Of a stretch of 64,000 nt of DNA, positions 1 to 64,000 are shown one piece after another. The translations under genes were made by a program, and so were the position numbers. The DNA lies in the NCBI RefSeq assembly GCF_023151555.2, contig NZ_CP100426.1, forward strand, positions 806,001 through 870,000. Direction: 5' to 3'. The notes beneath the pieces were generated by a model. It was not told where the DNA came from. It worked only from the letters and a program-made list of their open reading frames with translations, and searched no databases. This DNA comes from Photobacterium sp. CCB-ST2H9 (GTDB lineage Bacteria; Pseudomonadota; Gammaproteobacteria; Enterobacterales; Vibrionaceae). Each line of letters starts with the position of its first letter. The stretch's first letter is position 1.

Positions 1-757
1 CAATATACTGACGCATCGCGTTAAACTGACGGAAAACTTCCACCATTTTTTTGCTGTCCAGCTGAGACATCTCCAGATCGACAAACGCACGCCGGTAATC
101 AGCCGGACCAAGAACGGCCAAAGCAATCGATTCGAACAAAGTCACTTCCTGCCAGGGGTCACTTCCGAGAGCAACAGGCACAATTCCAGCTGCTTTCAGT
201 TTTTCCGCCGCATCAAAAAACGCATCCAGTGAATCCGGCACCGTTGCACCCGCCTGTTTCATCAGAGCCGGGTTCACCCAAAGCCAGTTCACCCGATGAA
301 TATTGACCGGCACAGCAACATAATGTCCCTGATATTTCATGATTTGGCTGATGACCGGAGGCAACAGCTGGTCCCAGTGTTCTGCTTGAGCGACTTTATC
401 CAGATTCGTCAGAAAACCCAGCATGCCCCATTCTTGCAGATCATCCCCTTTCAGCTGTGCTGCTGAAGGCGGATTCCCGGAAACCGCGCGACTTTTCAGA
501 ACCGTCATCGCGCTTTCACCACCACCGCCGGCAATCGCAAAGTTTTTCCAGCCAATGCCCTGCTGCTCCAGACTGTTCTGAAGCACATCCGCGGCATTCA
601 TCTCACCTTTTGCGGTCCACCAGTGCAGCACCTCCACTTCTCCCCCCGCAGAATCCGGTTCCGCACTCAGCGCAGCGGGTGAAACAAAAGGCATCAGAGC
701 TACGGCTAAGGACAAAGTCAATCGGCGAACTGTGCCAGCGGAGCATTTTCTAATCAT
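1..757 (-). CDS. Sugar-type ABC solute-binding protein, partial (3' end outside window)
   Basis: This is the N-terminal 252 residues of a periplasmic solute-binding protein; the gene continues beyond the left edge. The ATG at 757 opens a hydrophobic signal peptide (about residues 1-32, ending near PAALSA). Then come VEVLHWWTAKGE and a glycine-rich GGGGES stretch, both also present in the protein at 10685-11950, so the two are paralogues. The family binds sugars, but here the gene directly follows a response regulator and a histidine kinase and no permease gene is in view. It may therefore be a sensor component rather than part of an importer. Ligand unknown; glucose or another hexose is a guess from the family. 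Confidence 0.85.
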   Translation of the reverse strand, partial: MIRKCSAGTVRRLTLSLAVALMPFVSPAALSAEPDSAGGEVEVLHWWTAKGEMNAADVLQNSLEQQGIGWKNFAIAGGGGESAMTVLKSRAVSGNPPSAAQLKGDDLQEWGMLGFLTNLDKVAQAEHWDQLLPPVISQIMKYQGHYVAVPVNIHRVNWLWVNPALMKQAGATVPDSLDAFFDAAEKLKAAGIVPVALGSDPWQEVTLFESIALAVLGPADYRRAFVDLEMSQLDSKKMVEVFRQFNAMRQYI

Positions 758-817
758 CTGTTTTCAATTCCAAATCAGAGCATCAACACGCAATCAAAAC
801 CGGCCTGTAACATGGTA

Positions 818-2257
818 TCAAACGATGAAGCGAGGCAAAGTCAGCGTGACTTCCAGCCCGCCCTGCTTCAGGTTCCGAATCGTCATATCGCCACCATGTG
901 CATGTAAGATATTGCGGGCAATCCCCATACCCAGGCCGTGACCTTCATCATCTTTTGCCAGACGGACATAAGGCTCAAACACTGCATCCATCTTTTCTTC
1001 CGGAATTCCCGGCCCCTTATCCCAGAGACGGATCACCAGTGATTCCTCACTGTCTGCCACATCTACCCAGACTTCCCGGCCGTATTTCACACCATTCTCA
1101 ATCAGGTTACTCAGACAACGTTTGAGTGCCAGCGGCTTCCCGATGACTGGTGAAATGTGCTCGTCCGGCAAATGGACCTGTGTCTGATACCCGTTGTGAC
1201 TTTCCGCGATACTGCGCATCAGCTCAGACACATCCACCTGAATCAGGTTTTCATGTAAATCCGTATCTCTGACGGTCTGCAGCGCGCCTTTCACCATCAT
1301 TTCCAGTTCATCAAGATCTTTGTTGAACTTATCAATTTTGGCATCGTCATCCAGCAGCTCAGCTCTTAACCTTAACCGGGTAATCGGGGTTTTCAGATCG
1401 TGCGAAATAGCTGAAAACAGGTGTTCACGGTCATCGATATACCGCCGCAGCCGTTGCTGCATCCGGTTAAATGCCCGTGTTGCCGTCACCAGCTCACTTG
1501 CGCCTTCCTCTTTCAGTTCCGGCTGGTAGATGTCCATACTGAGGGCATTCGCCGCATCCGCCAGTCGCTTGAGCGGCTTGGTCTGGCGACGCACCATGGT
1601 ATAGGTAAAAAACAGCAACAATGCGGTGATAAAGAGTAAAAAGAGCACCTGCTGCTTGGTGATGATTTCATCTTCGAGTGAGGTATAAGGCGGCGGCAGC
1701 AATGCTGCGATATACAACCATTCTCCCTGGGCCAGTTCCAGCTGAACCACGAGAATCGGCGGATTGAGCGGCTCCAGACTTAACGTGTAATGCGCCCAGG
1801 ATCGGGGCAAATCACTCAGCAGAATATCGTTCTTCAGCACATGGAGCGTTTCCGGACGGGAGAACTCCACCCGAATAACATCCAGCCGGGGAAGTTTATC
1901 GTGCAGCACTTCCCGGATCGCTTTCACCGCGGTGTGTTTCATACTGGAGGCGGGAATCGGATCAATGCGGATTTCTTCCTCATTAAACGAAACAAAAAAG
2001 CGGGTACCGCCCATATTCCGGATCTGATCCAGAACGATATGACGATACTGTAAAGGCAGTGATTCAAAAAATGTCACCGTCGAAGCAAACATCGTTGCCA
2101 TACTGGACGCGGCAGACTCAAGCCCTTCCAAATCGCGCCGTTTCGATTGACCGTACCAGATTAAAGTCGCAATCATCTGCGCCAGAAACACAGCAAGTAA
2201 CGTAAACCACAGTGTTCGGGCCATCAAAGACGTTGGCCACCATTTTTTCCAGTTCAT
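818..2257 (-). CDS. Sensor histidine kinase of OmpR-type two-component system
   Basis: A 479-residue inner-membrane kinase. Transmembrane segments lie at about 15-34 and 204-222 and flank a periplasmic sensor region of about 170 residues. A HAMP linker (about 222-275) follows. The HisKA box has the phospho-acceptor His286 in AISHDLKTP, and the ATPase domain has Asn388 (NLIENGVKYG), DKGPGI near 413 and a GHGLGMG loop near 439. The periplasmic part contains MGGTRFFVS, also found in the kinase at 9243-10688, so the two are homologous throughout. It starts 24 bases after the upstream regulator gene and precedes the solute-binding protein gene. The binding protein probably presents its ligand to this periplasmic domain; that link is inferred. 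Confidence 0.93.
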   Translation of the reverse strand: MNWKKWWPTSLMARTLWFTLLAVFLAQMIATLIWYGQSKRRDLEGLESAASSMATMFASTVTFFESLPLQYRHIVLDQIRNMGGTRFFVSFNEEEIRIDPIPASSMKHTAVKAIREVLHDKLPRLDVIRVEFSRPETLHVLKNDILLSDLPRSWAHYTLSLEPLNPPILVVQLELAQGEWLYIAALLPPPYTSLEDEIITKQQVLFLLFITALLLFFTYTMVRRQTKPLKRLADAANALSMDIYQPELKEEGASELVTATRAFNRMQQRLRRYIDDREHLFSAISHDLKTPITRLRLRAELLDDDAKIDKFNKDLDELEMMVKGALQTVRDTDLHENLIQVDVSELMRSIAESHNGYQTQVHLPDEHISPVIGKPLALKRCLSNLIENGVKYGREVWVDVADSEESLVIRLWDKGPGIPEEKMDAVFEPYVRLAKDDEGHGLGMGIARNILHAHGGDMTIRNLKQGGLEVTLTLPRFIV

Positions 2258-2281
2258 TATCCCTCAACACCCGCGAACCGG

Positions 2282-3019
2282 TCAGTCCTTCGATTCGTAG
2301 CTGACTTCTGCGTTAAACAGATACCCATTCCCGCGAACCGTTTTGATCAGACGCTGCTGACGTCCTTTATCACCAAGACGCTGACGCAAACGACTGAGCT
2401 GCACATCCACCGCACGTTCTGATGGCTGCGCATCCCGCCCACGGGTGGCATAAAAGATGGTATCGCGATCCAGCACTTCGTTCGGACGACTCAGGAACAG
2501 TAACAGCACAGCATAATCACTGTTGGTCATCTCATAACGGCGCTGGGTATTGATGTCTTCCAGAGATTGAGAAGCCGTCTCCAGCCGCCAGTGATCAAAG
2601 AGAAAAGCTTTCGGTAATGGCTGACTGGGTTCCTGCTGGGTCTCTGACGGTTTCACCCTGCGCATCAGCGCTTTAATTCTCGCCATGAGCTGCCTCGGGC
2701 TGAAGGGCTTCGCGATATAGTCATCCGCTCCCAGTTCCAGGCCCACAATCTGATCCATTTCATCAGACACCGCCGTCAGCATAATAATGGGCACGTCAGA
2801 GGTTTTACGGACATGCTGGCACAGTGAAAAACCATCCTCACCCGGCAACATAATATCCAGCAGAATCAGATCCGGCTCGCTGATGGTCATTTCCCGTTTC
2901 ATGGCAATCCCATCTTCCGCAGTGACCACCTGAAAACCCTGCTTGGTCAGATATTCGTCCAACAGTTCGCGAATCTCCTGATCATCATCAACGACCAGGA
3001 CCAGCTTGTTCGCAATCAT
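2282..3019 (-). CDS. OmpR/PhoB-family response regulator
   Basis: A 245-residue DNA-binding response regulator. The receiver domain (1-120) has the acidic pocket VDDD at 10-13, phospho-acceptor Asp55 in LLDIMLPG and Lys104 in IAKPFSP. A winged-helix domain (about 145-240) ends in the typical RLRQRLGD and VRGNGYLF motifs. An AGAGAGGAAAAG-like purine-rich site precedes the ATG. It is the first gene of a leftward operon with the kinase at 818-2257, its likely partner, and the binding protein at the left edge. It is closely similar to the regulator at 8514-9230. Target genes are unknown; its own operon and the neighbouring oxidoreductase are candidates by position only. Confidence 0.93.
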   Translation of the reverse strand: MIANKLVLVVDDDQEIRELLDEYLTKQGFQVVTAEDGIAMKREMTISEPDLILLDIMLPGEDGFSLCQHVRKTSDVPIIMLTAVSDEMDQIVGLELGADDYIAKPFSPRQLMARIKALMRRVKPSETQQEPSQPLPKAFLFDHWRLETASQSLEDINTQRRYEMTNSDYAVLLLFLSRPNEVLDRDTIFYATRGRDAQPSERAVDVQLSRLRQRLGDKGRQQRLIKTVRGNGYLFNAEVSYESKD

Positions 3020-3480
3020 TCTGCTTTTCCTCTCTGCCAGCCCTTTCTTTTCGGCAAAGGCCAGCCTTTCTAATCAATATCGTGAAACCCGTAAGATACC
3101 AGACTCAGGCTGAAAACGCTTGAGGTTCAGTGTAACGTCCGCGTAACAGTCAGATGAAGACAGAGGCATGATGCAACCGCCTGCTACCACTGAACTTGCA
3201 AGTGCGCAGCGCTACTAATCTCACATTTTTTGTGGGGAATATTACATTTTTATCACGCCTGCCGTAATACTATAGAGAGCCGTGTAAAACCATGCCGCCT
3301 GAAAAACCAGCAAGCGCGCACAGAAAACTGGCATCCTGCAGGGGATAACTGCACACTAATCCGATTGTCTTTCCCCTGACCGGCGTCTACAGCCGTCAGG
3401 AAGCCAAAGTTTTTTCTCGATCCCGGCAATCAACGTCTTGCCAGACACACGCCTGATACACACAAGGATGATGAATCACC
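3020..3480. promoter_or_regulatory. Divergent intergenic region between regulator operon and ydeP-like gene
   Basis: There is no gene here. The region separates two divergent transcripts and should hold both promoters. At 3131-3150 a pair of GTAAC blocks 11 bases apart (TGTAACGTCCGCGTAACAGT) resembles the tandem half-sites bound by OmpR/PhoB-type regulators; autoregulation is a plausible reading but rests on pattern only. Near 3376-3402 a hairpin with arms CCTGACCGGC and GCCG-TCAGG would form in the leader of the downstream mRNA. I could not match it to a known riboswitch. Confidence 0.35.
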
Positions 3481-5796
3481 ATGACCGTAAAAAAATACAA
3501 AAGCTCCGCCGGTGGATGGGGGGCACTTGCCAGTACAACCCGTCATCTGGTGAAAAGTGAGAACATCACCCGAAATATCCGCAACTTACTGAAAACGAAC
3601 CAAGAACATGGTTTTGACTGCCCGGGCTGTGCTTGGGGGGAAACCGAAGAACAGGGGCGTTTCAGGTTCTGCGAAAACGGTGCCAAAGCCGTAAACTGGG
3701 AAGCAACCAGTCGTCGGGTCACCCCGGAGTTTTTTGCCCAGTATCCGGTCGGCTGGCTGCAGCAACAGAGCGATTACTTTCTGGAATATCAGGGCCGCCT
3801 GAGCCACCCCGTACGATACAACCCCAAGACAGATCACTATGAAGCGATCCGTTGGGATGAAGCTTTTGCTCTGATCGCAAGTCATTTGCATGCACTGGAT
3901 AACCCAAATCAGGCCGAATTCTACACCTCAGGACGAGCCAGCAACGAAGCGGCGTTTCTCTACCAGCTTTTTGTCCGGGCCTATGGCACCAATAACTTTC
4001 CGGACTGTTCAAACATGTGCCATGAAGCCAGTGGCGTCGCACTGAAACAAAGTATCGGCATCGGCAAAGGTACAGTAAAAATCGAAGACTTTGATAAAGC
4101 TGACGCTATCTTTGTCTTTGGGCAGAATCCCGGCACAAATCATCCCCGAATGCTGGATACTCTGCGTAAGGCCTCTCGACGCGGCGCCGCAATTGTGACC
4201 TTCAATACCCTCAAAGAGCGCGGTCTTGAGCGATTCACAAACCCGCAATCTCCTGCTGAAATGCTGACCGGTGGCGCAACCGCCATCAGCAGTCACTATT
4301 TTACGCCAAAACTGGGCGGTGACATGGCGGTGGTCAGGGGCATGGTCAAAGCCCTCATTGCCATGGATAAAACCGAGACCGCTGCAGGAAAAGATTCTAT
4401 TTTCGATCATGATTTTATCCGGGCGCATACGACAGGATTAGACAGCTACCTGAGCGAAGTGGAAGCAACAGACTGGTCTCTCATTACGGAACAGGCGGGA
4501 CTGAACCAACAGGATCTTGAATACGCTGCAACACTATATCGCCACTCTCAACGCGTGATCATCACCTGGGCGATGGGCATTACACAACACAAGCACTCTG
4601 TCAGCACCATTCAGGAAATCACCAACCTGCAATTACTCTTTGGTCAGTTAGGCAAACCGGGGGCCGGACTTTGCCCGGTCCGCGGCCACAGCAACGTACA
4701 GGGTGACCGGACCATGGGCATCCATGAAAAACCGGCACCGGCATTCACCCAGGCGCTTGAAAAACGGTTCGGCTTCACTCCCCCATCAGAACAGGGTCAC
4801 AATACTGTTCATGCCATCAAGGCAATGCTGGCCGGAGAAAGTAAAGTCTTTATCGGATTAGGAGGCAACTTTGCTTCAGCGACACCAGACACCCGTCTCA
4901 CCCAGCAGGCACTGGCAAGTTGCGCGCTCACGGTGAATATTGCCACCAAACTCAACCGTACCCACCTGATCACCGGTCAAGACAGTCTGATCCTGCCCTG
5001 CCTGGGACGAACGGATATCGACCTTCAGGAAAACGGACCGCAATCGGTCACGGTTGAAGATTCTTTCAGTATGGTCCATGCCTCCGGCGGTGTCGTTGAA
5101 AGTGACATCGCTGAAATGCGCTCTGAGCCTGCAATCATTGCCGGTATCGCCAAAGCCACACTGGGGAATCACCCGGTTGACTGGGACTGGCTGATCGAAG
5201 ACTACGACCGGATACGTGATCTGATTGCCGACGTCATTCCCGGATTCAGTGAGATGAACCTCAAACTGAAACAGCCCGGCGGTTTTTATCTGGGTAACAG
5301 TGCTGCAGAGCGAATCTGGCACACGGATTCCCAAAAAGCGGAGTTCAGAACGCATCCGCTCCCCGACCACCTGCTCCCGGCCAATTTACGTCAACTCAGC
5401 GATGATCCGGTTTTCGTTCTTCAGACCGTTCGCTCTCACGACCAGTACAACACGACAATTTATGGTTTTGAAGACAGGTATCGCGGGATTTCAGGCGAAC
5501 GTAAGATCCTGATGATGAATGCATCAGACATCGAGGCAATAGGCTTAAAACCGGGGGACAGAGTCGACGTGACTTCGTTGTCTGCCGATGGCATCCAGCG
5601 TCAGGTCGAAGGGTTCAAACTTATCAGCTATGACATCCCGGCTGGCAATATCGCCGCATATTTCCCGGAAACTAACCCGCTGGTGGCACTGGACAGTAAA
5701 GGCGACTTGAGTGATACCCCGATTTCGAAAGCCATTCCTGTCGTGCTTACGCCTAGTCAGGTTGACGATGAACGAATCGATCTGGCTCCTTATTAA
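3481..5796 (+). CDS. ydeP: YdeP-type molybdopterin oxidoreductase (formate dehydrogenase alpha-like)
   Basis: A 771-residue member of the YdeP/FdhF-like alpha-subunit family, close to the usual length of about 760. The N-terminus starts with a basic segment and GGWGAL, followed by the paired cysteines of FDCPGCAWGE, typical of this subfamily. A FPDCSNMCHEASG block supplies the probable molybdenum-ligand cysteine, and FGQNPGTNHPRML and GHSNVQGDRTMG match cofactor-binding motifs. There is no Tat signal, so it is probably cytoplasmic. The substrate of YdeP proteins is not established; E. coli YdeP has been linked to acid resistance. It is a single gene, divergent from the two-component operon. 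The start has an AAGGAT site rather far upstream. Confidence 0.9.
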   Translation: MTVKKYKSSAGGWGALASTTRHLVKSENITRNIRNLLKTNQEHGFDCPGCAWGETEEQGRFRFCENGAKAVNWEATSRRVTPEFFAQYPVGWLQQQSDYFLEYQGRLSHPVRYNPKTDHYEAIRWDEAFALIASHLHALDNPNQAEFYTSGRASNEAAFLYQLFVRAYGTNNFPDCSNMCHEASGVALKQSIGIGKGTVKIEDFDKADAIFVFGQNPGTNHPRMLDTLRKASRRGAAIVTFNTLKERGLERFTNPQSPAEMLTGGATAISSHYFTPKLGGDMAVVRGMVKALIAMDKTETAAGKDSIFDHDFIRAHTTGLDSYLSEVEATDWSLITEQAGLNQQDLEYAATLYRHSQRVIITWAMGITQHKHSVSTIQEITNLQLLFGQLGKPGAGLCPVRGHSNVQGDRTMGIHEKPAPAFTQALEKRFGFTPPSEQGHNTVHAIKAMLAGESKVFIGLGGNFASATPDTRLTQQALASCALTVNIATKLNRTHLITGQDSLILPCLGRTDIDLQENGPQSVTVEDSFSMVHASGGVVESDIAEMRSEPAIIAGIAKATLGNHPVDWDWLIEDYDRIRDLIADVIPGFSEMNLKLKQPGGFYLGNSAAERIWHTDSQKAEFRTHPLPDHLLPANLRQLSDDPVFVLQTVRSHDQYNTTIYGFEDRYRGISGERKILMMNASDIEAIGLKPGDRVDVTSLSADGIQRQVEGFKLISYDIPAGNIAAYFPETNPLVALDSKGDLSDTPISKAIPVVLTPSQVDDERIDLAPY

Positions 5797-5811
5797 TCCG
5801 GACAATGAATC

Positions 5812-5838
5812 AACCGGGAAGTATCTTACTTCCCGGTT
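5812..5838. terminator. Hairpin between convergent genes
   Basis: Perfect 11-bp arms (AACCGGGAAGT and ACTTCCCGGTT) around a 5-base loop, placed between the ends of the ydeP-like and deacetylase genes. No T-run follows on either strand, so it may act as a bidirectional stop or an mRNA-end stabiliser rather than a classic intrinsic terminator. Confidence 0.55.
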
Positions 5839-5880
5839 CGCAGAGAAAACGAATGTGTTCGGGGGAAATGAACAGATCCG

Positions 5881-6798
5881 CTACTGCAAATTACAGAATG
5901 CAGCCTGACACTTCGCATGGGGCTGTAGTGCGCTGTATGTCGATTTATCCCATTTATAAATGGTTTCATAATCTGTGCTTTCGAGTGGCGGGATATAGCC
6001 TGTGTCGTACTGACTCAGATAATATTCCTTAAACATCTCGATCTTATGCTGTTTATCTATCCAGAAAGTCATGGAGGTCAGAGCATTCGCCGGCAGCCGG
6101 GCCTGGATACTATTCACTTCATCCATTGCATTTTCCGGATTCGCTCCCGTGTATGGCTGATCTTCACCGAAATAGATCTGACATTTTGCTTCATTCCCCA
6201 AATCATGCGCTGCTTTCATCACGGCTTCACGCACAATGAAGTGATCAATATGACTGCCGTTTGCCAACAGAACAAATGCGGCACAGTTCTCTTGCTTCAA
6301 TACTGGTGTGACATCAGCGGCAATGCGCTCATAAACGGCAATCTCATCCTGACGGAAGTCCGCAAATGTTCCTGCCGGCCCCCCACCAGCCGTGACAGAG
6401 CCTTCATATTTCCGCAATGGCGCATCATAGAAGCCAGCCGTTTTGTACCGAAAGTTATCCCACTGTCCGAACATTTTTATGTGGGCCCCGAAATCTTCAC
6501 TGTTCCGCATCGTTGAAACATCAAATACACGTTTATTGGTCAGCTCATTCAGATGGTTCGTTGTGTAATTTGACAGAGAGAAAAACACTTCAGTGACATT
6601 GTTTTTTTGATCCAGTGTTCCTTCTTTGGATAATTTATTGATCAGACCGCCGAAGGTCAGCAGAATATCGTCCGGGTGCGGACTCAGAAAATAGAGTTTT
6701 TCCTGATTCACATCCAATGGTGCAGCCTGTACCAACGACGGAGAAAACACAGCCGCAGCCAAAATGCCCGCCATCATTGAACGCTTCGAAAAATGCAT
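5881..6798 (-). CDS. Secreted PIG-L/LmbE-family deacetylase
   Basis: A 305-residue exported protein with a signal peptide (about 1-25, ending VQA-AP). The metal-binding motif SPHPDDILLTFGG near residues 34-46 and a later histidine pair in GSHIDHFIVREAV identify the PIG-L/LmbE fold. The family removes N-acetyl groups from GlcNAc-type sugars using zinc. The first motif has an Ile where many members have Glu after HPDD, so activity should be checked. The gene lies 64 bases downstream of ptsG on the same strand and may be co-transcribed, which suggests a link to amino-sugar use outside the cytoplasm. Confidence 0.85.
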   Translation of the reverse strand: MHFSKRSMMAGILAAAVFSPSLVQAAPLDVNQEKLYFLSPHPDDILLTFGGLINKLSKEGTLDQKNNVTEVFFSLSNYTTNHLNELTNKRVFDVSTMRNSEDFGAHIKMFGQWDNFRYKTAGFYDAPLRKYEGSVTAGGGPAGTFADFRQDEIAVYERIAADVTPVLKQENCAAFVLLANGSHIDHFIVREAVMKAAHDLGNEAKCQIYFGEDQPYTGANPENAMDEVNSIQARLPANALTSMTFWIDKQHKIEMFKEYYLSQYDTGYIPPLESTDYETIYKWDKSTYSALQPHAKCQAAFCNLQ

Positions 6799-6862
6799 GA
6801 GTCATTCCTTTTCTTCAATAAACACAAATGAAACCGGACGGTTCTCACCGCCCGGTCCCGGA

Positions 6863-8305
6863 TTAATTTGAAGCGACGAGAACCGCCTTCATTTCGGTCT
6901 TAATATTGTCTGATTGCGTCCCGAAAATAGCCTGCAGATTATCTCCGACCACCAGTACTTCACGGGCACCCAACTGTTTAATTTTGGGAATATCAGCCTG
7001 TTTGATATCCAGCAACGTCACGCGCAGACGTGTAATGCAGGCATCGACATTCTTGATATTCTCTTTGCTGCCCAGAGCCTGAATCAGATTCTGCGCAAGC
7101 TCAGTGCCAATTTCAGACAGGCTGCTGACTTCATCAGCTTCACTTTCACGTCCCGGTGTCATCAAATTGAGTTTGGCTATCAGTACGCGGAAAATGCTGT
7201 AGTACATCAGTGCCCACAAAGGACCAATCACAATAAACAACCAGGCGTTTTGCGACAGTGGGAAATAAAGCAGGAAGTCGATCGCACCATGTGCAAAAGT
7301 CACACTATGATGAATATCCAGCGCGGTCACCAATGCAAACCCCAGCCCCGTCAGGATACAGTGAATCACATATAAAACCGGTGCGGCGAACAGAAAGGAA
7401 AACTCCATCGGCTCCGTGATCCCTGTCAGCCAGGAAGTCAGCGCTGCAGAAGCCATAATCCCGCCAATCAGGGCACGCTTTTCAGGACGGGCTGAATGAT
7501 AGATTGCCAGACCAACAGCAGGCAGCGCCCACATAGAGTACAGATAACCACCCGCCAGATTTCCCGCCGTCGGATCACCTGCCAGATAACGTTGAATTTC
7601 ACCTTTAATGAGTTTGCCAGTCGCCGGATCAACATACTCTCCCACTTCAAAGAAGAAAGGAACGTTCCAGATATGGTGCAGACCAAACGGGATCAGGGAA
7701 CGTTCAACCAGACCATAAATCCCGAACGCGGTTGTCGGACTCTGGTATGCCGCCCAGTGCGAGAAGCTGTCAATTGCGCTGCCGATTGGCGGCCACACAT
7801 AACTCAGTAAAATCCCGAGGAAAATAGCGCTGATACCGGTGATAATTGGGACAAAACGTTTACCGGCAAAGAAGCCCAGATACTCGGGTAACTTGATATT
7901 GTGGAAACGATTAAAGAGATAAGCGGCCACAGCACCGATCATGATCCCGCCGAATACCCCGGTATTCAGGCTCGGAATCCCGATGATTGTTGCAGGTTCA
8001 ATGCCGTGCAATTTTGCCATGACTCCCATGGTGGCTGTCATAATGGCAAAACCGACCGTTGCAGCAAGCCCTGCAGCGCCGTCATTATCTGATAATCCCA
8101 GTGCGACACCGATAGCAAAAATCAGTGCCAGATTACTGAATACCGCGTCACCAGACATGGCCATAATGTTTGAGACCAACTCCGGCAACCAGGCAAAATT
8201 GGCTGACCCAATCCCAAGCAATAATCCCGCGACCGGAAGCACGGCAACTGGCAGCATCAGAGATCTGCCAATCCGTTGTAAGAGTCCAAAAGTACTGTTT
8301 ATCAT
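6863..8305 (-). CDS. ptsG: PTS glucose-type permease EIICB
   Basis: A 480-residue phosphotransferase system permease. The EIIC membrane domain (about 1-380) begins with LLQRIGRSLMLPVAVLP and contains KLPEYLGFFAGKRFVPI and GITEPMEFSFLFAAP, typical of the PtsG glucose branch. A cytoplasmic EIIB domain follows (about 400-480), with the phosphorylated cysteine in VDACITRLRV. No EIIA is fused, so it would use a separate EIIA(Glc). It imports and phosphorylates glucose or a related hexose. It is divergent from the second two-component operon, which may control it through the shared intergenic region. A NagE-like or MalX-like specificity cannot be ruled out by eye. Confidence 0.88.
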   Translation of the reverse strand: MINSTFGLLQRIGRSLMLPVAVLPVAGLLLGIGSANFAWLPELVSNIMAMSGDAVFSNLALIFAIGVALGLSDNDGAAGLAATVGFAIMTATMGVMAKLHGIEPATIIGIPSLNTGVFGGIMIGAVAAYLFNRFHNIKLPEYLGFFAGKRFVPIITGISAIFLGILLSYVWPPIGSAIDSFSHWAAYQSPTTAFGIYGLVERSLIPFGLHHIWNVPFFFEVGEYVDPATGKLIKGEIQRYLAGDPTAGNLAGGYLYSMWALPAVGLAIYHSARPEKRALIGGIMASAALTSWLTGITEPMEFSFLFAAPVLYVIHCILTGLGFALVTALDIHHSVTFAHGAIDFLLYFPLSQNAWLFIVIGPLWALMYYSIFRVLIAKLNLMTPGRESEADEVSSLSEIGTELAQNLIQALGSKENIKNVDACITRLRVTLLDIKQADIPKIKQLGAREVLVVGDNLQAIFGTQSDNIKTEMKAVLVASN

Positions 8306-8513
8306 TTTTTTATGTCCTTCTTGATATTTTCGTAGAGGTACATAACTAACTTAATGAAAACAAGCGGACTGAAGGTTACAAAAGCCTATGAGTTTGTAAG
8401 TAGCCTGTTACATACCCAAGTTGAGGTACGTATGAGTTTTGAGCTATAGCTGTGGTTTTCCATGTTGAAATGATGTATCAGATACACAAATGGAATAAGC
8501 AACGCGGTCAGGT
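8306..8513. promoter_or_regulatory. Divergent promoter region of ptsG and the second two-component operon
   Basis: A 208-base divergent intergenic region. It contains GGTTAC near 8375 and CTGTTAC near 8405, blocks related to the GTAAC half-sites seen at 3131-3150 upstream of the paralogous regulator. A near 11-base direct repeat (TGTAAGTAGCC / TGTTACATACC) lies at about 8395-8416. These are candidate operator sites only. Confidence 0.3.
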
Positions 8514-9230
8514 ATGAAGAACACCAGAGAAATGAAGACGATTCTCGTCGTGGACGATAATCAGGAACTCAGGGATGCACTCACTGAATACCTTGGTCGC
8601 TCAGAGTTTCATGTACTGACTGCCTGCGATGGCGAAGAGATGTGGGCACACTTCAATCAGGCCGAACCGAATCTGATCATTCTCGATATTATGATGCCGG
8701 GAGATGACGGGCTAACCCTCTGCGGTCAGATCCGGAAGCGTTCCAATGTGCCGATTATCATGCTGACCGCTGTGACCGATGAAGTGGATCGGATTGCCGG
8801 TCTTGAAATCGGAGCTGATGATTACATCACCAAAACATTCAGCCCGAGAGAACTGCTGGCGCGAATCAAAGCCTTGCTGCGCCGGACTCAGGTCACACAC
8901 GGAGAAGCCGCATCGCACCATCTGGTACAGTTTTCCGGCTGGACCTGTGACCTGATAAAACGTCGTTTAATCAGCAAAGAGGGCGAAATCATTCCGCTCT
9001 CCGGGGCTGACTTCAACCTGATCAGCCTGATGCTGGAAAAGCCGAATCAGTTACTCAGCCGTGACAATATTGCCCGCTGTATCTGGGGAAGGGATGCCGA
9101 ACCGTTTGAACGGGGGATCGACGTCCAGATCAGCCGCCTGAGAAAACATCTGCATGATGATGACCGGTCTTTGATTCTGACCGTCAGAAACAAAGGCTAC
9201 ATGCTGGCCAGTGATGTGATAACGGTGTAA
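8514..9230 (+). CDS. OmpR/PhoB-family response regulator (second copy)
   Basis: A 238-residue regulator closely similar to the one at 2282-3019. The receiver domain has phospho-acceptor Asp58 in ILDIMMPGDDG and Lys107 in YITKTFSPRE. The Pro that normally follows this Lys is Thr here, an uncommon change in a loop used for activation. The C-terminal winged helix ends with SRLRKHLHD and VRNKGYML. A second in-frame ATG at 8532 gives a more conventional start (MKTILVVDDN) and may be the true one. It is the first gene of a rightward operon with kinase and binding protein. Divergent ptsG is a likely target by position. Confidence 0.92.
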   Translation: MKNTREMKTILVVDDNQELRDALTEYLGRSEFHVLTACDGEEMWAHFNQAEPNLIILDIMMPGDDGLTLCGQIRKRSNVPIIMLTAVTDEVDRIAGLEIGADDYITKTFSPRELLARIKALLRRTQVTHGEAASHHLVQFSGWTCDLIKRRLISKEGEIIPLSGADFNLISLMLEKPNQLLSRDNIARCIWGRDAEPFERGIDVQISRLRKHLHDDDRSLILTVRNKGYMLASDVITV

Positions 9231-9242
9231 TTGATTCTCCTC

Positions 9243-10688
9243 ATGAAGCTGACTTCTCTATCATCTCTTTTTTCTTCCATCACTTTTCGTATTGGTGCAA
9301 CGCTGCTCATCGTTATCGTGATTGCGGAACTGATCGCCGGACTGATCTGGTATCAGTCCGGTGCAAAAAAAGAAGCCGAAAACCTGCAGAAAACCATGAC
9401 AAGTCTGATGTCGAATGCCGCAGACACCTATAACTATTTCCATGCGCTGCCCGTGAATTATCGCTACCTGATCCTGAACCAGATACGTGAAATGGGCGGT
9501 ACGCGCTTTTTTATCTCGATTAACCAGCGGAAATTACCCGTCACCCTCCCAACAGCAAATGACCGGACTGAACTGCTGCTTTCAACCGCGCATGATGTAC
9601 TGGGTCAAAAGATAAACCACGCAGAGCAAATCGATATCGCTTTAAGCCGGCGCCAGGACCTGAGGGTCTTCAATTCCGGAATCAAACTGGATGCTCTCCC
9701 GGAAATCTGGGCCAGTTACAGCCTGGCTCTTGGAGACATGGACTTACCCATTGTCGTGATGCAAATCCAGATGTCTGAGCAGGAATGGTTTTATCTGGCA
9801 GCCACCTTACCTGTCCCTTTTTCATCGCTGTCGCCCCAGTTTATCGACCAGAAACAGCTCATGTTCCTGGGTGTCTCTTCACTGCTGTTGGTCCTTTGTA
9901 CGGTCTGGCTGCTGCGAATGGAAATCCGGCCAATTCGCAGGCTGGCTAAAGCCGCAACCCTGATGGGTGGACAGCTCTATGTCGAAGAGGTTGATGAGGA
10001 AGGCAGTAAAGAGACACGGGCAGCCGTCCGTGCTTTTAACAAAATGAACCGGCGGGTTCGTGCTTATATTCGTGACCGGGAAATGTTGTTCGGTGCCATT
10101 TCTCACGACCTGAAGACACCGCTGGCCTGTCTGAAGCTGCGCACAGAAATGCTGGATGATGAACAGGCTAAAGTACGATTTGAAAAAATTCTCGATGAGT
10201 TCGACCTGATGCTGAAAGGTGCGTTGCAATGTATCCGGGATACCGATATCCATGAGGAACCAGAATGGATCGATATGACTCAGATGCTCGAACAATGTGC
10301 CAGCTATTACAACCGCAACGAGCCCAAAGTCCATTTGTTTACCAATGAGCCAATTCATTTTTTGGGTAAGCCTCTGGCAATCAAGCGATGTTTATACAAC
10401 ATCGTCGATAATGCAGTGAAATATGGCAAAAAAGTAGATATTCAGCTGGAATATTCAGAAAAAGACATCCAGATTCAGTTCAGAGACTATGGTCCGGGAC
10501 TCGATAAGAAATGGTCAGAAAAAGTATTCGAACCTTACTTTCGCGTCAATCCGCAAGATGAGCTGGGTTCCGGCCTGGGGTTGACGATATCACGCAGTAT
10601 TGCACGAAGTCACGGTGGTGACCTGACATTACAAAACCATCCTGCGCAGGGGCTAGTCGTGCTAATCCGATTGACGAGAGACACATGA
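9243..10688 (+). CDS. Sensor histidine kinase (second copy)
   Basis: A kinase of about 481 residues, paralogous to that at 818-2257. The ATG at 9243 is preferred over an in-frame TTG at 9231. Transmembrane segments near 15-35 and 205-225 bracket the periplasmic sensor, which contains MGGTRFFIS. The HisKA box is AISHDLKTPLACLKL, the ATPase N-box NIVDNAVKYGKK, followed by FRDYGPGLDKK and GSGLGLTISRS. The start lies 12 bases after the regulator, and the last four bases overlap the binding-protein gene, so translation is probably coupled. Signal input through the binding protein encoded next is inferred from this coupling. Confidence 0.93.
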   Translation: MKLTSLSSLFSSITFRIGATLLIVIVIAELIAGLIWYQSGAKKEAENLQKTMTSLMSNAADTYNYFHALPVNYRYLILNQIREMGGTRFFISINQRKLPVTLPTANDRTELLLSTAHDVLGQKINHAEQIDIALSRRQDLRVFNSGIKLDALPEIWASYSLALGDMDLPIVVMQIQMSEQEWFYLAATLPVPFSSLSPQFIDQKQLMFLGVSSLLLVLCTVWLLRMEIRPIRRLAKAATLMGGQLYVEEVDEEGSKETRAAVRAFNKMNRRVRAYIRDREMLFGAISHDLKTPLACLKLRTEMLDDEQAKVRFEKILDEFDLMLKGALQCIRDTDIHEEPEWIDMTQMLEQCASYYNRNEPKVHLFTNEPIHFLGKPLAIKRCLYNIVDNAVKYGKKVDIQLEYSEKDIQIQFRDYGPGLDKKWSEKVFEPYFRVNPQDELGSGLGLTISRSIARSHGGDLTLQNHPAQGLVVLIRLTRDT

Positions 10689-11950
10689 AACGATTCCTTC
10701 TTTTCTGCATCTGTGCATTGACGCTGCCAGTTTCTGCCTCAGAACCAGCTTCATCACCAACGTCATCGATGAAAGAAATCGAATTTTTGCACTGGTGGAC
10801 CGCCAAAGGTGAAGTTGCTGCCTTCAATCTGGTCAGAGAAGCACTGGATAATGCAGGTGTCCATATTTTGGATCTGCCCGTCCCGGGTGGCGGTGGAGAT
10901 ACAGCCATGTCTATCCTGCAGGCACGTGCTATCGCGGGAACGCCGCCAGATCTGGTCCAGCTGGAGGGGCCTTCCATTCAATCCTGGGCGGCGCTGGGTT
11001 TTCTCCATCAATTAGATAAGGTTGCAGCAGACGGCAACTGGCAGGAAAACCTCTTACCTATTGCCCGGGATGTCAATCAGTATCAGGGACACTATGTGGC
11101 CATACCGATCACAGTCCATCGCCTGAACTGGATGTGGATTAACCGTAAGGTTCTCCGGACATACGGACTGGCTATTCCCACCACCTGGGATGAACTCATT
11201 GATGTTTTCGCCCGCCTGAAGAAACAAGGTGTAGAGCCGCTGGCTCTGGGTAAGGAACAGTGGCAAATTGCATTGCTGTTTGAAAATCTGGCCTTTGGCT
11301 ACGGCGGTGCCGATTATTACCAGCGTGCCTTTATCAACATGGACCCCGAAGCGCTTAACAGTCAGATAACCTATGACATTCTGGCGAGATTCAGAGCCAT
11401 CAGCCAACTCGTCAAACCCGGGATGTCACACATGCGCTGGGACGAAGGTACTCAATTACTGATTGAAGGTGAGCGGGCATTTCAGATTTCCGGGGACTGG
11501 GTGCTGGGCGAACTGCTTGCCGGAAAAGTGAGTATTCCGGACGCGATCGGATGTTACCCCACCCCATCGAAACAAACGGGCTTTATTTACAATATGGACA
11601 GCTTTGCCCTATTTGACAGCCCGCGGACCCATCCGGAGACAGCTAAGATTGTCAGTCAGACATTGTCTTCCCCTGCCTTCCTGAAAGCCTTCAACAAAGT
11701 GAAAGGGTCCATTCCTGCAAGGAAAGATATTACATTAGATGGCTTTAACCGCTGTTCTGTGAAAGCAAAAGCAGACATGCTTACCGCTTCCCAAACCGGC
11801 CAATTGATCCCAAGTATTGTTGATTCCATGGCGGTCAGCCCACTGGTACAACAGGCGACATCCAGTGAAATTCTTCGTTTTTTTAATGATGACAATATGA
11901 AGCCTGAAGACTTTATTCTTCATTTGCAAAATATTCCGCGGGGGGGATGA
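10685..11950 (+). CDS. Sugar-type ABC solute-binding protein, complete paralogue
   Basis: A 421-residue periplasmic protein with a clear signal peptide (MKRFLLFCICALTLPVSA). The mature part starts with IEFLHWWTAKGE and has GGGGDTAMS and the domain-linking region GHYVAIPITVHRLNWMWI, matching the partial protein at 1-757 almost motif for motif. The ATG overlaps the kinase stop codon (ATGA), showing tight coupling to the sensor rather than to a permease. The family (cluster of maltose- and glucose-type binding proteins) binds sugars. I infer a sensory role comparable to ChvE-VirA or LuxP-LuxQ. No terminator is obvious after the gene. Confidence 0.9.
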   Translation: MKRFLLFCICALTLPVSASEPASSPTSSMKEIEFLHWWTAKGEVAAFNLVREALDNAGVHILDLPVPGGGGDTAMSILQARAIAGTPPDLVQLEGPSIQSWAALGFLHQLDKVAADGNWQENLLPIARDVNQYQGHYVAIPITVHRLNWMWINRKVLRTYGLAIPTTWDELIDVFARLKKQGVEPLALGKEQWQIALLFENLAFGYGGADYYQRAFINMDPEALNSQITYDILARFRAISQLVKPGMSHMRWDEGTQLLIEGERAFQISGDWVLGELLAGKVSIPDAIGCYPTPSKQTGFIYNMDSFALFDSPRTHPETAKIVSQTLSSPAFLKAFNKVKGSIPARKDITLDGFNRCSVKAKADMLTASQTGQLIPSIVDSMAVSPLVQQATSSEILRFFNDDNMKPEDFILHLQNIPRGG

Positions 11951-12341
11951 AAAATAATCGATGTTCATTGAACGGTTTTTCAAAGATTGAAAATCCTCCC
12001 ATTACCAAAGCACTCACATATAAACTATCAGTCCCCAAGTGATCAGCCATGCTTTCAGATATCGTATTGTCTGCATGACATTGGCAGAGCTCCCATCCAG
12101 AAATTGATTCCAGTAAAAATGACTCTCGTGAGATCACTCTAAGAACGTGTATTGAAACCTGTGAAGCAGAATTCATTGAACTACATATACTGTTGTATTC
12201 AAAATATACAAACTCTCCGTTCGAAATCACATGGAATCTTCATTCAAGGGAAACAAGTGAGCATTCAAGCCCTCCTAATTCTTGCTCTCCTTGTGCCCCT
12301 CAAATCACCATTCCAACCCAAAACCAAAAAGGAAAATAATC
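11951..12341. other. Non-coding stretch upstream of the peptide locus
   Basis: About 390 bases without a supported gene. Short frames on both strands are broken by stops and have no ribosome binding site. It probably contains the promoter of the following regulator gene. The boundary between the sugar-sensing operon and the peptide locus lies here. Confidence 0.4.
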
Positions 12342-12762
12342 ATGTCGAATCATGGAAATCTAATTAACACATCACTCATTAAAGCAATGCGATTAAAAAA
12401 AAGGGTTAAGTCAAGAAGATCTGGTCAATGAAAGTCTGGAGCGCCATTGTTATATATCGATCGCAACGCTCAAACGGATAGAGTCAGGACAGAAGGCATC
12501 CAATACAACACTGAAAAAACTCGCGAAATTCTTTCAAGTAAAAACGGACGACCTGCTCCTTCCTGTCGCTCCTCATGCTGAGGTCAATTTTCCCAAATGG
12601 CAGAGCACCACCATTCACTGGAAGCCAAGTTTGACCCAGAAGAGTGACGAATCCCTGCAGCCGCTCAGCCATGCCTGCTTAACACTTTATTTATTGCTTC
12701 AAGAATCAGAAGAGCATCCGTCAATGAAAGAAATGTTCACCCATCACTCACCTTCAAACTGA
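12342..12762 (+). pseudogene. XRE-family HTH regulator, frameshifted in an A8 run
   Basis: The ATG at 12342 follows an AAGGAAAAT site and reads MSNHGNLINTSLIKAMRLKK, then runs into a stop after 32 codons. Removing one A from the eight-A run at 12395-12402 restores a frame of about 139 codons containing GLSQEDLV and ISIATLKRIESGQKAS, then LKKLAKFFQVKTDDLLL. That is a classic XRE/lambda-repressor helix-turn-helix. The C-terminal 60 residues are unknown. It precedes the protease and peptide genes and would be their natural regulator. The shift may be a real mutation, a slippage-based switch or a homopolymer sequencing error; the sequence cannot tell these apart. Confidence 0.75.
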
Positions 12763-12980
12763 TACCAAAGCGATACGGCATACCAAAAAAAATTTAAGTA
12801 TCTTTACTTACAAGTTCAGGAAATTCATTGCATATCAGGCAAGGAATAACATCTGAACTTGAATAACACGACAGATTTTTAAACACAGAAAAATCTCTGA
12901 TATCCGACGTTACAGCTTGTTTTTTTATGTATGGATGAAGTTCAGAGACTGACTGAATAATAAACCGATTGGAGTCTTCA

Positions 12981-14993
12981 ATGGTTATGGAATCAGCAGT
13001 CGAGCAGGAACTTGTCTCTGTTCTCGAGCAATTAAAAACTGCAGGTAAACACGGCGCGGGGATAAATGTGGCTGTCATTGATGGTGCAATTCAACATAAC
13101 CATCCGATGCTCACTCATCTTTCAATCCAGCAAGCTGGAGAGGTTCAGCAAGCACAGACAAAGCATGGCACTGCTGTCTGTAGCTTAATTGCTGGGCAGG
13201 GAGTCGGCTTGGCAACCGATCTGAATATCATAAGTTTTCCCGTTTTCCATGAAGACAATGAAGGGAATATCAGCGGTTGTTCAGAGCGAATACTCGCGAA
13301 AGCAATCACACAAGCATGTCACTATCAGTGCGACATCATTAACATCAGCGGCGCATCACTTTCGCTCAATGGTCGCGGAACGGACGAATTACGTAAAGCA
13401 ATCAAATTATGCCAAGACGCTGGTGTTCTTGTGGTTGCTGCGGTGGGAAATGAAGGACAGAACACGGAAAGCATACCCGCATCTCTCGATTCCGTGCTTG
13501 CCGTGGGTGCGTGTGATCGCGAAGGAATACCGGCCATTTTTAATAATCATGGCCAACGTCTAGTCAAGAAGATGTTACTGGCGCCCGGTGTGCTCATGCC
13601 TGTGGCGACTCCTGATAACCAAATTACCAGTGTGAGTGGCAGCAGCTTTGCGACGCCAATCGTCTCAGGCATCTGCGCTTTACTCATCAACGCACTCCAT
13701 TTAGATAGATGTGCATCAGACACCCCAGAACGGTTACGCAAAATTCTGTTTGAAACTGCCTCATTCATGTATGTGAACAGCCCAAACCGTTCCGGCGTTG
13801 TCGTACATCGAATCAATCTTTCTGCTTTGTTAAGACACGTTGTGCGCAAAACAAATCACTCAAATCTGAAACCACCACCCAAAAGGACGAATGCCATGTC
13901 AAACCACGAACCCTCAACACATGCTGTTGAACCCAACCCAATGCAGTCGGCTGAATGTAGGCCACAAGTGGCTGATGATATCAGTGACCTTGAACCGGGG
14001 CTCATTGATACCCTTGAATCAAGCGTGCAGGATGAACCAGAGATAAGTTCGGCAGAACTGTCATCGGGGAACCTTTCTGGCTATGAAACATGTGAGCCAG
14101 CCGCGCTGAAATTACCCCGGATCGCTGATCCAGCGGCAAACCGCTATGTACACGGAGAACCCAGACCTGTCAGGGCACAAGCCATTAAAGATGCCCGTGA
14201 AATTCAGGGGGCAGAGAAAGTCTTCCTGATTGGCACCATTGGATACGATTTTGGGACAGAGGCCCGTCTGGATTACTTCACTCAAGTGATGGGCAATAAA
14301 GATTCACATCCGTTTGATCCGGAGTGTATGGCGCAACACCTGAACACAGGCGATAACGCAGAACAGTCAAATGCGCTGATTTGGACGCTGAAAATTGATG
14401 GGATACCGGTTTATGCCATTGACCCGGACAGTGAATTTGCTGTGCTGCAATATGCCCGTTTAGTCAGCTTTTTACATGAACAGGAAACTGCCGGTGTGGA
14501 GCGTGTTTCTATCGCAGGTGTCGTGACCGGAGAAACCCGACTGTTTAATGGTCATGTCATTCCTAAGGTCTCCCCTGTCCTGCGAGGCATGTTCAATTGG
14601 AAATCCGAAACATTAGCAGAACTGGTCATGGGCGAGACGAAAGATACAGCCAAAACGGCTGAAATGACCAATTTCCTCAACCGGATCTATTACGAGCTGC
14701 GTAACCGGGGGCTCAATTCACAGGAACGTGCAATCAATTATGCAGCCACAAATGCATATCAGATGAAAGAAATTTTCGATGATGCCTTCGAAGAGAATCT
14801 GTTCCTAAATCGCATCAGCGCTGAACAGAGCCCTGTCAGTCGGCCGGAATCAGATTGCTGGGATGTCATTCTGGAATTCTTTAACCCGAAAGAGCGCTTA
14901 ACCGCAGCGCGGAAACTCTATCGCTATACCGTGGATGTCAGCGACGTGATACCTGTCACCATCGGAACTTTACGGACCTGGCACGCCTATTAA
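12981..14993 (+). CDS. Subtilisin-like protease of PatA/PatG (cyanobactin) type
   Basis: About 670 residues from the ATG at 12981, which has TTGGAG six bases upstream. The S8 domain (about 1-280) carries the catalytic Asp in VAVIDGAIQ (residue 34), His in KHGTAV (62) and Ser in SGSSFATP (222), with the oxyanion Asn in AAVGNEG (157). A low-complexity acidic linker (about 300-395) follows. The C-terminal domain (about 405-670) begins PRPVRAQAIKD and contains FLIGTIGYDFGTEAR, which I recognise as the C-terminal domain of cyanobactin maturation proteases. No signal peptide, so it is cytoplasmic. It probably cleaves or cyclises the 49-residue peptide encoded 98 bases downstream. No YcaO or prenyltransferase gene is nearby, so it is not a standard cyanobactin cluster. 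Confidence 0.88.
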   Translation: MVMESAVEQELVSVLEQLKTAGKHGAGINVAVIDGAIQHNHPMLTHLSIQQAGEVQQAQTKHGTAVCSLIAGQGVGLATDLNIISFPVFHEDNEGNISGCSERILAKAITQACHYQCDIINISGASLSLNGRGTDELRKAIKLCQDAGVLVVAAVGNEGQNTESIPASLDSVLAVGACDREGIPAIFNNHGQRLVKKMLLAPGVLMPVATPDNQITSVSGSSFATPIVSGICALLINALHLDRCASDTPERLRKILFETASFMYVNSPNRSGVVVHRINLSALLRHVVRKTNHSNLKPPPKRTNAMSNHEPSTHAVEPNPMQSAECRPQVADDISDLEPGLIDTLESSVQDEPEISSAELSSGNLSGYETCEPAALKLPRIADPAANRYVHGEPRPVRAQAIKDAREIQGAEKVFLIGTIGYDFGTEARLDYFTQVMGNKDSHPFDPECMAQHLNTGDNAEQSNALIWTLKIDGIPVYAIDPDSEFAVLQYARLVSFLHEQETAGVERVSIAGVVTGETRLFNGHVIPKVSPVLRGMFNWKSETLAELVMGETKDTAKTAEMTNFLNRIYYELRNRGLNSQERAINYAATNAYQMKEIFDDAFEENLFLNRISAEQSPVSRPESDCWDVILEFFNPKERLTAARKLYRYTVDVSDVIPVTIGTLRTWHAY

Positions 14994-15043
14994 TTTCGTG
15001 CCGGTCAACAGAATTGCTGCCAGGTTGTTTCGCAGCATATCCC

Positions 15044-15058
15044 TGAGGCTGCGCCTCA
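15044..15058 (+). other. Small hairpin between protease and peptide genes
   Basis: Arms TGAGGC and GCCTCA around TGC, about 20 bases upstream of the peptide gene's ribosome binding site and without a T-run. It could be an RNA processing or stability element that lets the peptide be made at a different level from the protease; this is inference. Confidence 0.3.
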
Positions 15059-15091
15059 AAATAAAACTGTAAATCTCAATAGGAGAATATT

Positions 15092-15241
15092 ATGAAACTT
15101 CCAACTCAAGCACAAAGCGTTGACCGTTCAAATCGTATTGCACAAGCCAAAGCTGCGGGTGTCAACCCTGCATTTTGGGGAAGCGTACGGAACGTACTGA
15201 AAAAAGCAGGTCAAGCCGCTCTGCAAGGTGTACTGAGCTAA
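15092..15241 (+). CDS. Candidate RiPP precursor peptide, 49 residues
   Basis: A short gene with a strong AGGAG site six bases before the ATG and its own terminator right after the stop. Residues 1-12 read MKLPTQAQSVDR. The pattern L-P-x-Q-x-Q-x-V-x-R matches the start of cyanobactin precursor leaders as I remember them (PatE: LPQQGQPVIR). Residues 13-22 are polar and Ala-rich. Residues 23-49 (from GVNPAFWGS, ending ALQGVLS) have Arg33, Lys37 and Lys38, no acidic residue and an amphipathic spacing, like cationic helical antimicrobial peptides. There are no Cys residues, and no Ser/Thr-rich core for lanthionines. It lies directly after the PatA/PatG-type protease, its probable processing enzyme. 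The cleavage site and any modification are unknown. Confidence 0.82.
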   Translation: MKLPTQAQSVDRSNRIAQAKAAGVNPAFWGSVRNVLKKAGQAALQGVLS

Positions 15242-15249
15242 ATCAGTAC

Positions 15250-15279
15250 AACGCGCGGCTGAACCAGTCGCGCGTTTTT
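15250..15279 (+). terminator. Intrinsic terminator of the peptide gene
   Basis: Arms AACGCGCG and CGCGCGTT with an 11-base loop, followed directly by a T-run. It sits nine bases after the peptide stop codon, so the peptide mRNA ends here and the next gene is at most partly read through. Confidence 0.88.
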
Positions 15280-15325
15280 CCAAACATATTCTTAATCACT
15301 TACAGCAATACTTGAGGAAAATGTC

Positions 15326-15814
15326 ATGTCGAAAATAATTGTCTTCAGTGGACATGGAATGTGGCCGCTTGGCAGTGATGCCTTTGTTCAAGTGCCCGCA
15401 GGATGTCATTTTAAGTTTTATACTCTCAACGCCAAACTAATGTCTGATGCATTTGGGGGAGAGTTGGATCAAGGTCGAATTAAAGGTTTGGAACCGGAAC
15501 AAGAAGCTAAACAATATACGCATATTCCTAATATGCGACTCTATCCGCCTGAAGGTTTGAACATACGTGCGCCAAACTCTACAACCTGGCATCAGATTAA
15601 ATACAATGACCCAGTACCGGCTGATGACCTCAACATTCAGGTCACAGTTGACAGTGTTTATTCAGATGGTGTTAATCTCACTACTTTGTTTGAATATCTC
15701 TCTCCAGCTATACATCAAGCTAAAGAAGTGATCTTTATCTGGGCTGCCTGCCGTGAAGTTAATCTATCCGACAGTGGTGGGAAAGAAATAGGTGTCAATA
15801 TTACCCAAAAATAA
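15326..15814 (+). CDS. GHG-motif protein, possibly Stv/caspase-like fold
   Basis: A 162-residue soluble protein with a good AGGAAAATGTC start context. It begins IIVFSGHGMWPLGS and later has VQVPAGCHFKFYTLNAKL and EVIFIWAACREV near residues 137-148. The order beta-strand, GHG, then beta-strand and AAC-R recalls the His-Cys arrangement of caspase-like/CHAT proteins, and the N-terminal motif recalls the putative adhesin Stv domain; both are memory-based and uncertain. There is no signal peptide. It lies between two terminators downstream of the peptide gene and may have its own promoter in the 45-base gap. It could be a second processing enzyme or an immunity factor. Confidence 0.6.
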   Translation: MSKIIVFSGHGMWPLGSDAFVQVPAGCHFKFYTLNAKLMSDAFGGELDQGRIKGLEPEQEAKQYTHIPNMRLYPPEGLNIRAPNSTTWHQIKYNDPVPADDLNIQVTVDSVYSDGVNLTTLFEYLSPAIHQAKEVIFIWAACREVNLSDSGGKEIGVNITQK

Positions 15815-15827
15815 GTAATCAAAAAGA

Positions 15828-15876
15828 AACAGGCTCATTGATGATTCATCCAGAGAAAGCAATGAGCCTGTTCTTT
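15828..15876 (+). terminator. Intrinsic terminator after the GHG-motif gene
   Basis: Perfect 13-bp arms (AACAGGCTCATTG and CAATGAGCCTGTT) around a 19-base loop, followed by CTTTAATT. It lies 13 bases after the stop codon. Confidence 0.85.
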
Positions 15877-15982
15877 AATTACTATGCAGAATTAAATTAT
15901 GATATTCCTTTGATATGTGGCAATTGAATACTTTATATAAAATACGGATAACCAACTTATGTAAAAAACGTCCGGAGGCATT

Positions 15983-16741
15983 GTGTATACATCAGCGTTC
16001 GTTGGACCTTGGGTTCAAGGTGGAAGAGCTTTTCATACAGCCCTTAAAATGTATTGGAGACAAGATAGAATGATCCGTTCAACAGGACGATCAATCTTTG
16101 AAGAACAATGGACAAACTTCGTCGATTGCATCTGTCATGAACCAGGAAAAGATCTGTTTTTGGCTGCCTCTTTAACAACACCTGTTTTTCTGGAACTGAT
16201 TCATCATGCGATGGATAGAGAGTTAAACCCAAACAGAAACTTATATGAAGGGTATGTCTGGCATGACATTCAGTCACATTTCGAAGCAGAGAAAGACCGT
16301 GATATTCATTCGGTGAAACAAGAATTAGAGTCCTCCATCATCACCCAGGAAAATGCATTCCGGAAAGTCGTGAGAGAAACGGTCCTCTCAGATACCCATG
16401 AATTTCACGCTTGGTATACCATATCAGTGAGACGTTTTTTTGATGATTTATTTCACGCCTATCAAGCTGATTCTGTAGCTGAACCAGTCGTTGCTAGAGA
16501 TTCAGCCGTGTTGATAAATTATGAACATGACTTTGCGACAATAAAAAATTTATGCACCTTGATAATCATTCTGTTTTTTGTGGATATGATATCCCCCGCA
16601 GTTGAAATTGCTTTTAACCTTTTTCAGGATGAAACCGTAAATACACCGGTGCTGGATGAAATCTTTGCTACAGGAACAACGGCTGTCATCGGTGCGATCG
16701 TCTGGGGATTAAAAGGGTTAACCGGACATCATCGCTCATAA
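15983..16741 (+). CDS. Unknown membrane-anchored protein of the peptide locus
   Basis: A 252-residue protein starting with GTG four bases after GGAGG. Most of it is soluble and helical, with many charged residues. A hydrophobic segment near 190-212 (LCTLIIILFFVDMI) and a weaker one near 228-245 (TGTTAVIGAIVWGLKGL) suggest a C-terminal membrane hairpin or anchor. I do not recognise a family. As the last rightward gene of the locus it is a candidate self-protection protein against the cationic peptide, or a membrane-acting partner. The next gene runs in the opposite direction. Confidence 0.7.
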   Translation: MYTSAFVGPWVQGGRAFHTALKMYWRQDRMIRSTGRSIFEEQWTNFVDCICHEPGKDLFLAASLTTPVFLELIHHAMDRELNPNRNLYEGYVWHDIQSHFEAEKDRDIHSVKQELESSIITQENAFRKVVRETVLSDTHEFHAWYTISVRRFFDDLFHAYQADSVAEPVVARDSAVLINYEHDFATIKNLCTLIIILFFVDMISPAVEIAFNLFQDETVNTPVLDEIFATGTTAVIGAIVWGLKGLTGHHRS

Positions 16742-16769
16742 AACAAATATCCAACATCACATTGATTTT

Positions 16770-17765
16770 TCAATCTCGTTCAATACTGGACACAGGCAAT
16801 GCGTTCAGCCAGGTCAATAGCGTTGGCAGCACATCAGGTGCCATTGCGTCCTGTTCCATCCACATCAGCTTGATCCACTGCAACAAGCCAAACTGCTGCG
16901 AATGAAAGGTGTCCGCTTTGAGTAAACCATGACTGGCATTTTTGATCAGCTGCGTTGTTACCCAGGGGTTCGGATGCACTTGCCACCAGCGATATTCTGA
17001 CCGGGCATCAACATTGAGGTCTTGATCTCCCCAAAGCAACAGGGTCGGAATAGCAATGTGCGGATAATCTGCCACAGCGTTCGATTGAAAATTACGCAGC
17101 ACGAATGAATACCGTTCCTTCGAAAGATCACCCTCCCCGACAACAGACTGATAATGCAGAAAAGAAGGCTGAGTGCGCAATAATGCAATCTCTTTGTCGT
17201 AATCAGCTAAACCCGCCTTAAGCGTTTCCGAAGATGCTCCGGTGATTGCCAGTCTTGTTCTGGCGTAATACCTTCCCTGAGCGATCCAGTCAGATGCGAA
17301 ACCAATACCGATCATGAAGCCAAAGTCAGAGGGCTGTTTTGCCAGTTCAGGGAGCACCCAGCCCGCCTGACTGAAACCGACCAATCCGGTCTGTTTTGAT
17401 GTAAAACCATATTTATCTTGAACAGCTTTTGCGGCAGCCCGAACTTCGGACTGACGATCGGACATTGACTGATTCAGCCAGCGTCCAGTCGATTTTCCCA
17501 CACCGGGTTTATCCCAGCTAAAAATAGCAAAGCCCTTCTCCCTCAGAGGTTGCCAGAAAATGGCATAATACCCATCGGCGTCATAAGTCATCGCGCCATC
17601 ACCATGGACAAAAAGCAGTACAGCCTTTGCATGCTGGCCATTCAAAGGCGCCAGATATTGCCCGGAGAGCTGATGCCCAGTATGCAGAAATACCACTTCT
17701 TCTGACGCAATGGCGCACCAAGACCAAGTCCAAAGACAAAACAGGAACAAGCAACGTTGAAACAT
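16770..17765 (-). CDS. Exported alpha/beta hydrolase
   Basis: About 331 residues from the ATG at 17765, which has AAGGAG six bases upstream; an in-frame TTG at 17783 lies before that site and is less likely. The signal peptide runs from MFQRCLFLFCLW to CAIA-SEE. The fold is shown by VLLFVHGDGAM (oxyanion region), SWDKPGVGKS, the nucleophile elbow GFSQAGW and a late acidic/His pair in LLLWGDQDLNVD and NASHGLLK. It is probably a periplasmic esterase or peptidase of the dienelactone hydrolase-like group; the substrate is unknown. It is transcribed towards the peptide locus and stands alone. Confidence 0.82.
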   Translation of the reverse strand: MFQRCLFLFCLWTWSWCAIASEEVVFLHTGHQLSGQYLAPLNGQHAKAVLLFVHGDGAMTYDADGYYAIFWQPLREKGFAIFSWDKPGVGKSTGRWLNQSMSDRQSEVRAAAKAVQDKYGFTSKQTGLVGFSQAGWVLPELAKQPSDFGFMIGIGFASDWIAQGRYYARTRLAITGASSETLKAGLADYDKEIALLRTQPSFLHYQSVVGEGDLSKERYSFVLRNFQSNAVADYPHIAIPTLLLWGDQDLNVDARSEYRWWQVHPNPWVTTQLIKNASHGLLKADTFHSQQFGLLQWIKLMWMEQDAMAPDVLPTLLTWLNALPVSSIERD

Positions 17766-17916
17766 GGATAACTCCTTTTTCAACCATCCAGGATAATCAT
17801 GTGGAAGAATGCACCCTAATTTTAAACGTTTGAGTTTACACTTCGTCTGTTAAAAAAAGTGCAGGTACATCAAGAAAGAATACATTGCGCGAAATATCTG
17901 CCTTCATCAATAAAGA

Positions 17917-18336
17917 GTGAGAAATAGGACTCAAAACACTAAAACTAAGTCTATCGCTATCAGTTGTCAGTTGTCAGTTGTCAGTTGTCAGGATATCCAA
18001 AAGTCTATCGCCTTCTATCGGGACATCCTCAGCTTTTCCGCCAACACAGATTTGGGCAGCGCACAGGGCAACCTCAAACTCAATATTGGTCACGGGACTT
18101 GCCTGGAACTTTTTCCTTTCGAGAATTATCAGTCTGAAAATCAGGGGACAATCGCACATTTTTCGATAGAAGCGCAATCATTAAAAAATTCCATCTGTTT
18201 TTTACAGTCCAAAGAGGTAAAGATATTGAGAGGTCGAGTTTAAGTAAAACATAATAATGGTACAACAATCAGAAAAGTTCTTTTTATCTCAGGTTCTGAT
18301 GGCGAAGGAATTGAACTGATTGAAAGATTCATCTAA
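17917..18336 (+). pseudogene. VOC/glyoxalase-family gene with in-frame stop
   Basis: The frame from a GTG at 17917 gives DIQKSIAFYRDILSF and LELFPFENYQ, characteristic of the vicinal oxygen chelate fold. It stops at TAA 18241-18243, yet the same frame continues without a further stop to 18336, ending with FISGSDGEGIELIERFI, the normal end of such proteins. The first strand of the domain appears replaced by four copies of a 7-base repeat. It is most likely an inactivated gene; stop-codon readthrough cannot be excluded. Confidence 0.7.
17961..17988 (+). repeat. Four tandem copies of CAGTTGT
   Basis: Four exact 7-base copies at the 5' end of the broken VOC gene. The unit length is not a multiple of three, so loss or gain of one copy shifts the frame. 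Confidence 0.9.
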
Positions 18337-18402
18337 ATTCAATTCAACTGCTTATTAAATGATGAGCGCAATCAAAAGCAATTTCAGCCCAGAGGGAAGA
18401 CC

Positions 18403-18747
18403 ATGAGATATATAATTCTGCTTTTGATGCTGTCATTGCCAACTTTCAGCGACTCGGCATCCGAATCTGACCATAAAGAAATCCTGTTAGAAAATGACCG
18501 TGTACAGGTTGTACGTCTGACCTACCCGCCCGCGACTGAATCCGGCATGCATACACACCGCTATCCAAACCGGACCGTCTACGTCCTGAAAGGTGGCTTG
18601 CTTGAACTCAGCTCATCCGGTTCAGCAAAACCAGCCAAAACACTACAAATTAAAGAAGGTATGACCTTATTTGCTCAGGCTGAAACGCATAATGTGAAAA
18701 ATGTGGGTTCAACTGAAATTGTGCTTCTTGAAACAGAGTTAAAATAA
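18403..18747 (+). CDS. Exported single-domain cupin
   Basis: A 114-residue protein with a signal peptide (MRYIILLLMLSLPTFSDSA) and one cupin barrel. The first metal-binding motif is GMHTHRYPNRTVYVLKGG and the second is FAQAETHNVKNVG. AGGGAAG precedes the ATG. Small periplasmic cupins often bind a metal and a small ligand; no specific function can be assigned. It is a lone gene after the broken VOC gene. Confidence 0.8.
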   Translation: MRYIILLLMLSLPTFSDSASESDHKEILLENDRVQVVRLTYPPATESGMHTHRYPNRTVYVLKGGLLELSSSGSAKPAKTLQIKEGMTLFAQAETHNVKNVGSTEIVLLETELK

Positions 18748-18968
18748 TTTATCTCCTTTCAGAAGAAGAACACTTGAAAAACTTCGAACAATTTTTACAC
18801 CTGAAATAAAGAGCACCCGTATCAAGAAAGCAGCAACGCAATTGTTGCTGGTTTCTCATCGCATTCAAATTTATGCATTGTTCTGCAAATGCAGCCATTC
18901 ATTAAAGCATCAGATTTTTCTGTCGCCTATTCAACTACATCAGAAAGCCAAATGCATTTGAACAATCA

Positions 18969-19805
18969 ATGAACACTTCCATTTTCGTCTTCATCACACT
19001 CATCCCTCTCGGTATCATCGCTTACGTATGGATAAAGACCACCACATATCTCAGAACTGAACATATAAAAAAATATCGTTTCCCGCCGCCACTCAAAGCA
19101 AAGGTAAAAGCCTGTTACCCGCACCTTTCAGATGACGAAATAGAGCTCGTATTTGAAGCACTTCGAGATTATTTTCTGATTTGTTCTCAAACACCCCTGA
19201 AAGCGATTTCTATGCCTTCTAAAATTGTCGATGTTGCCTGGCATGAGTTCATTTTAGCAACCAAAACCTACCACCACTTTTGCCAGAAATCTTTTGGCCG
19301 TTACTTCCACCACTCGCCCGACTGGGAAAGCAATACAACAGCCTCCCGAAGATTAAGAAATGAACAAAGCTGGCGATTCATTTGTCTCCACGAGCAAATC
19401 AGCCCTGGATATCCACGGGAAATGCCACTGCTGTTTTCAATTGATGAACAACTGAACATAGAAGATGGGTTTTGTTATCACCACAGCCCAAGGAAAAGAT
19501 CCATCCATGTCAACACCATTGACTCTGCCAATGAGGACGGGTGGTTTCTCTATTGTAAAACGCCCCTCTGCTCCGAGGATGACGGCGATGGGTCAGAAGG
19601 CGACGATGATGACGATAACTACGATGATTGCAATGACAGCAGTAGTCACAACGATACAGACAACGACTATCGCAATGGGTCTGATACCAATGACAATTAT
19701 CATTACACCAGTGGATTTGACAGTGACAGCAGCAGCCAAAGCTGCAGCGGTGGTGGTGGTGGTGGCTGTAGTAGTTGTAGCAGCTGTAGTTCGGGTGGGG
19801 ATTGA
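18969..19805 (+). CDS. DUF1399-like membrane protein with Asp/Ser/Gly/Cys-rich tail
   Basis: A 278-residue protein. An N-terminal transmembrane helix (about 4-24) is followed by a domain with VDVAWHEFILATKTYHHFC and FGRYFHHSPDWE, which resembles the glycine-rich-domain/DUF1399 family. From residue about 200 the sequence becomes very acidic (runs of Asp and Asn) and then Ser-Gly-Cys rich, ending with a six-Gly run and CSSCSSCSSGG. Such tails may bind metal ions. The function is unknown. Confidence 0.65.
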   Translation: MNTSIFVFITLIPLGIIAYVWIKTTTYLRTEHIKKYRFPPPLKAKVKACYPHLSDDEIELVFEALRDYFLICSQTPLKAISMPSKIVDVAWHEFILATKTYHHFCQKSFGRYFHHSPDWESNTTASRRLRNEQSWRFICLHEQISPGYPREMPLLFSIDEQLNIEDGFCYHHSPRKRSIHVNTIDSANEDGWFLYCKTPLCSEDDGDGSEGDDDDDNYDDCNDSSSHNDTDNDYRNGSDTNDNYHYTSGFDSDSSSQSCSGGGGGGCSSCSSCSSGGD

Positions 19806-19900
19806 ATGTTCAGCTGACAATTGTTATCGATCTTGACACATCAGAAAACAAAGTGATTTGCAATCACCACCGCCATAGATGGTGGTTGAAAGATAACAAC

Positions 19901-19933
19901 AAAAACGGCAGCCAATCGCTGCCGTTTTTCTTT
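19901..19933. terminator. Bidirectional intrinsic terminator
   Basis: Arms AAAAACGGCAGC and GCTGCCGTTTTT with a 5-base loop, so each strand has a T-run after the stem. It separates the convergent DUF1399-like and TelA genes. Confidence 0.92.
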
Positions 19934-19953
19934 ATTTGATTTCACTATTGCAC

Positions 19954-21039
19954 TCAGTTTTCCAACGTCTGCTGCAACGCCAGTTTCAGTTCCTGCTCCG
20001 CCTTTGCAATCACTTTTTCGGCTTGTTCACGTTGCTGACGACCTTCTTTCACTCGAGACAAGGTATTGTTCAGTGTTTCAATCGTCAGTTGGTTCACGGC
20101 CTGCAAAGATTCAAGATCCAGAATGCCACGCTGGTAGTTCTCTGCAATCTGCTCTTCCAGTATTTTCAGACCCTCAGCATTTTTCACGTACTGTTTATTG
20201 GTGTAATCCTTCACAGCACGGGTCACTTTCAGGGCTTTTTCTTTCTCATAATTCGAAATCGCGATCAGGAACTGACGTTTCCACAGTGGGAAGGTGTTAT
20301 GGACGATATCCTGGATATCTTCCATCAGCATTTTATTCCCTTCCTGCGACAAACGAATCTGCGGTGCGGTTTGGACAGCAGCCATCCGGGTCAGCGCCAG
20401 ATTGTGTACGCGCTTTTCCAAACGGGCGACAGCCTGACTGGCATCCCGGTACTTCTGAGCTGCCAGTGCATCTCCTGACTGCTCTGAAGCAGTCAGGAGT
20501 TCAGGCAATACGTCAGTTTTTAACTGATCCAGCTTGTATTGTCCGGCAGCAATGTATTGCTCCAGCCCTTTCAGCAAATCCAGATTATTATCATAGAGCC
20601 CATCGAGCTGACTGATATCATGCGCCAGTTTCACTTCCTGCGCTTCCAGTTGCTGAGACAACTGCTCCAACTGTTGCTTCACAGAATCAAAACTTCGGGA
20701 AAACTTCTTAAATGAATCAAAAAGCTCTCCAATCAGCGGTAAATTCGCCAAAAAGCTGTTGCCTTTCAGCTGATCAAACGCTGCACTGTCCATCGATTCC
20801 ACCATGGACTGCAGAATTTCACCCGCATCGCCCGTATCCCGGACACGAATCTGTTCCAGCACGTGATCAGAAAACGCGGTGATCTTTTCCAGTGCTTCCT
20901 TACCAAAAGTAATGGTCGCCACCGAATCAAACGGATCAAACCGCTCTGCTAACGCCACAATGTCCGGTGTCAGTTCAGCTGGTCCATTTTCCTGCAATTG
21001 TTCCGTCGTTTGCTTCACTGGCTCCACAAGATGACTCAT
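19954..21039 (-). CDS. telA: TelA-family (toxic anion resistance) protein
   Basis: About 361 residues from the ATG at 21039, which follows GGAGGAAGG and overlaps the stop of the upstream gene by four bases (ATGA). The protein is largely helical and coiled coil. Family landmarks are FDSFKKFSRSFDSVKQQL, LPLIGELF and LWKRQFLIAISNYEKEKAL. TelA proteins are linked to tellurite resistance and to Ter-type stress systems, but a biochemical activity is not settled. It is the last gene of the flotillin-AAA-PLD operon and ends at a strong terminator. Confidence 0.88.
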   Translation of the reverse strand: MSHLVEPVKQTTEQLQENGPAELTPDIVALAERFDPFDSVATITFGKEALEKITAFSDHVLEQIRVRDTGDAGEILQSMVESMDSAAFDQLKGNSFLANLPLIGELFDSFKKFSRSFDSVKQQLEQLSQQLEAQEVKLAHDISQLDGLYDNNLDLLKGLEQYIAAGQYKLDQLKTDVLPELLTASEQSGDALAAQKYRDASQAVARLEKRVHNLALTRMAAVQTAPQIRLSQEGNKMLMEDIQDIVHNTFPLWKRQFLIAISNYEKEKALKVTRAVKDYTNKQYVKNAEGLKILEEQIAENYQRGILDLESLQAVNQLTIETLNNTLSRVKEGRQQREQAEKVIAKAEQELKLALQQTLEN

Positions 21040-21755
21040 GCCCTTCCTCCTTGGGTTGGCTGATGAGAGGGGAAACGCTGCCACAGTTGATCAAACTGTT
21101 CCTCAAATGCCGTTAAAAAGCGGCGATCGTCGGTCAGCGTGATATCTTCCTGATTATATCTGGACGCGCTTCGTGTCCAGTTGAAGCTTCCGTTAATCAG
21201 GCGCATCCCATCAAACACAGCAAATTTATGATGCATATGATACGCCGTCGTATCAATTTTGACCGGAACGCCTTTACGGGCAAGATAATCAATATCACTG
21301 CCGGCGTCATTGACCTTGTCGTTATCCGTGATGATCCGCACCTTTACCCCACGATCATGAGCAGCGAGAATATGTTTGGTCAGTTCATCATCGGCAATAG
21401 TGAATACACAAATATCCACTTTGCTTCTGACTTGTCTGAGCTGCTCAATAATGCCGGCAGCACAGGCACGTCCGGGAGAAAACCAGCTGGTTGCCACCTC
21501 TGCAATCGCCGAATTTCGAGTGTTATCAAGCACTTTTACAACACGTTCAAGCCAGCGGAGGACAGAAAGGGACGAAGTCCCTTCCTGAATGGCTTGCTGG
21601 GCCAGTTTAAAGCTCTGATTCCGAAGGTAAGCGCGATCGTCATCCGACAGACCGGCTTCCATCAGAGAAACCTGCAACTCACGACGTTCGTTGTCGTCTA
21701 AACGACCATCCTGTAATGAGTCACTTAACCAGTCGAGCCATTGTTGCTGATTCAT
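21036..21755 (-). CDS. Phospholipase D-like (HKD) protein
   Basis: 239 residues. The N-terminal 75 are helical and contain an acidic DGRLDDNERRELQ, similar to TerB-like beginnings. The PLD domain (about 85-235) has DICVFTIADDELTKHI and a single catalytic motif MHHKFAVFDGMRLINGSFNWT. One motif implies a homodimeric active site, as in the Nuc endonuclease. The signal-less sequence points to the cytoplasm, so a nucleic-acid substrate is as likely as a lipid one. It overlaps both neighbours by four bases, indicating translational coupling with the giant ATPase and TelA. Confidence 0.85.
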   Translation of the reverse strand: MNQQQWLDWLSDSLQDGRLDDNERRELQVSLMEAGLSDDDRAYLRNQSFKLAQQAIQEGTSSLSVLRWLERVVKVLDNTRNSAIAEVATSWFSPGRACAAGIIEQLRQVRSKVDICVFTIADDELTKHILAAHDRGVKVRIITDNDKVNDAGSDIDYLARKGVPVKIDTTAYHMHHKFAVFDGMRLINGSFNWTRSASRYNQEDITLTDDRRFLTAFEEQFDQLWQRFPSHQPTQGGRA

Positions 21756-24700
21756 TCCAGATCCTCCAGCCTGACCGGCTGAGCAAAACGCGCGATATGC
21801 TGATTCAGCATCGCCAGTTGCTGAACAACCTGACCGGCGCGGTCACTGTCATCACCCATCATTTGTTTCCGCTGATAGGTCTGCTTGATTTCATCCCAGC
21901 GAGCCATTTGTGCATCGGTCATATTGCCGCGCAACTCAGCCAGTTTCAGCAGGTTTTCTTCAGTCCCGTTTGCCAGCGTCTGTGCTTCACCCTGGTAGTG
22001 ATCCTGCAGCAGGGTATTGAGCTCTTCATCCGTCATCACAGAAGAAACTTTCTCAGCCAGTTTATTCATGTTCCGGTAAGAACCCTGCAGTTTAAACGAA
22101 GGTTCGACACGGTACTGATCCGCAGTCGCCGCTGAAAGAATGTACTGCTGATTCACTTTCAGTACCGTCTGCTGAACCTGCATCAGTTTCTGCAGGGTTG
22201 CGACAATTTCGTTGGCTTCCGTGGAAGAATACGAGTGCGACATATCACTGAGCGCAACACCGTCACCCTGTGCCATCTTCACGAAACGATACAGATCATT
22301 CAGATCGCGGGTCGCGAGAGGTGCCAGGACCGGGTTAGATGTAAGTGAGTTCTCAATGAAGCTGAGTTCGAAGGCAGACTGCTGATCCGACAGCATATCA
22401 CCCAGGTTGTAGATATCTGCACGGTTTGCCAGCATATCCGGAATCCGGAATGCTTCACCGGTTTCGGTATACGGGTTCCCTGCCATCACAACCGCGAACT
22501 TCTTACCGCGCATGTCGTAGGTTTTCGTCTTACCCTGCCAGGTCCCTTCAATCCGTCGGGTACCGTCACAAAGTGAGATAAATTTCTGGAGCAGCTCCGG
22601 GTTGGTATGCTGGATATCATCAAGATACAGCAGCACGTTATTCCCCATTTCCAGCGCCAGGTTAATTTTCTCAATCTCACGGGCCGAGTTCTGATCCGGA
22701 GCGTCCGCCGGATCCAGCGACGTCACCTGATGGCCGATCGACGGGCCATTGATCTTCATGAAGACCAGACCCAGTTTATGGGCCACGTATTCAATCAGCG
22801 TCGTCTTACCGTAACCCGGTGGTGAAATCAGCAGCAGCATCCCCATCAGGTCAGTCCGCTTCTTATCACCCACGGTGCCCATTTGCTTGGCAAAGTTATC
22901 ACCAATCAGATGCAGATAGCTGTCGCTGATGAGTTTGTTCCGGACAAAAGATGTCAGCGGGCGCGGTTTGAATTCGCTCAGTCTGAACTGTTCTTTCGCC
23001 TGATTGAGCAAATGCGTCCGCTGGCTGAGATAGGCCTCAAACTGCGGCACAATCACACGACGGTGGTGCTCACAACGCTGAATGAAATCGTCCAGAACCA
23101 GTGTCAGCTTACCGCTTTCCAGGTTGTCATGTTCGCCCAGCAGAGCGCTAACTGAGCAAGCCAGTGAGAAATCCACACTGTTCAGCAGACGGCTTGAGTG
23201 GGTTTTACAGACCGCGATCGCTGCTGCTTCCACCACAAAGGCCTGACCATACTGCTTCTGTAGCGTATATGGACCCAGCCACTGCTGATGATCCACAAAA
23301 GCAACGTCCAGCGTATTTTCATCACCTTGCCAGCCCAGACTACGGCGGAACTGCAGATAATCTTCACACAGTTCATAAGCATCCTGGCTGACTTCAATCT
23401 GCACATCCGAACCGGACAGCAGTCGAATCAGGTAATCACTGCTTTCGAGCGCAGCGGGTCCCTGAACAGATTCTGCCAGCAGAACTTTCAGATCATTGAA
23501 TGCGTCGGCGGCATTCAGGTGCTCTTTCAGCATCTGAGCATTTTTGGCCTTCAGCCCCCAGCTTTCGAGTACTGTCTCCGGCTGAGCGATCAGCCACAGT
23601 AAAGCATGCGCACGGGCTGCCTGACTGAAACGCAACAAACCAGCCTGCTCAAACGTCGGCAAAAGCTGCTGCAGAATCAAGGCTGCATCGTGGTCATGAA
23701 TCCCTTTGACATAACCTTCTTTGTACCGAGGGGCTGCAAATCGCTGAACCATTGGCAGCAACTGCTTTTCTCTGCCCGCCTGATACAGGATCTCCAGAGA
23801 CAGCTCAGCCTCTTTGTTCATCGCGCTGTATAGCATCAGGTAAGCCAGATACTCACCACGATAGACGACGTCACTTTCAGAAGACACATCCAGGCGTGCG
23901 ATTTCTTGCAGCTTCAGAAATCCTTCATCCTCAATCGGCTGATAGAAATCCGTCCCGGAAATATGTGTACAAAGCCGCTTGTTATGTTCGACCAGACTTA
24001 AATCCAGTGCCTGCTGATTCACACTGAATTTATGACGACCCAGACGAAGGACTTTCCCGCCATCTTCAAAGATATCCTGATTATCCCGCAGGGCGCGCAG
24101 CGACTGATCCTGCAACGACTTCAGACGGGAATCCAGACTGTCGGCTTTGACGCTGTCACCCAAATCGCGAATGGACTGCGACAACTGGTGCAGCTTCAGC
24201 ACCATGGCATCGGTTGCGAAATAACTGTTCAGCGATTTCACATCGTCAAAACGGGACACCCGTTTTTCAATACTGCCCATAGTGACATTGGCAGCCTGCA
24301 GCAGATTCTGGACCCGACGCTGCTGCGCGGCGATCAGTTGCTGCTTGTGGTTGTCCAGCGTGGACTGAATTTCATCACGTTTGGCGTAAATTTCAGCCAG
24401 GAACTGATCGAAATCGGCAAAACGTGATTCAAGCTTATCCAGCTGCCCCACCAGTTTTGCCAGCTGAGTATCGCATTCATCCGGCGTCGTCGCCTGCTCC
24501 ATCGCACTGCTGACCGATTGACCCAACAGCTTGAACTGTGCACTGAATTCAGCCTGAGCTTCATCACTTTGCAGACTTTGCGATTTGTTCCGCAGTTTGG
24601 CGGACACCGCATTCAGCAGTGAAGAAACTTCCGTTGTCAGATCCAGAATCCGGGTTGACTGCGTCGGATCATCGGTTTCAATGTCCGTGACTTCTTCCGA

Positions 24701-26623
24701 AACCAGCTGTAAATCAGCGCGGAGCGTTTCAACCTGCTTTTGCAACGCCTGAATGTCAGCCGTTTTACTGACTGTCACCAGCGCTTCTTCGATTTCATGA
24801 ATCTGCTGCTTGAACGGCTGGTACGCTTTTTCTTCCTGCAACAGCGACAACAAATGCTGATTGAGCTGCTCACGATGATGCTGCAATTGCTCCAGCATTT
24901 CATCGACACGTTCAGTGTCCATGTAATGCTGCTGACGCAGCGCCATGGTCGCACCGACCTGAGCTTTCACATCAGACAACAGACCTAACAGGACATTCGC
25001 CTGTTCTTTGGGTGCCAGTTTGATTTTCGCAATCAAATCCGTCACCACTTGCTGATGTTCTTCAAGGCTTTCTGATGCAAATTTTTGCATCTGCAGTACT
25101 TTGGCAAACTCATCAATGATTTTGTTTGCCGTATCCATCAGAACATTGATCACCTCACCCATGCCGAGCGCATAGTCATGGTTCAGCCAGTGATAATGAT
25201 CCAGTGTGGTCTGACACTCTTTCAGCAGCACTTCAAATGCCACCTGAGTCACTTCTTCGGATTGCGCCAGCTGGCAAATAGACAGCACAGATGACAATGC
25301 GCGGACCAGCTCAGCGTTACCCAGATTAAACAGTGGACTGGAACCATCAGCAGAAGCATTCTGCGCAGTATAATATTCCGGTGTCGAGAATGGCGTATCC
25401 CAGATGCGCAGCGGGTGAATCGTCGACGCTTCCGCATTTTCTGACGCCTGGAATACCAGCATCCGGCCATCCGGATACAAACTGAAACCATGGCTTTCCA
25501 ATGGCGCAGCAAACTTCTTCTCAATCATGTTGTAGGTAAAGCCAACATAGTGGCCTTCAAGCATATTGAAGAAGAAATAAAGGATGTCTTCACCATTGGG
25601 TGAAGCAATTTTCTGGAAGAACTTCAGATGCTGCCACGGCATGTCAAACTGCTTGCTCTCGCCGTTCGCCAGAACAAAACCATGGGAGTACAGCACACCA
25701 TGATCTTCCGGCAGCGATTTCGCACTGTGACGCAATGCATCCGCGCGCGTGACCGACTGGTTGATCGGGTTATAAATGAAATAACGGGAATGCTTTTCAC
25801 GGTTCGGGCGAATCTTCAGTGCAATCAGATCACCGATAAAGGCGTATTCGATCTGGGCATCGGCCACACTCTGGTGCGGATCCTCCACCACTTCACTGTA
25901 AATCCCCTTGCCGTCATCCGTGTTGTCTTCCACTTTAATGGTCAGATCGCCGCCGATACACTCCACAAAGAGCTTATCGCGAATCGACACATGCGGATGC
26001 GTGCCGGCAACGTGATCATTTCGTGTGGTCGCAATCCATTCGAAATCATGCTGCTGAACGCTTTCCAGTTGCTGATTCCCCAGCGAATCCAGGTATTCAA
26101 CCGAATTTGCGTTCAGCTGGAAACGAAACACCTTCCGGTCTTCCGGCCGCATACCAATCTGGAACGCAATATACAGCATGCTTTCCTGGCGAGAGATCTG
26201 CGTCAGACGCGCATCACCGTAGTAAGTGAAGAGTTCAGTGAATTCGTGGAGAAAACGTGAATCGGTCAGGAAGCTGTTTTCGAGCGGCAGAGGTTCGATA
26301 CGGAAGGTACCGTCCTGTTCATGCAGCTGATATAAGCCAAAGACATCTTGCAGGGACGGGGCTGATTTCAGGCCAAGGTGAACCTGATAACCGAAGAGCA
26401 GTTGCTGATTGACCTGTGCCATATCGATCGGAATCGAGCGGGCTTCGGTCTGAACATTCGCCTTGCCGACCAGCTGGCTTTCACGGCCGCCAAAAATAGC
26501 CTGACGATTTTGATTAAAGGTCTGCGAAAGGGATTTGAGCTGTTTGCCTTGCTGAAATAAACGGGATTTCAGTATTTCGTACGCCCCACCCTCGCTCACC
26601 GCTTGTTGAGTTGTTTCGGACAT
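21752..26623 (-). CDS. Giant AAA+ ATPase (annotated elsewhere as DNA repair ATPase)
   Basis: A 1623-residue protein. The N-terminal third is mostly beta-rich and contains a beta-propeller-like region; residues about 480-900 form long helices and coiled coils. One AAA+ module sits near the C-terminus, with Walker A SPPGYGKTTLIE at about 1263-1274 and Walker B VLLYLDDIQ near 1331, plus an arginine-containing RIPDMLANRADI region. Proteins of this layout are usually labelled DNA repair ATPase without direct evidence. It is encoded between flotillin and PLD genes and shares a four-base overlap with the latter. I infer a large stress-response or membrane-associated remodelling machine. Confidence 0.8.
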   Translation of the reverse strand: MSETTQQAVSEGGAYEILKSRLFQQGKQLKSLSQTFNQNRQAIFGGRESQLVGKANVQTEARSIPIDMAQVNQQLLFGYQVHLGLKSAPSLQDVFGLYQLHEQDGTFRIEPLPLENSFLTDSRFLHEFTELFTYYGDARLTQISRQESMLYIAFQIGMRPEDRKVFRFQLNANSVEYLDSLGNQQLESVQQHDFEWIATTRNDHVAGTHPHVSIRDKLFVECIGGDLTIKVEDNTDDGKGIYSEVVEDPHQSVADAQIEYAFIGDLIALKIRPNREKHSRYFIYNPINQSVTRADALRHSAKSLPEDHGVLYSHGFVLANGESKQFDMPWQHLKFFQKIASPNGEDILYFFFNMLEGHYVGFTYNMIEKKFAAPLESHGFSLYPDGRMLVFQASENAEASTIHPLRIWDTPFSTPEYYTAQNASADGSSPLFNLGNAELVRALSSVLSICQLAQSEEVTQVAFEVLLKECQTTLDHYHWLNHDYALGMGEVINVLMDTANKIIDEFAKVLQMQKFASESLEEHQQVVTDLIAKIKLAPKEQANVLLGLLSDVKAQVGATMALRQQHYMDTERVDEMLEQLQHHREQLNQHLLSLLQEEKAYQPFKQQIHEIEEALVTVSKTADIQALQKQVETLRADLQLVSEEVTDIETDDPTQSTRILDLTTEVSSLLNAVSAKLRNKSQSLQSDEAQAEFSAQFKLLGQSVSSAMEQATTPDECDTQLAKLVGQLDKLESRFADFDQFLAEIYAKRDEIQSTLDNHKQQLIAAQQRRVQNLLQAANVTMGSIEKRVSRFDDVKSLNSYFATDAMVLKLHQLSQSIRDLGDSVKADSLDSRLKSLQDQSLRALRDNQDIFEDGGKVLRLGRHKFSVNQQALDLSLVEHNKRLCTHISGTDFYQPIEDEGFLKLQEIARLDVSSESDVVYRGEYLAYLMLYSAMNKEAELSLEILYQAGREKQLLPMVQRFAAPRYKEGYVKGIHDHDAALILQQLLPTFEQAGLLRFSQAARAHALLWLIAQPETVLESWGLKAKNAQMLKEHLNAADAFNDLKVLLAESVQGPAALESSDYLIRLLSGSDVQIEVSQDAYELCEDYLQFRRSLGWQGDENTLDVAFVDHQQWLGPYTLQKQYGQAFVVEAAAIAVCKTHSSRLLNSVDFSLACSVSALLGEHDNLESGKLTLVLDDFIQRCEHHRRVIVPQFEAYLSQRTHLLNQAKEQFRLSEFKPRPLTSFVRNKLISDSYLHLIGDNFAKQMGTVGDKKRTDLMGMLLLISPPGYGKTTLIEYVAHKLGLVFMKINGPSIGHQVTSLDPADAPDQNSAREIEKINLALEMGNNVLLYLDDIQHTNPELLQKFISLCDGTRRIEGTWQGKTKTYDMRGKKFAVVMAGNPYTETGEAFRIPDMLANRADIYNLGDMLSDQQSAFELSFIENSLTSNPVLAPLATRDLNDLYRFVKMAQGDGVALSDMSHSYSSTEANEIVATLQKLMQVQQTVLKVNQQYILSAATADQYRVEPSFKLQGSYRNMNKLAEKVSSVMTDEELNTLLQDHYQGEAQTLANGTEENLLKLAELRGNMTDAQMARWDEIKQTYQRKQMMGDDSDRAGQVVQQLAMLNQHIARFAQPVRLEDLE

Positions 26624-26638
26624 GCATTTACCTAATCA

Positions 26639-26662
26639 ATCCCGCCTCGAACGAGGCGGGAT
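26639..26662. repeat. Near-perfect palindrome before the giant ATPase gene
   Basis: Arms ATCCCGCCTCG and CGAGGCGGGAT around AA. It lies between the flotillin stop and the ATPase ribosome binding site. Without a T-run it probably acts as an mRNA processing or stability hairpin inside the operon, separating the levels of flotillin and ATPase. Confidence 0.7.
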
Positions 26663-26684
26663 CGCGTGGGATGAAAGACGTGGA

Positions 26685-28772
26685 TTATGAGTTCGTTTCT
26701 GATTTGGTGTTCAGAGAGGTCTGAATTTTCTTCAGTAACTCAGTCGCACCGCCCTGTGAATTCAGCAGGCTGGCCAGAGCGACATTACTCAGGTCGCTGC
26801 TTTTCAGATCTGTGTTTTCCAGGATATCTTTGATGTCCTGAGGCATGCTGCGCTGGCCTTTGATGTATTCAGAAACCAGTGGATTCAGCACTTTAGATTC
26901 ATCGAACTTGGCATCCATTGCAGCCGCATCCATGATGGTACGACGGATTTGCTCCATGCCTTCACCACCAAACAGCTTGATATCAGCCTGAGACAGTGCC
27001 TGTGCCAGGGCTTTCGCATTTTCGCCCACAACAGCTTTCTGCGCATCAATGCGTGCAATTTCCAGCTCTTTCTCTTGTTGCAGCTGCATCACCCATCTGT
27101 CGTGTTCACGGGTATGCTCATCGTACTGCTGTGCTGCTTCAAAGCGGGCAGACTGAGCTTCAGCTTCTGCCAGACCTTTCGCACGCATTGCCTGCGCTTC
27201 TGCTTCACCAGCAGTCTGCAGTGTGTACGCTTCCGCTTCACCCACTTCACGAATCGCCAGTGCACGCTCGCGTTCAACTTCGACTTCTGCCAGACCGGTC
27301 GCGCTGATCATTTCTTTCTCAGCTTTCGCCATACGCTCTTTCGCAGCTGCTTCACGCTCTTTCGTAACGTATTCAGCTTCAGCACGCTTGGTCGCAACAA
27401 TCTGCTCAGCTTCTGCTTCACGGGTCTTCACAGCCAGCTCATTTTCAGCATCACGGGTTCTGATCTTCAGTGCCGCATCGTTTTCGATCAGCAGACGCTC
27501 CGCTTTCTCACGGGCAGCATCTTTCTCTGCACGCGCAGCGACCAGCAGCTCCAGTTGTTTCGCTTCAGCGATAGCTTCAGCTTCAGTCAACGTCACACGC
27601 TTCTGACGGTTCACTTGCTCATGAACACGCAGGTTTTCAGTTTCTTCCTCTTCGCGGGCAATCTTACGTTCAATTTCCACACGCTGAGAACGGGTTTCTG
27701 CAACCGCCTTCAGAGATTCCTCAACCGTCGTCTCTTTCAGCATTTCTTTCTCTGCAACTTCCGTTGCAGTCCGAACTTTCTCGGTTTCAACTGCACGGTT
27801 CAGCTCTTCCTGCTGAATAGCAACCTGACGCTGGTTCGCGATGCGTGTCATTTCGACTTCCATCTGAACACTTTCACGCTTCTTAGCCACTTCTTCTTCA
27901 GTTTCCAGCTTCGCCAGTTGCGTCACACGCTCGTATTCTTCACGCTTTTCAGAAGTCAGTGCTTCTTCCTGTGACTTGATAATTTCGATCTCACGCTTCG
28001 CACGGGCAACACTTTCCTGTTCCTGTTTATCCAGTTGCAGACGGTTCGCTTCAGCTTCAACGTTTTTCTTCTTGATCGTTGTGCGCTCATCCTGACGGAT
28101 TGCATTCGTCTCCGTATTCTTCTGCGCCGTGATCATTGAGATCTTACGGATACCTTCCACATCCAGAATATTGTCCGGGCTGTGAGCATCTAAAGACGTC
28201 TGGTCGACTTTATCGATAACCACGTCATAGATTTTGAAACCGTCCATTTCACTGCCAATTACATCAACAACAGCGTCACGGAATGCACGACGGTTTGTCA
28301 GCAGTTCTTCAAATTCAAACTGTTTAACTGCAGTTTTCAGGGCTTCAGAGAATTTCGGCTGGAAGTGTTCTTTCAGACGTTCGATATTCGAGGCTTCATG
28401 AGCAGTAAACAGCTTCGCAACACGAACAATATCTTCTTCTTCGTGATTCACGCCGATATAGAAATCAACTTTCAGGTCTGCACGAATATTGTCACGGCAG
28501 TGCAGGCCTTCATACTCTTCACCTTCCTGATCTTTACGACCACTGCGAATCACAGAGATCTTTTTACGGGTGATATCCATGTACTCATACTGGTTCACCA
28601 CCGGCCAGACAAAAGTACCGGTCAGCGATGCACGGGTCGCATGCAGACCATTCACGATCAATGCATCACCTTCACCACGGACCTTTTTATATCGTGTTGT
28701 GAGAAAAATTAAGATCAGTAAAAATATACCGACTCCAGCACTAATGAATATTACGCTTGGAGAGATTTGCAT
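26685..28772 (-). CDS. Flotillin-like SPFH/band-7 membrane protein
   Basis: About 695 residues from the ATG at 28772 (AAGGAG six bases upstream). An N-terminal transmembrane helix (about 7-27) is followed by an SPFH domain (about 30-200) with DNIRADLKVDFYIGV, and then a very long coiled coil (about 225-580) rich in Glu-Ala-Lys repeats, as in E. coli YqiK. The tail contains ALAQALSQADIKLFGG, typical of flotillins. Flotillins scaffold membrane microdomains. It follows the OB-fold membrane protein, the usual partner pair (YqiJ-YqiK), and leads into the ATPase genes, so the complex is probably membrane bound. Confidence 0.9.
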   Translation of the reverse strand: MQISPSVIFISAGVGIFLLILIFLTTRYKKVRGEGDALIVNGLHATRASLTGTFVWPVVNQYEYMDITRKKISVIRSGRKDQEGEEYEGLHCRDNIRADLKVDFYIGVNHEEEDIVRVAKLFTAHEASNIERLKEHFQPKFSEALKTAVKQFEFEELLTNRRAFRDAVVDVIGSEMDGFKIYDVVIDKVDQTSLDAHSPDNILDVEGIRKISMITAQKNTETNAIRQDERTTIKKKNVEAEANRLQLDKQEQESVARAKREIEIIKSQEEALTSEKREEYERVTQLAKLETEEEVAKKRESVQMEVEMTRIANQRQVAIQQEELNRAVETEKVRTATEVAEKEMLKETTVEESLKAVAETRSQRVEIERKIAREEEETENLRVHEQVNRQKRVTLTEAEAIAEAKQLELLVAARAEKDAAREKAERLLIENDAALKIRTRDAENELAVKTREAEAEQIVATKRAEAEYVTKEREAAAKERMAKAEKEMISATGLAEVEVERERALAIREVGEAEAYTLQTAGEAEAQAMRAKGLAEAEAQSARFEAAQQYDEHTREHDRWVMQLQQEKELEIARIDAQKAVVGENAKALAQALSQADIKLFGGEGMEQIRRTIMDAAAMDAKFDESKVLNPLVSEYIKGQRSMPQDIKDILENTDLKSSDLSNVALASLLNSQGGATELLKKIQTSLNTKSETNS

Positions 28773-28788
28773 AGCCAACTCCTTATGC

Positions 28789-29409
28789 TTAGCTATTTTT
28801 TGCCACTATATAATGATTTGTTGTTTTATCTTGTGAGACGATAATCACTTCATCGCCGTATTCCATTGATGTCTCCGGCTCAATTGCACGGGCATCAAGT
28901 AAGAATTCATTACCTTGATGGTGAACCACCACTTCACCCCGAGTCTGGTTGACAGCACTGCTGTGAACTCTGGCTTTCAGGCCAATAAAATCGACCTTGG
29001 CAAAACTTTTCTTTCTGTCAAACAAAGGTGCCAGCGGTTTCAGCAACCAGGCTGAAATCCATAACGCCAGATAGGCTGTCACCGGGATAGAAACCACCTC
29101 AATGACAATCATCCAGCTTGCTTCAGAAACAGCAGCAAGCCCCTGGTTCAGGTAAAAAGACAGGATCGTCCCAATAAAGAAGCTGACACAAAGCGCCACC
29201 ATCAGCGGAACTTTCGACAATATCGGCGGTAATAACAAACCGGCTCCCGGTATGTTTTCAGCGTCAAAAAAATCAACGTCCGGTGCCACACTTTCAACAA
29301 TGTTGAACACCAGATCCACCAGCATAATCATCAGAAAGATGGCGAAAGGAACAAAAAAAACATTGGTAGGGAAAGATAACAATATTGATATCATCTCGTC
29401 TAAGGTCAT
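28789..29409 (-). CDS. YqiJ/NfeD-like membrane protein with OB-fold
   Basis: About 206 residues from the ATG at 29409, after GGTAAGT. Three or four transmembrane helices (about 10-32, 60-85 and 95-125) precede a soluble OB-fold (about 135-205) with FIGLKARVHSSAVNQTRGEV and YGDEVIIVSQD. This is the partner of flotillin in YqiJ-YqiK and NfeD-flotillin pairs and probably helps assemble membrane domains. It is the first gene of the leftward five-gene operon. Confidence 0.85.
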   Translation of the reverse strand: MTLDEMISILLSFPTNVFFVPFAIFLMIMLVDLVFNIVESVAPDVDFFDAENIPGAGLLLPPILSKVPLMVALCVSFFIGTILSFYLNQGLAAVSEASWMIVIEVVSIPVTAYLALWISAWLLKPLAPLFDRKKSFAKVDFIGLKARVHSSAVNQTRGEVVVHHQGNEFLLDARAIEPETSMEYGDEVIIVSQDKTTNHYIVAKNS

Positions 29410-29741
29410 ACTTACCAACTATTTTACAGAATGATTAAATTTATTTTTATCTGGAATCTGGTCACATTTGGCGACCGTATATAAGGGAAAGTTAAAAAAG
29501 GCTCATTGAATTTATCACCCTCAAACCTCCGCGACAAATGGTTTTCTCCCTGAAAAGGTATCTCATTGGTAAAAGACGGAAAAAACAAAACTTGAACTGC
29601 ACCGCCAATAACGCACAGCCGGATGTCATTTCAATTTTCTGTATGGTTAAAATCACTTTTTCAACTGTCGATCTACCGGTGAAAATTTGACGGTCAGAAC
29701 AAAGCAATTCGGACTTTTGGAAGCCACATCCGTTTTGAACA
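29410..29741. promoter_or_regulatory. Intergenic region upstream of the flotillin operon
   Basis: About 330 bases without a gene between the PBP1C stop and the first flotillin-operon gene. It must carry the promoter for the flotillin operon and the end of the PBP1C transcript. I see no strong hairpin terminator and no convincing operator. Confidence 0.4.
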
Positions 29742-31922
29742 TCACCGGTGAATCACAATCTTTCGCTGATCACATTGCTGCCCCTGACAGGCAGTAATGA
29801 CGACTTCGCCACTATAATCCGCCAATAACAGTTGCTGCTGTTCATACGGCTGATGATTAATATACCAAAGCACTTCGGACGCTGGCTTATTGCTTTCCAG
29901 CTTCAGTTGCCGGATTTGTGAGCGGTAATAATGCTGACCGTTCTTGATCGACTGAATTGCAATTTCCAGTTCCGGATGTCCCTGGCTGATAATTTTCCGC
30001 TGCTGATGCCAGATGCTGAGCGATTCCGGCCAGTGATCATGACGAACAAAGTCGCCATCACTTTCCAGTGTGGGTGGCGTGAGCCCGTTTCGGGTAAAAG
30101 CATATTTCTGATTAAAACAGTCTTCATCTGCCGTTGCCGACTTTGCCCGTCCGCCCGGCCAGCAAATAAGTTTGCGGATGACGGTCTCCGGCTGTTCAAC
30201 CCGTCGTTTCTCTTCCGGTAACTGATCAAACACATCAAACATCACCGGCGCCGCGCGGGTTGCCCCCAGATACCCCACCACAGGCGTTGCATCTGGTCGG
30301 CCGACCCAGACGGCCACGGTATAGCCTGGGCTGACACCCACAGACCAGAAATCACGATAACCGTAGCTGGTACCGGTTTTCCATGCGATTTCGCGACGCA
30401 CGCGGGGCACTACCCGATCAGATGCGCTGATGCTGCTGAGCATGTGAAACACCATCCAGCTGCTTTCTTTGCTCAGCAACTGCGCCTCGTTCGCAACAGG
30501 AACTGCCTGCGCTCCGCCCTTCACCACTCGCAGCGGGGAAACCTGACCGGACATTGCCAGCGAGCGGTACATGGACGCCAGCGTCATCAGATTTGTTCCT
30601 GTCCCGCCCAGACCTACCGTCAGATTCGCTTTTTCATGGTCAAGCTGAATTCCTGCTTGTTTCATCTGCGCATCAAACACGTCCGGACCGAGTGCGTTAA
30701 ACACCTGAATCAGAGGAATATTCAGAGACTGTTTCAAGGCCTCACTGACACTGACCGCTCCCTGAAACCGGCCATTCAGGTTCTGTGGTTTGTAGTCATA
30801 AAACGTAAAAGGAATATCACTCAGTAAACTTTCGGTATGAATGATGCCGCGATCGATAGCCATGCCATAGATAAACGGTTTCAGGGTTGATCCCGGTGAA
30901 CGGACCGCCTGTGTCATGTCGACGTGAGCGAACCGGCTGTCATCCTGAAAATCGACCGAACCCTGATAAGCCAGAATCTCAGTTGTCTGGTTGTCTACCA
31001 CCAATACGGCTGCTGACGAGTGTACCGGCAAATCACGTTTGACTTTGACCAGCAATCGGGCCACTCGTTGCTGAATCGTGTCATTGATCGTGGTGGTGAT
31101 GACATGCTGATCCGGGTAAGTCTGTTTCAACGTCCTGCTCAGCAGGGGAGCCAGCTGAACCCGGTCAGACTGCCGCAGTTCAACCGGTTCCTGGGAAAGA
31201 TATTGAAATGCCTGTTCTTTGAGCAGCCCGCTGTCATGAAGACGCGACAGGACTTTATTTCGCATCGCTTTTGCGACTTCCGGATAGCGATCCGGACGAT
31301 ACAGCGACGGCTTTTGCGGCAACACGACCAACAGCGCCGCTTCATTTTTCGTTAAGTGTCTGGCTGAGGTTGCGAAGTAACGGTCAGCTGCCGCTTCTAC
31401 ACCCGCGATGTTGCCGCCAAACGGTGCCAGGTTCAGATAAAGCGTCAGAATCTCATCTTTGCTGTAATACCATTCCAGCTGAAGGGCGCGCCAGAGTTGT
31501 TTAAATTTGCCGGCGACCGAACGTTCATGCGGGTCGAGCAAACGGGCCACCTGCATCGTCAGGGTAGATCCGCCAGAAACGACATGCCCGTGAATCAGCC
31601 ACTGAAACGCAGCCCGGAGAATTGAAAACGGATTAAATCCCGGATGATGGTAAAACCAGCGATCCTCATAGTTCAGCAACGCCTCAATATAAAAAGGATC
31701 GACTTCAGGTAAGGTGACGTTGTAACGATGGACACCCTGGCGATCACCGAAAGAGCGAAGCACTTCACCTTCCCTGCTGACAACCACAGTTGCCGGACCA
31801 TCCGGATATAAAGGCGGAAGCGGGAACACACTGTTCAGTGTCCACGCCATCAAAATCAGAAAGGCGCTCATCCCTGCCGCCAATTTCAGCAGGGATGAGC
31901 GTGTCGTGAACGGCAATTTCAT
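29742..31922 (-). CDS. pbpC: Penicillin-binding protein 1C
   Basis: A 726-residue bifunctional peptidoglycan synthase. An N-terminal membrane anchor (about 10-30) precedes the glycosyltransferase domain with NYEDRWFYHHPGFNPFSI (catalytic Glu) and GGSTLTMQVARLLDP. The transpeptidase domain has SPGSTLKPFIYG (active Ser), SLN in KQSLNIPLIQ and KTGTSYGYRDFW. The last 100 residues form the C-terminal domain typical of PBP1C (WYINHQPYEQ). It lies 28 bases downstream of the alpha-2-macroglobulin gene, the classic genomic pair; the two are thought to act together in envelope defence and repair. Confidence 0.95.
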   Translation of the reverse strand: MKLPFTTRSSLLKLAAGMSAFLILMAWTLNSVFPLPPLYPDGPATVVVSREGEVLRSFGDRQGVHRYNVTLPEVDPFYIEALLNYEDRWFYHHPGFNPFSILRAAFQWLIHGHVVSGGSTLTMQVARLLDPHERSVAGKFKQLWRALQLEWYYSKDEILTLYLNLAPFGGNIAGVEAAADRYFATSARHLTKNEAALLVVLPQKPSLYRPDRYPEVAKAMRNKVLSRLHDSGLLKEQAFQYLSQEPVELRQSDRVQLAPLLSRTLKQTYPDQHVITTTINDTIQQRVARLLVKVKRDLPVHSSAAVLVVDNQTTEILAYQGSVDFQDDSRFAHVDMTQAVRSPGSTLKPFIYGMAIDRGIIHTESLLSDIPFTFYDYKPQNLNGRFQGAVSVSEALKQSLNIPLIQVFNALGPDVFDAQMKQAGIQLDHEKANLTVGLGGTGTNLMTLASMYRSLAMSGQVSPLRVVKGGAQAVPVANEAQLLSKESSWMVFHMLSSISASDRVVPRVRREIAWKTGTSYGYRDFWSVGVSPGYTVAVWVGRPDATPVVGYLGATRAAPVMFDVFDQLPEEKRRVEQPETVIRKLICWPGGRAKSATADEDCFNQKYAFTRNGLTPPTLESDGDFVRHDHWPESLSIWHQQRKIISQGHPELEIAIQSIKNGQHYYRSQIRQLKLESNKPASEVLWYINHQPYEQQQLLLADYSGEVVITACQGQQCDQRKIVIHR

Positions 31923-31950
31923 GGATTCGTTATCGTCTCAGAGATTGCCA

Positions 31951-34900
31951 TTATTGCTCGACCGTAAAGGTTTGCGGTGTCTGCCAGTACGCCAGATGTT
32001 TTTCCGGACGGTACATGGACTCAATAAACACAGGTGGCACAGCAAACGTCCCCGGAACTTCCGCGCGCAGCACGTAGCCGTACTGATAAATCTGTTTTTT
32101 ATACATCTGGCCAGACAGAACAAACCGGTCGTTGCGATATTCCTGATGGTCTGGTGTTTCGAGTTTCACTTTCTCCGGCAGCATCCGTTCAATTGGCAGC
32201 CCCTGATTCAGTGCCGGGTTTTCCAGCACGAAGCCAGCCGGAATCTTGTCCACCAGCAGCGCATCATTGATCTGTTCCTGCAGAATAACGGTCAGAACGA
32301 CCACGACCCGGTCACCCACTTTCACTTTGTTAGACGCCAGCGGCTGCCCATTCGGTTGATACCACTGACGCGTGACTCTCTCAGCGTTCAGGGTATTGAA
32401 GCGACTCGCCTGATTGGCAATCGTGCGATCCAGTTTCTGATAACCTTCCGCCATGACTTTGACATAAACCGGTGACTGATCCAGATTGCGAATCACCAGA
32501 TCGGATGTCAGGGGCTGGCTGAATGTTCCCTTGTGGCTGACCGATTGATCATTGAAAGCCAGATTGAACATTTGCTCACGATTCGCTGCACTTGCCAGTA
32601 CAGACGCCTGAACCAGCGCAGAGCGTTCCTGCGTGCTCATCCAGCGTGTCTGTGACAAACCAATCAAACGTTCCAGGTTTTTGGCCTGAAGTTCCAGTGC
32701 TTCACGCTTCACTGATTTATCTTTCGACATTTCTTCAAGAATCAGCACAGACTTGGCAACATCACGCAGATCAGAACCGTAATCACCGTAGTAACGGTAT
32801 TCCCGGCTGAAACGGCCGATATCATCCAGCATGTCTTCAGCTTCATCACTCGCACCCACATTGGCATAACTGGCGGCCAGTTGCAGGTAGCTGAGCTGAG
32901 TCGGCAGGTCCGACAGCTTCATCTTATCCAGATCACTCCATTTCAGCTTACCCTGCTTGCTGGTCAGGTAAGCGGCATAGGCACGGGCTACTTTGGCAGA
33001 CTGGCTGTCATAAGCCAGATCACTGGTCAGTGAATCGTTCCGGACATAAACCAGCAGACGGTTATTCGCCCGGTTCAACATGGATTCCGGCACAACTCCT
33101 GTAAAACGCTGTTCCGCCGTATTCAGGAAATCGGCCACGTACGCCGTCAGCCATGGGTTTTCATGGCCGCTGCTGTCCCACAGCGAGAAACCGCCATTGG
33201 CTTTCTGCATGGTTTTCAGACGCTGAACGGCTTTTTCAACCACACGTTTGTCTGCTTCATCCGGCGAGATGCTTTCAGCATGACTGATGCGGTCAGACTG
33301 GTGCACTTTGGCTTTAAAGCGATTCAGCTCCGGCGCGTCCATCAGGAACGGCCAGGCTTTACTGGTGGTCTGCTCGGCACAGCCATACGGGTAACGGAAC
33401 AGACCGCGTGCATGTTCTTCCGGGTTCAGCACAGGCGTCCGGCTGAAATAAGCCTGACCCATACTGTTTTGCACCACATCCATTCCTGACCATAAGCCCT
33501 CGCTGGCTTTGTATTCTTTCCCTTTCTGCAGCAGAACCGACTGCACCTGAGTGACCCATGGCATCACAGGACGGACCGGTACTTCCCAGGAACGATCGAT
33601 ATCAATCTCATCATTCCTCACGGTCAGTGCCAGTTGGGCACGTTCAGTCAATATGGCATCCGACACGCGGAAACTGAAGCTCTGGCTCCAGTGCGCGCCG
33701 TGTTTGAGGGTGACCGGCTCAGGCGTCAGTTGTCCCTGTGCAGCCAGTGTTTCACTCAGGTTCAGCGCAACATTTAGTGTCTGCGGGTGACCACTCACGT
33801 TGTGCAGATCAACCGTTACCGTCGAGATATCACCCGGCACCAGGAAGCGGGGCACACTGAGCTCAGCGACTACCGGCGCACTGACCGGTTTATCCAAAAC
33901 CGTCTGACCCACCTGAGCGCCATTGAAGGCTGTGGCAATCACCTGAACTTCGCCGTTGTAATCCGGGATCACCATGTCAACCACAGCTTTCCCCTGCACC
34001 ACTTTCACCGGCTTGCTCATCAGAATGACAGTTTTGCTTTCAACCAGCCCGTCATTCTTGTTGTCCGCTTTTTTATTGGCATCACTACCGAAACGGGACT
34101 GCGCAAACGGATTCGGGCGCGGATCGTACAGCCGTGAGTACATATCAACGACATCTGCACTGTAACGGCGCTGACCGAAGAAATAACCGTGCGGATCAAC
34201 CGGCTCGAAACGACTCAGGTTGATGATCCCTTTGTCCACCATCGACAGAGTCACCCAGGTCTCACCGCTCTGCTTCGGATCCAGATGTTCAATCGTAACC
34301 GGGACAGAAAGTGTCTCAGACGGCTTAATCAAATCCGGTAAAGTCAGCGAAACCGTCAGCTTGCGATCAGTCCGATCCAGTTTCAGCGGACGAATTCCAA
34401 AGTAACGTTTCGGCGTCTGACCATCATTCCCGGTTAAGGTCGTGGTGAGGTAAATATCGTGACGGGCCAGGGAGGCATCCAATGGTACCGGAATTGTCAC
34501 TTCACCGGCCTGCACCGGATAGCTTTCAGACCATACCAGCTGATCCGTTTCCAGCGTGACCAGCAAATTGCCGTTTACCGGCGCAGTAATGGTGACATTG
34601 GCCTGCTCACCAGCCAGGTAAGCCGCTTTGTCCGTGTTGATTGCCAGATGATCAGGCTTCGCTTTGATCTGCTCATTGCCGTCATACCAGCCGGCATAGA
34701 ATGAATAGGTCGACGAAACACCCGTGGCGGTATCTTTCACCGTCAGGCGGTAATCACCCCAGCGGGTCGGGAAGACCATGGGCTCCGGATTCTGACCCAC
34801 TTGAATCGTCTGAGTCGACATCCGTTTCCAGCGATCCTGCTTTTTGCGCTCCCAGCCAATCCCGTCTTCATAGATCCAGTAATAAGGACCCTGATCGTAA

Positions 34901-36504
34901 TCCATGGTGACTTCAAGCTGACCTTTGATCAGCGACTGGCCGTCAGCACTCAGCAACGCGATTTGGAACAAAGCATCGCTGTTATACGGCACACTCACGA
35001 ACTCAGGTTTGATCCCGGGAACAGATGTGTTTTTCCATGAGACATACTTCAGTTTGCGCTGCACCGCGGCACCGCCGGATTCCAGCAGACTGAAGTTGGC
35101 AACCACTTTCACCGGGCTTTTGAGTTTCTCCGGTGCAGGCGTCGGTAACTTCACCAGCAGACGGCCTTCGTCAGATAAAGTCTGCTCTTCCAGCTGTGCG
35201 TAATCCGTATCCAGCGTGAAGGATTCACCGACGACGAAATCGGAATATTTACCCGGTATGGTCTGAACCGGCTGATACGTGACCGCCGCTTTCAGGCGGT
35301 TGCCGGCAGCCGGGCTTCCGAACAGATAGCGTCCGTTCAGATTCACATCATTTGTCTGTCCGGCAAATACAAACTCAGCCGGAGAGTCAAAAGTCAGATC
35401 CATCCGCTCAGGGACAAATTCCTCTAACTGGAAAGCCAGCTCACTGATTGGTGCTTTCGCCGTCGGATCCAACCGGACTTCCACACGATAGCGTCCGGTT
35501 TTCCAGTTCAGCTCGGTTTCCAGCTGGCGGAAATAATAGCCACTCGCCTGTGGTTCCAGCTGCTCTTTCAGAATTTCTTCGTTCCATGGATTCATCACCG
35601 TCAGCGTAATCGGCCGATCGGCCAGCTGGCGGCCATCCATATCCCGTAACAGGATATTCAGCGGCAGGCTTTCACCCGGTTTCACCAAATCGCGGTTACT
35701 GTAAATGTATGCTTCTGCAGACTGAAATTTACGTCCGCCGACCTGACTCTCAGCCAAATCCAGCGGCGCTTCACGTAGCGGCAGAATCGCCATTTCTTCT
35801 TTTTCAATGCCCGCATCGTTGGTGCTTTTCACCCGGGCAATCACAATGTCTTCCCGTTCCGTTTTCATCTCGAACGTGGCGACACCGTGCTGATTAACCG
35901 GCTGACGTTCGATCCGTTTATTATCCCGGTAAATCTCAACCACGCCCTGAGTAACAGCGTCACCTGTAGACAAGCGTGCCAGCGAGAATGATGCCTGATG
36001 CTGATGAATTCGTGCCTGAATGCCCACGTCCGTCAGCAACATATGCTTGGCTTTCACTTTGTAAAACATACCCGGCGCTTTCACGACCACGACATACCAC
36101 CCTGAAGGCAATGAATGCGGGATGGGTAACCTTGCCGGTGTCTGGACGTCCTTTTCGCTGGGCGGCAATGTATAGCGGTCGGAAAATACACTCTGGAACG
36201 CATGGTTCATGTGGTCCAGGTCGTAACTGGACATTTTGTCCTGAATATAATGACGGTTGAGCAGCTGACCCGGCTCCGTCACCTTCAGAATTTCGACATC
36301 CACATGTTTCAGGTTAATAAAGTTAATCGGAATCGACTGATCGTCAGACTGCGGGACTAAAGGTCCGCTGCCAACAAACAAAACATCCGGTGCCTGCTGC
36401 TTATTTTCAGACTCAGTTTCAGCAATACTGAGCGCAGAAAAGAAAGAACAAAACAGTAGAAGCGATATTTGCCTCCACCGGTTCAAGTTACGCGATATAA
36501 ACAT
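31951..36504 (-). CDS. yfhM: Bacterial alpha-2-macroglobulin
   Basis: A 1517-residue periplasmic protease trap. The signal peptide (about 1-28) ends near ALSIA-ETES. Repeated macroglobulin beta-domains precede the thioester motif GCAEQT near residue 1045, whose Cys-Gln pair forms the reactive bond that captures proteases. The thioester helical domain follows. E. coli YfhM is a lipoprotein, but here I see no lipobox at the expected place, so the protein may be soluble in the periplasm. It is the first gene of an operon with pbpC. Confidence 0.93.
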   Translation of the reverse strand: MFISRNLNRWRQISLLLFCSFFSALSIAETESENKQQAPDVLFVGSGPLVPQSDDQSIPINFINLKHVDVEILKVTEPGQLLNRHYIQDKMSSYDLDHMNHAFQSVFSDRYTLPPSEKDVQTPARLPIPHSLPSGWYVVVVKAPGMFYKVKAKHMLLTDVGIQARIHQHQASFSLARLSTGDAVTQGVVEIYRDNKRIERQPVNQHGVATFEMKTEREDIVIARVKSTNDAGIEKEEMAILPLREAPLDLAESQVGGRKFQSAEAYIYSNRDLVKPGESLPLNILLRDMDGRQLADRPITLTVMNPWNEEILKEQLEPQASGYYFRQLETELNWKTGRYRVEVRLDPTAKAPISELAFQLEEFVPERMDLTFDSPAEFVFAGQTNDVNLNGRYLFGSPAAGNRLKAAVTYQPVQTIPGKYSDFVVGESFTLDTDYAQLEEQTLSDEGRLLVKLPTPAPEKLKSPVKVVANFSLLESGGAAVQRKLKYVSWKNTSVPGIKPEFVSVPYNSDALFQIALLSADGQSLIKGQLEVTMDYDQGPYYWIYEDGIGWERKKQDRWKRMSTQTIQVGQNPEPMVFPTRWGDYRLTVKDTATGVSSTYSFYAGWYDGNEQIKAKPDHLAINTDKAAYLAGEQANVTITAPVNGNLLVTLETDQLVWSESYPVQAGEVTIPVPLDASLARHDIYLTTTLTGNDGQTPKRYFGIRPLKLDRTDRKLTVSLTLPDLIKPSETLSVPVTIEHLDPKQSGETWVTLSMVDKGIINLSRFEPVDPHGYFFGQRRYSADVVDMYSRLYDPRPNPFAQSRFGSDANKKADNKNDGLVESKTVILMSKPVKVVQGKAVVDMVIPDYNGEVQVIATAFNGAQVGQTVLDKPVSAPVVAELSVPRFLVPGDISTVTVDLHNVSGHPQTLNVALNLSETLAAQGQLTPEPVTLKHGAHWSQSFSFRVSDAILTERAQLALTVRNDEIDIDRSWEVPVRPVMPWVTQVQSVLLQKGKEYKASEGLWSGMDVVQNSMGQAYFSRTPVLNPEEHARGLFRYPYGCAEQTTSKAWPFLMDAPELNRFKAKVHQSDRISHAESISPDEADKRVVEKAVQRLKTMQKANGGFSLWDSSGHENPWLTAYVADFLNTAEQRFTGVVPESMLNRANNRLLVYVRNDSLTSDLAYDSQSAKVARAYAAYLTSKQGKLKWSDLDKMKLSDLPTQLSYLQLAASYANVGASDEAEDMLDDIGRFSREYRYYGDYGSDLRDVAKSVLILEEMSKDKSVKREALELQAKNLERLIGLSQTRWMSTQERSALVQASVLASAANREQMFNLAFNDQSVSHKGTFSQPLTSDLVIRNLDQSPVYVKVMAEGYQKLDRTIANQASRFNTLNAERVTRQWYQPNGQPLASNKVKVGDRVVVVLTVILQEQINDALLVDKIPAGFVLENPALNQGLPIERMLPEKVKLETPDHQEYRNDRFVLSGQMYKKQIYQYGYVLRAEVPGTFAVPPVFIESMYRPEKHLAYWQTPQTFTVEQ

Positions 36505-36741
36505 AAAAAGTCCCAGCCGTCCTTACTGACGAGAGTTAACGGGGTGAATAACCCGGTAAGAAATAAAAATATATAATTTCCTGAAAGTTGAGAACTACAA
36601 TAAAAACCCTGAATTGGCAGAACCAGAATCAACTGAAATTGCATCGGTCTCACCATGACTGGGCAATCTCACTTGATGCAGAAACAGGTTCAGTCAATGA
36701 AAGAAAGCATGCGTATGCCGCACACTTTCTTCGCCATTAAA

Positions 36742-37800
36742 TCAGATGCAAGATCGCCATTTCAGACGGGTTTGATTGACCAAATGATCCAGCTCCGGCA
36801 ACGCAATATTGGCTTTCGGGTGAATATCATGAAAAAGAATAATCCCCTTTCGCCACAACAACATGAGTGTGGTCACCCGATCACTCACCTGTTTTGCACT
36901 CATCTTGCCGTTCCAGTCCTGACTGTCGATATTCCACAAATAAACCGGATGGCCCTGCTCATGGAGCCATGCTGAAATTTCCGCAGTCCGCATGCCATAA
37001 GGCGGACGAAAACCTTTTTGCGTATTCAGCGAAGAAAACGGCGCCAAAGCCTGAACCGTTTTTTCAACTGACGATTTCGACCAGCTCAGATCTTTATGAG
37101 CGCGATGGCGCCAGCCATGCGAACCCAGGCATTGATTCTGATAAAGCGCTTTATTTTTGGCCTCAGCTAACTTATGACCCAAAACAAAAAAAGTCGCGTG
37201 AATTTCTTTTTCCGTAAGCTGTGTGATCAACTGTTTTGTCCGGGTCGGATGCGGGCCATCGTCAAATGTCAGCAGAAACTCGCCATCCGCGTAATTTTCC
37301 CCCGTCAGCTCACTCTGATCATAAGTCAGAATTTCACTGCTGATTCGCGGAAACAAGGCTGCCAGCCTGACCTGCTCAAATAAATAATACTGATAAAACT
37401 GCGCACTGGCTTTCAGCCACTGGCTGTTCAATGTTGGCAGACGCTCGTCAGCCAGCTCCAGCAACGTTTCCCAGCGATCAATGCCGGTCTGCCCGGTTGC
37501 ATTCCCGTAGCCTTGCATTAACTGACGCTGCGTTTTTTCACGCCATTGTGCCACTGAAGCAGAATTCACCTGCTTCAGCCCGGTAAAGGTCTCAATCTCC
37601 TCTTCCGAGCCCAGAGGCACAGTATTCATCATACTTGCGAACTGCAAAATTTCTGCGGCAGAAGCACGGTCAAATGCCTCTCGTGAATCAATAGCTTCCG
37701 ACCACAACGCTCTGTCGATGGTGGCGACTTTTGCCGGGCCTGCAGCCAGCACCTGTCCGGACCAGAGACAGAGTAAAAACAGTAACCTGATGATTTTCAT
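36742..37800 (-). CDS. Exported polysaccharide deacetylase (NodB domain)
   Basis: 352 residues with a signal peptide (about 1-19, ending VLA-AG). The N-terminal 170 residues are helical and of unknown role. The NodB domain starts at LLTFDDGPHPTRTKQLI (metal-binding Asp) and continues with ATFFVLGHKLAE, GSHGWRHRAHKDLS (His-His metal ligands) and GFRPPYGMR. It removes acetyl groups from a polysaccharide, perhaps peptidoglycan or a biofilm polymer. It lies between the macroglobulin operon and the DUF2135 gene and is probably transcribed alone, after a terminator. Confidence 0.88.
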   Translation of the reverse strand: MKIIRLLFLLCLWSGQVLAAGPAKVATIDRALWSEAIDSREAFDRASAAEILQFASMMNTVPLGSEEEIETFTGLKQVNSASVAQWREKTQRQLMQGYGNATGQTGIDRWETLLELADERLPTLNSQWLKASAQFYQYYLFEQVRLAALFPRISSEILTYDQSELTGENYADGEFLLTFDDGPHPTRTKQLITQLTEKEIHATFFVLGHKLAEAKNKALYQNQCLGSHGWRHRAHKDLSWSKSSVEKTVQALAPFSSLNTQKGFRPPYGMRTAEISAWLHEQGHPVYLWNIDSQDWNGKMSAKQVSDRVTTLMLLWRKGIILFHDIHPKANIALPELDHLVNQTRLKWRSCI

Positions 37801-37819
37801 GGTTTATCCGAAATAGAAG

Positions 37820-37845
37820 AAAACGCCTGACGTTGCAGGCGTTTT
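37820..37845. terminator. Intrinsic terminator
   Basis: Arms AAAACGCCTG and CAGGCGTTTT with a 6-base loop; on the minus strand it is followed by TTTTCTTCTATTT. It ends the transcript of the DUF2135/TPR gene. Confidence 0.88.
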
Positions 37846-37856
37846 AAGACGAGCCA

Positions 37857-39044
37857 TCATTGAATGTGCAGTTTCTCTTTCATCCGTGAAATTCCCTTCT
37901 GATAAGCAGAATGTTCACGCAGACGCTGTGCCGCTTCAAAATTTTCCAGCGCACTTTGCCATTCAGAAGACGCTTCGTAGATACGGCCGATATTGTAATA
38001 CGAGCTGGCCTTAATGCGGTCTGCACGATTACCGGAAGCCAGTTCAATTGCTTTACGGTTCGCCCATAACGCTTCGGCACGGCGGTCCAGTTTCGGATAA
38101 GTCACGCCCAGGTTGCTGTATGCCTGACTGAAATCAGGATAAAGGTTCACTGCATCCTGGAAATGGTACATGGCCGCCAGATAATCTTTATTCTGATAAG
38201 CTTTTTCACCAGCCGTGTTCATTCGTTTCGCTTGCGCAATCATGGTGTCCGTGATCATGCTGTGCGATTCAAAAGAATCAGCTTTCAGAATCCCTGCGAG
38301 ATGATTATTAAGATCCGCAGTGCGCGTCAGCGACAGGTATTGGTTGATATCATGGAAAGCACCGTTGCCGTCAATACCAAAAACAACCCAGCTGTTTGCC
38401 TTCACATCATTTCGGACTTTATAGCTTCTGATATGTGTCTTCCCGACATACACATCAACCCGGGCATTACTGGCCGACAGCGCTCTCGATTGCTGACGCT
38501 CACCATTCGAATAATCCCGGACCATATAGACATAACGCTCACCCTGCTTCTTTTTCACCACAGTAATGGTTTCAGGGCCATACGACGTGGTGTCATCCAC
38601 ATCCAGATGCGTTTGATCGCCTTCTTTACTTGAGAAGAACACATGGTTGTCAGGAAACACCATGTGCGAATCCAGATCTGACGGCGAGCTACCCCAGGTC
38701 AGTACAACGCGTAATCCGTCAAGGTTCGGCATTTCCGGTGACAATGCATAGGTGAATCCTTCACACGGGCACTTCACAACCAGCGTCGAATATCCTTCTT
38801 TTTCGATCAGCATGGTGGTATCCGGATCATCTTTAAACTGAGTGAAACCGGCTGTGCCTTTCGCGTCCGTATTCACTTTGACCGAACTCTCTCCCGTCCG
38901 CTGCCAGGTGACGGTAGCATCCGGAATGGTTTTTCCTTTCACCACGGCGCTGAGCACCTGAATTTCGCCGGCATTCGCCATGGACGACATCAATCCCACA
39001 CAAGCTGTCAGGCATGAAGCTTTTAGCCAAGAACGTTGAAACAT
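37857..39044 (-). CDS. DUF2135 (YfaP-like) and TPR protein, exported
   Basis: 395 residues with a signal peptide (about 1-25, ending ANA-GE). An Ig-like/carboxypeptidase regulatory-like domain (about 28-105) is followed by a YfaP/DUF2135-like domain (about 110-215) with VVLTWGSSPSDLDSHMVFP and DDTTSYGPETITV. Three TPR units follow (about 265-390) with AAMYHFQDAVNLYPDFSQ and YYNIGRIYEASSEWQSALE. YfaP relatives often neighbour alpha-2-macroglobulin and YfaS-type genes, which fits this position. It probably mediates protein contacts in the periplasm; no enzyme motif is visible. Confidence 0.85.
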   Translation of the reverse strand: MFQRSWLKASCLTACVGLMSSMANAGEIQVLSAVVKGKTIPDATVTWQRTGESSVKVNTDAKGTAGFTQFKDDPDTTMLIEKEGYSTLVVKCPCEGFTYALSPEMPNLDGLRVVLTWGSSPSDLDSHMVFPDNHVFFSSKEGDQTHLDVDDTTSYGPETITVVKKKQGERYVYMVRDYSNGERQQSRALSASNARVDVYVGKTHIRSYKVRNDVKANSWVVFGIDGNGAFHDINQYLSLTRTADLNNHLAGILKADSFESHSMITDTMIAQAKRMNTAGEKAYQNKDYLAAMYHFQDAVNLYPDFSQAYSNLGVTYPKLDRRAEALWANRKAIELASGNRADRIKASSYYNIGRIYEASSEWQSALENFEAAQRLREHSAYQKGISRMKEKLHIQ

Positions 39045-39140
39045 CGTTATTATTCCTTTTTGTTGACTGTTACCCTAATGGCGACATAACGATACCAATA
39101 CTTAAGAGGTTGCTCATCTATTCATTGAGTATTACTCATT

Positions 39141-39680
39141 TCAATGCATACATCGTTTTTTGAGCGCTTCATAAGACTTCCGGTTCATCATTTTTTGCGT
39201 CAGCTCAGATTTCCCCTGATTTTTGGTGTAGTCATAGGTAACATGTTCAACCCAAGCGCCCTTTTCGAGCACTTGCACTTCTTGATGTGTCTCATCAGTT
39301 TTGTAAAACCCACAAACCAGCTGGCGTTTGGCATTCACGACTATGCCATTGATTTCCCAGTCTGCCGCTTCCGAAAACAACTGTTCTGCCGGATGATATA
39401 AAAAGATTTCAGACATCTGATTCGCGCCAGGATCATCATCAATCACCAAATCCTGATAGCCGTCAAAATTGATATCGACAAATCGGTAGCTATAATCCAG
39501 GTATTCAACATCATGAGTTGCCTGTATCGTTTGCACATCATCGTTCACGAACACAATGTCCATGTATTCATGATAAATATTGACTTCTTCGACCAGAGTT
39601 TCTGTACTGACTTTTACTTTCGCATCGATCAATGTTGAGAAAATCATCATTGAGAGAAAAGCAGCAATTCTGTATTTCAT
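39141..39680 (-). CDS. XAC2610-like exported protein, putative immunity protein
   Basis: About 179 residues from the ATG at 39680, giving the signal peptide MKYRIAAFLSMMIFSTLIDA. The mature part has VDINFDGYQDLVIDDDPG, an FG-GAP/VCBS-like calcium-loop motif, and resembles XAC2610, a Xanthomonas protein that inhibits a lysozyme-like secreted effector. This similarity is from memory. It is the last gene of the leftward set that begins with a PAAR-like protein and a lysozyme-like effector, so an inhibitor role is plausible. It follows the preceding gene by 15 bases. Confidence 0.65.
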   Translation of the reverse strand: MKYRIAAFLSMMIFSTLIDAKVKVSTETLVEEVNIYHEYMDIVFVNDDVQTIQATHDVEYLDYSYRFVDINFDGYQDLVIDDDPGANQMSEIFLYHPAEQLFSEAADWEINGIVVNAKRQLVCGFYKTDETHQEVQVLEKGAWVEHVTYDYTKNQGKSELTQKMMNRKSYEALKKRCMH

Positions 39681-39695
39681 CTGACTCATCCACAC

Positions 39696-40484
39696 TTACC
39701 TGCATTGGGCTTCAAAAAGAGTTTGCCGGTGATGCTTCACCCGCAACTGATGCGTTCGGGTATCCAGAGCATATTCATAATTACCCCGCTGAAATGAAAG
39801 CTCAGCCTCCGATTGAACCGGATAAGTCTGCTTCAGGCTGAGTTCACGTTGTCCCGATTTCGCAAAGTTATAGGTCAGCTGTGCCGCATTGTTGTCAAAG
39901 CACACACTGGCAACACGCTGACGACCGATATCGCAAATATAAAAATAACGCTCTGAGGCTGAACATCCGGTGTAAAATTCATGACCAATCCGGTCGATAA
40001 GTGAATAACCAGCTTCATCGTAAAGTTGTGACGGTGAGAATTGATTCAGGCTCAGGGGCAACCCAAATATCTCAGAGAGCAAGACAATATCGGCGGCGGA
40101 TCGGATCTTTGTCCTATCCATCTCAAACGGCTTTCTGACTTTGGTTTCCGTCACTTCAGTGAAAGGCGGGACATGTAATTTCTGAAACGATGCTTCAGCA
40201 ACAACCTTTATCGCTCCTGATGTATCAATGTAATACACGATGCCCTGATTTCCCCGATCGCTCGTTACAATAACTTTGAGCAGCGATTCACTGTCGCGGT
40301 ATACAAAATCTGACGTCTTACTGCCGCAGCCATGTCCCCACCACTGTTCAAGGATCCGTTGATCATGATGCTTCACCTGAATGGCACAGTAAGGCTCAAA
40401 GCCCTCTTTAGAACTTTGCAGACTGATTTCAAATGCCATTACACTGCCGGATACAAACATCAGCACAAAGCTCAACATTCTCAT
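39696..40484 (-). CDS. Exported protein of unknown function
   Basis: About 262 residues if started at the ATG 40484 (MRMLSFVLMFVSGSVMA signal peptide). An in-frame TTG at 40514 overlaps the upstream stop codon, so coupling is possible either way. Mature sequence highlights are HHDQRILEQWWGHGCGSKT, a paired-cysteine CSASERYFYICDIG and DNNAAQLTYNFAKSG. I do not recognise the family. Its place between two other small exported proteins suggests membership of the immunity-gene set. Confidence 0.65.
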   Translation of the reverse strand: MRMLSFVLMFVSGSVMAFEISLQSSKEGFEPYCAIQVKHHDQRILEQWWGHGCGSKTSDFVYRDSESLLKVIVTSDRGNQGIVYYIDTSGAIKVVAEASFQKLHVPPFTEVTETKVRKPFEMDRTKIRSAADIVLLSEIFGLPLSLNQFSPSQLYDEAGYSLIDRIGHEFYTGCSASERYFYICDIGRQRVASVCFDNNAAQLTYNFAKSGQRELSLKQTYPVQSEAELSFQRGNYEYALDTRTHQLRVKHHRQTLFEAQCR

Positions 40485-40510
40485 GATCTGGTGAACACCC
40501 ACGACGCCTC

Positions 40511-40972
40511 TCAAAACTCACACCGATACAAGTCATGGCGACCAGTTTCCTTGCTGGCATAAGCGTCATCCAAACCATTCAGTTCCTGATGCATATAGCC
40601 ATTCCGGGACACAGTCCAAAAGCCATACCAGGTCACCGCATACTGTGATTCATTCCGCTTCTCAAGTGCCATCACCGGATGTTCTGTTGAAAAGTCATCC
40701 CAATGCAATTGCATACCACCCAGTCCCAAATCATCCGGCTGAATCAGATAAACCAGCGTTTGGTCCTCATGCGTTGTCAGACGGGCTTGGATATAAATCT
40801 GATTCGACAGCACTTCAACAATGCGCTGACCATCCTGCTTTGTGAAAATTTTAAAGTTGCTGAATTCTTCACAAGGTGCATTTTGCAGATAATCCGGTAA
40901 GTCGCCCGCGTGAACCACAGATGCACACAGCAAATTGACTACACAAAAGAATATAATTTTCACTAAATACAC
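40511..40972 (-). CDS. Small exported protein of unknown function
   Basis: 153 residues with a signal peptide (MYLVKIIFFCVVNLLCASVVHA). The mature protein has two cysteines (near positions 33 and 151) that could form a disulphide, and YLIQPDDLGLGGMQLHWDDF. No known family. It lies upstream of, and nearly overlaps, the 39696-40484 gene, with about 130 bases free on its 5' side for a promoter. Confidence 0.65.
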   Translation of the reverse strand: MYLVKIIFFCVVNLLCASVVHAGDLPDYLQNAPCEEFSNFKIFTKQDGQRIVEVLSNQIYIQARLTTHEDQTLVYLIQPDDLGLGGMQLHWDDFSTEHPVMALEKRNESQYAVTWYGFWTVSRNGYMHQELNGLDDAYASKETGRHDLYRCEF

Positions 40973-41107
40973 CTTTTAAAAAATCAACCAATTCCGCGTA
41001 GTCAGGAACCAACTGAGTACCAACAGAGACACATTTTGAGCTTCATTGGTTCTATCCAATAGACATGAAAATGTCTCTCATTTCATTTCATTTCCAATCA
41101 CTGTTAT

Positions 41108-41908
41108 TCATTTCCATTGGTCATATCCCACATACTGAGTCCCATTAAATTTCATGATCTGCGTTTCAGTTCGCTCAGAATAAAAATTATCCAGATGCAA
41201 CTCACCACTCTTCTTTTTTTGAATTTTTGAATTCACCTTGATATCACGAAATCCATTTGTCATCGTGTTTTCAATGCCCAATATAATTTTTGTCGCTTCA
41301 ATCCATACCGGTTTATTCTGAACAGAATCGCCAGGATAACCATCTTTGAATACCCAATAAGACATTGAAAAGTTAGCAAGTACTGGCTTTAACTTATCCT
41401 GTTCACGAACAAATAAGGTTAAATAATCATTCCAACCACCTTCTGCATATCTGGATGAATGACCAATTGCCAGCCTGACCCCAAAAGCTCTTGTTGCTTT
41501 ATTCAAATGATATCTGGCTGTATCTAACCAAATTTGATCTTCTTCAATTCTGATCCCACCTTCATCATTACTAAAAAAACTCTCATAGTCAGCAATAACA
41601 CTTTTTTTGTTCTCGATGAGAATGACCCGCCAGAGAAACATATCCCCGTATTCACCAGAACCATCTCTCATGATATAAGAGGATAACGTAAGGTTTGGCT
41701 GGTTCGGGAGTGTCTTGCATGCTAACGATGAAAAATCGGTACGGGTACTTTGAGAATTTTTATGCTGTACATAATCAGCCTGAATTACCAACAGCGTCGC
41801 TTCATCACATGACTGCTGAGCTTGAGCTGAAGTTTGAAAACTAACCACTGAAGCAGCAAAGAGTATAAAGACTGGAATAATCATATTTGCGAAAAACTTA
41901 TCATTCAT
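41108..41908 (-). CDS. Exported protein, immunity-like paralogue A
   Basis: About 266 residues from the ATG at 41908; the signal peptide ends near SAQA-QQ. It shares an ordered set of motifs with the proteins at 43754-44485 and 44531-45349: an early CDEATLLVIQ, ACKTLPNQPN, WRVILIENKKSV, LDTARYHLNKATRAFGVRL, LFVREQDKLKPVL, NGFRDIKV and a terminal MKFNGTQYV. Three diverged copies of an exported protein next to an effector gene are typical of immunity gene families. No catalytic motif is evident. AT-rich codon use sets this gene and its relatives apart from the flanking envelope genes. Confidence 0.7.
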   Translation of the reverse strand: MNDKFFANMIIPVFILFAASVVSFQTSAQAQQSCDEATLLVIQADYVQHKNSQSTRTDFSSLACKTLPNQPNLTLSSYIMRDGSGEYGDMFLWRVILIENKKSVIADYESFFSNDEGGIRIEEDQIWLDTARYHLNKATRAFGVRLAIGHSSRYAEGGWNDYLTLFVREQDKLKPVLANFSMSYWVFKDGYPGDSVQNKPVWIEATKIILGIENTMTNGFRDIKVNSKIQKKKSGELHLDNFYSERTETQIMKFNGTQYVGYDQWK

Positions 41909-41962
41909 TTCAAACACTCAAAATTTATTATCATTCATACCTTCAAGTTTCATTTTTCTCAA

Positions 41963-42346
41963 TTAATTACATGCTTCAATTTCAAAATCAATCGCAACCA
42001 GATCCGAGCCATACTTTCTTAACAGCATAGATTTTTGTTTTGAGTAAGTGCCAATTTTCGAACCATCAGTAAAACAAACAAAATAACCTTGTTTGTTTTT
42101 CTTGATCACATCAAAACGATAAACCCATTGCTCATCTTCCATAGTAATACTACTGCCAGAAAATTCAGGTTTTGGTACATAATCGAAATCAGGCAATTTC
42201 CTTTCTTGCGCGGTCTCTTTTGGCATGAGCGAACTTCTGAATGACGTCACATCCAGATTTTGATAAATGTCATTTAAGTCTGAAACCTCAATACTCAATG
42301 CCGGAGCAGCACTCGTTAAGGCGAGACTGAAAGCAAGCATTTTCAT
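41963..42346 (-). CDS. Small exported protein of unknown function
   Basis: 127 residues with a signal peptide (MKMLAFSLALTSAAPALS). The mature part is short and polar with EDEQWVYRFDVIKKNKQGY and cysteines near 91 and 126. No known family. It lies between an LprI-like gene and paralogue A on the same strand with gaps under 60 bases, consistent with one transcript. Confidence 0.6.
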   Translation of the reverse strand: MKMLAFSLALTSAAPALSIEVSDLNDIYQNLDVTSFRSSLMPKETAQERKLPDFDYVPKPEFSGSSITMEDEQWVYRFDVIKKNKQGYFVCFTDGSKIGTYSKQKSMLLRKYGSDLVAIDFEIEACN

Positions 42347-42382
42347 GTTTATTGTCCCTCTGTATACAATAAAAAATCAGTT

Positions 42383-42550
42383 TTACAGATTGAGCTCTAC
42401 GTCATAGAACCTTTGTCTTTTCATACATTCATCCATGTCCTCATTCAGATAAGACTGCATAAAACGGCAGTTTTTATCTGAATAATATTTCCACAATATG
42501 TTCTGATCAGCTTCTGTTCCGGGAATAGCTTTGAGTTTGTACAAGTACAT
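42383..42550 (-). CDS. Short LprI-like fragment overlapping the LprI-like gene
   Basis: About 55 codons from the ATG at 42550, overlapping the 3' end of the LprI-like gene in another frame. The pattern W-x-x-Y-x-x-x-x-C (ILWKYYSDKNC) then MDECMKRQRFYDVEL repeats the W-Y-C and C-x-R-EL pattern of the upstream protein. It looks like a second DUF1311-type half-domain, either separated by a frameshift or expressed by translational coupling. There is no signal peptide of its own, which favours a remnant. Confidence 0.4.
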   Translation of the reverse strand: MYLYKLKAIPGTEADQNILWKYYSDKNCRFMQSYLNEDMDECMKRQRFYDVELNL

Positions 42551-42971
42551 CGTAAGCGAGTTCTGTGTCCTTAGATGCAAGATACTGCAACTCTAACAGC
42601 CTCGCTTCCGTCACTTCTGCTTTGCATCGATAGATCATCCATTTTGCGGATGGATCTAACTCAGGAACTTCCAGATCATCACCAAAATAAAGAAGGTGAT
42701 CACAAACATTTTCTTTGTAGCGAACCCAGGACCGCTGCACATCCCTCAGCTGACTGTATTCGTCTTCACTCAATTGCGCCTTCAGGTCCCGATAAAGCAA
42801 ATTCAGTGTTTTATCTTTGGCCTCATATTTCTTGTAATCGTGAAGGTAACTGCCGTGAATACTGTCTTGCCAATCTGGCTTTTGCGCCTGTACCATGAAA
42901 GAACCGCATAGGGTCATGAGCACGAACAGCAATGGCATCAAGAAACGAATACCAGCAAATTGTGTTTTCAT
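42507..42971 (-). CDS. LprI-like (DUF1311) exported protein, putative lysozyme inhibitor
   Basis: About 154 residues from the ATG at 42971 (signal peptide MKTQFAGIRFLMPLLFVLM to VQA-QK). The mature protein shows the DUF1311 pattern: short repeats ending LNLLYRDLKAQLSEDEYSQL, RSWVRYKENVCDH, and C-x-x-E-V-TEARLLELQYL. LprI of Mycobacterium inhibits lysozyme and the domain is common in periplasmic inhibitors. Next to a lysozyme-like effector gene this supports an immunity role. The C-terminus runs on into an unrelated-looking tail after ELQYL. Confidence 0.75.
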   Translation of the reverse strand: MKTQFAGIRFLMPLLFVLMTLCGSFMVQAQKPDWQDSIHGSYLHDYKKYEAKDKTLNLLYRDLKAQLSEDEYSQLRDVQRSWVRYKENVCDHLLYFGDDLEVPELDPSAKWMIYRCKAEVTEARLLELQYLASKDTELAYDVLVQTQSYSRNRS

Positions 42972-43268
42972 ATCACCGTACTCTGTCGTTCTGTTCAATC
43001 GAACCGGTTTACCTGCTGACATTCAGCCAGGAAAGATTCTGCCGCAAATTGATACATCAGCGCCAGGCGCAACTTAGTAAACCTAAGCGACCAAAATGAT
43101 ACATAAGTTAAGGTTGCACTTATAAATTAAGTTCAAGTTAGGAAAGGAGATACGAATGAAATAATTAAGTTGGATCAGACTTAATTTCGGAAAATTTCAA
43201 ATTTAAACATCACTAACAGTATGTTGACCGCTGGAGATTTTTGATAATTATCATGTAAAAAAGTATGA
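42972..43268. other. AT-rich non-coding gap
   Basis: About 300 bases with no gene. The last 60 bases (about 43210-43268) resemble 45440-45494, downstream of the intact 121-residue gene, so they are part of the duplicated block rather than unique DNA. Confidence 0.5.
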
Positions 43269-43645
43269 TCATTTCCCCGTTGACTCACATTGAATTTCTT
43301 CCCGCCCCAAATGAATCCTACACTTCTGTTCAGCCCAAGGCGCTGCAACAAGGAAAAATAGATTTGCTCCGTCGAAACTTATCCGTGTCGGATAAATCGT
43401 TGGATAGTTTTTCTCTAAATTCAATTGACTAGGAACCATTTGACAATATCGTTTCTTACTATCCTTATTTTTTTGTAAACCGTGATACAGGGATCATCCT
43501 TTCTAATATAAACACTCCCTTTATCTTTAGAGTTAGGACGAGTCTACCACTTCTGATAATAACGATATTGACTGATGTCATCCGCATGAACTTGCACTGA
43601 TGCCAATAAGAATAGGGAATAAGAACATATCAATATGAATTTCAT
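43269..43645 (-). pseudogene. Degenerate copy of the 121-residue immunity-like gene
   Basis: Closely similar along its length to the gene at 45495-45860. It keeps the start (MKFILICSY), the signal peptide, RYYQKW and the ending EIQCES. It is broken twice: TAG replaces the Lys codon after RYYQKW, and one base is missing in the A-rich tract after ITVYK. An ancient duplication of the effector-linked immunity gene is the simplest explanation. The DNA carries no substitute start. Confidence 0.88.
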
Positions 43646-43753
43646 ACTTTAAAACCAACTCCGCTCAGAAGAGTCACATCTTCACAAGAATATTTCATTA
43701 TAAAAATAATCCCCCAAAACATAAATCCACTCTCAATACAATGAATTGAATTT

Positions 43754-44485
43754 TCATTTATAAAAATCACCATTAAATTTCAAAAGACGATTTTCAATTG
43801 TTACTTTCAATTTATTATCTAGGACTTCTTCTCGACCGTTTTCAATTTCATCTTCATTTTTAATCATCAAATCATAAAATCCATTTGTTTTTGATTCTTG
43901 CACTTCAATATAAGAGTTTATGATTTGTTTTATTACTCTTCGATCTTTAAAACAAGAATTTCCTTTCAAAATAAACCAATTTTGCATTGGATAATCAATC
44001 AGCACCCTATTTATATTATCATGATCATTAACAAATAAGCTTAAATATTTATTTCGTCCAGCCGTTGAACATGGAGCTGTATATCCAACATTCAATATTA
44101 CTCCGAATGCTTTGACGTGATCATTTATATAATAATCTTGTGTATCTAAAAAAACAGGGGCATCACCTACCTCTATCTCAGCTTCTTCATTAATAAATCC
44201 CGTATAGGAAGATTCAACGCTTTGTTCGTTTTTAATAAGCAAAACTCGCCAATGATATGAATTATTTTTTTTATATTTTTCACTTAGCTGAAAATATGAG
44301 GCTAAAGTATAATCAGGATTGTCAGAATATTTTTTACAGGAATATGCCTTTAATTCATCATTTTTATGATCTCCATCATTTGAATGAAATGCATCCTTTT
44401 TCATCAAGCTTATTATTGAACCTGAACAATGCTGCGTATCATTCGCAAGTGATAAATGACTTGAAAAAATAGTAAAAAAAAACAA
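43754..44485 (-). CDS. Exported immunity-like paralogue B, 5' end disturbed by a T9 run
   Basis: 243 residues as read from a TTG at 44485, sharing the motif order of paralogues A and C: YSCKKYSDNPDYTLASYF, YHWRVLLIKNEQSV, LDTQDYYINDHVKAFGVIL, LFVNDHDNINRVL, NGFYDLMI and LLKFNGDFY. The natural start lies further up: AGGAGA at 44508-44513 precedes GTG/TTG codons reading LIKLGIVFF, a normal signal-peptide beginning, but in a frame shifted by one base in the homopolymer at 44474-44482. With eight instead of nine bases the signal peptide would be intact. Phase-variable, decayed or missequenced: the sequence alone cannot decide. Confidence 0.65.
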   Translation of the reverse strand: MFFFTIFSSHLSLANDTQHCSGSIISLMKKDAFHSNDGDHKNDELKAYSCKKYSDNPDYTLASYFQLSEKYKKNNSYHWRVLLIKNEQSVESSYTGFINEEAEIEVGDAPVFLDTQDYYINDHVKAFGVILNVGYTAPCSTAGRNKYLSLFVNDHDNINRVLIDYPMQNWFILKGNSCFKDRRVIKQIINSYIEVQESKTNGFYDLMIKNEDEIENGREEVLDNKLKVTIENRLLKFNGDFYK

Positions 44486-44530
44486 TACCTAACTTAATCA
44501 ACACTTATCTCCTAACTTCCTGTATAGCTA

Positions 44531-45349
44531 TCATTTTTTATCTTTTGAGCCACCGATATTTTCGTAATTACCATCAAAAAATGAAAATGTTCCTTGCGGA
44601 ATAAAATACTGATCCCCATTAAATTTTATGACTTTATTGACTCTTTTAGTTTCAAATTTTTCATCATTGTATTTATAATGAGTCATTTCCTCAATTTTAT
44701 TTGATATCCTTATATCTCTGAATCCATTCGAATTAGACTTCAATAAATGTAGAACTGTTTTCACAGTTCTTTCTTTAATCACACCTTCATAATCACTACA
44801 ATGGTCTCCCTCCGCTAGATACCAGAAGTAAGTTGGCATATTTTTAAGTACAGGTTTCAGTTTTTCTCCATCCTGTACAAACAAATTTAGAAAATCATTA
44901 GCTAGAAAATTTGCACAGCGCGGAGCCGTACCAATATTTAGACGAACACCCAATGCTCGAGTATTTTCGTCCAAATAATATCTCGCTGTATCCAGGTTAA
45001 TACTTGTACTTTTTATCTCAGTATCACCACCTTCAACGATGACATCATTGTAACTCGAAGTAACTCGCCATAATGAGTTATCAATCAATAAAACACGCCA
45101 TAGATAACTCTGATAATCTTCAGTGGTACTTTTACTTTTTATGTATGAAGCAAATACTTGGTTTTCATTCTGTGGGTGTTTCTTACACTGAATCGATTTT
45201 ACGTCACCTTGAAACTCAGCATCGTTTCCCTGTTGATATTTCTGGATGATACTCAGATCGCTCTCAAGGCAACCAGTCTCAGGTGCACCAAATGACTTCA
45301 TGCTGAAGATGAACAAGGACGAAACGAATATGATTTTCACGAAGTTCAT
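44531..45349 (-). CDS. Exported immunity-like paralogue C
   Basis: 272 residues with a signal peptide (MNFVKIIFVSSLFIFSMKSFG). It carries the family motifs SIQCKKHPQNENQVFASY, WRVLLIDNSLWRV, LDTARYYLDENTRALGVRL, LFVQDGEKLKPVL, NGFRDIRI and VIKFNGDQYF. It is the best-preserved copy and nearest to the effector, about 145 bases downstream of the 121-residue gene. Function unknown; the family arrangement points to protection against the neighbouring effector or related ones. Confidence 0.7.
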   Translation of the reverse strand: MNFVKIIFVSSLFIFSMKSFGAPETGCLESDLSIIQKYQQGNDAEFQGDVKSIQCKKHPQNENQVFASYIKSKSTTEDYQSYLWRVLLIDNSLWRVTSSYNDVIVEGGDTEIKSTSINLDTARYYLDENTRALGVRLNIGTAPRCANFLANDFLNLFVQDGEKLKPVLKNMPTYFWYLAEGDHCSDYEGVIKERTVKTVLHLLKSNSNGFRDIRISNKIEEMTHYKYNDEKFETKRVNKVIKFNGDQYFIPQGTFSFFDGNYENIGGSKDKK

Positions 45350-45494
45350 GCATCCTTACGTATCATCAGAGTACGAAAATATGAATATAACATCTAAAAT
45401 TTAATCAACTTAATCTCAGGTGTTTTCTAATTAAAAAACCAGCAACCTATTGATCACTGGTGATTTTTACAATATTCATGCGAGAAATGAATGA

Positions 45495-45860
45495 TTATTT
45501 TCCCGTTGGCTCACACTGAATCTCTTCCCGCCCCAAATGAATCTTACATTTCTGTTCAGCCCAAGGTGCTGCCACAAGAAAAAATAGATTAGCTCCATCA
45601 AAATTTATCCGTGCTGGATAAATGGTAGGATAGCTTTTCTCTAAGTTTAATTGACTAGGTTCCATTTGACAATATCGTTTTTTACTGTCCTTTTTTTTAT
45701 TATAAACTGTAATACAAGGATCATCATTTCTAATATAGACACTCCCATTGTCCTTAGAGTTTGGACGAGTTTTCCACTTCTGATAATATCGATAATTACT
45801 GACATCATCCGCAAGAGCATCAAGTGAAAACATTAACATCAATATATATATAAATTTCAT
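45495..45860 (-). CDS. Small exported protein, likely cognate immunity protein
   Basis: 121 residues with a signal peptide (MKFIYILMLMFSLDALA). The mature protein is basic, with NDDPCITVYNKKKDSKKRYC and a second cysteine pair in EQKCKIHLGREEIQC that suggests two disulphides. The ATG overlaps the effector stop codon by four bases, the typical layout for a periplasmic immunity protein of a cell-wall-attacking effector. A decayed copy lies at 43269-43645. Confidence 0.72.
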   Translation of the reverse strand: MKFIYILMLMFSLDALADDVSNYRYYQKWKTRPNSKDNGSVYIRNDDPCITVYNKKKDSKKRYCQMEPSQLNLEKSYPTIYPARINFDGANLFFLVAAPWAEQKCKIHLGREEIQCEPTGK

Positions 45861-48058
45861 TGCAAATAATCCCTCCTAGCAGTAAACCTATCATTTGCTA
45901 CCCCAAAATCAATTTCCCAAAAATTACTATCATCCATAACCTCATAAAAATGTGAACCTGAACCAGATTTCCCTTCAGTTAAGTCATTATAAATAGCTGG
46001 AATAATTTTCTCCCTTGAGTTTCCTCTTAAATCTGATAACCCAGTATAATGCCCCACATAGATCAAATCCACTATTACCTCTCTCACTGCCTGTGACAAA
46101 TCACCCCAATTCAAATCATTACCATTAATATAGGCATCCCTTACGGATTTTTTAGTTGTTATCCTTTCAGCATCAGACTCATAGTCTGAATATATTGTAG
46201 AAAATAATTTATTTTGAAACTTTCTCGTTATAACCTGCTCACTCTTTGGAACTTTACTATCCAGTGTAAGATAATAATTATAAGCTGGCTGTTTTGTTTT
46301 ACCCGCACCACCTACGAGCCAGTCATATAATTTCTTTGAAATATTCTTACACTCCAGTTGAACCGTATCCAAAATATTTTTTACTTCTGCCTCTGTTCTG
46401 CTTCCAATGTCAAATCCTTTTCCTAAGGTAATTCCTGAGTTATCTATAACAACTCCATTATTATTCGGAACATGAGGTACACGAGTAAAAAACACGTCTC
46501 CTGGCGTATCATTTCCTTCAGAGTCAAATGTCAATTGTCCACGCGTGACGGTAAACCACTTTTCATTCATTTCATCATCTAGCAATGACGTTACACCCAA
46601 CGGCCAAAAATGCCACACCTGCGGCTGAATCTGCAACTTCTCGGCATCTAACTTCTGAATCCATGCTGTCTGCTCAATTCGCTCTTTCTCGTGATCAGTA
46701 AATTTATCATACAGTGACATGATTTTGTCACGATATGGCGACTCACGAAAAGTTTCTTCGGTCAGGAAGTAACGGATGACATGTTGTTCAAACAGCTCTC
46801 GCCCCTTTTCCAATACGTCGTTAACCCAAGAATCTTCCACCTGCTCTTCAAAGTGCCACTCACTCGGGTGCTTGGCGATCACTTTTTCCAGCTTGTTTGT
46901 TGCAGCCTGATAAAAAGCAACCAACTCATTTTCAGAAATCTTACCGTCACCATCTGTATCAATTCCTATCGCACGTCGAACATCACAAAAAAAGATATTT
47001 GATGGCTCCATGATACCATTGCTGTCACTTCCATCAATCACCTGAAAGCCATGCTCTTCCTGACCACCAGACAACGCCTTCAGGAAATAAGGTGGGGGTG
47101 GATCGTTCGAAAACACTTCTAGATGAACACGATATTCCTGATCGATATTCCCCTGAGCATTTTTCAGATATTCATATTTGCCCAGATAGCCCAGATGCTC
47201 TTCTGCGGCAATCTTGAACGGGATTTCCGGGATCTGAACGGTGCCATCAACAATAATCGGCAAGCTCGCTTCCGCTCCGTTCTTGGTGTGCCATGGGGGC
47301 AACTTCTTGGTCAGAACATTAGCTATCTGAGGTATATAATTTTCTGCCGTGTTTTCTGTGTATTTATTTACAGCCAGCCAGACTTCCTGACCAAGCTTCC
47401 GATCTGCTTCAGACTGTTTGTTATCACGGTTTCTTTCATTTTCATCAAACAGACCTACTTGAACAACTTTGCATTTCAGAAAATCCCAATCAGTCCCTCT
47501 GACTTTCTTTTTTGTCGTCGCTCTTCGTGTCGGATCCAGTAATTGAATCACTGTACCCATTGGCATGAGTACTGGCGGTTTGAAATCTGTCGTGGCCGGG
47601 TTACCCCGGACAGACCACGTTTGCGTCAGCTGAATATATTGAATCTCACTCACACTCTCCGCCATCGTGATTGAATCCTGAATTTCTTTCTGGGATTGCA
47701 AATGCATATACAGAGAATAGAAGGTGTATTTCTCGTCTTCTTTATCCGGGTTCTGGAAGCTGTGACGCAGCAGACAGAAATTATTGCTGTAACTGGACGT
47801 GGTATCCAGATATTGCGTGGTCGGATATTCCTCCGCCATACGATAGGCCACCAGCTCACCGTCGGCCATCGCCTGAACCGGCTGAAAATGCTGTGCCCAG
47901 AAAGCGATGCGACTGTTGATGTGAAGACCACCATGCCAGCCACGGCCTTTACTGATGATATACCGGCCACTGGTCTGCCCGTTGAGCAATACCTTAAGTG
48001 CGGCCAGATCTTTGAATGGTTTGCCGTCGACCTGGCAAATCGGGAATGCAGTTTTCAT
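45857..48058 (-). CDS. Putative T6SS effector acting on peptidoglycan (M23-like, EF-hand, lysozyme-like)
   Basis: 733 residues without a signal peptide. Residues about 40-120 resemble an M23/LytM endopeptidase: WHGGLHINS, VQAMADGELVAYR and YTFYSLYMHLQ, though the first metal-ligand motif has His in place of Asp. A perfect EF-hand loop (DTDGDGKISENE) lies near 367-378. The C-terminal third (from about 535) has GITLGKGFDIGSRTEAEV and a helical fold like pesticin/T4-lysozyme enzymes. The PAAR-like gene just upstream (12 bases) would deliver it through a type VI apparatus, and the overlapping small exported gene is the likely immunity partner. Domain calls are by eye. Confidence 0.75.
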   Translation of the reverse strand: MKTAFPICQVDGKPFKDLAALKVLLNGQTSGRYIISKGRGWHGGLHINSRIAFWAQHFQPVQAMADGELVAYRMAEEYPTTQYLDTTSSYSNNFCLLRHSFQNPDKEDEKYTFYSLYMHLQSQKEIQDSITMAESVSEIQYIQLTQTWSVRGNPATTDFKPPVLMPMGTVIQLLDPTRRATTKKKVRGTDWDFLKCKVVQVGLFDENERNRDNKQSEADRKLGQEVWLAVNKYTENTAENYIPQIANVLTKKLPPWHTKNGAEASLPIIVDGTVQIPEIPFKIAAEEHLGYLGKYEYLKNAQGNIDQEYRVHLEVFSNDPPPPYFLKALSGGQEEHGFQVIDGSDSNGIMEPSNIFFCDVRRAIGIDTDGDGKISENELVAFYQAATNKLEKVIAKHPSEWHFEEQVEDSWVNDVLEKGRELFEQHVIRYFLTEETFRESPYRDKIMSLYDKFTDHEKERIEQTAWIQKLDAEKLQIQPQVWHFWPLGVTSLLDDEMNEKWFTVTRGQLTFDSEGNDTPGDVFFTRVPHVPNNNGVVIDNSGITLGKGFDIGSRTEAEVKNILDTVQLECKNISKKLYDWLVGGAGKTKQPAYNYYLTLDSKVPKSEQVITRKFQNKLFSTIYSDYESDAERITTKKSVRDAYINGNDLNWGDLSQAVREVIVDLIYVGHYTGLSDLRGNSREKIIPAIYNDLTEGKSGSGSHFYEVMDDSNFWEIDFGVANDRFTARRDYLQ

Positions 48059-48070
48059 GTGTTTACTACC

Positions 48071-49525
48071 TTAGTCTGAATACACATCGAAGAACGGAAG
48101 CAGGCTTTCCTGTCCGGTGGTTGCTGTAGTGAAGACCACAGCGGTCACCTGGCCGACCGTGGAACTGTAACCGGAAACCTGAGTACTTGTCACAATACTT
48201 TCTTCAGCATTTTCAGTGAGCTGCATCAGGGTCTCACTTAAAGATGAAAAGTATTGCGTGGTGATATCCGGCAACAGTCGGTTCAGAGTTTTTAAACCTT
48301 CTTCATATCGGGCAATCCCATCAACAATGACAGTCCGGTGATCGTATTCCGCCTGAAGTTTCATGAAAGCCAGATATTCTTTGATGACACTGACAAAAGT
48401 ATCGATGTACTGATTGAATGTCTGAGCGACTGCGTCCCAGTCCATATTTCGGATATATTCGATACTGTTACCCGTACCGTGATAACGAACGCCGCCCAGC
48501 AAAAATGCCGCAGGCAGAAGATCATCAGGTGCAAACATGGCGTCCAGGATATGACCCTGCGGATGGCACAAAGGAGCCAGGCTGTGTATCAGCGGCACAT
48601 AATGATCGACCGTATCGGGATCGCGCTGAATCCAGTCCATGGCCGAAACAAAGCATTCCGCAAACACTTTATGCTGGTATTCCGTGGCAAAGTAAGCAGC
48701 ACTGAACTGACTTTCGAATCGGACCAGAGATTCAAAGTCCGGGTCAGAACAGGTTTCAGACAGCAGAACGCCCCAGTCATTTCGAACCCCGCTGCGTTCT
48801 TGCCAGTAAGGCACGCGATTACCCGCAACTGCTGAGAAGTAAGTGAACATGTCCGGGTATGGCTTTTCTGTGGTGTTTTCTGGCAAATCTTCATACGGCA
48901 GATAAGGATCCTGCGACTCCTGAATGTTGAAGATACACAGTGTCTCTTCCAGACCACTCACCACCGCCTGGCCACTGGCATCCAGAGTACCGCTTCCCAG
49001 TTCAGCCCCGCCTTCATCTGTGACTGTAAATGGCGCATTCGCCAATGGCGTGCCCGTCGGATAACGACAACTCAGCGTGACATCGAACGTTGAGGCTTCA
49101 TCCGGCGGCACCACGACACTGGCCTGTGACACCCCGGCCAAGCACATGGTGTTGGCTTTGTTCATGGTCATCATATCGGACAAACGAGTGACACCTTCGC
49201 CTTCGAATTTCACCGTTGCCGACGCTGTAACAAAAGCCGCTTCGCCCTGTATCACCCCGGATACAATCCCTTTTTTATCACCGCCTTCGTCACCGGTGCT
49301 GGTTGAAAACTTACTGGGCTTAATGGCAATGCTGTTACCGCCATCCATGGTGATGGTTTTCGTACCATCGACCAGATCGGCCGACTTCGCCATATTTGAG
49401 TAAGGAATCGGGACCACAGGCGGCCCACACTGCGTCTTGCACACATCTGGAATATCGGCGTTCGCAACACCATCCGAACCTTGATGGACAATGCTCAAGC
49501 CATCTGCACTCACCGTTATTGGCAT
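48071..49525 (-). CDS. PAAR-like DUF4150 protein with C-terminal extension
   Basis: 484 residues. The first 135 form a DUF4150 PAAR-like spike tip: CKTQCGPPVVPIPYSNMAKS, TMDGGNSIAIKPSKFSTSTGDEGG and GVTRLSDMMTMNKANTMC. An Ig/carboxypeptidase-like beta domain (about 140-195) follows, then a helical region to the end with no motif I know. PAAR-like proteins cap the type VI spike and carry cargo. No other structural T6SS gene is in the window, so this is an auxiliary cluster served by a main cluster elsewhere. First gene of the leftward module. Confidence 0.85.
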   Translation of the reverse strand: MPITVSADGLSIVHQGSDGVANADIPDVCKTQCGPPVVPIPYSNMAKSADLVDGTKTITMDGGNSIAIKPSKFSTSTGDEGGDKKGIVSGVIQGEAAFVTASATVKFEGEGVTRLSDMMTMNKANTMCLAGVSQASVVVPPDEASTFDVTLSCRYPTGTPLANAPFTVTDEGGAELGSGTLDASGQAVVSGLEETLCIFNIQESQDPYLPYEDLPENTTEKPYPDMFTYFSAVAGNRVPYWQERSGVRNDWGVLLSETCSDPDFESLVRFESQFSAAYFATEYQHKVFAECFVSAMDWIQRDPDTVDHYVPLIHSLAPLCHPQGHILDAMFAPDDLLPAAFLLGGVRYHGTGNSIEYIRNMDWDAVAQTFNQYIDTFVSVIKEYLAFMKLQAEYDHRTVIVDGIARYEEGLKTLNRLLPDITTQYFSSLSETLMQLTENAEESIVTSTQVSGYSSTVGQVTAVVFTTATTGQESLLPFFDVYSD

Positions 49526-49769
49526 CCCTAATCCTCACTCTGTTGATTTTTAAGGCCATTTTATCAACAAGGTGCGATTGCTTTCTCACTGGATTATCAG
49601 TGATTCAGCCACATCAGACTGTCGTTTTAACGGTTTAACTTAAAATGTGAGCTGTGTTCCGTTTTTTACAAATTTGTTTCACGAAACACTTTCAGAAAAG
49701 GAAAAATTTTATCTGTTATATATGCAATGCTGAGCTATTCTTTTTGGTGTGTATTCAAGGTCATGGAAG

Positions 49770-51419
49770 ATGCAGTGTATGTTGTTATGCCACCACACAT
49801 TTTTAATAATTGACGACAGCAGTATATCCATCGCACTCATGCGCTCCATGTTAACCAATGCAGGCGTCTCCAACGCCAATATTCACACCACCACAGACAG
49901 CCTGAAAGCCCTCAGAATGCTGAGAATAAACCGGTACGATGTCGTTCTGTGTGATTACAATTTGCAGCATCATATTGACGGGGGCCTGATTTTTGACGAG
50001 ATCAAACACAACCACCTGCTTCCGCCAAGCAGTGTTTTTATCTGTGTAACCGGGGATAACACTCAGGAAGTAGTCACACATTTTCTGGAACTCGAACCCG
50101 ATGATTATCTGATTAAGCCATTTCGCTTTCACGATTTCATTTCCCGGATCGAATATGTTCTGGAGCGAAAAATGGCTTTGAACCCTTTACTGACCGCCGT
50201 TGAGCAAAAACACTATGCGGAGGCCATCACACTGGGGACTGATCTCACGCATCAGTATCCGAAATACAAAGGCTATGTCGGCCGGATTCACGGCGATTGC
50301 CTGTTACGCTTACAGCGCCATCAGGAAGCCAAAGATTTTTATCAGAAGGCATGTCAGGAAACCCAGCATGTCTGGCCCATGATAGGCTTTGGCAACGCCC
50401 TTCAGGGATTAGGGGAACTCAAACAAGCTGAAGAAGTATTTCAGGACATCCTGCTGAAACATCCCCATCACCCCAAAGCCAAACAGTGCCTGGCCAACTG
50501 TCTGATCCGCAAAGAAGAACTGCCTCAGGCACTGCAGCACTTTTTACAGCTGCACAAAATTAACCCTGCCAACCCGGTCCGTGAACTGATCATTGCGAAC
50601 CTGTATGCCACTCAGCAGGAGCATGAAAATGCGGCTTCCGGCTATCAGCGTTTTACCGATAAAGTCCGCGATACCAGTTTGTACAGTTATGGCGTAGACG
50701 TGAATACATCCATTTCCTTGCTGTTAGCCAGTATCTATACCAAGGATGTGCAGCAACGTTCAAAACTGGTGAATGATGCACGTAATGCGTTAGTTCGCCT
50801 GAATCAAAAAGCCAGTAAAGAAGACAAGAATCTGGCCAATCACCCCAGTTTACTGGTTGGTCTGGCCATCCTGGCCTGTTTACGCGGGGAAATTCAGAAC
50901 TGTTACAGCATCGCGAATCAGATTGGAACGGAGCACGAACAAACTGATGACTTTTACACCGCACTGAATCTTGCCCGTATGTACGGTTTTTGCGGCATGC
51001 CCGATATGTATGAGATGTCCATGGCTACAGCCCGTCAAATTTGTGGCCGGGCTGAAGATGAAGGACTGATGCTCAGCCAGATTGAATTGCTGAATGGTTT
51101 TAAAGATGAAATTTATCAGCGACTGAAATTAGGGAGTACATTAGTCAAGCAGGCACAACAATACCGCCAGCAAAATCTGGCCAATAAAGCCCTCAAAAAA
51201 GCATACCGTGCTTTTTTCATTGTGCCATTTCATCATGAGCTCTGCTTTTTGCTGCTGGAACTCACCGGACTGGCAACACCTTCCTGGTTACAACCCGAAG
51301 CAATCACCGAAATTTTAAAATCCTGCTACTGGGTTTACTGCAATGACAAACGACCCACCGTACAACAAAAACGCCGTGCGCTGGACTTTTACAGACTGGC
51401 GATGATACGGCTTGAATGA
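49770..51419 (+). CDS. Response regulator with TPR repeats
   Basis: About 549 residues from the ATG at 49770; a GTG at 49749 and an ATG at 49779 are alternatives. The receiver domain (about 5-125) has the acidic pair IIDDSS, phospho-acceptor Asp in VVLCDYNLQ and the conserved Lys in YLIKPFRFHDF. The remainder consists of TPR helices, such as QEAKDFYQKACQETQHVW and GELKQAEEVFQDILLKHPHH. No DNA-binding or enzyme domain is present, so output is probably by protein contact. Single gene; no partner kinase nearby. Confidence 0.85.
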   Translation: MQCMLLCHHTFLIIDDSSISIALMRSMLTNAGVSNANIHTTTDSLKALRMLRINRYDVVLCDYNLQHHIDGGLIFDEIKHNHLLPPSSVFICVTGDNTQEVVTHFLELEPDDYLIKPFRFHDFISRIEYVLERKMALNPLLTAVEQKHYAEAITLGTDLTHQYPKYKGYVGRIHGDCLLRLQRHQEAKDFYQKACQETQHVWPMIGFGNALQGLGELKQAEEVFQDILLKHPHHPKAKQCLANCLIRKEELPQALQHFLQLHKINPANPVRELIIANLYATQQEHENAASGYQRFTDKVRDTSLYSYGVDVNTSISLLLASIYTKDVQQRSKLVNDARNALVRLNQKASKEDKNLANHPSLLVGLAILACLRGEIQNCYSIANQIGTEHEQTDDFYTALNLARMYGFCGMPDMYEMSMATARQICGRAEDEGLMLSQIELLNGFKDEIYQRLKLGSTLVKQAQQYRQQNLANKALKKAYRAFFIVPFHHELCFLLLELTGLATPSWLQPEAITEILKSCYWVYCNDKRPTVQQKRRALDFYRLAMIRLE

Positions 51420-51615
51420 GATTACATTGACTCTGCAGTACTCATTGCACACTGAAATTAAACTGACTTACACATTGTTCGTACGAGTGATAATCAAAAA
51501 CAAATATAATTTCCTCGCCATATAAAAAATGATGACACATAATACGTCGGTTATTTTTTTGTGTTATTCACTCCAATTTCTTCTCATTTAGTCACATTAA
51601 TTCACAGAGGCGAAA

Positions 51616-51960
51616 ATGAAACGCTCACTTCTTGCATCACTCCTGTTTCTTTTTTCAGTCAACGCCAGTGCTGAAATTGAAACAGGACCACGTATAGCAA
51701 CACTATATCCGACAGGGTTTTATCATGATGCTGGCGACGGTTTATACATCGAATTTCAGCCTGGCTCACTGCCTGGATGCAATCAGGATAAAGGCGCAAG
51801 ACTATCCAAACAAAATCCGAACTATAAAGAGTTGTATTCTCTGCTCCTCACGATGATGGCAACCAAAAACTTTCAGGGAAACTTAAGGTTTGAGCAAACA
51901 GAAAATACCGGCTGGTGGAAATGCTCCATCAAAGGTATTTTCGCTTTCCCAAAGTCATAA
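51616..51960 (+). CDS. Small secreted protein of unknown function
   Basis: 114 residues with a signal peptide (MKRSLLASLLFLFSVNASA). Two cysteines (in PGCNQDKG and WKCSIKG) could form a disulphide. YKELYSLLLTMMATKNFQG resembles RYAALLSAQMAGKNVM in the next gene, so the two are probably distant relatives. GAGGCG precedes the ATG. No recognised family. Confidence 0.65.
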   Translation: MKRSLLASLLFLFSVNASAEIETGPRIATLYPTGFYHDAGDGLYIEFQPGSLPGCNQDKGARLSKQNPNYKELYSLLLTMMATKNFQGNLRFEQTENTGWWKCSIKGIFAFPKS

Positions 51961-52005
51961 CATCCAAGAAAAATCAATAATTCAATTTTTTTGAAGGATT
52001 TATTC

Positions 52006-52317
52006 ATGAAAATAATCCCCATAATTTCTCTGCTTACTAGTGTGTTATTCAGCCAGAGTGTGATAGCAAGAACTGACTGCCCGGCCGCTCCAATCCAAAA
52101 TATTCAGATTGAAGGAAGTATCGTCCTTTATCAGCAGAGTGGTATCTGGCGACGTTTAGGTGTACTGAGCGATGTGGGCACCAAAGAAAGATATGCCGCA
52201 CTGCTTTCCGCGCAAATGGCCGGGAAGAATGTGATGATTGCTTATCCTGCCGATAACTACAATTGCAACGCCACAAACTACAAAGATTCAGCGTTCATCG
52301 TACGGACATATAATTAA
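52006..52317 (+). CDS. Small secreted protein, related to the preceding one
   Basis: 103 residues from the ATG at 52006, after GAAGGA; the signal peptide ends near SVIA-RT. Cysteines in RTDCPAAP and YNCNATN bracket a compact domain with RYAALLSAQMAGKNVMIAYP. It begins 45 bases after the preceding gene and is probably co-transcribed. Function unknown. Confidence 0.65.
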   Translation: MKIIPIISLLTSVLFSQSVIARTDCPAAPIQNIQIEGSIVLYQQSGIWRRLGVLSDVGTKERYAALLSAQMAGKNVMIAYPADNYNCNATNYKDSAFIVRTYN

Positions 52318-52339
52318 ATTTACTGTCTTTCAATACTCA

Positions 52340-52379
52340 GGAGAGCCAAATTGATGATCATAAAACGATTTGGTTCTCC
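52340..52379 (+). terminator. Hairpin after the small secreted genes
   Basis: Arms GGAGAGCCAAAT and ATTTGGTTCTCC (one G-T pair) with a 16-base loop. The T-run is missing, so termination strength is uncertain. Confidence 0.45.
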
Positions 52380-52453
52380 ATTCAGCATGCATCACACCAA
52401 AAGTCTTTTGCCCTTCACTGAACCCAACGTCAAATAAGACATAGGACAATTCG

Positions 52454-52975
52454 TTGAAAATTATTGCAGAAATAGATATCCCCCCTGAAACGCATGCAGC
52501 GATTCAATTGCTCAGAAACGCTGCATTTCAGGATCATCAGGTTAATCGTTCCTACTTCAAACAACTGCCACATTCGCGGATGCTTACTTATTCTGGTGAA
52601 CAACTCATCGGGCACATGGGACTGGATTATCGTGTCATCCGGGTTGGCGATGCTGTCTTGAAAATACTGGGCGTCATTGACTTCTGCGTCAGTGAACATG
52701 CCCGTGGACAAGGTATCGGTTCATCCATGTTAGCGACCTTGTCTGCGTATGCAAAAACCAGAGATGTGGATTTCCTGATGCTGATGTCTGAACACACCCA
52801 TTTTTACTGCCGGCATGGCTTTCAGCAGGTCACCGCACATCACAGCTGGCTCAGACTCCATGAACATCAAAACTACGGGATCGGTTTTGAGCCCCTGAAT
52901 GAACTCTTAATACAGCCTGTCAGCGGTCTGGAATGGCCATCCGGCCATATTGACTGGCTGGGATATATGTTTTGA
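52454..52975 (+). CDS. GNAT-family N-acetyltransferase
   Basis: 173 residues starting with TTG, supported by AGGA eight bases upstream and the natural beginning KIIAEIDIPPE. The acetyl-CoA site is shown by IDFCVSEHARGQGIGSSML, followed by FLMLMSEHTHFYCRHGFQ. Substrate unknown. The next gene encodes a PaiB-like protein; in Bacillus paiA (a GNAT) and paiB are adjacent, so this may be the equivalent pair, although the GNAT type is not demonstrably PaiA. Confidence 0.82.
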   Translation: MKIIAEIDIPPETHAAIQLLRNAAFQDHQVNRSYFKQLPHSRMLTYSGEQLIGHMGLDYRVIRVGDAVLKILGVIDFCVSEHARGQGIGSSMLATLSAYAKTRDVDFLMLMSEHTHFYCRHGFQQVTAHHSWLRLHEHQNYGIGFEPLNELLIQPVSGLEWPSGHIDWLGYMF

Positions 52976-53162
52976 GTCACAATCAACATCGATACAGCAT
53001 TCTCTATACAGGTCTGCCGAATCTTACTGCCAGTTACTGCAATCTCACTATATAAAAGCTATGCTCAGAACAACAAAACATCTGTCTGATGCAAAACCTT
53101 CAGCATTGTATCGAAGCCATTTGATCATAGTTCTTTATTGGATATCGCAGGAAAGGAGTCCG

Positions 53163-53780
53163 ATGTATATTCCCAAAAACATGCTCATGCATGACAAAAC
53201 TGCTGTCTCAGCATTTATCTCAGAGCACAACTTCGGTTTGCTCGTATCATCAAACTTGGATGCAACACACCTTCCTTTTGTATTTGAGGAAAAAGAGGCG
53301 GAAATGGGCGTTCTGTATGGTCATTTTGCGAAAGCGAATGATCACTGGAAAACACTGGAAAACGAACGGGTGCTGATCGTATTCAGCGGACCTCATGTTT
53401 ATATTTCCCCAACCTGGTATCATCATACCCCCGCGGTCCCTACATGGAATTACGCTGCGGTGCATTGTTATGGCACGATTCAGTTATTAGATGATGCTCA
53501 AACGGAGCAACTACTGCAGGTGATGATCGCCAGACATGAGCCTGAGTTAGATGCAAACAGAGACATCATGCCTGATGAATTTCAGAACAAATTAAGACAG
53601 GCAATTGTTGGTTTTAAAATTGTGGTTGATGACATTCAGGCAAAAGAGAAACTGGGCCAGCACCGGAAAAAAGAAGATCAGCAAGGTGTTTACCTGGCGC
53701 TGAGTGAAAGCAAAACTCCTGAAGCAATTGCTTTAGCCAGCTATATGGAAAAAAGAAACGTTGGGCTTGGCAATTCGTAA
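53163..53780 (+). CDS. PaiB-family FMN-binding regulator
   Basis: 205 residues from the ATG at 53163 after AAAGGAG. The split-barrel FMN-binding fold is shown by MYIPKNMLMHDK, HLPFVFEE, LYGHFAKANDHWK, VLIVFSGPHVYISPTWY and VPTWNYAAVHCYGTIQL, all typical of PaiB, a negative regulator of sporulation and protease genes in Bacillus. In Gram-negative bacteria the role is not defined. The C-terminal 50 residues are charged and helical. It follows the GNAT gene with a gap of about 190 bases. Confidence 0.87.
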   Translation: MYIPKNMLMHDKTAVSAFISEHNFGLLVSSNLDATHLPFVFEEKEAEMGVLYGHFAKANDHWKTLENERVLIVFSGPHVYISPTWYHHTPAVPTWNYAAVHCYGTIQLLDDAQTEQLLQVMIARHEPELDANRDIMPDEFQNKLRQAIVGFKIVVDDIQAKEKLGQHRKKEDQQGVYLALSESKTPEAIALASYMEKRNVGLGNS

Positions 53781-53848
53781 TCTTTCATTCTGAACATCTC
53801 CATATTCAGAAACCAGACTGAGGCATTGTTCACCGGGTTGGCGAGTAC

Positions 53849-54151
53849 ATGATATTCAGCTCAGAACTGCTCGACGACACCGACGAGCGGATGTATTCAT
53901 TTGAGGAAGACAGTGATTTTCAAGTGTATCTTGTCCCTTCCCAGAACGAAGGCTGGGCCGCCCCTCTTGAGGTCAAAATGAATACACAGTATCAACAAAG
54001 AAATACATCGCAGGAAGGCATTCTTCTTCCTGAGCAGATTAACAACATAAAGAGAAATAAAAATGAAAAAACTATGCTTGTTCCTGATGAGTCTGATGAT
54101 GTTCGGATGTACAGGGATTACACAATATCGCCATCAAATCTCAGAAAATGA
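53849..54151 (+). other. Doubtful short frame, perhaps a gene remnant
   Basis: A 100-codon frame whose first 45 codons read like real protein (LDDTDERMYSFEEDSDFQ, then VYLVPSQNEGWAAPLEVKM), while the rest degenerates and overlaps the next gene. It has no good ribosome binding site. It may be the surviving end of a lost gene. Confidence 0.25.
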
Positions 54152-54548
54152 TGGAACGATACACTTATATCGGGTTGAAGAGCTGAATGCTGCGGGCATG
54201 AACGCGATTTTCTATGTCGATGATCAGAGTATCTTAAAACTGGGTACAAGCCATTATGCAGAGGTGCCAATCAGTCCGGGAAAACATACGATATCTGTCA
54301 AAGCGGATTCAACCACGCAAAAAATGACTTATGAGCTCATTGTTGAGCCAAATCAGCAGTATTATTTCATGGTGAAGGCGAACCCAGACAGACTGGGTCC
54401 TCAGATGCTTATTCCGTTCATTGAAATTGTCTCAATTCCCGGATTTCTTCTGATCAAACGTGATGAAGCGACATATTTACAAGAAAGTACTCACTTTCAA
54501 CCCGAAACCATTGTACTAACAAATATGAACAGCTTAGCGGTGCAATAA
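54063..54548 (+). CDS. Lipoprotein with DUF2846-like beta domain
   Basis: 161 residues. A lipobox (MMFGC, Cys16) follows the hydrophobic start MKKLCLFLMSL, so it is a lipoprotein; Thr after the Cys fits outer-membrane sorting. The mature part has FYVDDQSILKLGTSHYAEV, SPGKHTISVKADST and QQYYFMVKANPD, the pattern of the DUF2846 family of small beta proteins. Function unknown. AAAGAGAAATAAAA precedes the ATG. Confidence 0.75.
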   Translation: MKKLCLFLMSLMMFGCTGITQYRHQISENDGTIHLYRVEELNAAGMNAIFYVDDQSILKLGTSHYAEVPISPGKHTISVKADSTTQKMTYELIVEPNQQYYFMVKANPDRLGPQMLIPFIEIVSIPGFLLIKRDEATYLQESTHFQPETIVLTNMNSLAVQ

Positions 54549-54598
54549 ACTGCAATTTCTGAACTGAACAAATCTTTCAACAGGAAGTGTCGTACACC

Positions 54599-55150
54599 AT
54601 GGAAAACATCAAAATACTGGCTTTGTCCGGAAGTTTGCGGAAAACCTCATATAACACCACGGCAATCACAGCACTCCAACGGCTGGCACCAAGTCATGTC
54701 GACATCATGATAGGTTCTATCAGCGAGTTGCCGCTGTTTAACCCGGATCGTGAAGATGAACACATCCCGGCCTTAGAAGCGCTGAACAAAGCTTTGAGTG
54801 TTGCGGATGGCCTGATTATCGCAAGTCCGGAATATGCGCATGGCATCAGCGGCCCGATGAAAAACGCGCTCGATTGGCTGGTCAGCGGCGTGTCCTTTCC
54901 CTATAAGCCAATCATGCTGGTGAATACATCACCCCGGGCACAACATGCACAGCAAGCGTTAAAGGAAGTGCTTGCCACCATGTCGGGTGATGTGATTGAA
55001 AAAGCGAGCGTTTCAGTCCCTTTATTAGGCACCGAACTCGATGCCGATGGTGTGATGGAAAACGAGGAAATTACCAGCCAACTAAAAGCCGGTCTTGAGG
55101 TCTTTTGTGGGGCGATTCATCTGAAAAAACAACATCACAACGTCATCTAA
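54599..55150 (+). CDS. NADPH-dependent FMN reductase
   Basis: About 183 residues from the ATG at 54599; a GTG at 54587 sits inside the AGGAAG site and is less likely. The flavodoxin-like fold is shown by ILALSGSLRKTSYNTTA (FMN phosphate loop), LPLFNPDRE and SPEYAHGISGPMKNALDWL. It transfers electrons from NAD(P)H to FMN, quinones or azo compounds. A strong hairpin terminator follows, and it is the last gene before the integron array. Confidence 0.88.
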   Translation: MENIKILALSGSLRKTSYNTTAITALQRLAPSHVDIMIGSISELPLFNPDREDEHIPALEALNKALSVADGLIIASPEYAHGISGPMKNALDWLVSGVSFPYKPIMLVNTSPRAQHAQQALKEVLATMSGDVIEKASVSVPLLGTELDADGVMENEEITSQLKAGLEVFCGAIHLKKQHHNVI

Positions 55151-55165
55151 ATTGCCTTCCTCAGC

Positions 55166-55218
55166 AAGGCGACATCACGAACAATGAGCAGCGTTCATCG
55201 GTGTCGCCTTCATGTTTT
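55166..55218 (+). terminator. Terminator of the FMN reductase gene
   Basis: Arms AAGGCGACA and TGTCGCCTT enclose a second small GAAC/GTTC pair; CATGTTTTT follows. It marks the boundary between ordinary chromosomal genes and the integron array. Confidence 0.75.
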
Positions 55219-55243
55219 TGGCTACGGTCGCTATAGTTGTTTG

Positions 55244-55708
55244 TTATTTGTCGGTATCCGGACAGTTCTGTACGACTTTTGGCAGTTCCACGTGATCTAA
55301 ACCAACACGCGCACCACAGTAAAATACGTGCCGTGCACAATGGTCGTTTGAGTCGCTTATAGTTAGGCTATTGTTATGAAATGATATTTCAAGGTCGCAG
55401 CTGATACCATATTCAACCTCATGTTGACTATAGACAAGCTTGTTATCGACTCGTCTCATTTGTAGTGGCCCTTCACTACCTTCAATAGGAGAGCCTAGAT
55501 AGCAAACATGAAAGTTTGCCCCCAAAATGACCCCTTCCACCCAAAAGTCATCAGCGGCCTTTGAAATCTTTAAATACGTTGACTTCATTTCTGTTTCTTC
55601 AGAGACAAAACTGGTTATTTTCTCACTTGTCAGATAGCAACCTTCAATAGACTTCGCTTGCACCAAAGGCATAAATAAAAGCCCGCCTAAAAATAAAAAT
55701 TTTTGCAT
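55244..55708 (-). CDS. Cassette gene: exported protein of unknown function
   Basis: 154 residues with a signal peptide (MQKFLFLGGLLFMPLVQA). The mature part has six cysteines, including SIEGCYLTS, GISCDLEIS and CARHVFYCGA, so disulphides are likely. No known family. The attC core (GTTAGGAT) upstream supplies its ribosome binding site. It is the last cassette gene of the array. No complete attC follows it; only a TTTGTTATTTG half-site remains. Confidence 0.7.
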   Translation of the reverse strand: MQKFLFLGGLLFMPLVQAKSIEGCYLTSEKITSFVSEETEMKSTYLKISKAADDFWVEGVILGANFHVCYLGSPIEGSEGPLQMRRVDNKLVYSQHEVEYGISCDLEISFHNNSLTISDSNDHCARHVFYCGARVGLDHVELPKVVQNCPDTDK

Positions 55709-55713
55709 ATCAT

Positions 55714-55840
55714 CCTAACGACACATCACACATGTTAAATGGAAAGCGACACAGTAGCCAAGCCTCCGAAAACCATCTTAGACATTTCAACCAACGCACA
55801 GTCAAAGACCCCGCGTTGTGACGCCTCTTGAACAGTCTGT
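55714..55840 (-). repeat. attC site, degenerate
   Basis: Minus-strand reading gives CAAGAGGCGTCACAACGCG at one end and TGTGTCGTTAGG at the other, as in Vibrio repeats, but the outer TAACAAA core at the first end is lost. It may recombine poorly. Confidence 0.5.
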
Positions 55841-56589
55841 CAGACTTCTGTTCTCAAGTCAGCGCAAGTTAACCCTTTCACAAAGCCAGAAATGATATTA
55901 ATCGTTTTTTGTTGAACCGCACTCAAACCATAGTCGGTTAGATCCATATGCTTCGACGCTGGAATCTCAACAATACAGCTGCCATACGTCTGTTGTTCTG
56001 CTTCGGTCGGCAAGACACCTGACTTCGTTGGATATTCTGACGCTCTCACCGAAAGAACTTTCATCTTGTCCGTTTTCGGTAAAGTGACTCTCATATGGTC
56101 TAATGTAATTAGTTGATAAATATATTTTTTATTTCCATTGCTTAACCATGTCGAGATATCGCCTCCATTCGAATGCCCAACCAAGGTGAGCTTGTTGAAG
56201 TCAAAAGACGGAAAACGCATACCCAGCTCACGCTGGAGGAAGTCCAATGTGTCTGCCCCTCGCTCCCAGTTCTCGATACGAGTCTGATACAAATCACCCG
56301 TTCTCGATAATGGCGGATCAGTTGGAAGTTCATGATCTACTGCAACCGTCATATACCCCAAACGATTCAATGTCTCAGAGACGAATTTATACTTTGTAAA
56401 CGGAACGCGATTTCCAGCACTGATAAAAGCAACATTGCATCGATTTAAGGGAGTACAGTTATCAGTATTTTTAGGAAACTCAATTTCAACTGGAATGGAA
56501 CGCTCTCGAGACGAATCCAAAACAACCGTGGTTTTTGCGTTTACCACAAAAGGCAAGATCAAAAGAGATACGCCCAAAAAACGCTTCAT
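55840..56589 (-). CDS. Cassette gene: exported alpha/beta hydrolase-like protein
   Basis: About 249 residues from the ATG at 56589 (AGGAT upstream); the signal peptide is MKRFLGVSLLILPFVVNA. It has CNVAFISAGNRVPFTKYKF, VAVDHELPTDPPLSRTGDLY, the nucleophile elbow GHSNGGDIS and late KHMDLTDYGL with the His. A periplasmic esterase or lipase-like enzyme is likely. It shares a cassette with the downstream-oriented SRPBCC gene: only 60 bases and no attC lie between them. Confidence 0.75.
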   Translation of the reverse strand: MKRFLGVSLLILPFVVNAKTTVVLDSSRERSIPVEIEFPKNTDNCTPLNRCNVAFISAGNRVPFTKYKFVSETLNRLGYMTVAVDHELPTDPPLSRTGDLYQTRIENWERGADTLDFLQRELGMRFPSFDFNKLTLVGHSNGGDISTWLSNGNKKYIYQLITLDHMRVTLPKTDKMKVLSVRASEYPTKSGVLPTEAEQQTYGSCIVEIPASKHMDLTDYGLSAVQQKTINIISGFVKGLTCADLRTEV

Positions 56590-56648
56590 ACAATATCCTG
56601 ATTTTAAGAATGTAATCAAAGAAGCCTCACACTGAGCTAATCGGCAAC

Positions 56649-57107
56649 TTATTCAGCCGAAGGCTCGGTATAAGGCATCCCCTTACCTGTCTCCAGGTAA
56701 TTTTTAAGACTTGCCAGAAAGTGAGTCCAGCCTTGACTGCAAACTTCGAAACACTCAATTTGTGGGGTCAGACCGAGATGCTCTAAATCCAAACGCGTAG
56801 TGGATTCGGATGGACTTGAAAGTTGGAATACGATTGTTGTCCCTATCCATTCGTCCGTTCGTGTCAAACCGGGAACAACTAATTGCGCGTCTATAACACT
56901 CCAACAAACCTCCGATTGAGGTCGCAGGGACTCAATACGCATCACTTTGAACGTTTCACCAAACCTTATCGTTATCAGTTCTCCGACGGTAGTGCCTACC
57001 TCGCAAGAAGGAGTCCACCATTCAGATATGCCGCGCTGCGTGGTCAAGGCATCGTAAACATGAGAGACAGGTACAGAGAGAAGTATGCTGTTTTGGTAGT
57101 TATTCAT
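56649..57107 (-). CDS. Cassette gene: SRPBCC (AHSA1-like) protein
   Basis: About 152 residues from the ATG at 57107, with GGAG seven bases upstream; a TTG further up lies inside the attC and is rejected. VSHVYDALTTQRGISEWWTPSC at the start (shown in part), IRFGETFKVMRIESL and the end CSQGWTHFLASLKNYLETG are typical of the AHSA1/START-like fold, which binds hydrophobic ligands. No enzyme role can be named. It is the first of two genes in this cassette. Confidence 0.82.
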   Translation of the reverse strand: MNNYQNSILLSVPVSHVYDALTTQRGISEWWTPSCEVGTTVGELITIRFGETFKVMRIESLRPQSEVCWSVIDAQLVVPGLTRTDEWIGTTIVFQLSSPSESTTRLDLEHLGLTPQIECFEVCSQGWTHFLASLKNYLETGKGMPYTEPSAE

Positions 57108-57140
57108 AGTATGGCTCCATGATAAATGTTTGTGAGGGGG

Positions 57141-57265
57141 TCTAACACTGCGTTTCAGTGTGAACAACGCAACCTTCCAACCGAATCCATTGTGCAGTAA
57201 ACATTAAAGCCAACTCTTATTCAAAATGCCAAACATTTGGAATCATTTTTAAACGCTTTATTAGT
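57141..57265 (-). repeat. attC site
   Basis: About 125 bases. Plus-strand landmarks are TCTAACACTGCG, GAACAACGC, AAAATGCCAAAC and TTTAAACGCTTTATTAG. The stop codon of the neighbouring cassette gene (57261-57263) lies within its core. Confidence 0.82.
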
Positions 57266-57758
57266 CTTTAAAGAGTTCTGGGTAATTCAACACGTCAATT
57301 GTTTCTTTGCACGCATTGATTATTTCACTTCTTCTATGTTGCGCTGACCAACCGTGAATATGTTCGCAATACCATTTATCTTCAAGTGACGTATATTCAG
57401 AAAGTGTTCCCGGATAATCCAACTGAACATTTACCGCATAAATTTGAGAGACGCCGTCTTCTGGAGCTAAGGCACCATCAACGACAGCCTGTGCTAAGAC
57501 CTTCGCGTACCCCTCTAAAGCAGCTTCCTCATTTGGCCGTACAATACCGAGTTCATTAAGAACAGTATTAAAATAAGCTTCAGCTTCAAATTCATTTACT
57601 GGCTTTAAAAGAGAGGCCAATATAGCAAGATGTTCTGTTTCGATACCTTGCTCCAATAGGTAAATAGCCCAAGACACCTTATATTCGCTACCACCAGAGC
57701 ACATTGCAGCTAACCCAAGCACTCGATAGGTTTCACGCTTTTGTGATTTATTGAACAT
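57261..57758 (-). CDS. Cassette gene: unknown cytoplasmic protein
   Basis: 165 residues, mostly helical, with no signal peptide. AAGGGATAGGC precedes the ATG. Motifs such as LAAMCSGGSEYKVSWAIYLL and DGVSQIYAVNVQLDYPG do not match a family I know. Stop codon inside the attC core. Expression from a cassette promoter is uncertain. Confidence 0.7.
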   Translation of the reverse strand: MFNKSQKRETYRVLGLAAMCSGGSEYKVSWAIYLLEQGIETEHLAILASLLKPVNEFEAEAYFNTVLNELGIVRPNEEAALEGYAKVLAQAVVDGALAPEDGVSQIYAVNVQLDYPGTLSEYTSLEDKWYCEHIHGWSAQHRRSEIINACKETIDVLNYPELFKD

Positions 57759-57772
57759 GCCTATCCCTTGAA

Positions 57773-57870
57773 TCTAACACCTGCAATCAAACGCCACACT
57801 AAACCCCAAAAACACACCGAACTTCAAACGAAAAGGAATAATCCAGGGCCACCTTAAATATCTTGTGAGG
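57773..57870 (-). repeat. attC-like site, degenerate
   Basis: Plus-strand ends TCTAACACCTGC and CACCTTAAATATCTTGTGAGG correspond to the attC pattern, but the central arms are eroded. It separates two cassette genes as expected. Confidence 0.45.
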
Positions 57871-57893
57871 TTTTTACTGAATTCACTTGAAAT

Positions 57894-58340
57894 TTACTCA
57901 GATAAAATTGAATCGAATTTAGTTTGATCTAGATATTTTCCAAAACCAGACATGGATCGAATCACGTCGCTATTCGTTGACAATTCTTCAACAGCAGCAC
58001 TGCCAACCAATTGGAATGCACCTTGTATAGCAAGCTTCCCTTCGTGCTGAATCGCAATTTTTGCTTCATTTACGCAATCCTTTGTCAAAAGCCTGGTTAT
58101 TAGTTCAGCTGCATACTTATTGGCGTTCTCTTTATCTAATTCTATGACATTTGCGTAAGGCTTAATTTCCGGGTACTCTGACATGGAAAAAAATATCCAC
58201 TTTGCAAGCATCTTCCTCTCTTCACCAGTCATGTTGTCATTCATGCAATACCCCAAATCATGAGATGGTTGACTTGCTGATACAGGATAAGTGCCAACAA
58301 GCCCTGTCAGCAAAGTTAAAGCAAATACATATTTTTTCAT
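57894..58340 (-). CDS. Cassette gene: exported protein of unknown function
   Basis: 148 residues with a signal peptide (MKKYVFALTLLTGLVGTYPVSA). The mature protein is helical, with two cysteines (LGYCMNDN and TKDCVNEAK) and the segment EERKMLAKWIFFSMSEYPEI. A good AGGAAAC site precedes the ATG. No recognised family. Confidence 0.7.
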   Translation of the reverse strand: MKKYVFALTLLTGLVGTYPVSASQPSHDLGYCMNDNMTGEERKMLAKWIFFSMSEYPEIKPYANVIELDKENANKYAAELITRLLTKDCVNEAKIAIQHEGKLAIQGAFQLVGSAAVEELSTNSDVIRSMSGFGKYLDQTKFDSILSE

Positions 58341-58374
58341 TTTGTTTCCTGAATCTATTTCAAATTAACTTCTG

Positions 58375-58502
58375 TTCCAACGCCGCTTTCACTGCGACAA
58401 CGCTATGCCGTGCAAATGAAACCATTGTACTACAGACACTTAAACCAAATATAACACAAAACCTCCCGGCACTAAGAGTCCCTCTTAAACGCTTTGTTAT
58501 GT
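58375..58502 (-). repeat. attC site
   Basis: About 128 bases with plus-strand landmarks CCAACGCCGCTTTCACTGCG, ACAACGC, GGCACTAAGAGTCCCTCTT and AAACGCTTTGTTATG. It is a full-length Vibrio-repeat type site. Confidence 0.82.
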
Positions 58503-58528
58503 GTGAAAAACCATTTGATAGATTTCAG

Positions 58529-58557
58529 TTGATTTCATAAATTGAAATAATTATCAT
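58529..58557 (+). promoter_or_regulatory. Candidate promoter of the reversed cassette gene
   Basis: TTGATT at 58529-58534 and TATCAT at 58552-58557 with a 17-base spacer, 30 bases before the start codon. It would let this plus-strand gene be expressed independently of the array direction. Confidence 0.55.
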
Positions 58558-58586
58558 TAACCTTTTAATAATACAGAAAACATATC

Positions 58587-59015
58587 GTGAAAAAGCTAAT
58601 TCTATCTTTTTTCGTTTTGACAAGTGGATGCGCAACAACATACAGCCCTCAAAACATAAATGAAAACAGTCCCTTCTTACGTATGCATGGTGATCATAAA
58701 TACAACCATGCTCACGGTTATTCCGTATTACAGTCCGAATGTGATTTTGACTCTGAGCAACAGATTGGCCTTGTCGGTGGTGCCTTGTTAGATCCGAAAG
58801 AAAAAATTGTTCAATTGAAAGAAAACAAGCGCCTAATAATTCTGGTCAAAAGTTACGCTACTTATACATCCGAAACCCATGTTACCTCTTATGCGTTTGA
58901 ATTTACGCCAGAAGCAAACAAACGTTACGACATAGTTGGAATCAAACTAGTAAATAGTGAATCGCAACTCGTCCCGTCTGACCTAAAGTTTCTACCGATA
59001 AATCACTGTAAATAG
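58587..59015 (+). CDS. Reversed cassette gene: lipoprotein of unknown function
   Basis: 142 residues starting with GTG. The lipobox is LTSGC (Cys15) after MKKLILSFFV. The mature part has QSECDFDSEQQIGLVGGALL and VTSYAFEFTPEANKRYDI, a small beta-rich domain seen in several Vibrio lipoproteins but not one I can name. It is the only gene of the array on the plus strand and has a plausible promoter of its own at 58529-58557. Confidence 0.75.
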   Translation: MKKLILSFFVLTSGCATTYSPQNINENSPFLRMHGDHKYNHAHGYSVLQSECDFDSEQQIGLVGGALLDPKEKIVQLKENKRLIILVKSYATYTSETHVTSYAFEFTPEANKRYDIVGIKLVNSESQLVPSDLKFLPINHCK

Positions 59016-59061
59016 TACTAACTTTCTTAAGTCCAGTTCCACACTGGACTTTCACTTGAAC

Positions 59062-59109
59062 ACCTAGCGCCGCATTCAACAGCTACTCCGTTGCAATGCT
59101 TTGTTAAGT
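59062..59109 (-). repeat. Short attC site
   Basis: About 48 bases, CACCTAGCGCCGCATTCAAC to TGCAATGCTTTGTTAAG on the plus strand. The inner arms GCATT and AATGC pair. It is much shorter than the Vibrio-repeat type and has a divergent CTAGCG core, suggesting a cassette from another array. Confidence 0.6.
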
Positions 59110-59112
59110 GAT

Positions 59113-59493
59113 TCAATATTGGAGACCATCGTCACCAATTTCATCCCACTCCGCTTTAGAGCTAACACACAGATGGGCAGATACCTTCAAGTGCATAGTT
59201 TTATCGAGTAATCCTACAGGAACCCAATAGCCACTTTTGTTTTTTAATTCGTTGGGGACTGGACTGCCGCATTTAGCGCAAAACTCTGATCTGTATCCGG
59301 ACTCCTTGATAAAAGATGTTATTTTGTCAGTACCAGAGAGCCACTTAAAACTATTACTTTCCACAAGCACTGCCGAATTGGAGTTAGAGCCTGTCACTCT
59401 TCTACATAATGAACAATGACATTGATAGATATTGGTGCAACCGCCATTTACTTCGAACTGAATTTCGCCACATAGACACTTACCGTTCATCAA
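59113..59493 (-). CDS. Cassette gene: GFA/CENP-V family protein
   Basis: 126 residues with the zinc-binding cysteines of the glutathione-dependent formaldehyde-activating (GFA) family: GKCLCGEIQFEV, CHCSLCRRVTGS and FCAKCGSPVP. Family members are annotated as binding glutathione adducts, but true activity is known for few. AAGGAG precedes the ATG. The whole fold is intact and of normal length. Confidence 0.88.
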   Translation of the reverse strand: MMNGKCLCGEIQFEVNGGCTNIYQCHCSLCRRVTGSNSNSAVLVESNSFKWLSGTDKITSFIKESGYRSEFCAKCGSPVPNELKNKSGYWVPVGLLDKTMHLKVSAHLCVSSKAEWDEIGDDGLQY

Positions 59494-59504
59494 AACTCCT
59501 TACA

Positions 59505-59631
59505 ACTTAACGCCCTATTTAGGGGTGAGCAACGCAATACCGAAGCTTCTGCATTGCACCTTAAACATTTAACCAAACGCATCACAAGAATACCACGCGT
59601 ACCGATTCCCACTTAAACGCTTTGCTAGCTG
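59505..59631 (-). repeat. attC site
   Basis: About 127 bases: CTTAACGCCCTATTTAGGGG, GAGCAACGC, then CCCACTTAAACGCTTTGCTAG on the plus strand. The outer core reads GCTAG instead of GTTAG. Confidence 0.75.
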
Positions 59632-59681
59632 TGTATGTTCAGCACTCTCGTAACTTTGTAGTCAATTGCGTTGGCTCCTTG

Positions 59682-60332
59682 TTATATTTTTGGTGACACC
59701 AGTATTGTTGATATCGAGCCACTGCCATTTATTTTTGTATCAATAGTTTGTGGAGTCCCTAAATACTCAATACGACCTGAACCATTTACCTTTCCAGTTA
59801 GTTCGGAAGAAACATTCAGTCGAACTAAGCCTGAACCATTAACTTTAATTTTGCCCGTTTGAGACTCTAGCAATGTAGCTTCCACTTGAGCTGCACCATT
59901 GAGGGCAACATCGAAATCGTCAACTCTGCCAAACAAATTTGATGTACCAGCTCCATTTACTACAAGAGTAAAACTTTTAGCTGCCAAATTTGTAATGTCG
60001 ACCGTTTGCGCGCCATTTAAGGTTAGACTAGACACTGAACCATTGGTTAACTCAAAAACAAAACCTTCTTTGATTGCGACCGTATCTTTAGTACTAATTT
60101 CAAACTTTCCGTTAAAGCAGGTGTATTTCAAAGCGTTCAGTTCTTTAGTGGCACCTTTCACAGTACCAGACGAATCACCACTCGCAATCAGTTTGACTGT
60201 CGAAGGCACGTTAATGGTTAGCCTCGTGTAATCACATGCGGGAACTGTGGTTTCTATTGTGTTTTCAGTAGCAAATGTGAAAGAACTACTTATCAAACAT
60301 ACAGATAAAAAACATATCCTTTTTATATTCAT
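59682..60332 (-). CDS. Cassette gene: exported DUF2807 (GIN-type) beta-helix protein
   Basis: 216 residues with a signal peptide (MNIKRICFLSVCLISSSFTFA). The rest is a repetitive beta solenoid with SSLTLNGAQTVDITNL, VVNGAGTSNLFGRVDDFDV, ALNGAAQVEA and KVNGSGLVRLNVS, the N-G-[AS]-G repeat of the DUF2807 head-GIN fold. Probably a periplasmic or secreted binding protein; the ligand is unknown. Confidence 0.82.
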   Translation of the reverse strand: MNIKRICFLSVCLISSSFTFATENTIETTVPACDYTRLTINVPSTVKLIASGDSSGTVKGATKELNALKYTCFNGKFEISTKDTVAIKEGFVFELTNGSVSSLTLNGAQTVDITNLAAKSFTLVVNGAGTSNLFGRVDDFDVALNGAAQVEATLLESQTGKIKVNGSGLVRLNVSSELTGKVNGSGRIEYLGTPQTIDTKINGSGSISTILVSPKI

Positions 60333-60350
60333 CGATTTTTCCCTAAAAAA

Positions 60351-60476
60351 TATAACGCCGCATTAAGGTGTGAGCAACGCTACCACCCAACCTAAACCAT
60401 ACCACCGTAAACACTAAACCCAACCTAGAACTGAAAATGCCAAGCGTTGCGAATCTCTCTTAAATGCTTTGTTATA
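60351..60476 (-). repeat. attC site
   Basis: About 126 bases, TATAACGCCGCATTAAGGTG to TTAAATGCTTTGTTATA on the plus strand. It is nearly identical in parts to the site at 63701-63828. The stop codon of the gene at 60472 lies in its core. Confidence 0.88.
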
Positions 60477-61029
60477 AGCCGTTTTCTATTTGATAGTCGG
60501 CGACTAGTCCTACTTTTTCTATAGGTGTTGGCAGAATATCATCCAATGTATTGATTATTCCGTCTCTTCCATATGATCGAATATGATAATAATTTTCATC
60601 AATAACAATATAGTAATACAGCTTCTCTCCGGAAATGCTCACCTGTGCTGCATCGTTTAGAGATACCAAACTGCCTTCTGGCAAGGATTCTTGTAGTACT
60701 TCCAATGATGGCGGATATACGCCATGTTGAACTTTGTATAGTTCAATAGCTTGTACTGAATTAGTCAATTGTACCTTTACTAACTTAAAGCGTAGATCAT
60801 CGTATACTCCTCCTTCTTGTACAAAACCAAAGTACCCAAGAGTCCCATACAAGATAAAAGTAAAACTAATACCACAAAGACCGACTACTTTAAGTTTTGT
60901 ACTTTTCGCTTTGAAGCCCCAGATGATTGCTACAATCCCAAATAAAACGCCAATCAAGGGGATGAATGACATTCCACCAATTACAAATCCAAGACAACCA
61001 GGTCCTTTTTGTTTCTCTGCATTTTCCAA
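60472..61029 (-). CDS. Cassette gene: membrane protein with pseudopilin-like C-terminal domain
   Basis: 185 residues starting with TTG, supported by AGGA nine bases upstream. Two hydrophobic helices (about 12-36 and 42-66) are followed by a soluble part with SVQAIELYKVQHGVYPPSLE, LYYYIVIDENYYHIRSYGRD and INTLDDILP, the pattern of type II secretion G-like pseudopilin domains. There is no prepilin cleavage site, so it is not a normal pilin. Function unknown. Confidence 0.72.
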   Translation of the reverse strand: MENAEKQKGPGCLGFVIGGMSFIPLIGVLFGIVAIIWGFKAKSTKLKVVGLCGISFTFILYGTLGYFGFVQEGGVYDDLRFKLVKVQLTNSVQAIELYKVQHGVYPPSLEVLQESLPEGSLVSLNDAAQVSISGEKLYYYIVIDENYYHIRSYGRDGIINTLDDILPTPIEKVGLVADYQIENGL

Positions 61030-61059
61030 TGTTCAATATCCTATGTAGTACCTTAAGGC

Positions 61060-61163
61060 TTATAACGGCTGCGAAAATCTGTGCCCCACTGAACCAACAA
61101 AGCACACCACACTCCATACTAAAATCGCCGAGTGTAACGCATCACCTTGATTGCTTTGTTATA
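61060..61163 (-). repeat. attC site
   Basis: About 104 bases, TATAACGGCTGCG, GCCGAGTGTAACGC and GATTGCTTTGTTATA on the plus strand. Shorter inner part than its neighbours. Confidence 0.72.
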
Positions 61164-61469
61164 TTTTTCTTGCGTACAAATCATGCAACTGTGGCATTCC
61201 TTCACCAGAGATCTTCTCGTTACAACACGAGGCTTCTATTGGTAATTGATTCTTAGTATGCACACCATCCATTATTTCTAACAATTGGAACAAACTATGA
61301 TCTATTGCTTCAGTAACAATCTCACGCACAAATAACTGCTCACTTAAAAACAGATTTGATAACCATGTTTGAGCATCGCTTGAGATACCTGACTCCCGTC
61401 AGACCAATCTATAGAGAAATCTCTAGCTTCTTCTTTTACTAATTGAACAAATTCCTCACCATCCATCAT
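61159..61469 (-). pseudogene. Cassette gene broken by a frameshift
   Basis: From ATG-ATG at 61469/61466 the frame reads MDGEEFVQLVKEEARDFSID and stops after about 40 codons. A frame offset by one base takes over near 61376 with DAQTWLSNLFLSEQLFV and runs to a TAA at 61159-61161 inside the attC core, exactly where intact cassette genes end. Joining the two frames gives about 102 residues. The family is unknown. A single indel has inactivated it, or it needs frameshifting. Confidence 0.8.
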
Positions 61470-61554
61470 TACTCAAATGTCATCACAAATCGAACTGAGG
61501 TGGATTAAAGTTATTAGATTTTTAACTAAGTTTCGATGGAATTTTTCGAAAAAA

Positions 61555-61679
61555 TATAACGCCCGATTAAGTGGTGAGTAACGCTACCACAACAATCAAT
61601 TATTGCACCGTAAACCCAAAAACCAAATCAAACCAAAACCGCCGAGATTTTCGAATCCGTCTTGAAGCGTTTGTTAGGT
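61555..61679 (-). repeat. attC site
   Basis: About 125 bases, TATAACGCCCGATTAAGTGG, GAGTAACGC, then CGTCTTGAAGCGTTTGTTAGG on the plus strand. Full-length Vibrio-repeat type. Confidence 0.87.
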
Positions 61680-62440
61680 TATTTAATATACTTCTCAACT
61701 ACTAACGCCAATCCTTCTGGATTCTCCCATGCCATTGAATGTCCTGCATTAGCTACAACTGCAACGTTAATTTTATGCCTAGCCAACTCGTCATAATCTG
61801 GGTCAGGTAAACTTTCACTTCCATAAATATATGTTTTAACAGTATCCAGTGAATAATATATTTGACGCCAACTTGGTGTTTGACCTTTTATCAGAGATAC
61901 TGCATTTCGGTGAATGGCTATAGGTGAACTATTTGATAGTCCAGCAGCCCATTCAGTATTACCACTTACAACACTCTCTCGAAGAGTTTTTGCATACCCA
62001 AACTTTATAAAATCACTTTCACTATAACTTGCGATTTGTTTACTAAAAAATCCGCCGCCAGCATCAAGATTTGCCTCACTTAAAATAATAGCCTTAACTT
62101 TATCTTTTACACGTTCAGCTAATGCAATAGATACCGCTCCCCCCATGCTGTGACCAAAGATCACAATATTATCTAAGCTCAAATAACTTAATAATTCTTC
62201 GAGATATTTAGCATGATTAGCTATTGTATAATCAAACCACTCAGGCTTATCGCTGTATCCAGAGCCGACCAAATCGACTAGTATACGCCTATGATTAACT
62301 AAGCTACCCATTGAAACTACTTGTGGATAATCAAATGAAGATGCACATCCAAGACCATGAATGAAAATAATTGGTATTTCATCGCCAGAAAAGTCGTGAT
62401 ATCGAATAATTACATCATTTTCAAGTTTAAACTCTTTCAT
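61679..62440 (-). CDS. Cassette gene: alpha/beta hydrolase
   Basis: 253 residues, cytoplasmic. IPIIFIHGLGCASSFDYP (oxyanion hole), DLVGSGYSDKP, the nucleophile elbow FGHSMGGAVSIALAE and the late VVANAGHSMAWENP with the catalytic His define a complete hydrolase. The middle part YIYGSESLPDPDYDE may hold the acidic residue. AGGTAA precedes the ATG. Substrate unknown. It is intact and of the usual length. Confidence 0.87.
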   Translation of the reverse strand: MKEFKLENDVIIRYHDFSGDEIPIIFIHGLGCASSFDYPQVVSMGSLVNHRRILVDLVGSGYSDKPEWFDYTIANHAKYLEELLSYLSLDNIVIFGHSMGGAVSIALAERVKDKVKAIILSEANLDAGGGFFSKQIASYSESDFIKFGYAKTLRESVVSGNTEWAAGLSNSSPIAIHRNAVSLIKGQTPSWRQIYYSLDTVKTYIYGSESLPDPDYDELARHKINVAVVANAGHSMAWENPEGLALVVEKYIK

Positions 62441-62532
62441 TTTGTTACCTAACCACTATATTAATTGCTCTGCATAGTAGCACAAATACTGTATATAAGA
62501 ACAGTATCAATGAGATTTGTATGTACAGTGAA

Positions 62533-62599
62533 ACCTAACGCCCCAATAACCGGCGCGCGTCCGGCGCCGCAGGCGCGTAGTTGACAGGCTTATTAGCTG
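62533..62599 (-). repeat. Short GC-rich attC site
   Basis: About 67 bases, CCTAACGCCCCAATAACCGG to GACAGGCTTATTAGCTG on the plus strand, with a very GC-rich palindromic centre (GGCGCGCGTCC / GGCGCCGCAGGCGCG). This form is typical of cassettes from other bacterial groups rather than of Vibrio repeats. Confidence 0.75.
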
Positions 62600-63045
62600 T
62601 ATTTTTGCTCGACATTCAGAGTTGCCATACCCGAGTGATCTCGATCAGCAATATAGTGATGATTTTTATGCTCGATTGCATCAATTGCTGCCTTTGCGTC
62701 ATCTGATGATTCGGAATTGGTAATTAATGCCCCGAGTGGTTTTATAGCCTCCGACTTTTGCGCCATGGCCAGCAAGAGACACGCACGATACCTAACCACT
62801 TTAGATTTATCACCTAGAGCCTCAATGCCAAGCTCAAATGCATGCGGACTTGAAACAACATACTTAGATGCGTGATATAAACAAGAAGCCCGCTCCCCCC
62901 ACTTTTTCGAACCACGGTACTTTTCCAGAAGCAGTTTCGGGAATTCCATACCCAGGCAAGAAAGCTCCTTAACTACTGAGAATTCATTATCAGATCCTCT
63001 ACCATCAAGTAGCTTTAAATATTCTTCAATCTCGACCCTATCCAT
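62593..63045 (-). CDS. Cassette gene: HEAT-like repeat protein
   Basis: 150 residues, helical, with repeats of the form LLLEKYRGSKKWGERASCLY, FELGIEALGDKSKVVRYRA, then CLLLAMAQKSEAIKPL and DDAKAAIDAI. This resembles HEAT/PBS-lyase type repeats that mediate protein binding. No signal peptide. The stop codon lies in the GC-rich attC. Confidence 0.75.
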   Translation of the reverse strand: MDRVEIEEYLKLLDGRGSDNEFSVVKELSCLGMEFPKLLLEKYRGSKKWGERASCLYHASKYVVSSPHAFELGIEALGDKSKVVRYRACLLLAMAQKSEAIKPLGALITNSESSDDAKAAIDAIEHKNHHYIADRDHSGMATLNVEQKYS

Positions 63046-63060
63046 GAACTTTCTCAGTAC

Positions 63061-63159
63061 AGCTAACGCTTCATTAAGCGGCGCAAAATTGCAGGCTATA
63101 CTAAGCGACGGAGGAGCAAAGCCAGCGTTATTACGTCCGTTTAAATGACTTGTTAGGGT
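63061..63159 (-). repeat. attC site
   Basis: About 99 bases, AGCTAACGCTTCATTAAGCG to GTCCGTTTAAATGACTTGTTAGG on the plus strand, intermediate in length between the short and the Vibrio-repeat types. Confidence 0.72.
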
Positions 63160-63675
63160 TTAGCATATGCGATCCTGTTCCTCAGGTAAGGCATATGCGT
63201 CTGAGTGTGTCAGGTGACCATCTTGAGCGCTTACCCGATTAAGGGTTTTACCTTTGTGAAATACTATTTGTAATCCATGCTCAGGCTCCCATTCACATTC
63301 AGCAAGCAGTAAAACGTATACTTCCTTGTTGCCATAAGGCCTACGTGAAACACTAACGTAACTCGGGTAGACATACTGCCACACACCTGCTGGATTGAGT
63401 ATGTTGGGAGGACAGTACTCATCACCAACGGCTTCCTTGAAATCAAGATAGTTTTTATATACGTAGGGTTCAATCTCAGACTTTAATGATTCGTCAAGGC
63501 CCATAAAATTCGATATTGCTTCCTCAAACTCATCTGGGCTCTCATCTTCGTCGATATCTTCGATAGTGAATGATAGCTTGTGCCCACCAAGCAAAGGGAT
63601 TGAAATCGTTTCACTTTCATACCATTCATCAATTTCAGCATGAACCTTTAATTTTCCGATTACTTTGCTTTCCAT
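63160..63675 (-). CDS. Cassette gene: DUF6985-like protein
   Basis: 171 residues from the ATG at 63675, with GAGGT five bases upstream. Key segments are IDEWYESETISIPLLGGHKL, IEDIDEDESPDEFEEAISNF, PAGVWQYVYPSYVSVSRR and ECEWEPEHGLQIVF. This resembles the DUF6985 family of small proteins often found near polymorphic toxins, where some may act as immunity proteins. The identification is from memory and moderate. Confidence 0.7.
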   Translation of the reverse strand: MESKVIGKLKVHAEIDEWYESETISIPLLGGHKLSFTIEDIDEDESPDEFEEAISNFMGLDESLKSEIEPYVYKNYLDFKEAVGDEYCPPNILNPAGVWQYVYPSYVSVSRRPYGNKEVYVLLLAECEWEPEHGLQIVFHKGKTLNRVSAQDGHLTHSDAYALPEEQDRIC

Positions 63676-63700
63676 TTGTAACCTCGATTGTTGAGAGAAC

Positions 63701-63828
63701 CCTAACGCCACATTAAGGTGTGAGCAACGCTACCACCAACACGTACCCATACCACCGTAAACACAAAACCCAACGATGGAATGAAAAATGCCATGCGTTG
63801 GGAATCACTCTTAAATGCTTTGTTAGGC
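63701..63828 (-). repeat. attC site
   Basis: About 128 bases, CCTAACGCCACATTAAGGTG, GAGCAACGC, GGAATCACTC and TTAAATGCTTTGTTAGG on the plus strand. Closely related to the site at 60351-60476. Confidence 0.88.
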
Positions 63829-63830
63829 AA

Positions 63831-64000
63831 TTATTCCAACAAGTACGTTAGTAGAAATCTTTCGATATCAGATATCATTACTCTTACATCGTCACGAGAA
63901 AACTCATCGTGATTGCCATGTGCAGCACTATTTCTAATACCTGCAATAGCTGTAATTCGTTTTTGTTGTAGTGAGTTATAAATGCCAGCTTTGGTTAAAT
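63831..64000 (-). CDS. Cassette gene, partial: HEPN-like protein C-terminus
   Basis: The last 55 residues of a gene cut by the right edge of the window. It contains QQKRITAIAGIRNSAAHGNH, in which R-N-S-A-A-H fits the R-x4-6-H active motif of HEPN RNases, followed by DEFSRDDVRVMISDIERFL. HEPN proteins commonly serve in toxin-antitoxin and phage-defence systems. The N-terminal part is needed to name the family. Confidence 0.65.
   Translation of the reverse strand, partial: LTKAGIYNSLQQKRITAIAGIRNSAAHGNHDEFSRDDVRVMISDIERFLLTYLLE

What the first reader, a model, noticed from the sequence alone, without database searches (positions are those of the whole stretch)
12342..16741. Candidate undescribed RiPP-like locus with a PatA/PatG-type protease in a Vibrionaceae genome
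A compact rightward locus: XRE-type regulator (frameshifted), subtilisin with a cyanobactin-type C-terminal domain, a 49-residue peptide with a cyanobactin-like leader start, a GHG-motif protein and a membrane-anchored unknown. Seen: catalytic triad residues, peptide gene with its own ribosome binding site and terminator. Known: PatA cleaves the leader and PatG macrocyclises in cyanobactin pathways. Inferred: these genes form a peptide maturation, self-protection and possibly weapon system. The YcaO, PatF and McbC-type genes of standard clusters are absent.
Basis: partly seen in the sequence, partly recalled or inferred. Interest (0 to 1): 0.88.

Follow-up and report, generated by a model that had tools for sequence, protein, structure and literature searches.

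The report
PatA-type protease with helical peptide cassette
A small gene cassette pairs a cyanobactin-type protease with the short peptide it probably cuts, and its protease gene appears to carry a hidden second start that would make a further protein, also in classic cyanobactin clusters.

Summary
Window 12981-14993 is a PatA-type S8 protease with the cyanobactin DUF (TIGR03895 465 bits, cut-off 421; DUF matches PDB 4uvq), followed by a 49-aa peptide. The pair recurs in 13 of 13 loci of a supported clade (gamma- and alphaproteobacteria), with LPxQ...R...VxPA invariant in 16 aligned precursors, like the published PatA site G(L/V)E(A/P)S. Predicted cores are amphipathic (17 of 18 in the top 4% of shuffles). 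The genome has no YcaO and no second protease of this family: not a cyanobactin, but a cleavage-only relative. The Stv and 252-aa genes are not part of it.

Beyond the finding: (1) the XRE 'frameshift' is conserved, 8 of 8 copies at an A8/A9 run, and the regulator occurs in exactly the 6 of 392 family genomes that hold the protease. (2) PatA-type genes carry an internal Shine-Dalgarno and start codon at the S8/DUF linker: 27 of 27 in YcaO loci, 46 of 60 others, 0 of 9 G-type, 95 of 1741 random stretches, implying a separate DUF protein. Activity, export and target are untested.

The parts
12342..12431 (+). XRE regulator, N-terminal part (start of the HTH), first frame
   Evidence: Open frame ending just after the A-run; same arrangement in 7 other loci
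12395..12402 (+). A8 run at which the regulator changes frame
   Evidence: A9 at the same place in L073, L074, L075, L168, L169, L170, L171
12397..12762 (+). XRE regulator, C-terminal part in another frame; HTH_3 from profile position 7
   Evidence: Pfam HTH_3 E=3.1e-7, profile 7-55 of 55; relatives in exactly the protease-bearing genomes of one family, 6 of 392
12981..14993 (+). PatA-type protease, S8 + disordered linker + cyanobactin DUF (670 aa)
   Evidence: AlphaFold2 model: pLDDT under 50 for residues 296-409, folded on both sides
13053..13760 (+). S8 catalytic domain (Pfam limits)
   Evidence: PF00082; PDB 4h6w 135.5 bits (N-terminal cyanobactin protease) vs 4aks 69.1 bits (PatG macrocyclase)
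13881..13887 (+). Internal Shine-Dalgarno AAAAGGA
   Evidence: AGGA kept in 13, 13, 13 and 12 of 13 clade loci at its four positions; Arg always AGG at the site
13896..14993 (+). Predicted second product: stand-alone DUF (365 aa) from internal ATG
   Evidence: DUF is a separate frame with its own ribosome-binding site in L177 and L094
14217..14525 (+). PatG_D domain
   Evidence: PF18047 E=2.3e-18
14640..14981 (+). PatG_C domain
   Evidence: PF18065 E=3.5e-37; PDB 4uvq E=2.9e-48 over the DUF
15081..15085 (+). Ribosome-binding site of the peptide gene
   Evidence: AGGAG, 6 bases before ATG 15092
15092..15241 (+). 49-aa precursor peptide
   Evidence: Homologues in all 13 clade loci
15092..15172 (+). 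Leader MKLPTQAQSVDR...AGVNPA (27 aa)
   Evidence: L3 P4 Q6 R12 V24 P26 A27 invariant in 16 aligned precursors
15173..15238 (+). Predicted core FWGSVRNVLKKAGQAALQGVLS (22 aa, net +3)
   Evidence: Helical hydrophobic moment reached by 63 of 2000 shuffles; leader 1048 of 2000
15250..15279 (+). Terminator-like hairpin after the peptide
   Evidence: 12 bp, then T run; not listed by the consensus scan

Best explanation
The locus is a cleavage-only relative of the cyanobactin pathway. A cytoplasmic PatA-type protease (no signal peptide or pro-domain apparent from its start) recognises a 49-residue precursor by its LPxQxxxVxR leader and cuts after G-V-N-P-A, releasing an unmodified 22-residue amphipathic helix that is probably membrane-active (bacteriocin-like). 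The same gene also yields a free DUF protein from an internal start; I infer that it assembles with, or regulates, the full-length protease. A small XRE regulator, produced through recoding at an A-run, controls the cassette. Shown by sequence: pairing, leader and site conservation, no YcaO, internal start signals, conserved frame split, co-occurrence of the regulator. Inferred: cleavage, free DUF and its role, membrane activity, regulation. Unknown: export and target.
For: 13-row clade with SH-aLRT support 100; precursor beside the protease in 13 of 13 of these loci; invariant leader/site residues; a PatA-site-like motif ([VILM]x[PA][SAN]) in 44 of 54 precursors vs a shuffle mean of 15.9 (maximum 26) and 0 of 10 control ORFs; published PatA site G(L/V)E(A/P)S (PMC10885120, passages). 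S8 closest to PatA-type structures. No YcaO in the window genome. 17 of 18 clade cores have helical moments in the top 4% of shuffles, against 7 of 24 cores of other lineages. Internal start. XRE. No further gene is shared across the genera apart from a three-gene set in 3 alpha loci.
Against: Nothing experimental. Core limits rest on analogy with PatA. One clade core (L079, first peptide) is not in the top 4% (227 of 2000). Isolated PatG-DUF did not bind PatE by NMR (PMC4259220, passages), so leader recognition by the DUF is unproven (that was the G-type DUF). The leader profile match to cyanobactin precursors is weak (12 columns, probability 7.2%, E 0.0049). No exporter or immunity gene is shared, which is odd for a bacteriocin. 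Many cores of other lineages are Cys-rich. 27 of 63 no-YcaO loci with at least 500 bases downstream show no leader peptide by my pattern. 14 of 60 non-G genes in no-YcaO loci lack the internal start by my criterion, L077 of the window's own clade among them.
Confidence: 0.6

Rival explanations
1. Protease-triggered self-killing or anti-phage module: the precursor is held inactive by its leader and, on infection or stress, the cytoplasmic protease frees a membrane-disrupting helix inside the producer; the free DUF or the XRE protein keeps it off.
For: No exporter or immunity gene shared among 13 loci; protease without apparent secretion signal; sparse presence (6 of 392; 4 of 227); amphipathic cores; PADLOC subtilase and IetS matches to the S8 domain.
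Against: The PADLOC matches cover only the common S8 fold. Neighbouring genes were not scanned for defence systems (PADLOC was run on five window proteins only). Several precursors per locus with varied cores look like product diversification. No confirmed relative in viral contigs.
Confidence: 0.2
2. A true cyanobactin-type pathway whose tailoring or macrocyclising enzymes are encoded elsewhere, giving a modified or cyclic product.
For: Protease above the TIGR03895 cut-off; leader like cyanobactin precursors.
Against: No YcaO in the whole genome; PatB not found (controls silent); own genome has one gene of the family, the second hit being a generic subtilase; no AYDG/SYDD-type site in the cores; 42 of 42 tree rows outside the 54-row clade that holds all YcaO rows have no YcaO in their locus.
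Confidence: 0.1
3. A signalling peptide: the freed core is a pheromone sensed by the XRE protein.
For: XRE present in exactly the protease-bearing genomes of one family, 6 of 392.
Against: No XRE relative in the fetched DNA of V. penaeicida and the four alpha loci; the C-part is about 90-121 aa and Pfam matches only HTH domains of note; cores are amphipathic and often multi-copy.
Confidence: 0.1
4. The conserved internal Met and Shine-Dalgarno-like bases reflect a conserved protein motif in the linker, not a start site.
For: Within cyanobacteria the amino acids (KGGxM, KGExM, TGGxM) are also conserved.
Against: Different residues spell the same bases in different clades (KRT, NRN, ERT, TRR vs KGG, TGE); Arg is AGG 14 of 14 at the site vs 31 of 443 overall, site included; AGGA stands out against drifting flanks; 0 of 9 G-type genes have it; the stretch is predicted disordered; the DUF is a separate frame in L177 and L094.
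Confidence: 0.12

Closest known systems
Cyanobactin pathways (patellamide: PatA, PatG, PatE, PatD, PatB, PatC)
   Same: PatA-type S8 + DUF protease; precursor with an LPxQxxPVxR-like start and a GVxPS-like cleavage site directly before the core
   Different: No heterocyclase, no G-type macrocyclase found, no PatB found, no LAELSEE element and no C-terminal RSIII; core is a 22-residue amphipathic helix
Linear cyanobactins (aeruginosamides, viridisamide; muscoride)
   Same: Linear product from a cyanobactin-type precursor
   Different: Muscoride uses a YcaO enzyme (MusD; passage); that the others carry tailoring enzymes is recalled; none found here
Leader-removing S8 proteases of lanthipeptides (NisP, ElxP, AmyP)
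   Same: Subtilisin-family protease removes a leader at a short motif (passages)
   Different: Different motifs; absence of the DUF and presence of lanthionine enzymes there are recalled
Unmodified amphipathic bacteriocins and amphibian-type antimicrobial helices (recalled)
   Same: Short, mildly cationic amphipathic helix with Phe/Trp at the N-terminus
   Different: No shared export or immunity gene; no curated family match
dnaX-type programmed slippage at A-runs
   Same: Conserved frame change at a run of 8-9 A; slippage at runs of 9 A or T is efficient in bacteria (PMC5009743, passages)
   Different: Here in an XRE regulator; recoding not tested; the window run is A8 with an offset of the other sense

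Membership tests
PatA/PatG protease family (TIGR03895) | Score above the curated cut-off over S8 and DUF | tested here: met
   465.2 vs 421.05 bits, profile 1-604 of 606
PatA/PatG protease family (TIGR03895) | PatA (A-type) rather than PatG (G-type) | tested here: met
   4h6w 135.5 bits vs 4aks 69.1 bits; outside the 9-row G-type clade; has the internal start, found in 0 of 9 G-type genes
Cyanobactin | Both A and G proteases (PMC4663559, passages) | tested here: not met
   One full-length gene in the genome; the other hit matches residues 64-258 only, 31% identity
Cyanobactin | B and C genes (PMC4663559) | tested here: inconclusive
   PatB (TIGR04220) in 0 of 11 genomes, but the tool's control genomes did not ring either; PatC not searched
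Cyanobactin | Precursor with RSII-type N-terminal cleavage site | tested here: met
   GVNPA; V-x-P-A invariant in 16 of 16 aligned, the two further clade precursors being identical to aligned ones
Cyanobactin | RSIII C-terminal site (AYDG type) and macrocycle | tested here: not met
   [AS]YD[GD] in 0 of 20 predicted cores from 15 loci; the macrocycle itself is not testable here
Cyanobactin | D-protein (YcaO); not in every cyanobactin cluster (PMC4603692) | tested here: not met
   0 matches in G000; 10 of 14 genomes searched have one or two, elsewhere in the genome
RiPP precursor families | Match to a curated precursor model | tested here: not met
   Clade peptides: 0 of 16 match NCBIfam at E 1; Pfam only weak (3HCDH_RFF in 4, best 0.037; DUF5840 in 1, 0.13). 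In the wider set of 25, TIGR03678 matches 8 and Pfam DUF5837 and DUF5840 3 each at E 0.1
Programmed recoding in the XRE gene | Conserved frame change at a slippery run, both parts under purifying selection | tested here: met
   8 of 8 copies; dN, dS L168/L170: N-part 0.024, 0.635, C-part 0.115, 1.843; L073/L074: 0.105, 0.396 and 0.041, 0.530; more distant pairs saturated
Programmed recoding in the XRE gene | A full-length product is made | not testable with these tools
   Needs mRNA sequencing or protein evidence
Bacteriocin | Kills other bacteria; export and immunity | not testable with these tools
   No shared exporter or immunity gene seen

The most novel reading that the evidence does not exclude
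PatA-type genes in many lineages, canonical cyanobactin clusters included, are two-product genes: a conserved internal ribosome-binding site makes the 'domain of unknown function' as a free protein that works with the full-length protease. The YcaO-free protease + peptide cassettes, here with membrane-active helices and a slippage-made XRE regulator, would be the simplest form of this machinery, from which cyanobactin pathways may have been built.
Probability: 0.55. Interest if true: 0.85.

Novelty: new variant of a known kind. Interest (0 to 1): 0.74.

Why it matters
It takes the PatA enzyme out of its cyanobactin setting: a protease-plus-peptide pair alone is retained across gamma- and alphaproteobacteria. 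Protease relatives without YcaO in the fetched DNA also lie in Acidobacteria, Bacteroidetes, Planctomycetes, Nitrospira and Actinobacteria assemblies; leader peptides were seen beside them in Acidobacteria (L081), Bacteroidetes (L083) and Streptomyces plasmids (L069, L072), not in the Planctomycete (L149) or Nitrospira (L088) locus. This separates the leader parts that go with the protease (LPxQxxPVxR and GVxPS) from the element tied to the heterocyclase (LAELSEE). The internal start offers a concrete, testable reason why the DUF has resisted assignment: the published binding tests used the PatG DUF fragment (PMC4259220), whereas in A-type genes the DUF may act as a separate subunit. The peptides are new candidate membrane-active helices that YcaO-based genome mining would miss.

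Tried and rejected
Stv protein (15326-15814) and 252-aa protein (15983-16741) as members: no relatives at tblastn E 0.01 in the 84 loci L067-L150; Stv in 4 of 52 same-genus genomes, its own included; rejected. Macrocyclisation: rejected. Phage or plasmid carriage: 26 viral-contig stretches matched a pattern, none was confirmed; Stv no match in plasmids; peptide+XRE DNA no match in E. coli genomes. Rfam: only a sub-threshold mir-154 match. Promoter and terminator scans no better than shuffles. Self-cleavage of the linker: [VIL]xPS motifs occur in 50 of 86 linkers vs 17.1 in shuffles (maximum 29), but not in the window linker; a side note. PADLOC and PHROGs: generic S8 and HTH matches only. Composition: XRE and the Stv/252-aa stretch are AT-richer (about 0.40 GC) than the protease (0.48-0.49); no firm inference. 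Structure search of the model: machine busy, not repeated; the PDB match rests on sequence.

Limits: the leader pattern required P, Q, V/I/L and R, so their conservation is partly circular; P9 and GVxPS were not required. 'No YcaO' in loci means none in the DNA fetched (at most about 7 kb each side, profile seeded from one cyanobactin YcaO); three no-YcaO loci hold PatB-like ORFs (L101, L115, L150; excluded) and may be cut cyanobactin clusters. The search for related loci kept the best 80 of 221 confirmed stretches, 78 distinct loci. The first helix test used 18 cores that I picked and left out some; one search repeats it on all 18 clade precursors plus L177 and L178. One search aligned 16 of the 18 clade precursors (L074 and L171 are identical to L073 and L170). 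In one search the rows are lined up on the chosen Met, so ATG in 13 of 13 is by construction. One search compared frames of at least 60 aa at E 1e-8, so small or fast-changing shared genes can be missed. The tree is a quick search, midpoint-drawn, with SH-aLRT support only. A second XRE-like match in G544 (L189), on another contig, was not counted. A search of 59 relatives besides the window genome (35 of the same genus) found only S8-domain matches, and PatG_C is in 2 of 52 same-genus genomes, the window's own and G438.

Paper searches behind 'not found in print': (an open-licence library only; listings read, capped at 8-20 rows). Passages read: PMC4663559, PMC10885120, PMC4259220, PMC4603692, PMC5009743, PMC3711429. 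None of the passages seen mentions an internal start in patA, YcaO-free PatA-peptide cassettes outside cyanobacteria, or an XRE gene with slippage; PMC4603692 notes that some cyanobactin clusters lack the D protein.


Full report
What is there. The window holds, in order on the + strand, a small XRE-type regulator in two frames (12342-12762), a protease (12981-14993), a 49-residue peptide (15092-15241), a Stv-domain protein (15326-15814) and a 252-aa protein (15983-16741). The protease scores 465.2 bits against TIGR03895 (cut-off 421.05) and carries Peptidase_S8, PatG_D and PatG_C. Its DUF matches PDB 4uvq, the PatG DUF (E 2.9e-48), and its S8 domain is closer to the N-terminal cyanobactin protease 4h6w (135.5 bits) than to the PatG macrocyclase 4aks (69.1 bits). 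The AlphaFold2 model has confident parts on either side of a low-confidence linker, residues 296-409 (pLDDT below 50).

The pair is conserved but rare. In a draw of 369 genomes of the class, 2 pass the TIGR03895 cut-off, the window's own and G091; G091 also has leader peptides after its protease. A scan of named genomes with a DUF alignment returned 78 distinct loci, the best of 221 confirmed stretches. Whole-genome searches found the protease in 6 of 392 genomes drawn from the family of Enterobacter sp. Cy-643, that genome and Y. frederiksenii included, and in 4 of 227 of the V. penaeicida genus, V. penaeicida included and the other three more distant. In 13 of 13 of these loci one or two precursors follow the protease, 49 aa long in the nine gammaproteobacterial loci of the clade. 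Aligning 16 of the 18 precursors (the other two are identical to aligned ones) leaves L3, P4, Q6, R12, V24, P26 and A27 invariant. V-x-P-A falls where PatA is published to cut, after G(L/V)E(A/P)S (PMC10885120, passages). Closer to home, 59 relatives besides the window genome gave only S8-domain matches, and PatG_C appears in 2 of 52 same-genus genomes: the window's own and G438, where two PatG_C-bearing frames lack an S8 domain.

Wider family. In 93 loci, 28 held a YcaO in the DNA fetched and 65 did not. In the 65, small ORFs with the leader pattern number 57 downstream, 3 upstream and 4 antisense; in the 28 they number 15, 1 and 2. After dropping 3 PatB-like ORFs and two loci with under 500 bases downstream, 36 of 63 loci have 54 precursors; 44 of 54 carry a PatA-site-like motif within 35 residues after the leader, against a shuffle mean of 15.9 (maximum 26) and 0 of 10 control ORFs. 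27 of the 63 have none by this pattern. Precursors in other lineages share LPxQxxPVxR and GVxPS, many with Cys-rich cores. None of the 54 has AELSEE or AELAEE, the element that I equate from recall with RSI, which the literature ties to the heterocyclase (PMC4663559, passages). A PatB-type ORF begins with the same motif (one of 25 aligned sequences, evidently L101, matches TIGR04220 at 1.9e-36). By profile comparison the clade's leader matches cyanobactin precursors over only 12 columns (probability 7.2%, E 0.0049), so leader homology rests on position and motif more than on score.

Not a cyanobactin. The window genome has no YcaO; 10 of 14 genomes examined have one or two, at other places in the genome. 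PatB was not found in 11 genomes, although the control genomes did not ring either. The only other hit of the protease in its genome is a generic subtilase. None of 20 predicted cores from 15 loci has an AYDG/SYDD-type site. 42 of 42 tree rows outside a 54-row clade that contains every YcaO row are YcaO-free in their locus. Among frames of 60 aa or more at E 1e-8, nothing besides protease, peptide and XRE (and frames overlapping them) is shared across the genera of the 13 loci; three alpha loci share a further three-gene set. I therefore expect an unmodified product.

The predicted product. Cleavage after A27 would leave FWGSVRNVLKKAGQAALQGVLS. Its helical hydrophobic moment is reached by 63 of 2000 shuffles, that of the leader by 1048 of 2000. 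Over all 18 clade precursors, 17 cores fall in the top 4% of shuffles; the exception is the first L079 peptide (227 of 2000). Two further Vibrio loci, L177 (core FFGGVLDILKKAGSGALKGVLS) and L178, also fall there, and 7 of 24 cores of other lineages do. A strong hairpin (-16.8 to -25.6 kcal/mol) lies directly after the peptide gene in 7 of 9 stretches folded, with different sequences; it is weak after the second L076 copy and after the first L078 peptide. Membrane activity is an inference from this pattern.

The regulator's frame change is a feature. In the window the XRE parts meet at A8 (12395-12402); in L073, L074, L075, L168, L169, L170 and L171 they meet at A9 at the same place: 8 of 8 copies seen. 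Both parts are under purifying selection in close pairs (dN, dS for L168/L170: 0.024, 0.635 and 0.115, 1.843; for L073/L074: 0.105, 0.396 and 0.041, 0.530; first 18 and 75 codons). In the 392-genome draw the XRE part (E 1e-6) occurs in exactly the same 6 genomes as the protease (Fisher p 2e-13, not corrected for shared ancestry). Runs of nine A or T are efficient slippage sites for bacterial RNA polymerase (PMC5009743, passages), and poly-A sites may also serve ribosomal frameshifting or phase variation (PMC3711429, passages). My data do not separate these; the window's offset is of the other sense than in the seven A9 copies, which fits slippage better than a fixed ribosomal shift but could also be a local change. 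No XRE relative was seen in the fetched DNA of V. penaeicida and the four alpha loci.

A hidden second product. An alignment of 27 proteases showed a Met nearly invariant in the otherwise unconserved linker. In 61 of 66 genes with an ATG there, a Shine-Dalgarno precedes it, against 49 of 686 other internal ATGs of the same genes (Fisher p 7e-53); 12 further genes have GTG with a Shine-Dalgarno, against 33 of 344 background GTGs. By group: 27 of 27 A-type genes in YcaO loci, 46 of 60 other non-G genes, 0 of 9 G-type genes, and 95 of 1741 random 31-codon stretches; L077 of the window's clade is among the 14 that fail the criterion. Spacing is 5-9 bases in 53 of 61, and the mean pairing energy with the anti-Shine-Dalgarno is -7.5 versus -2.2 kcal/mol for other ATGs. 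In the window clade, lined up on the Met, the bases AGGA are kept in 13, 13, 13 and 12 of 13 while the flanks drift, and the Arg codon there is AGG in 14 of 14 cases though AGG is 31 of 443 Arg codons, site included. Different clades spell the site with different amino acids. In L177 the S8 part and the DUF are separate frames meeting at this point, and L094 has a DUF-only frame with its own ribosome-binding site besides a longer protease. The economical reading is internal initiation giving a free DUF. Isolated PatG DUF did not bind PatE by NMR (PMC4259220, passages); that was a G-type DUF, and my 9 G-type genes lack the internal start, so the A-type DUF remains untested.

Standing of the claims. 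Shown: gene content, family assignment, conservation, co-occurrence, codon-level footprint, frame split. Inferred: cleavage site, two products, membrane activity, recoding. Unknown: export, target, role of the DUF. The main rival is an intracellular self-killing module; the lack of a shared exporter and immunity gene speaks for it, the varied multi-copy cores speak against it.

Noticed in passing
L107, L124, L141: Loci of Roseobacter, Sphingomonas and Bradyrhizobium assemblies hold YcaO plus both an A-type and a G-type protease, i.e. cyanobactin-like sets outside cyanobacteria.
   Followed up: partly
L063 790-2863 (G438, same genus): Two neighbouring PatG_C-bearing frames without S8 domain, beside an oppositely oriented gene that looks like a DUF4157-type zinc peptidase (recalled name): the DUF exists in another setting.
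   Followed up: no
L069 7806-8792: Streptomyces plasmid: four tandem precursors (two identical) with near-constant leaders and short hydrophobic cores directly after the protease, annotated as hypothetical proteins; a BTAD regulator lies upstream.
   Followed up: partly
L078 578-5503, also L077 and L080: Three alpha loci share a TPR protein, a Gly-rich PAP2-domain protein and a second, divergent S8 protein near the cassette.
   Followed up: no
Protease linkers, e.g. L093, L110, L112: Linkers are enriched in [VIL]xPS motifs like the PatA cleavage site (50 of 86 vs 17.1 in shuffles), suggesting self-processing in some members, not in the window.
   Followed up: partly
window 15326-15814: Stv-domain protein with an SGHG motif and a later AACRE stretch that resemble a caspase-like His/Cys pair (recalled resemblance, untested).
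   Followed up: no
window 18969-19805: 278-aa protein with a highly acidic stretch and a C-terminal Gly/Cys/Ser-rich tail; no Pfam or NCBIfam match at E 1.
   Followed up: no
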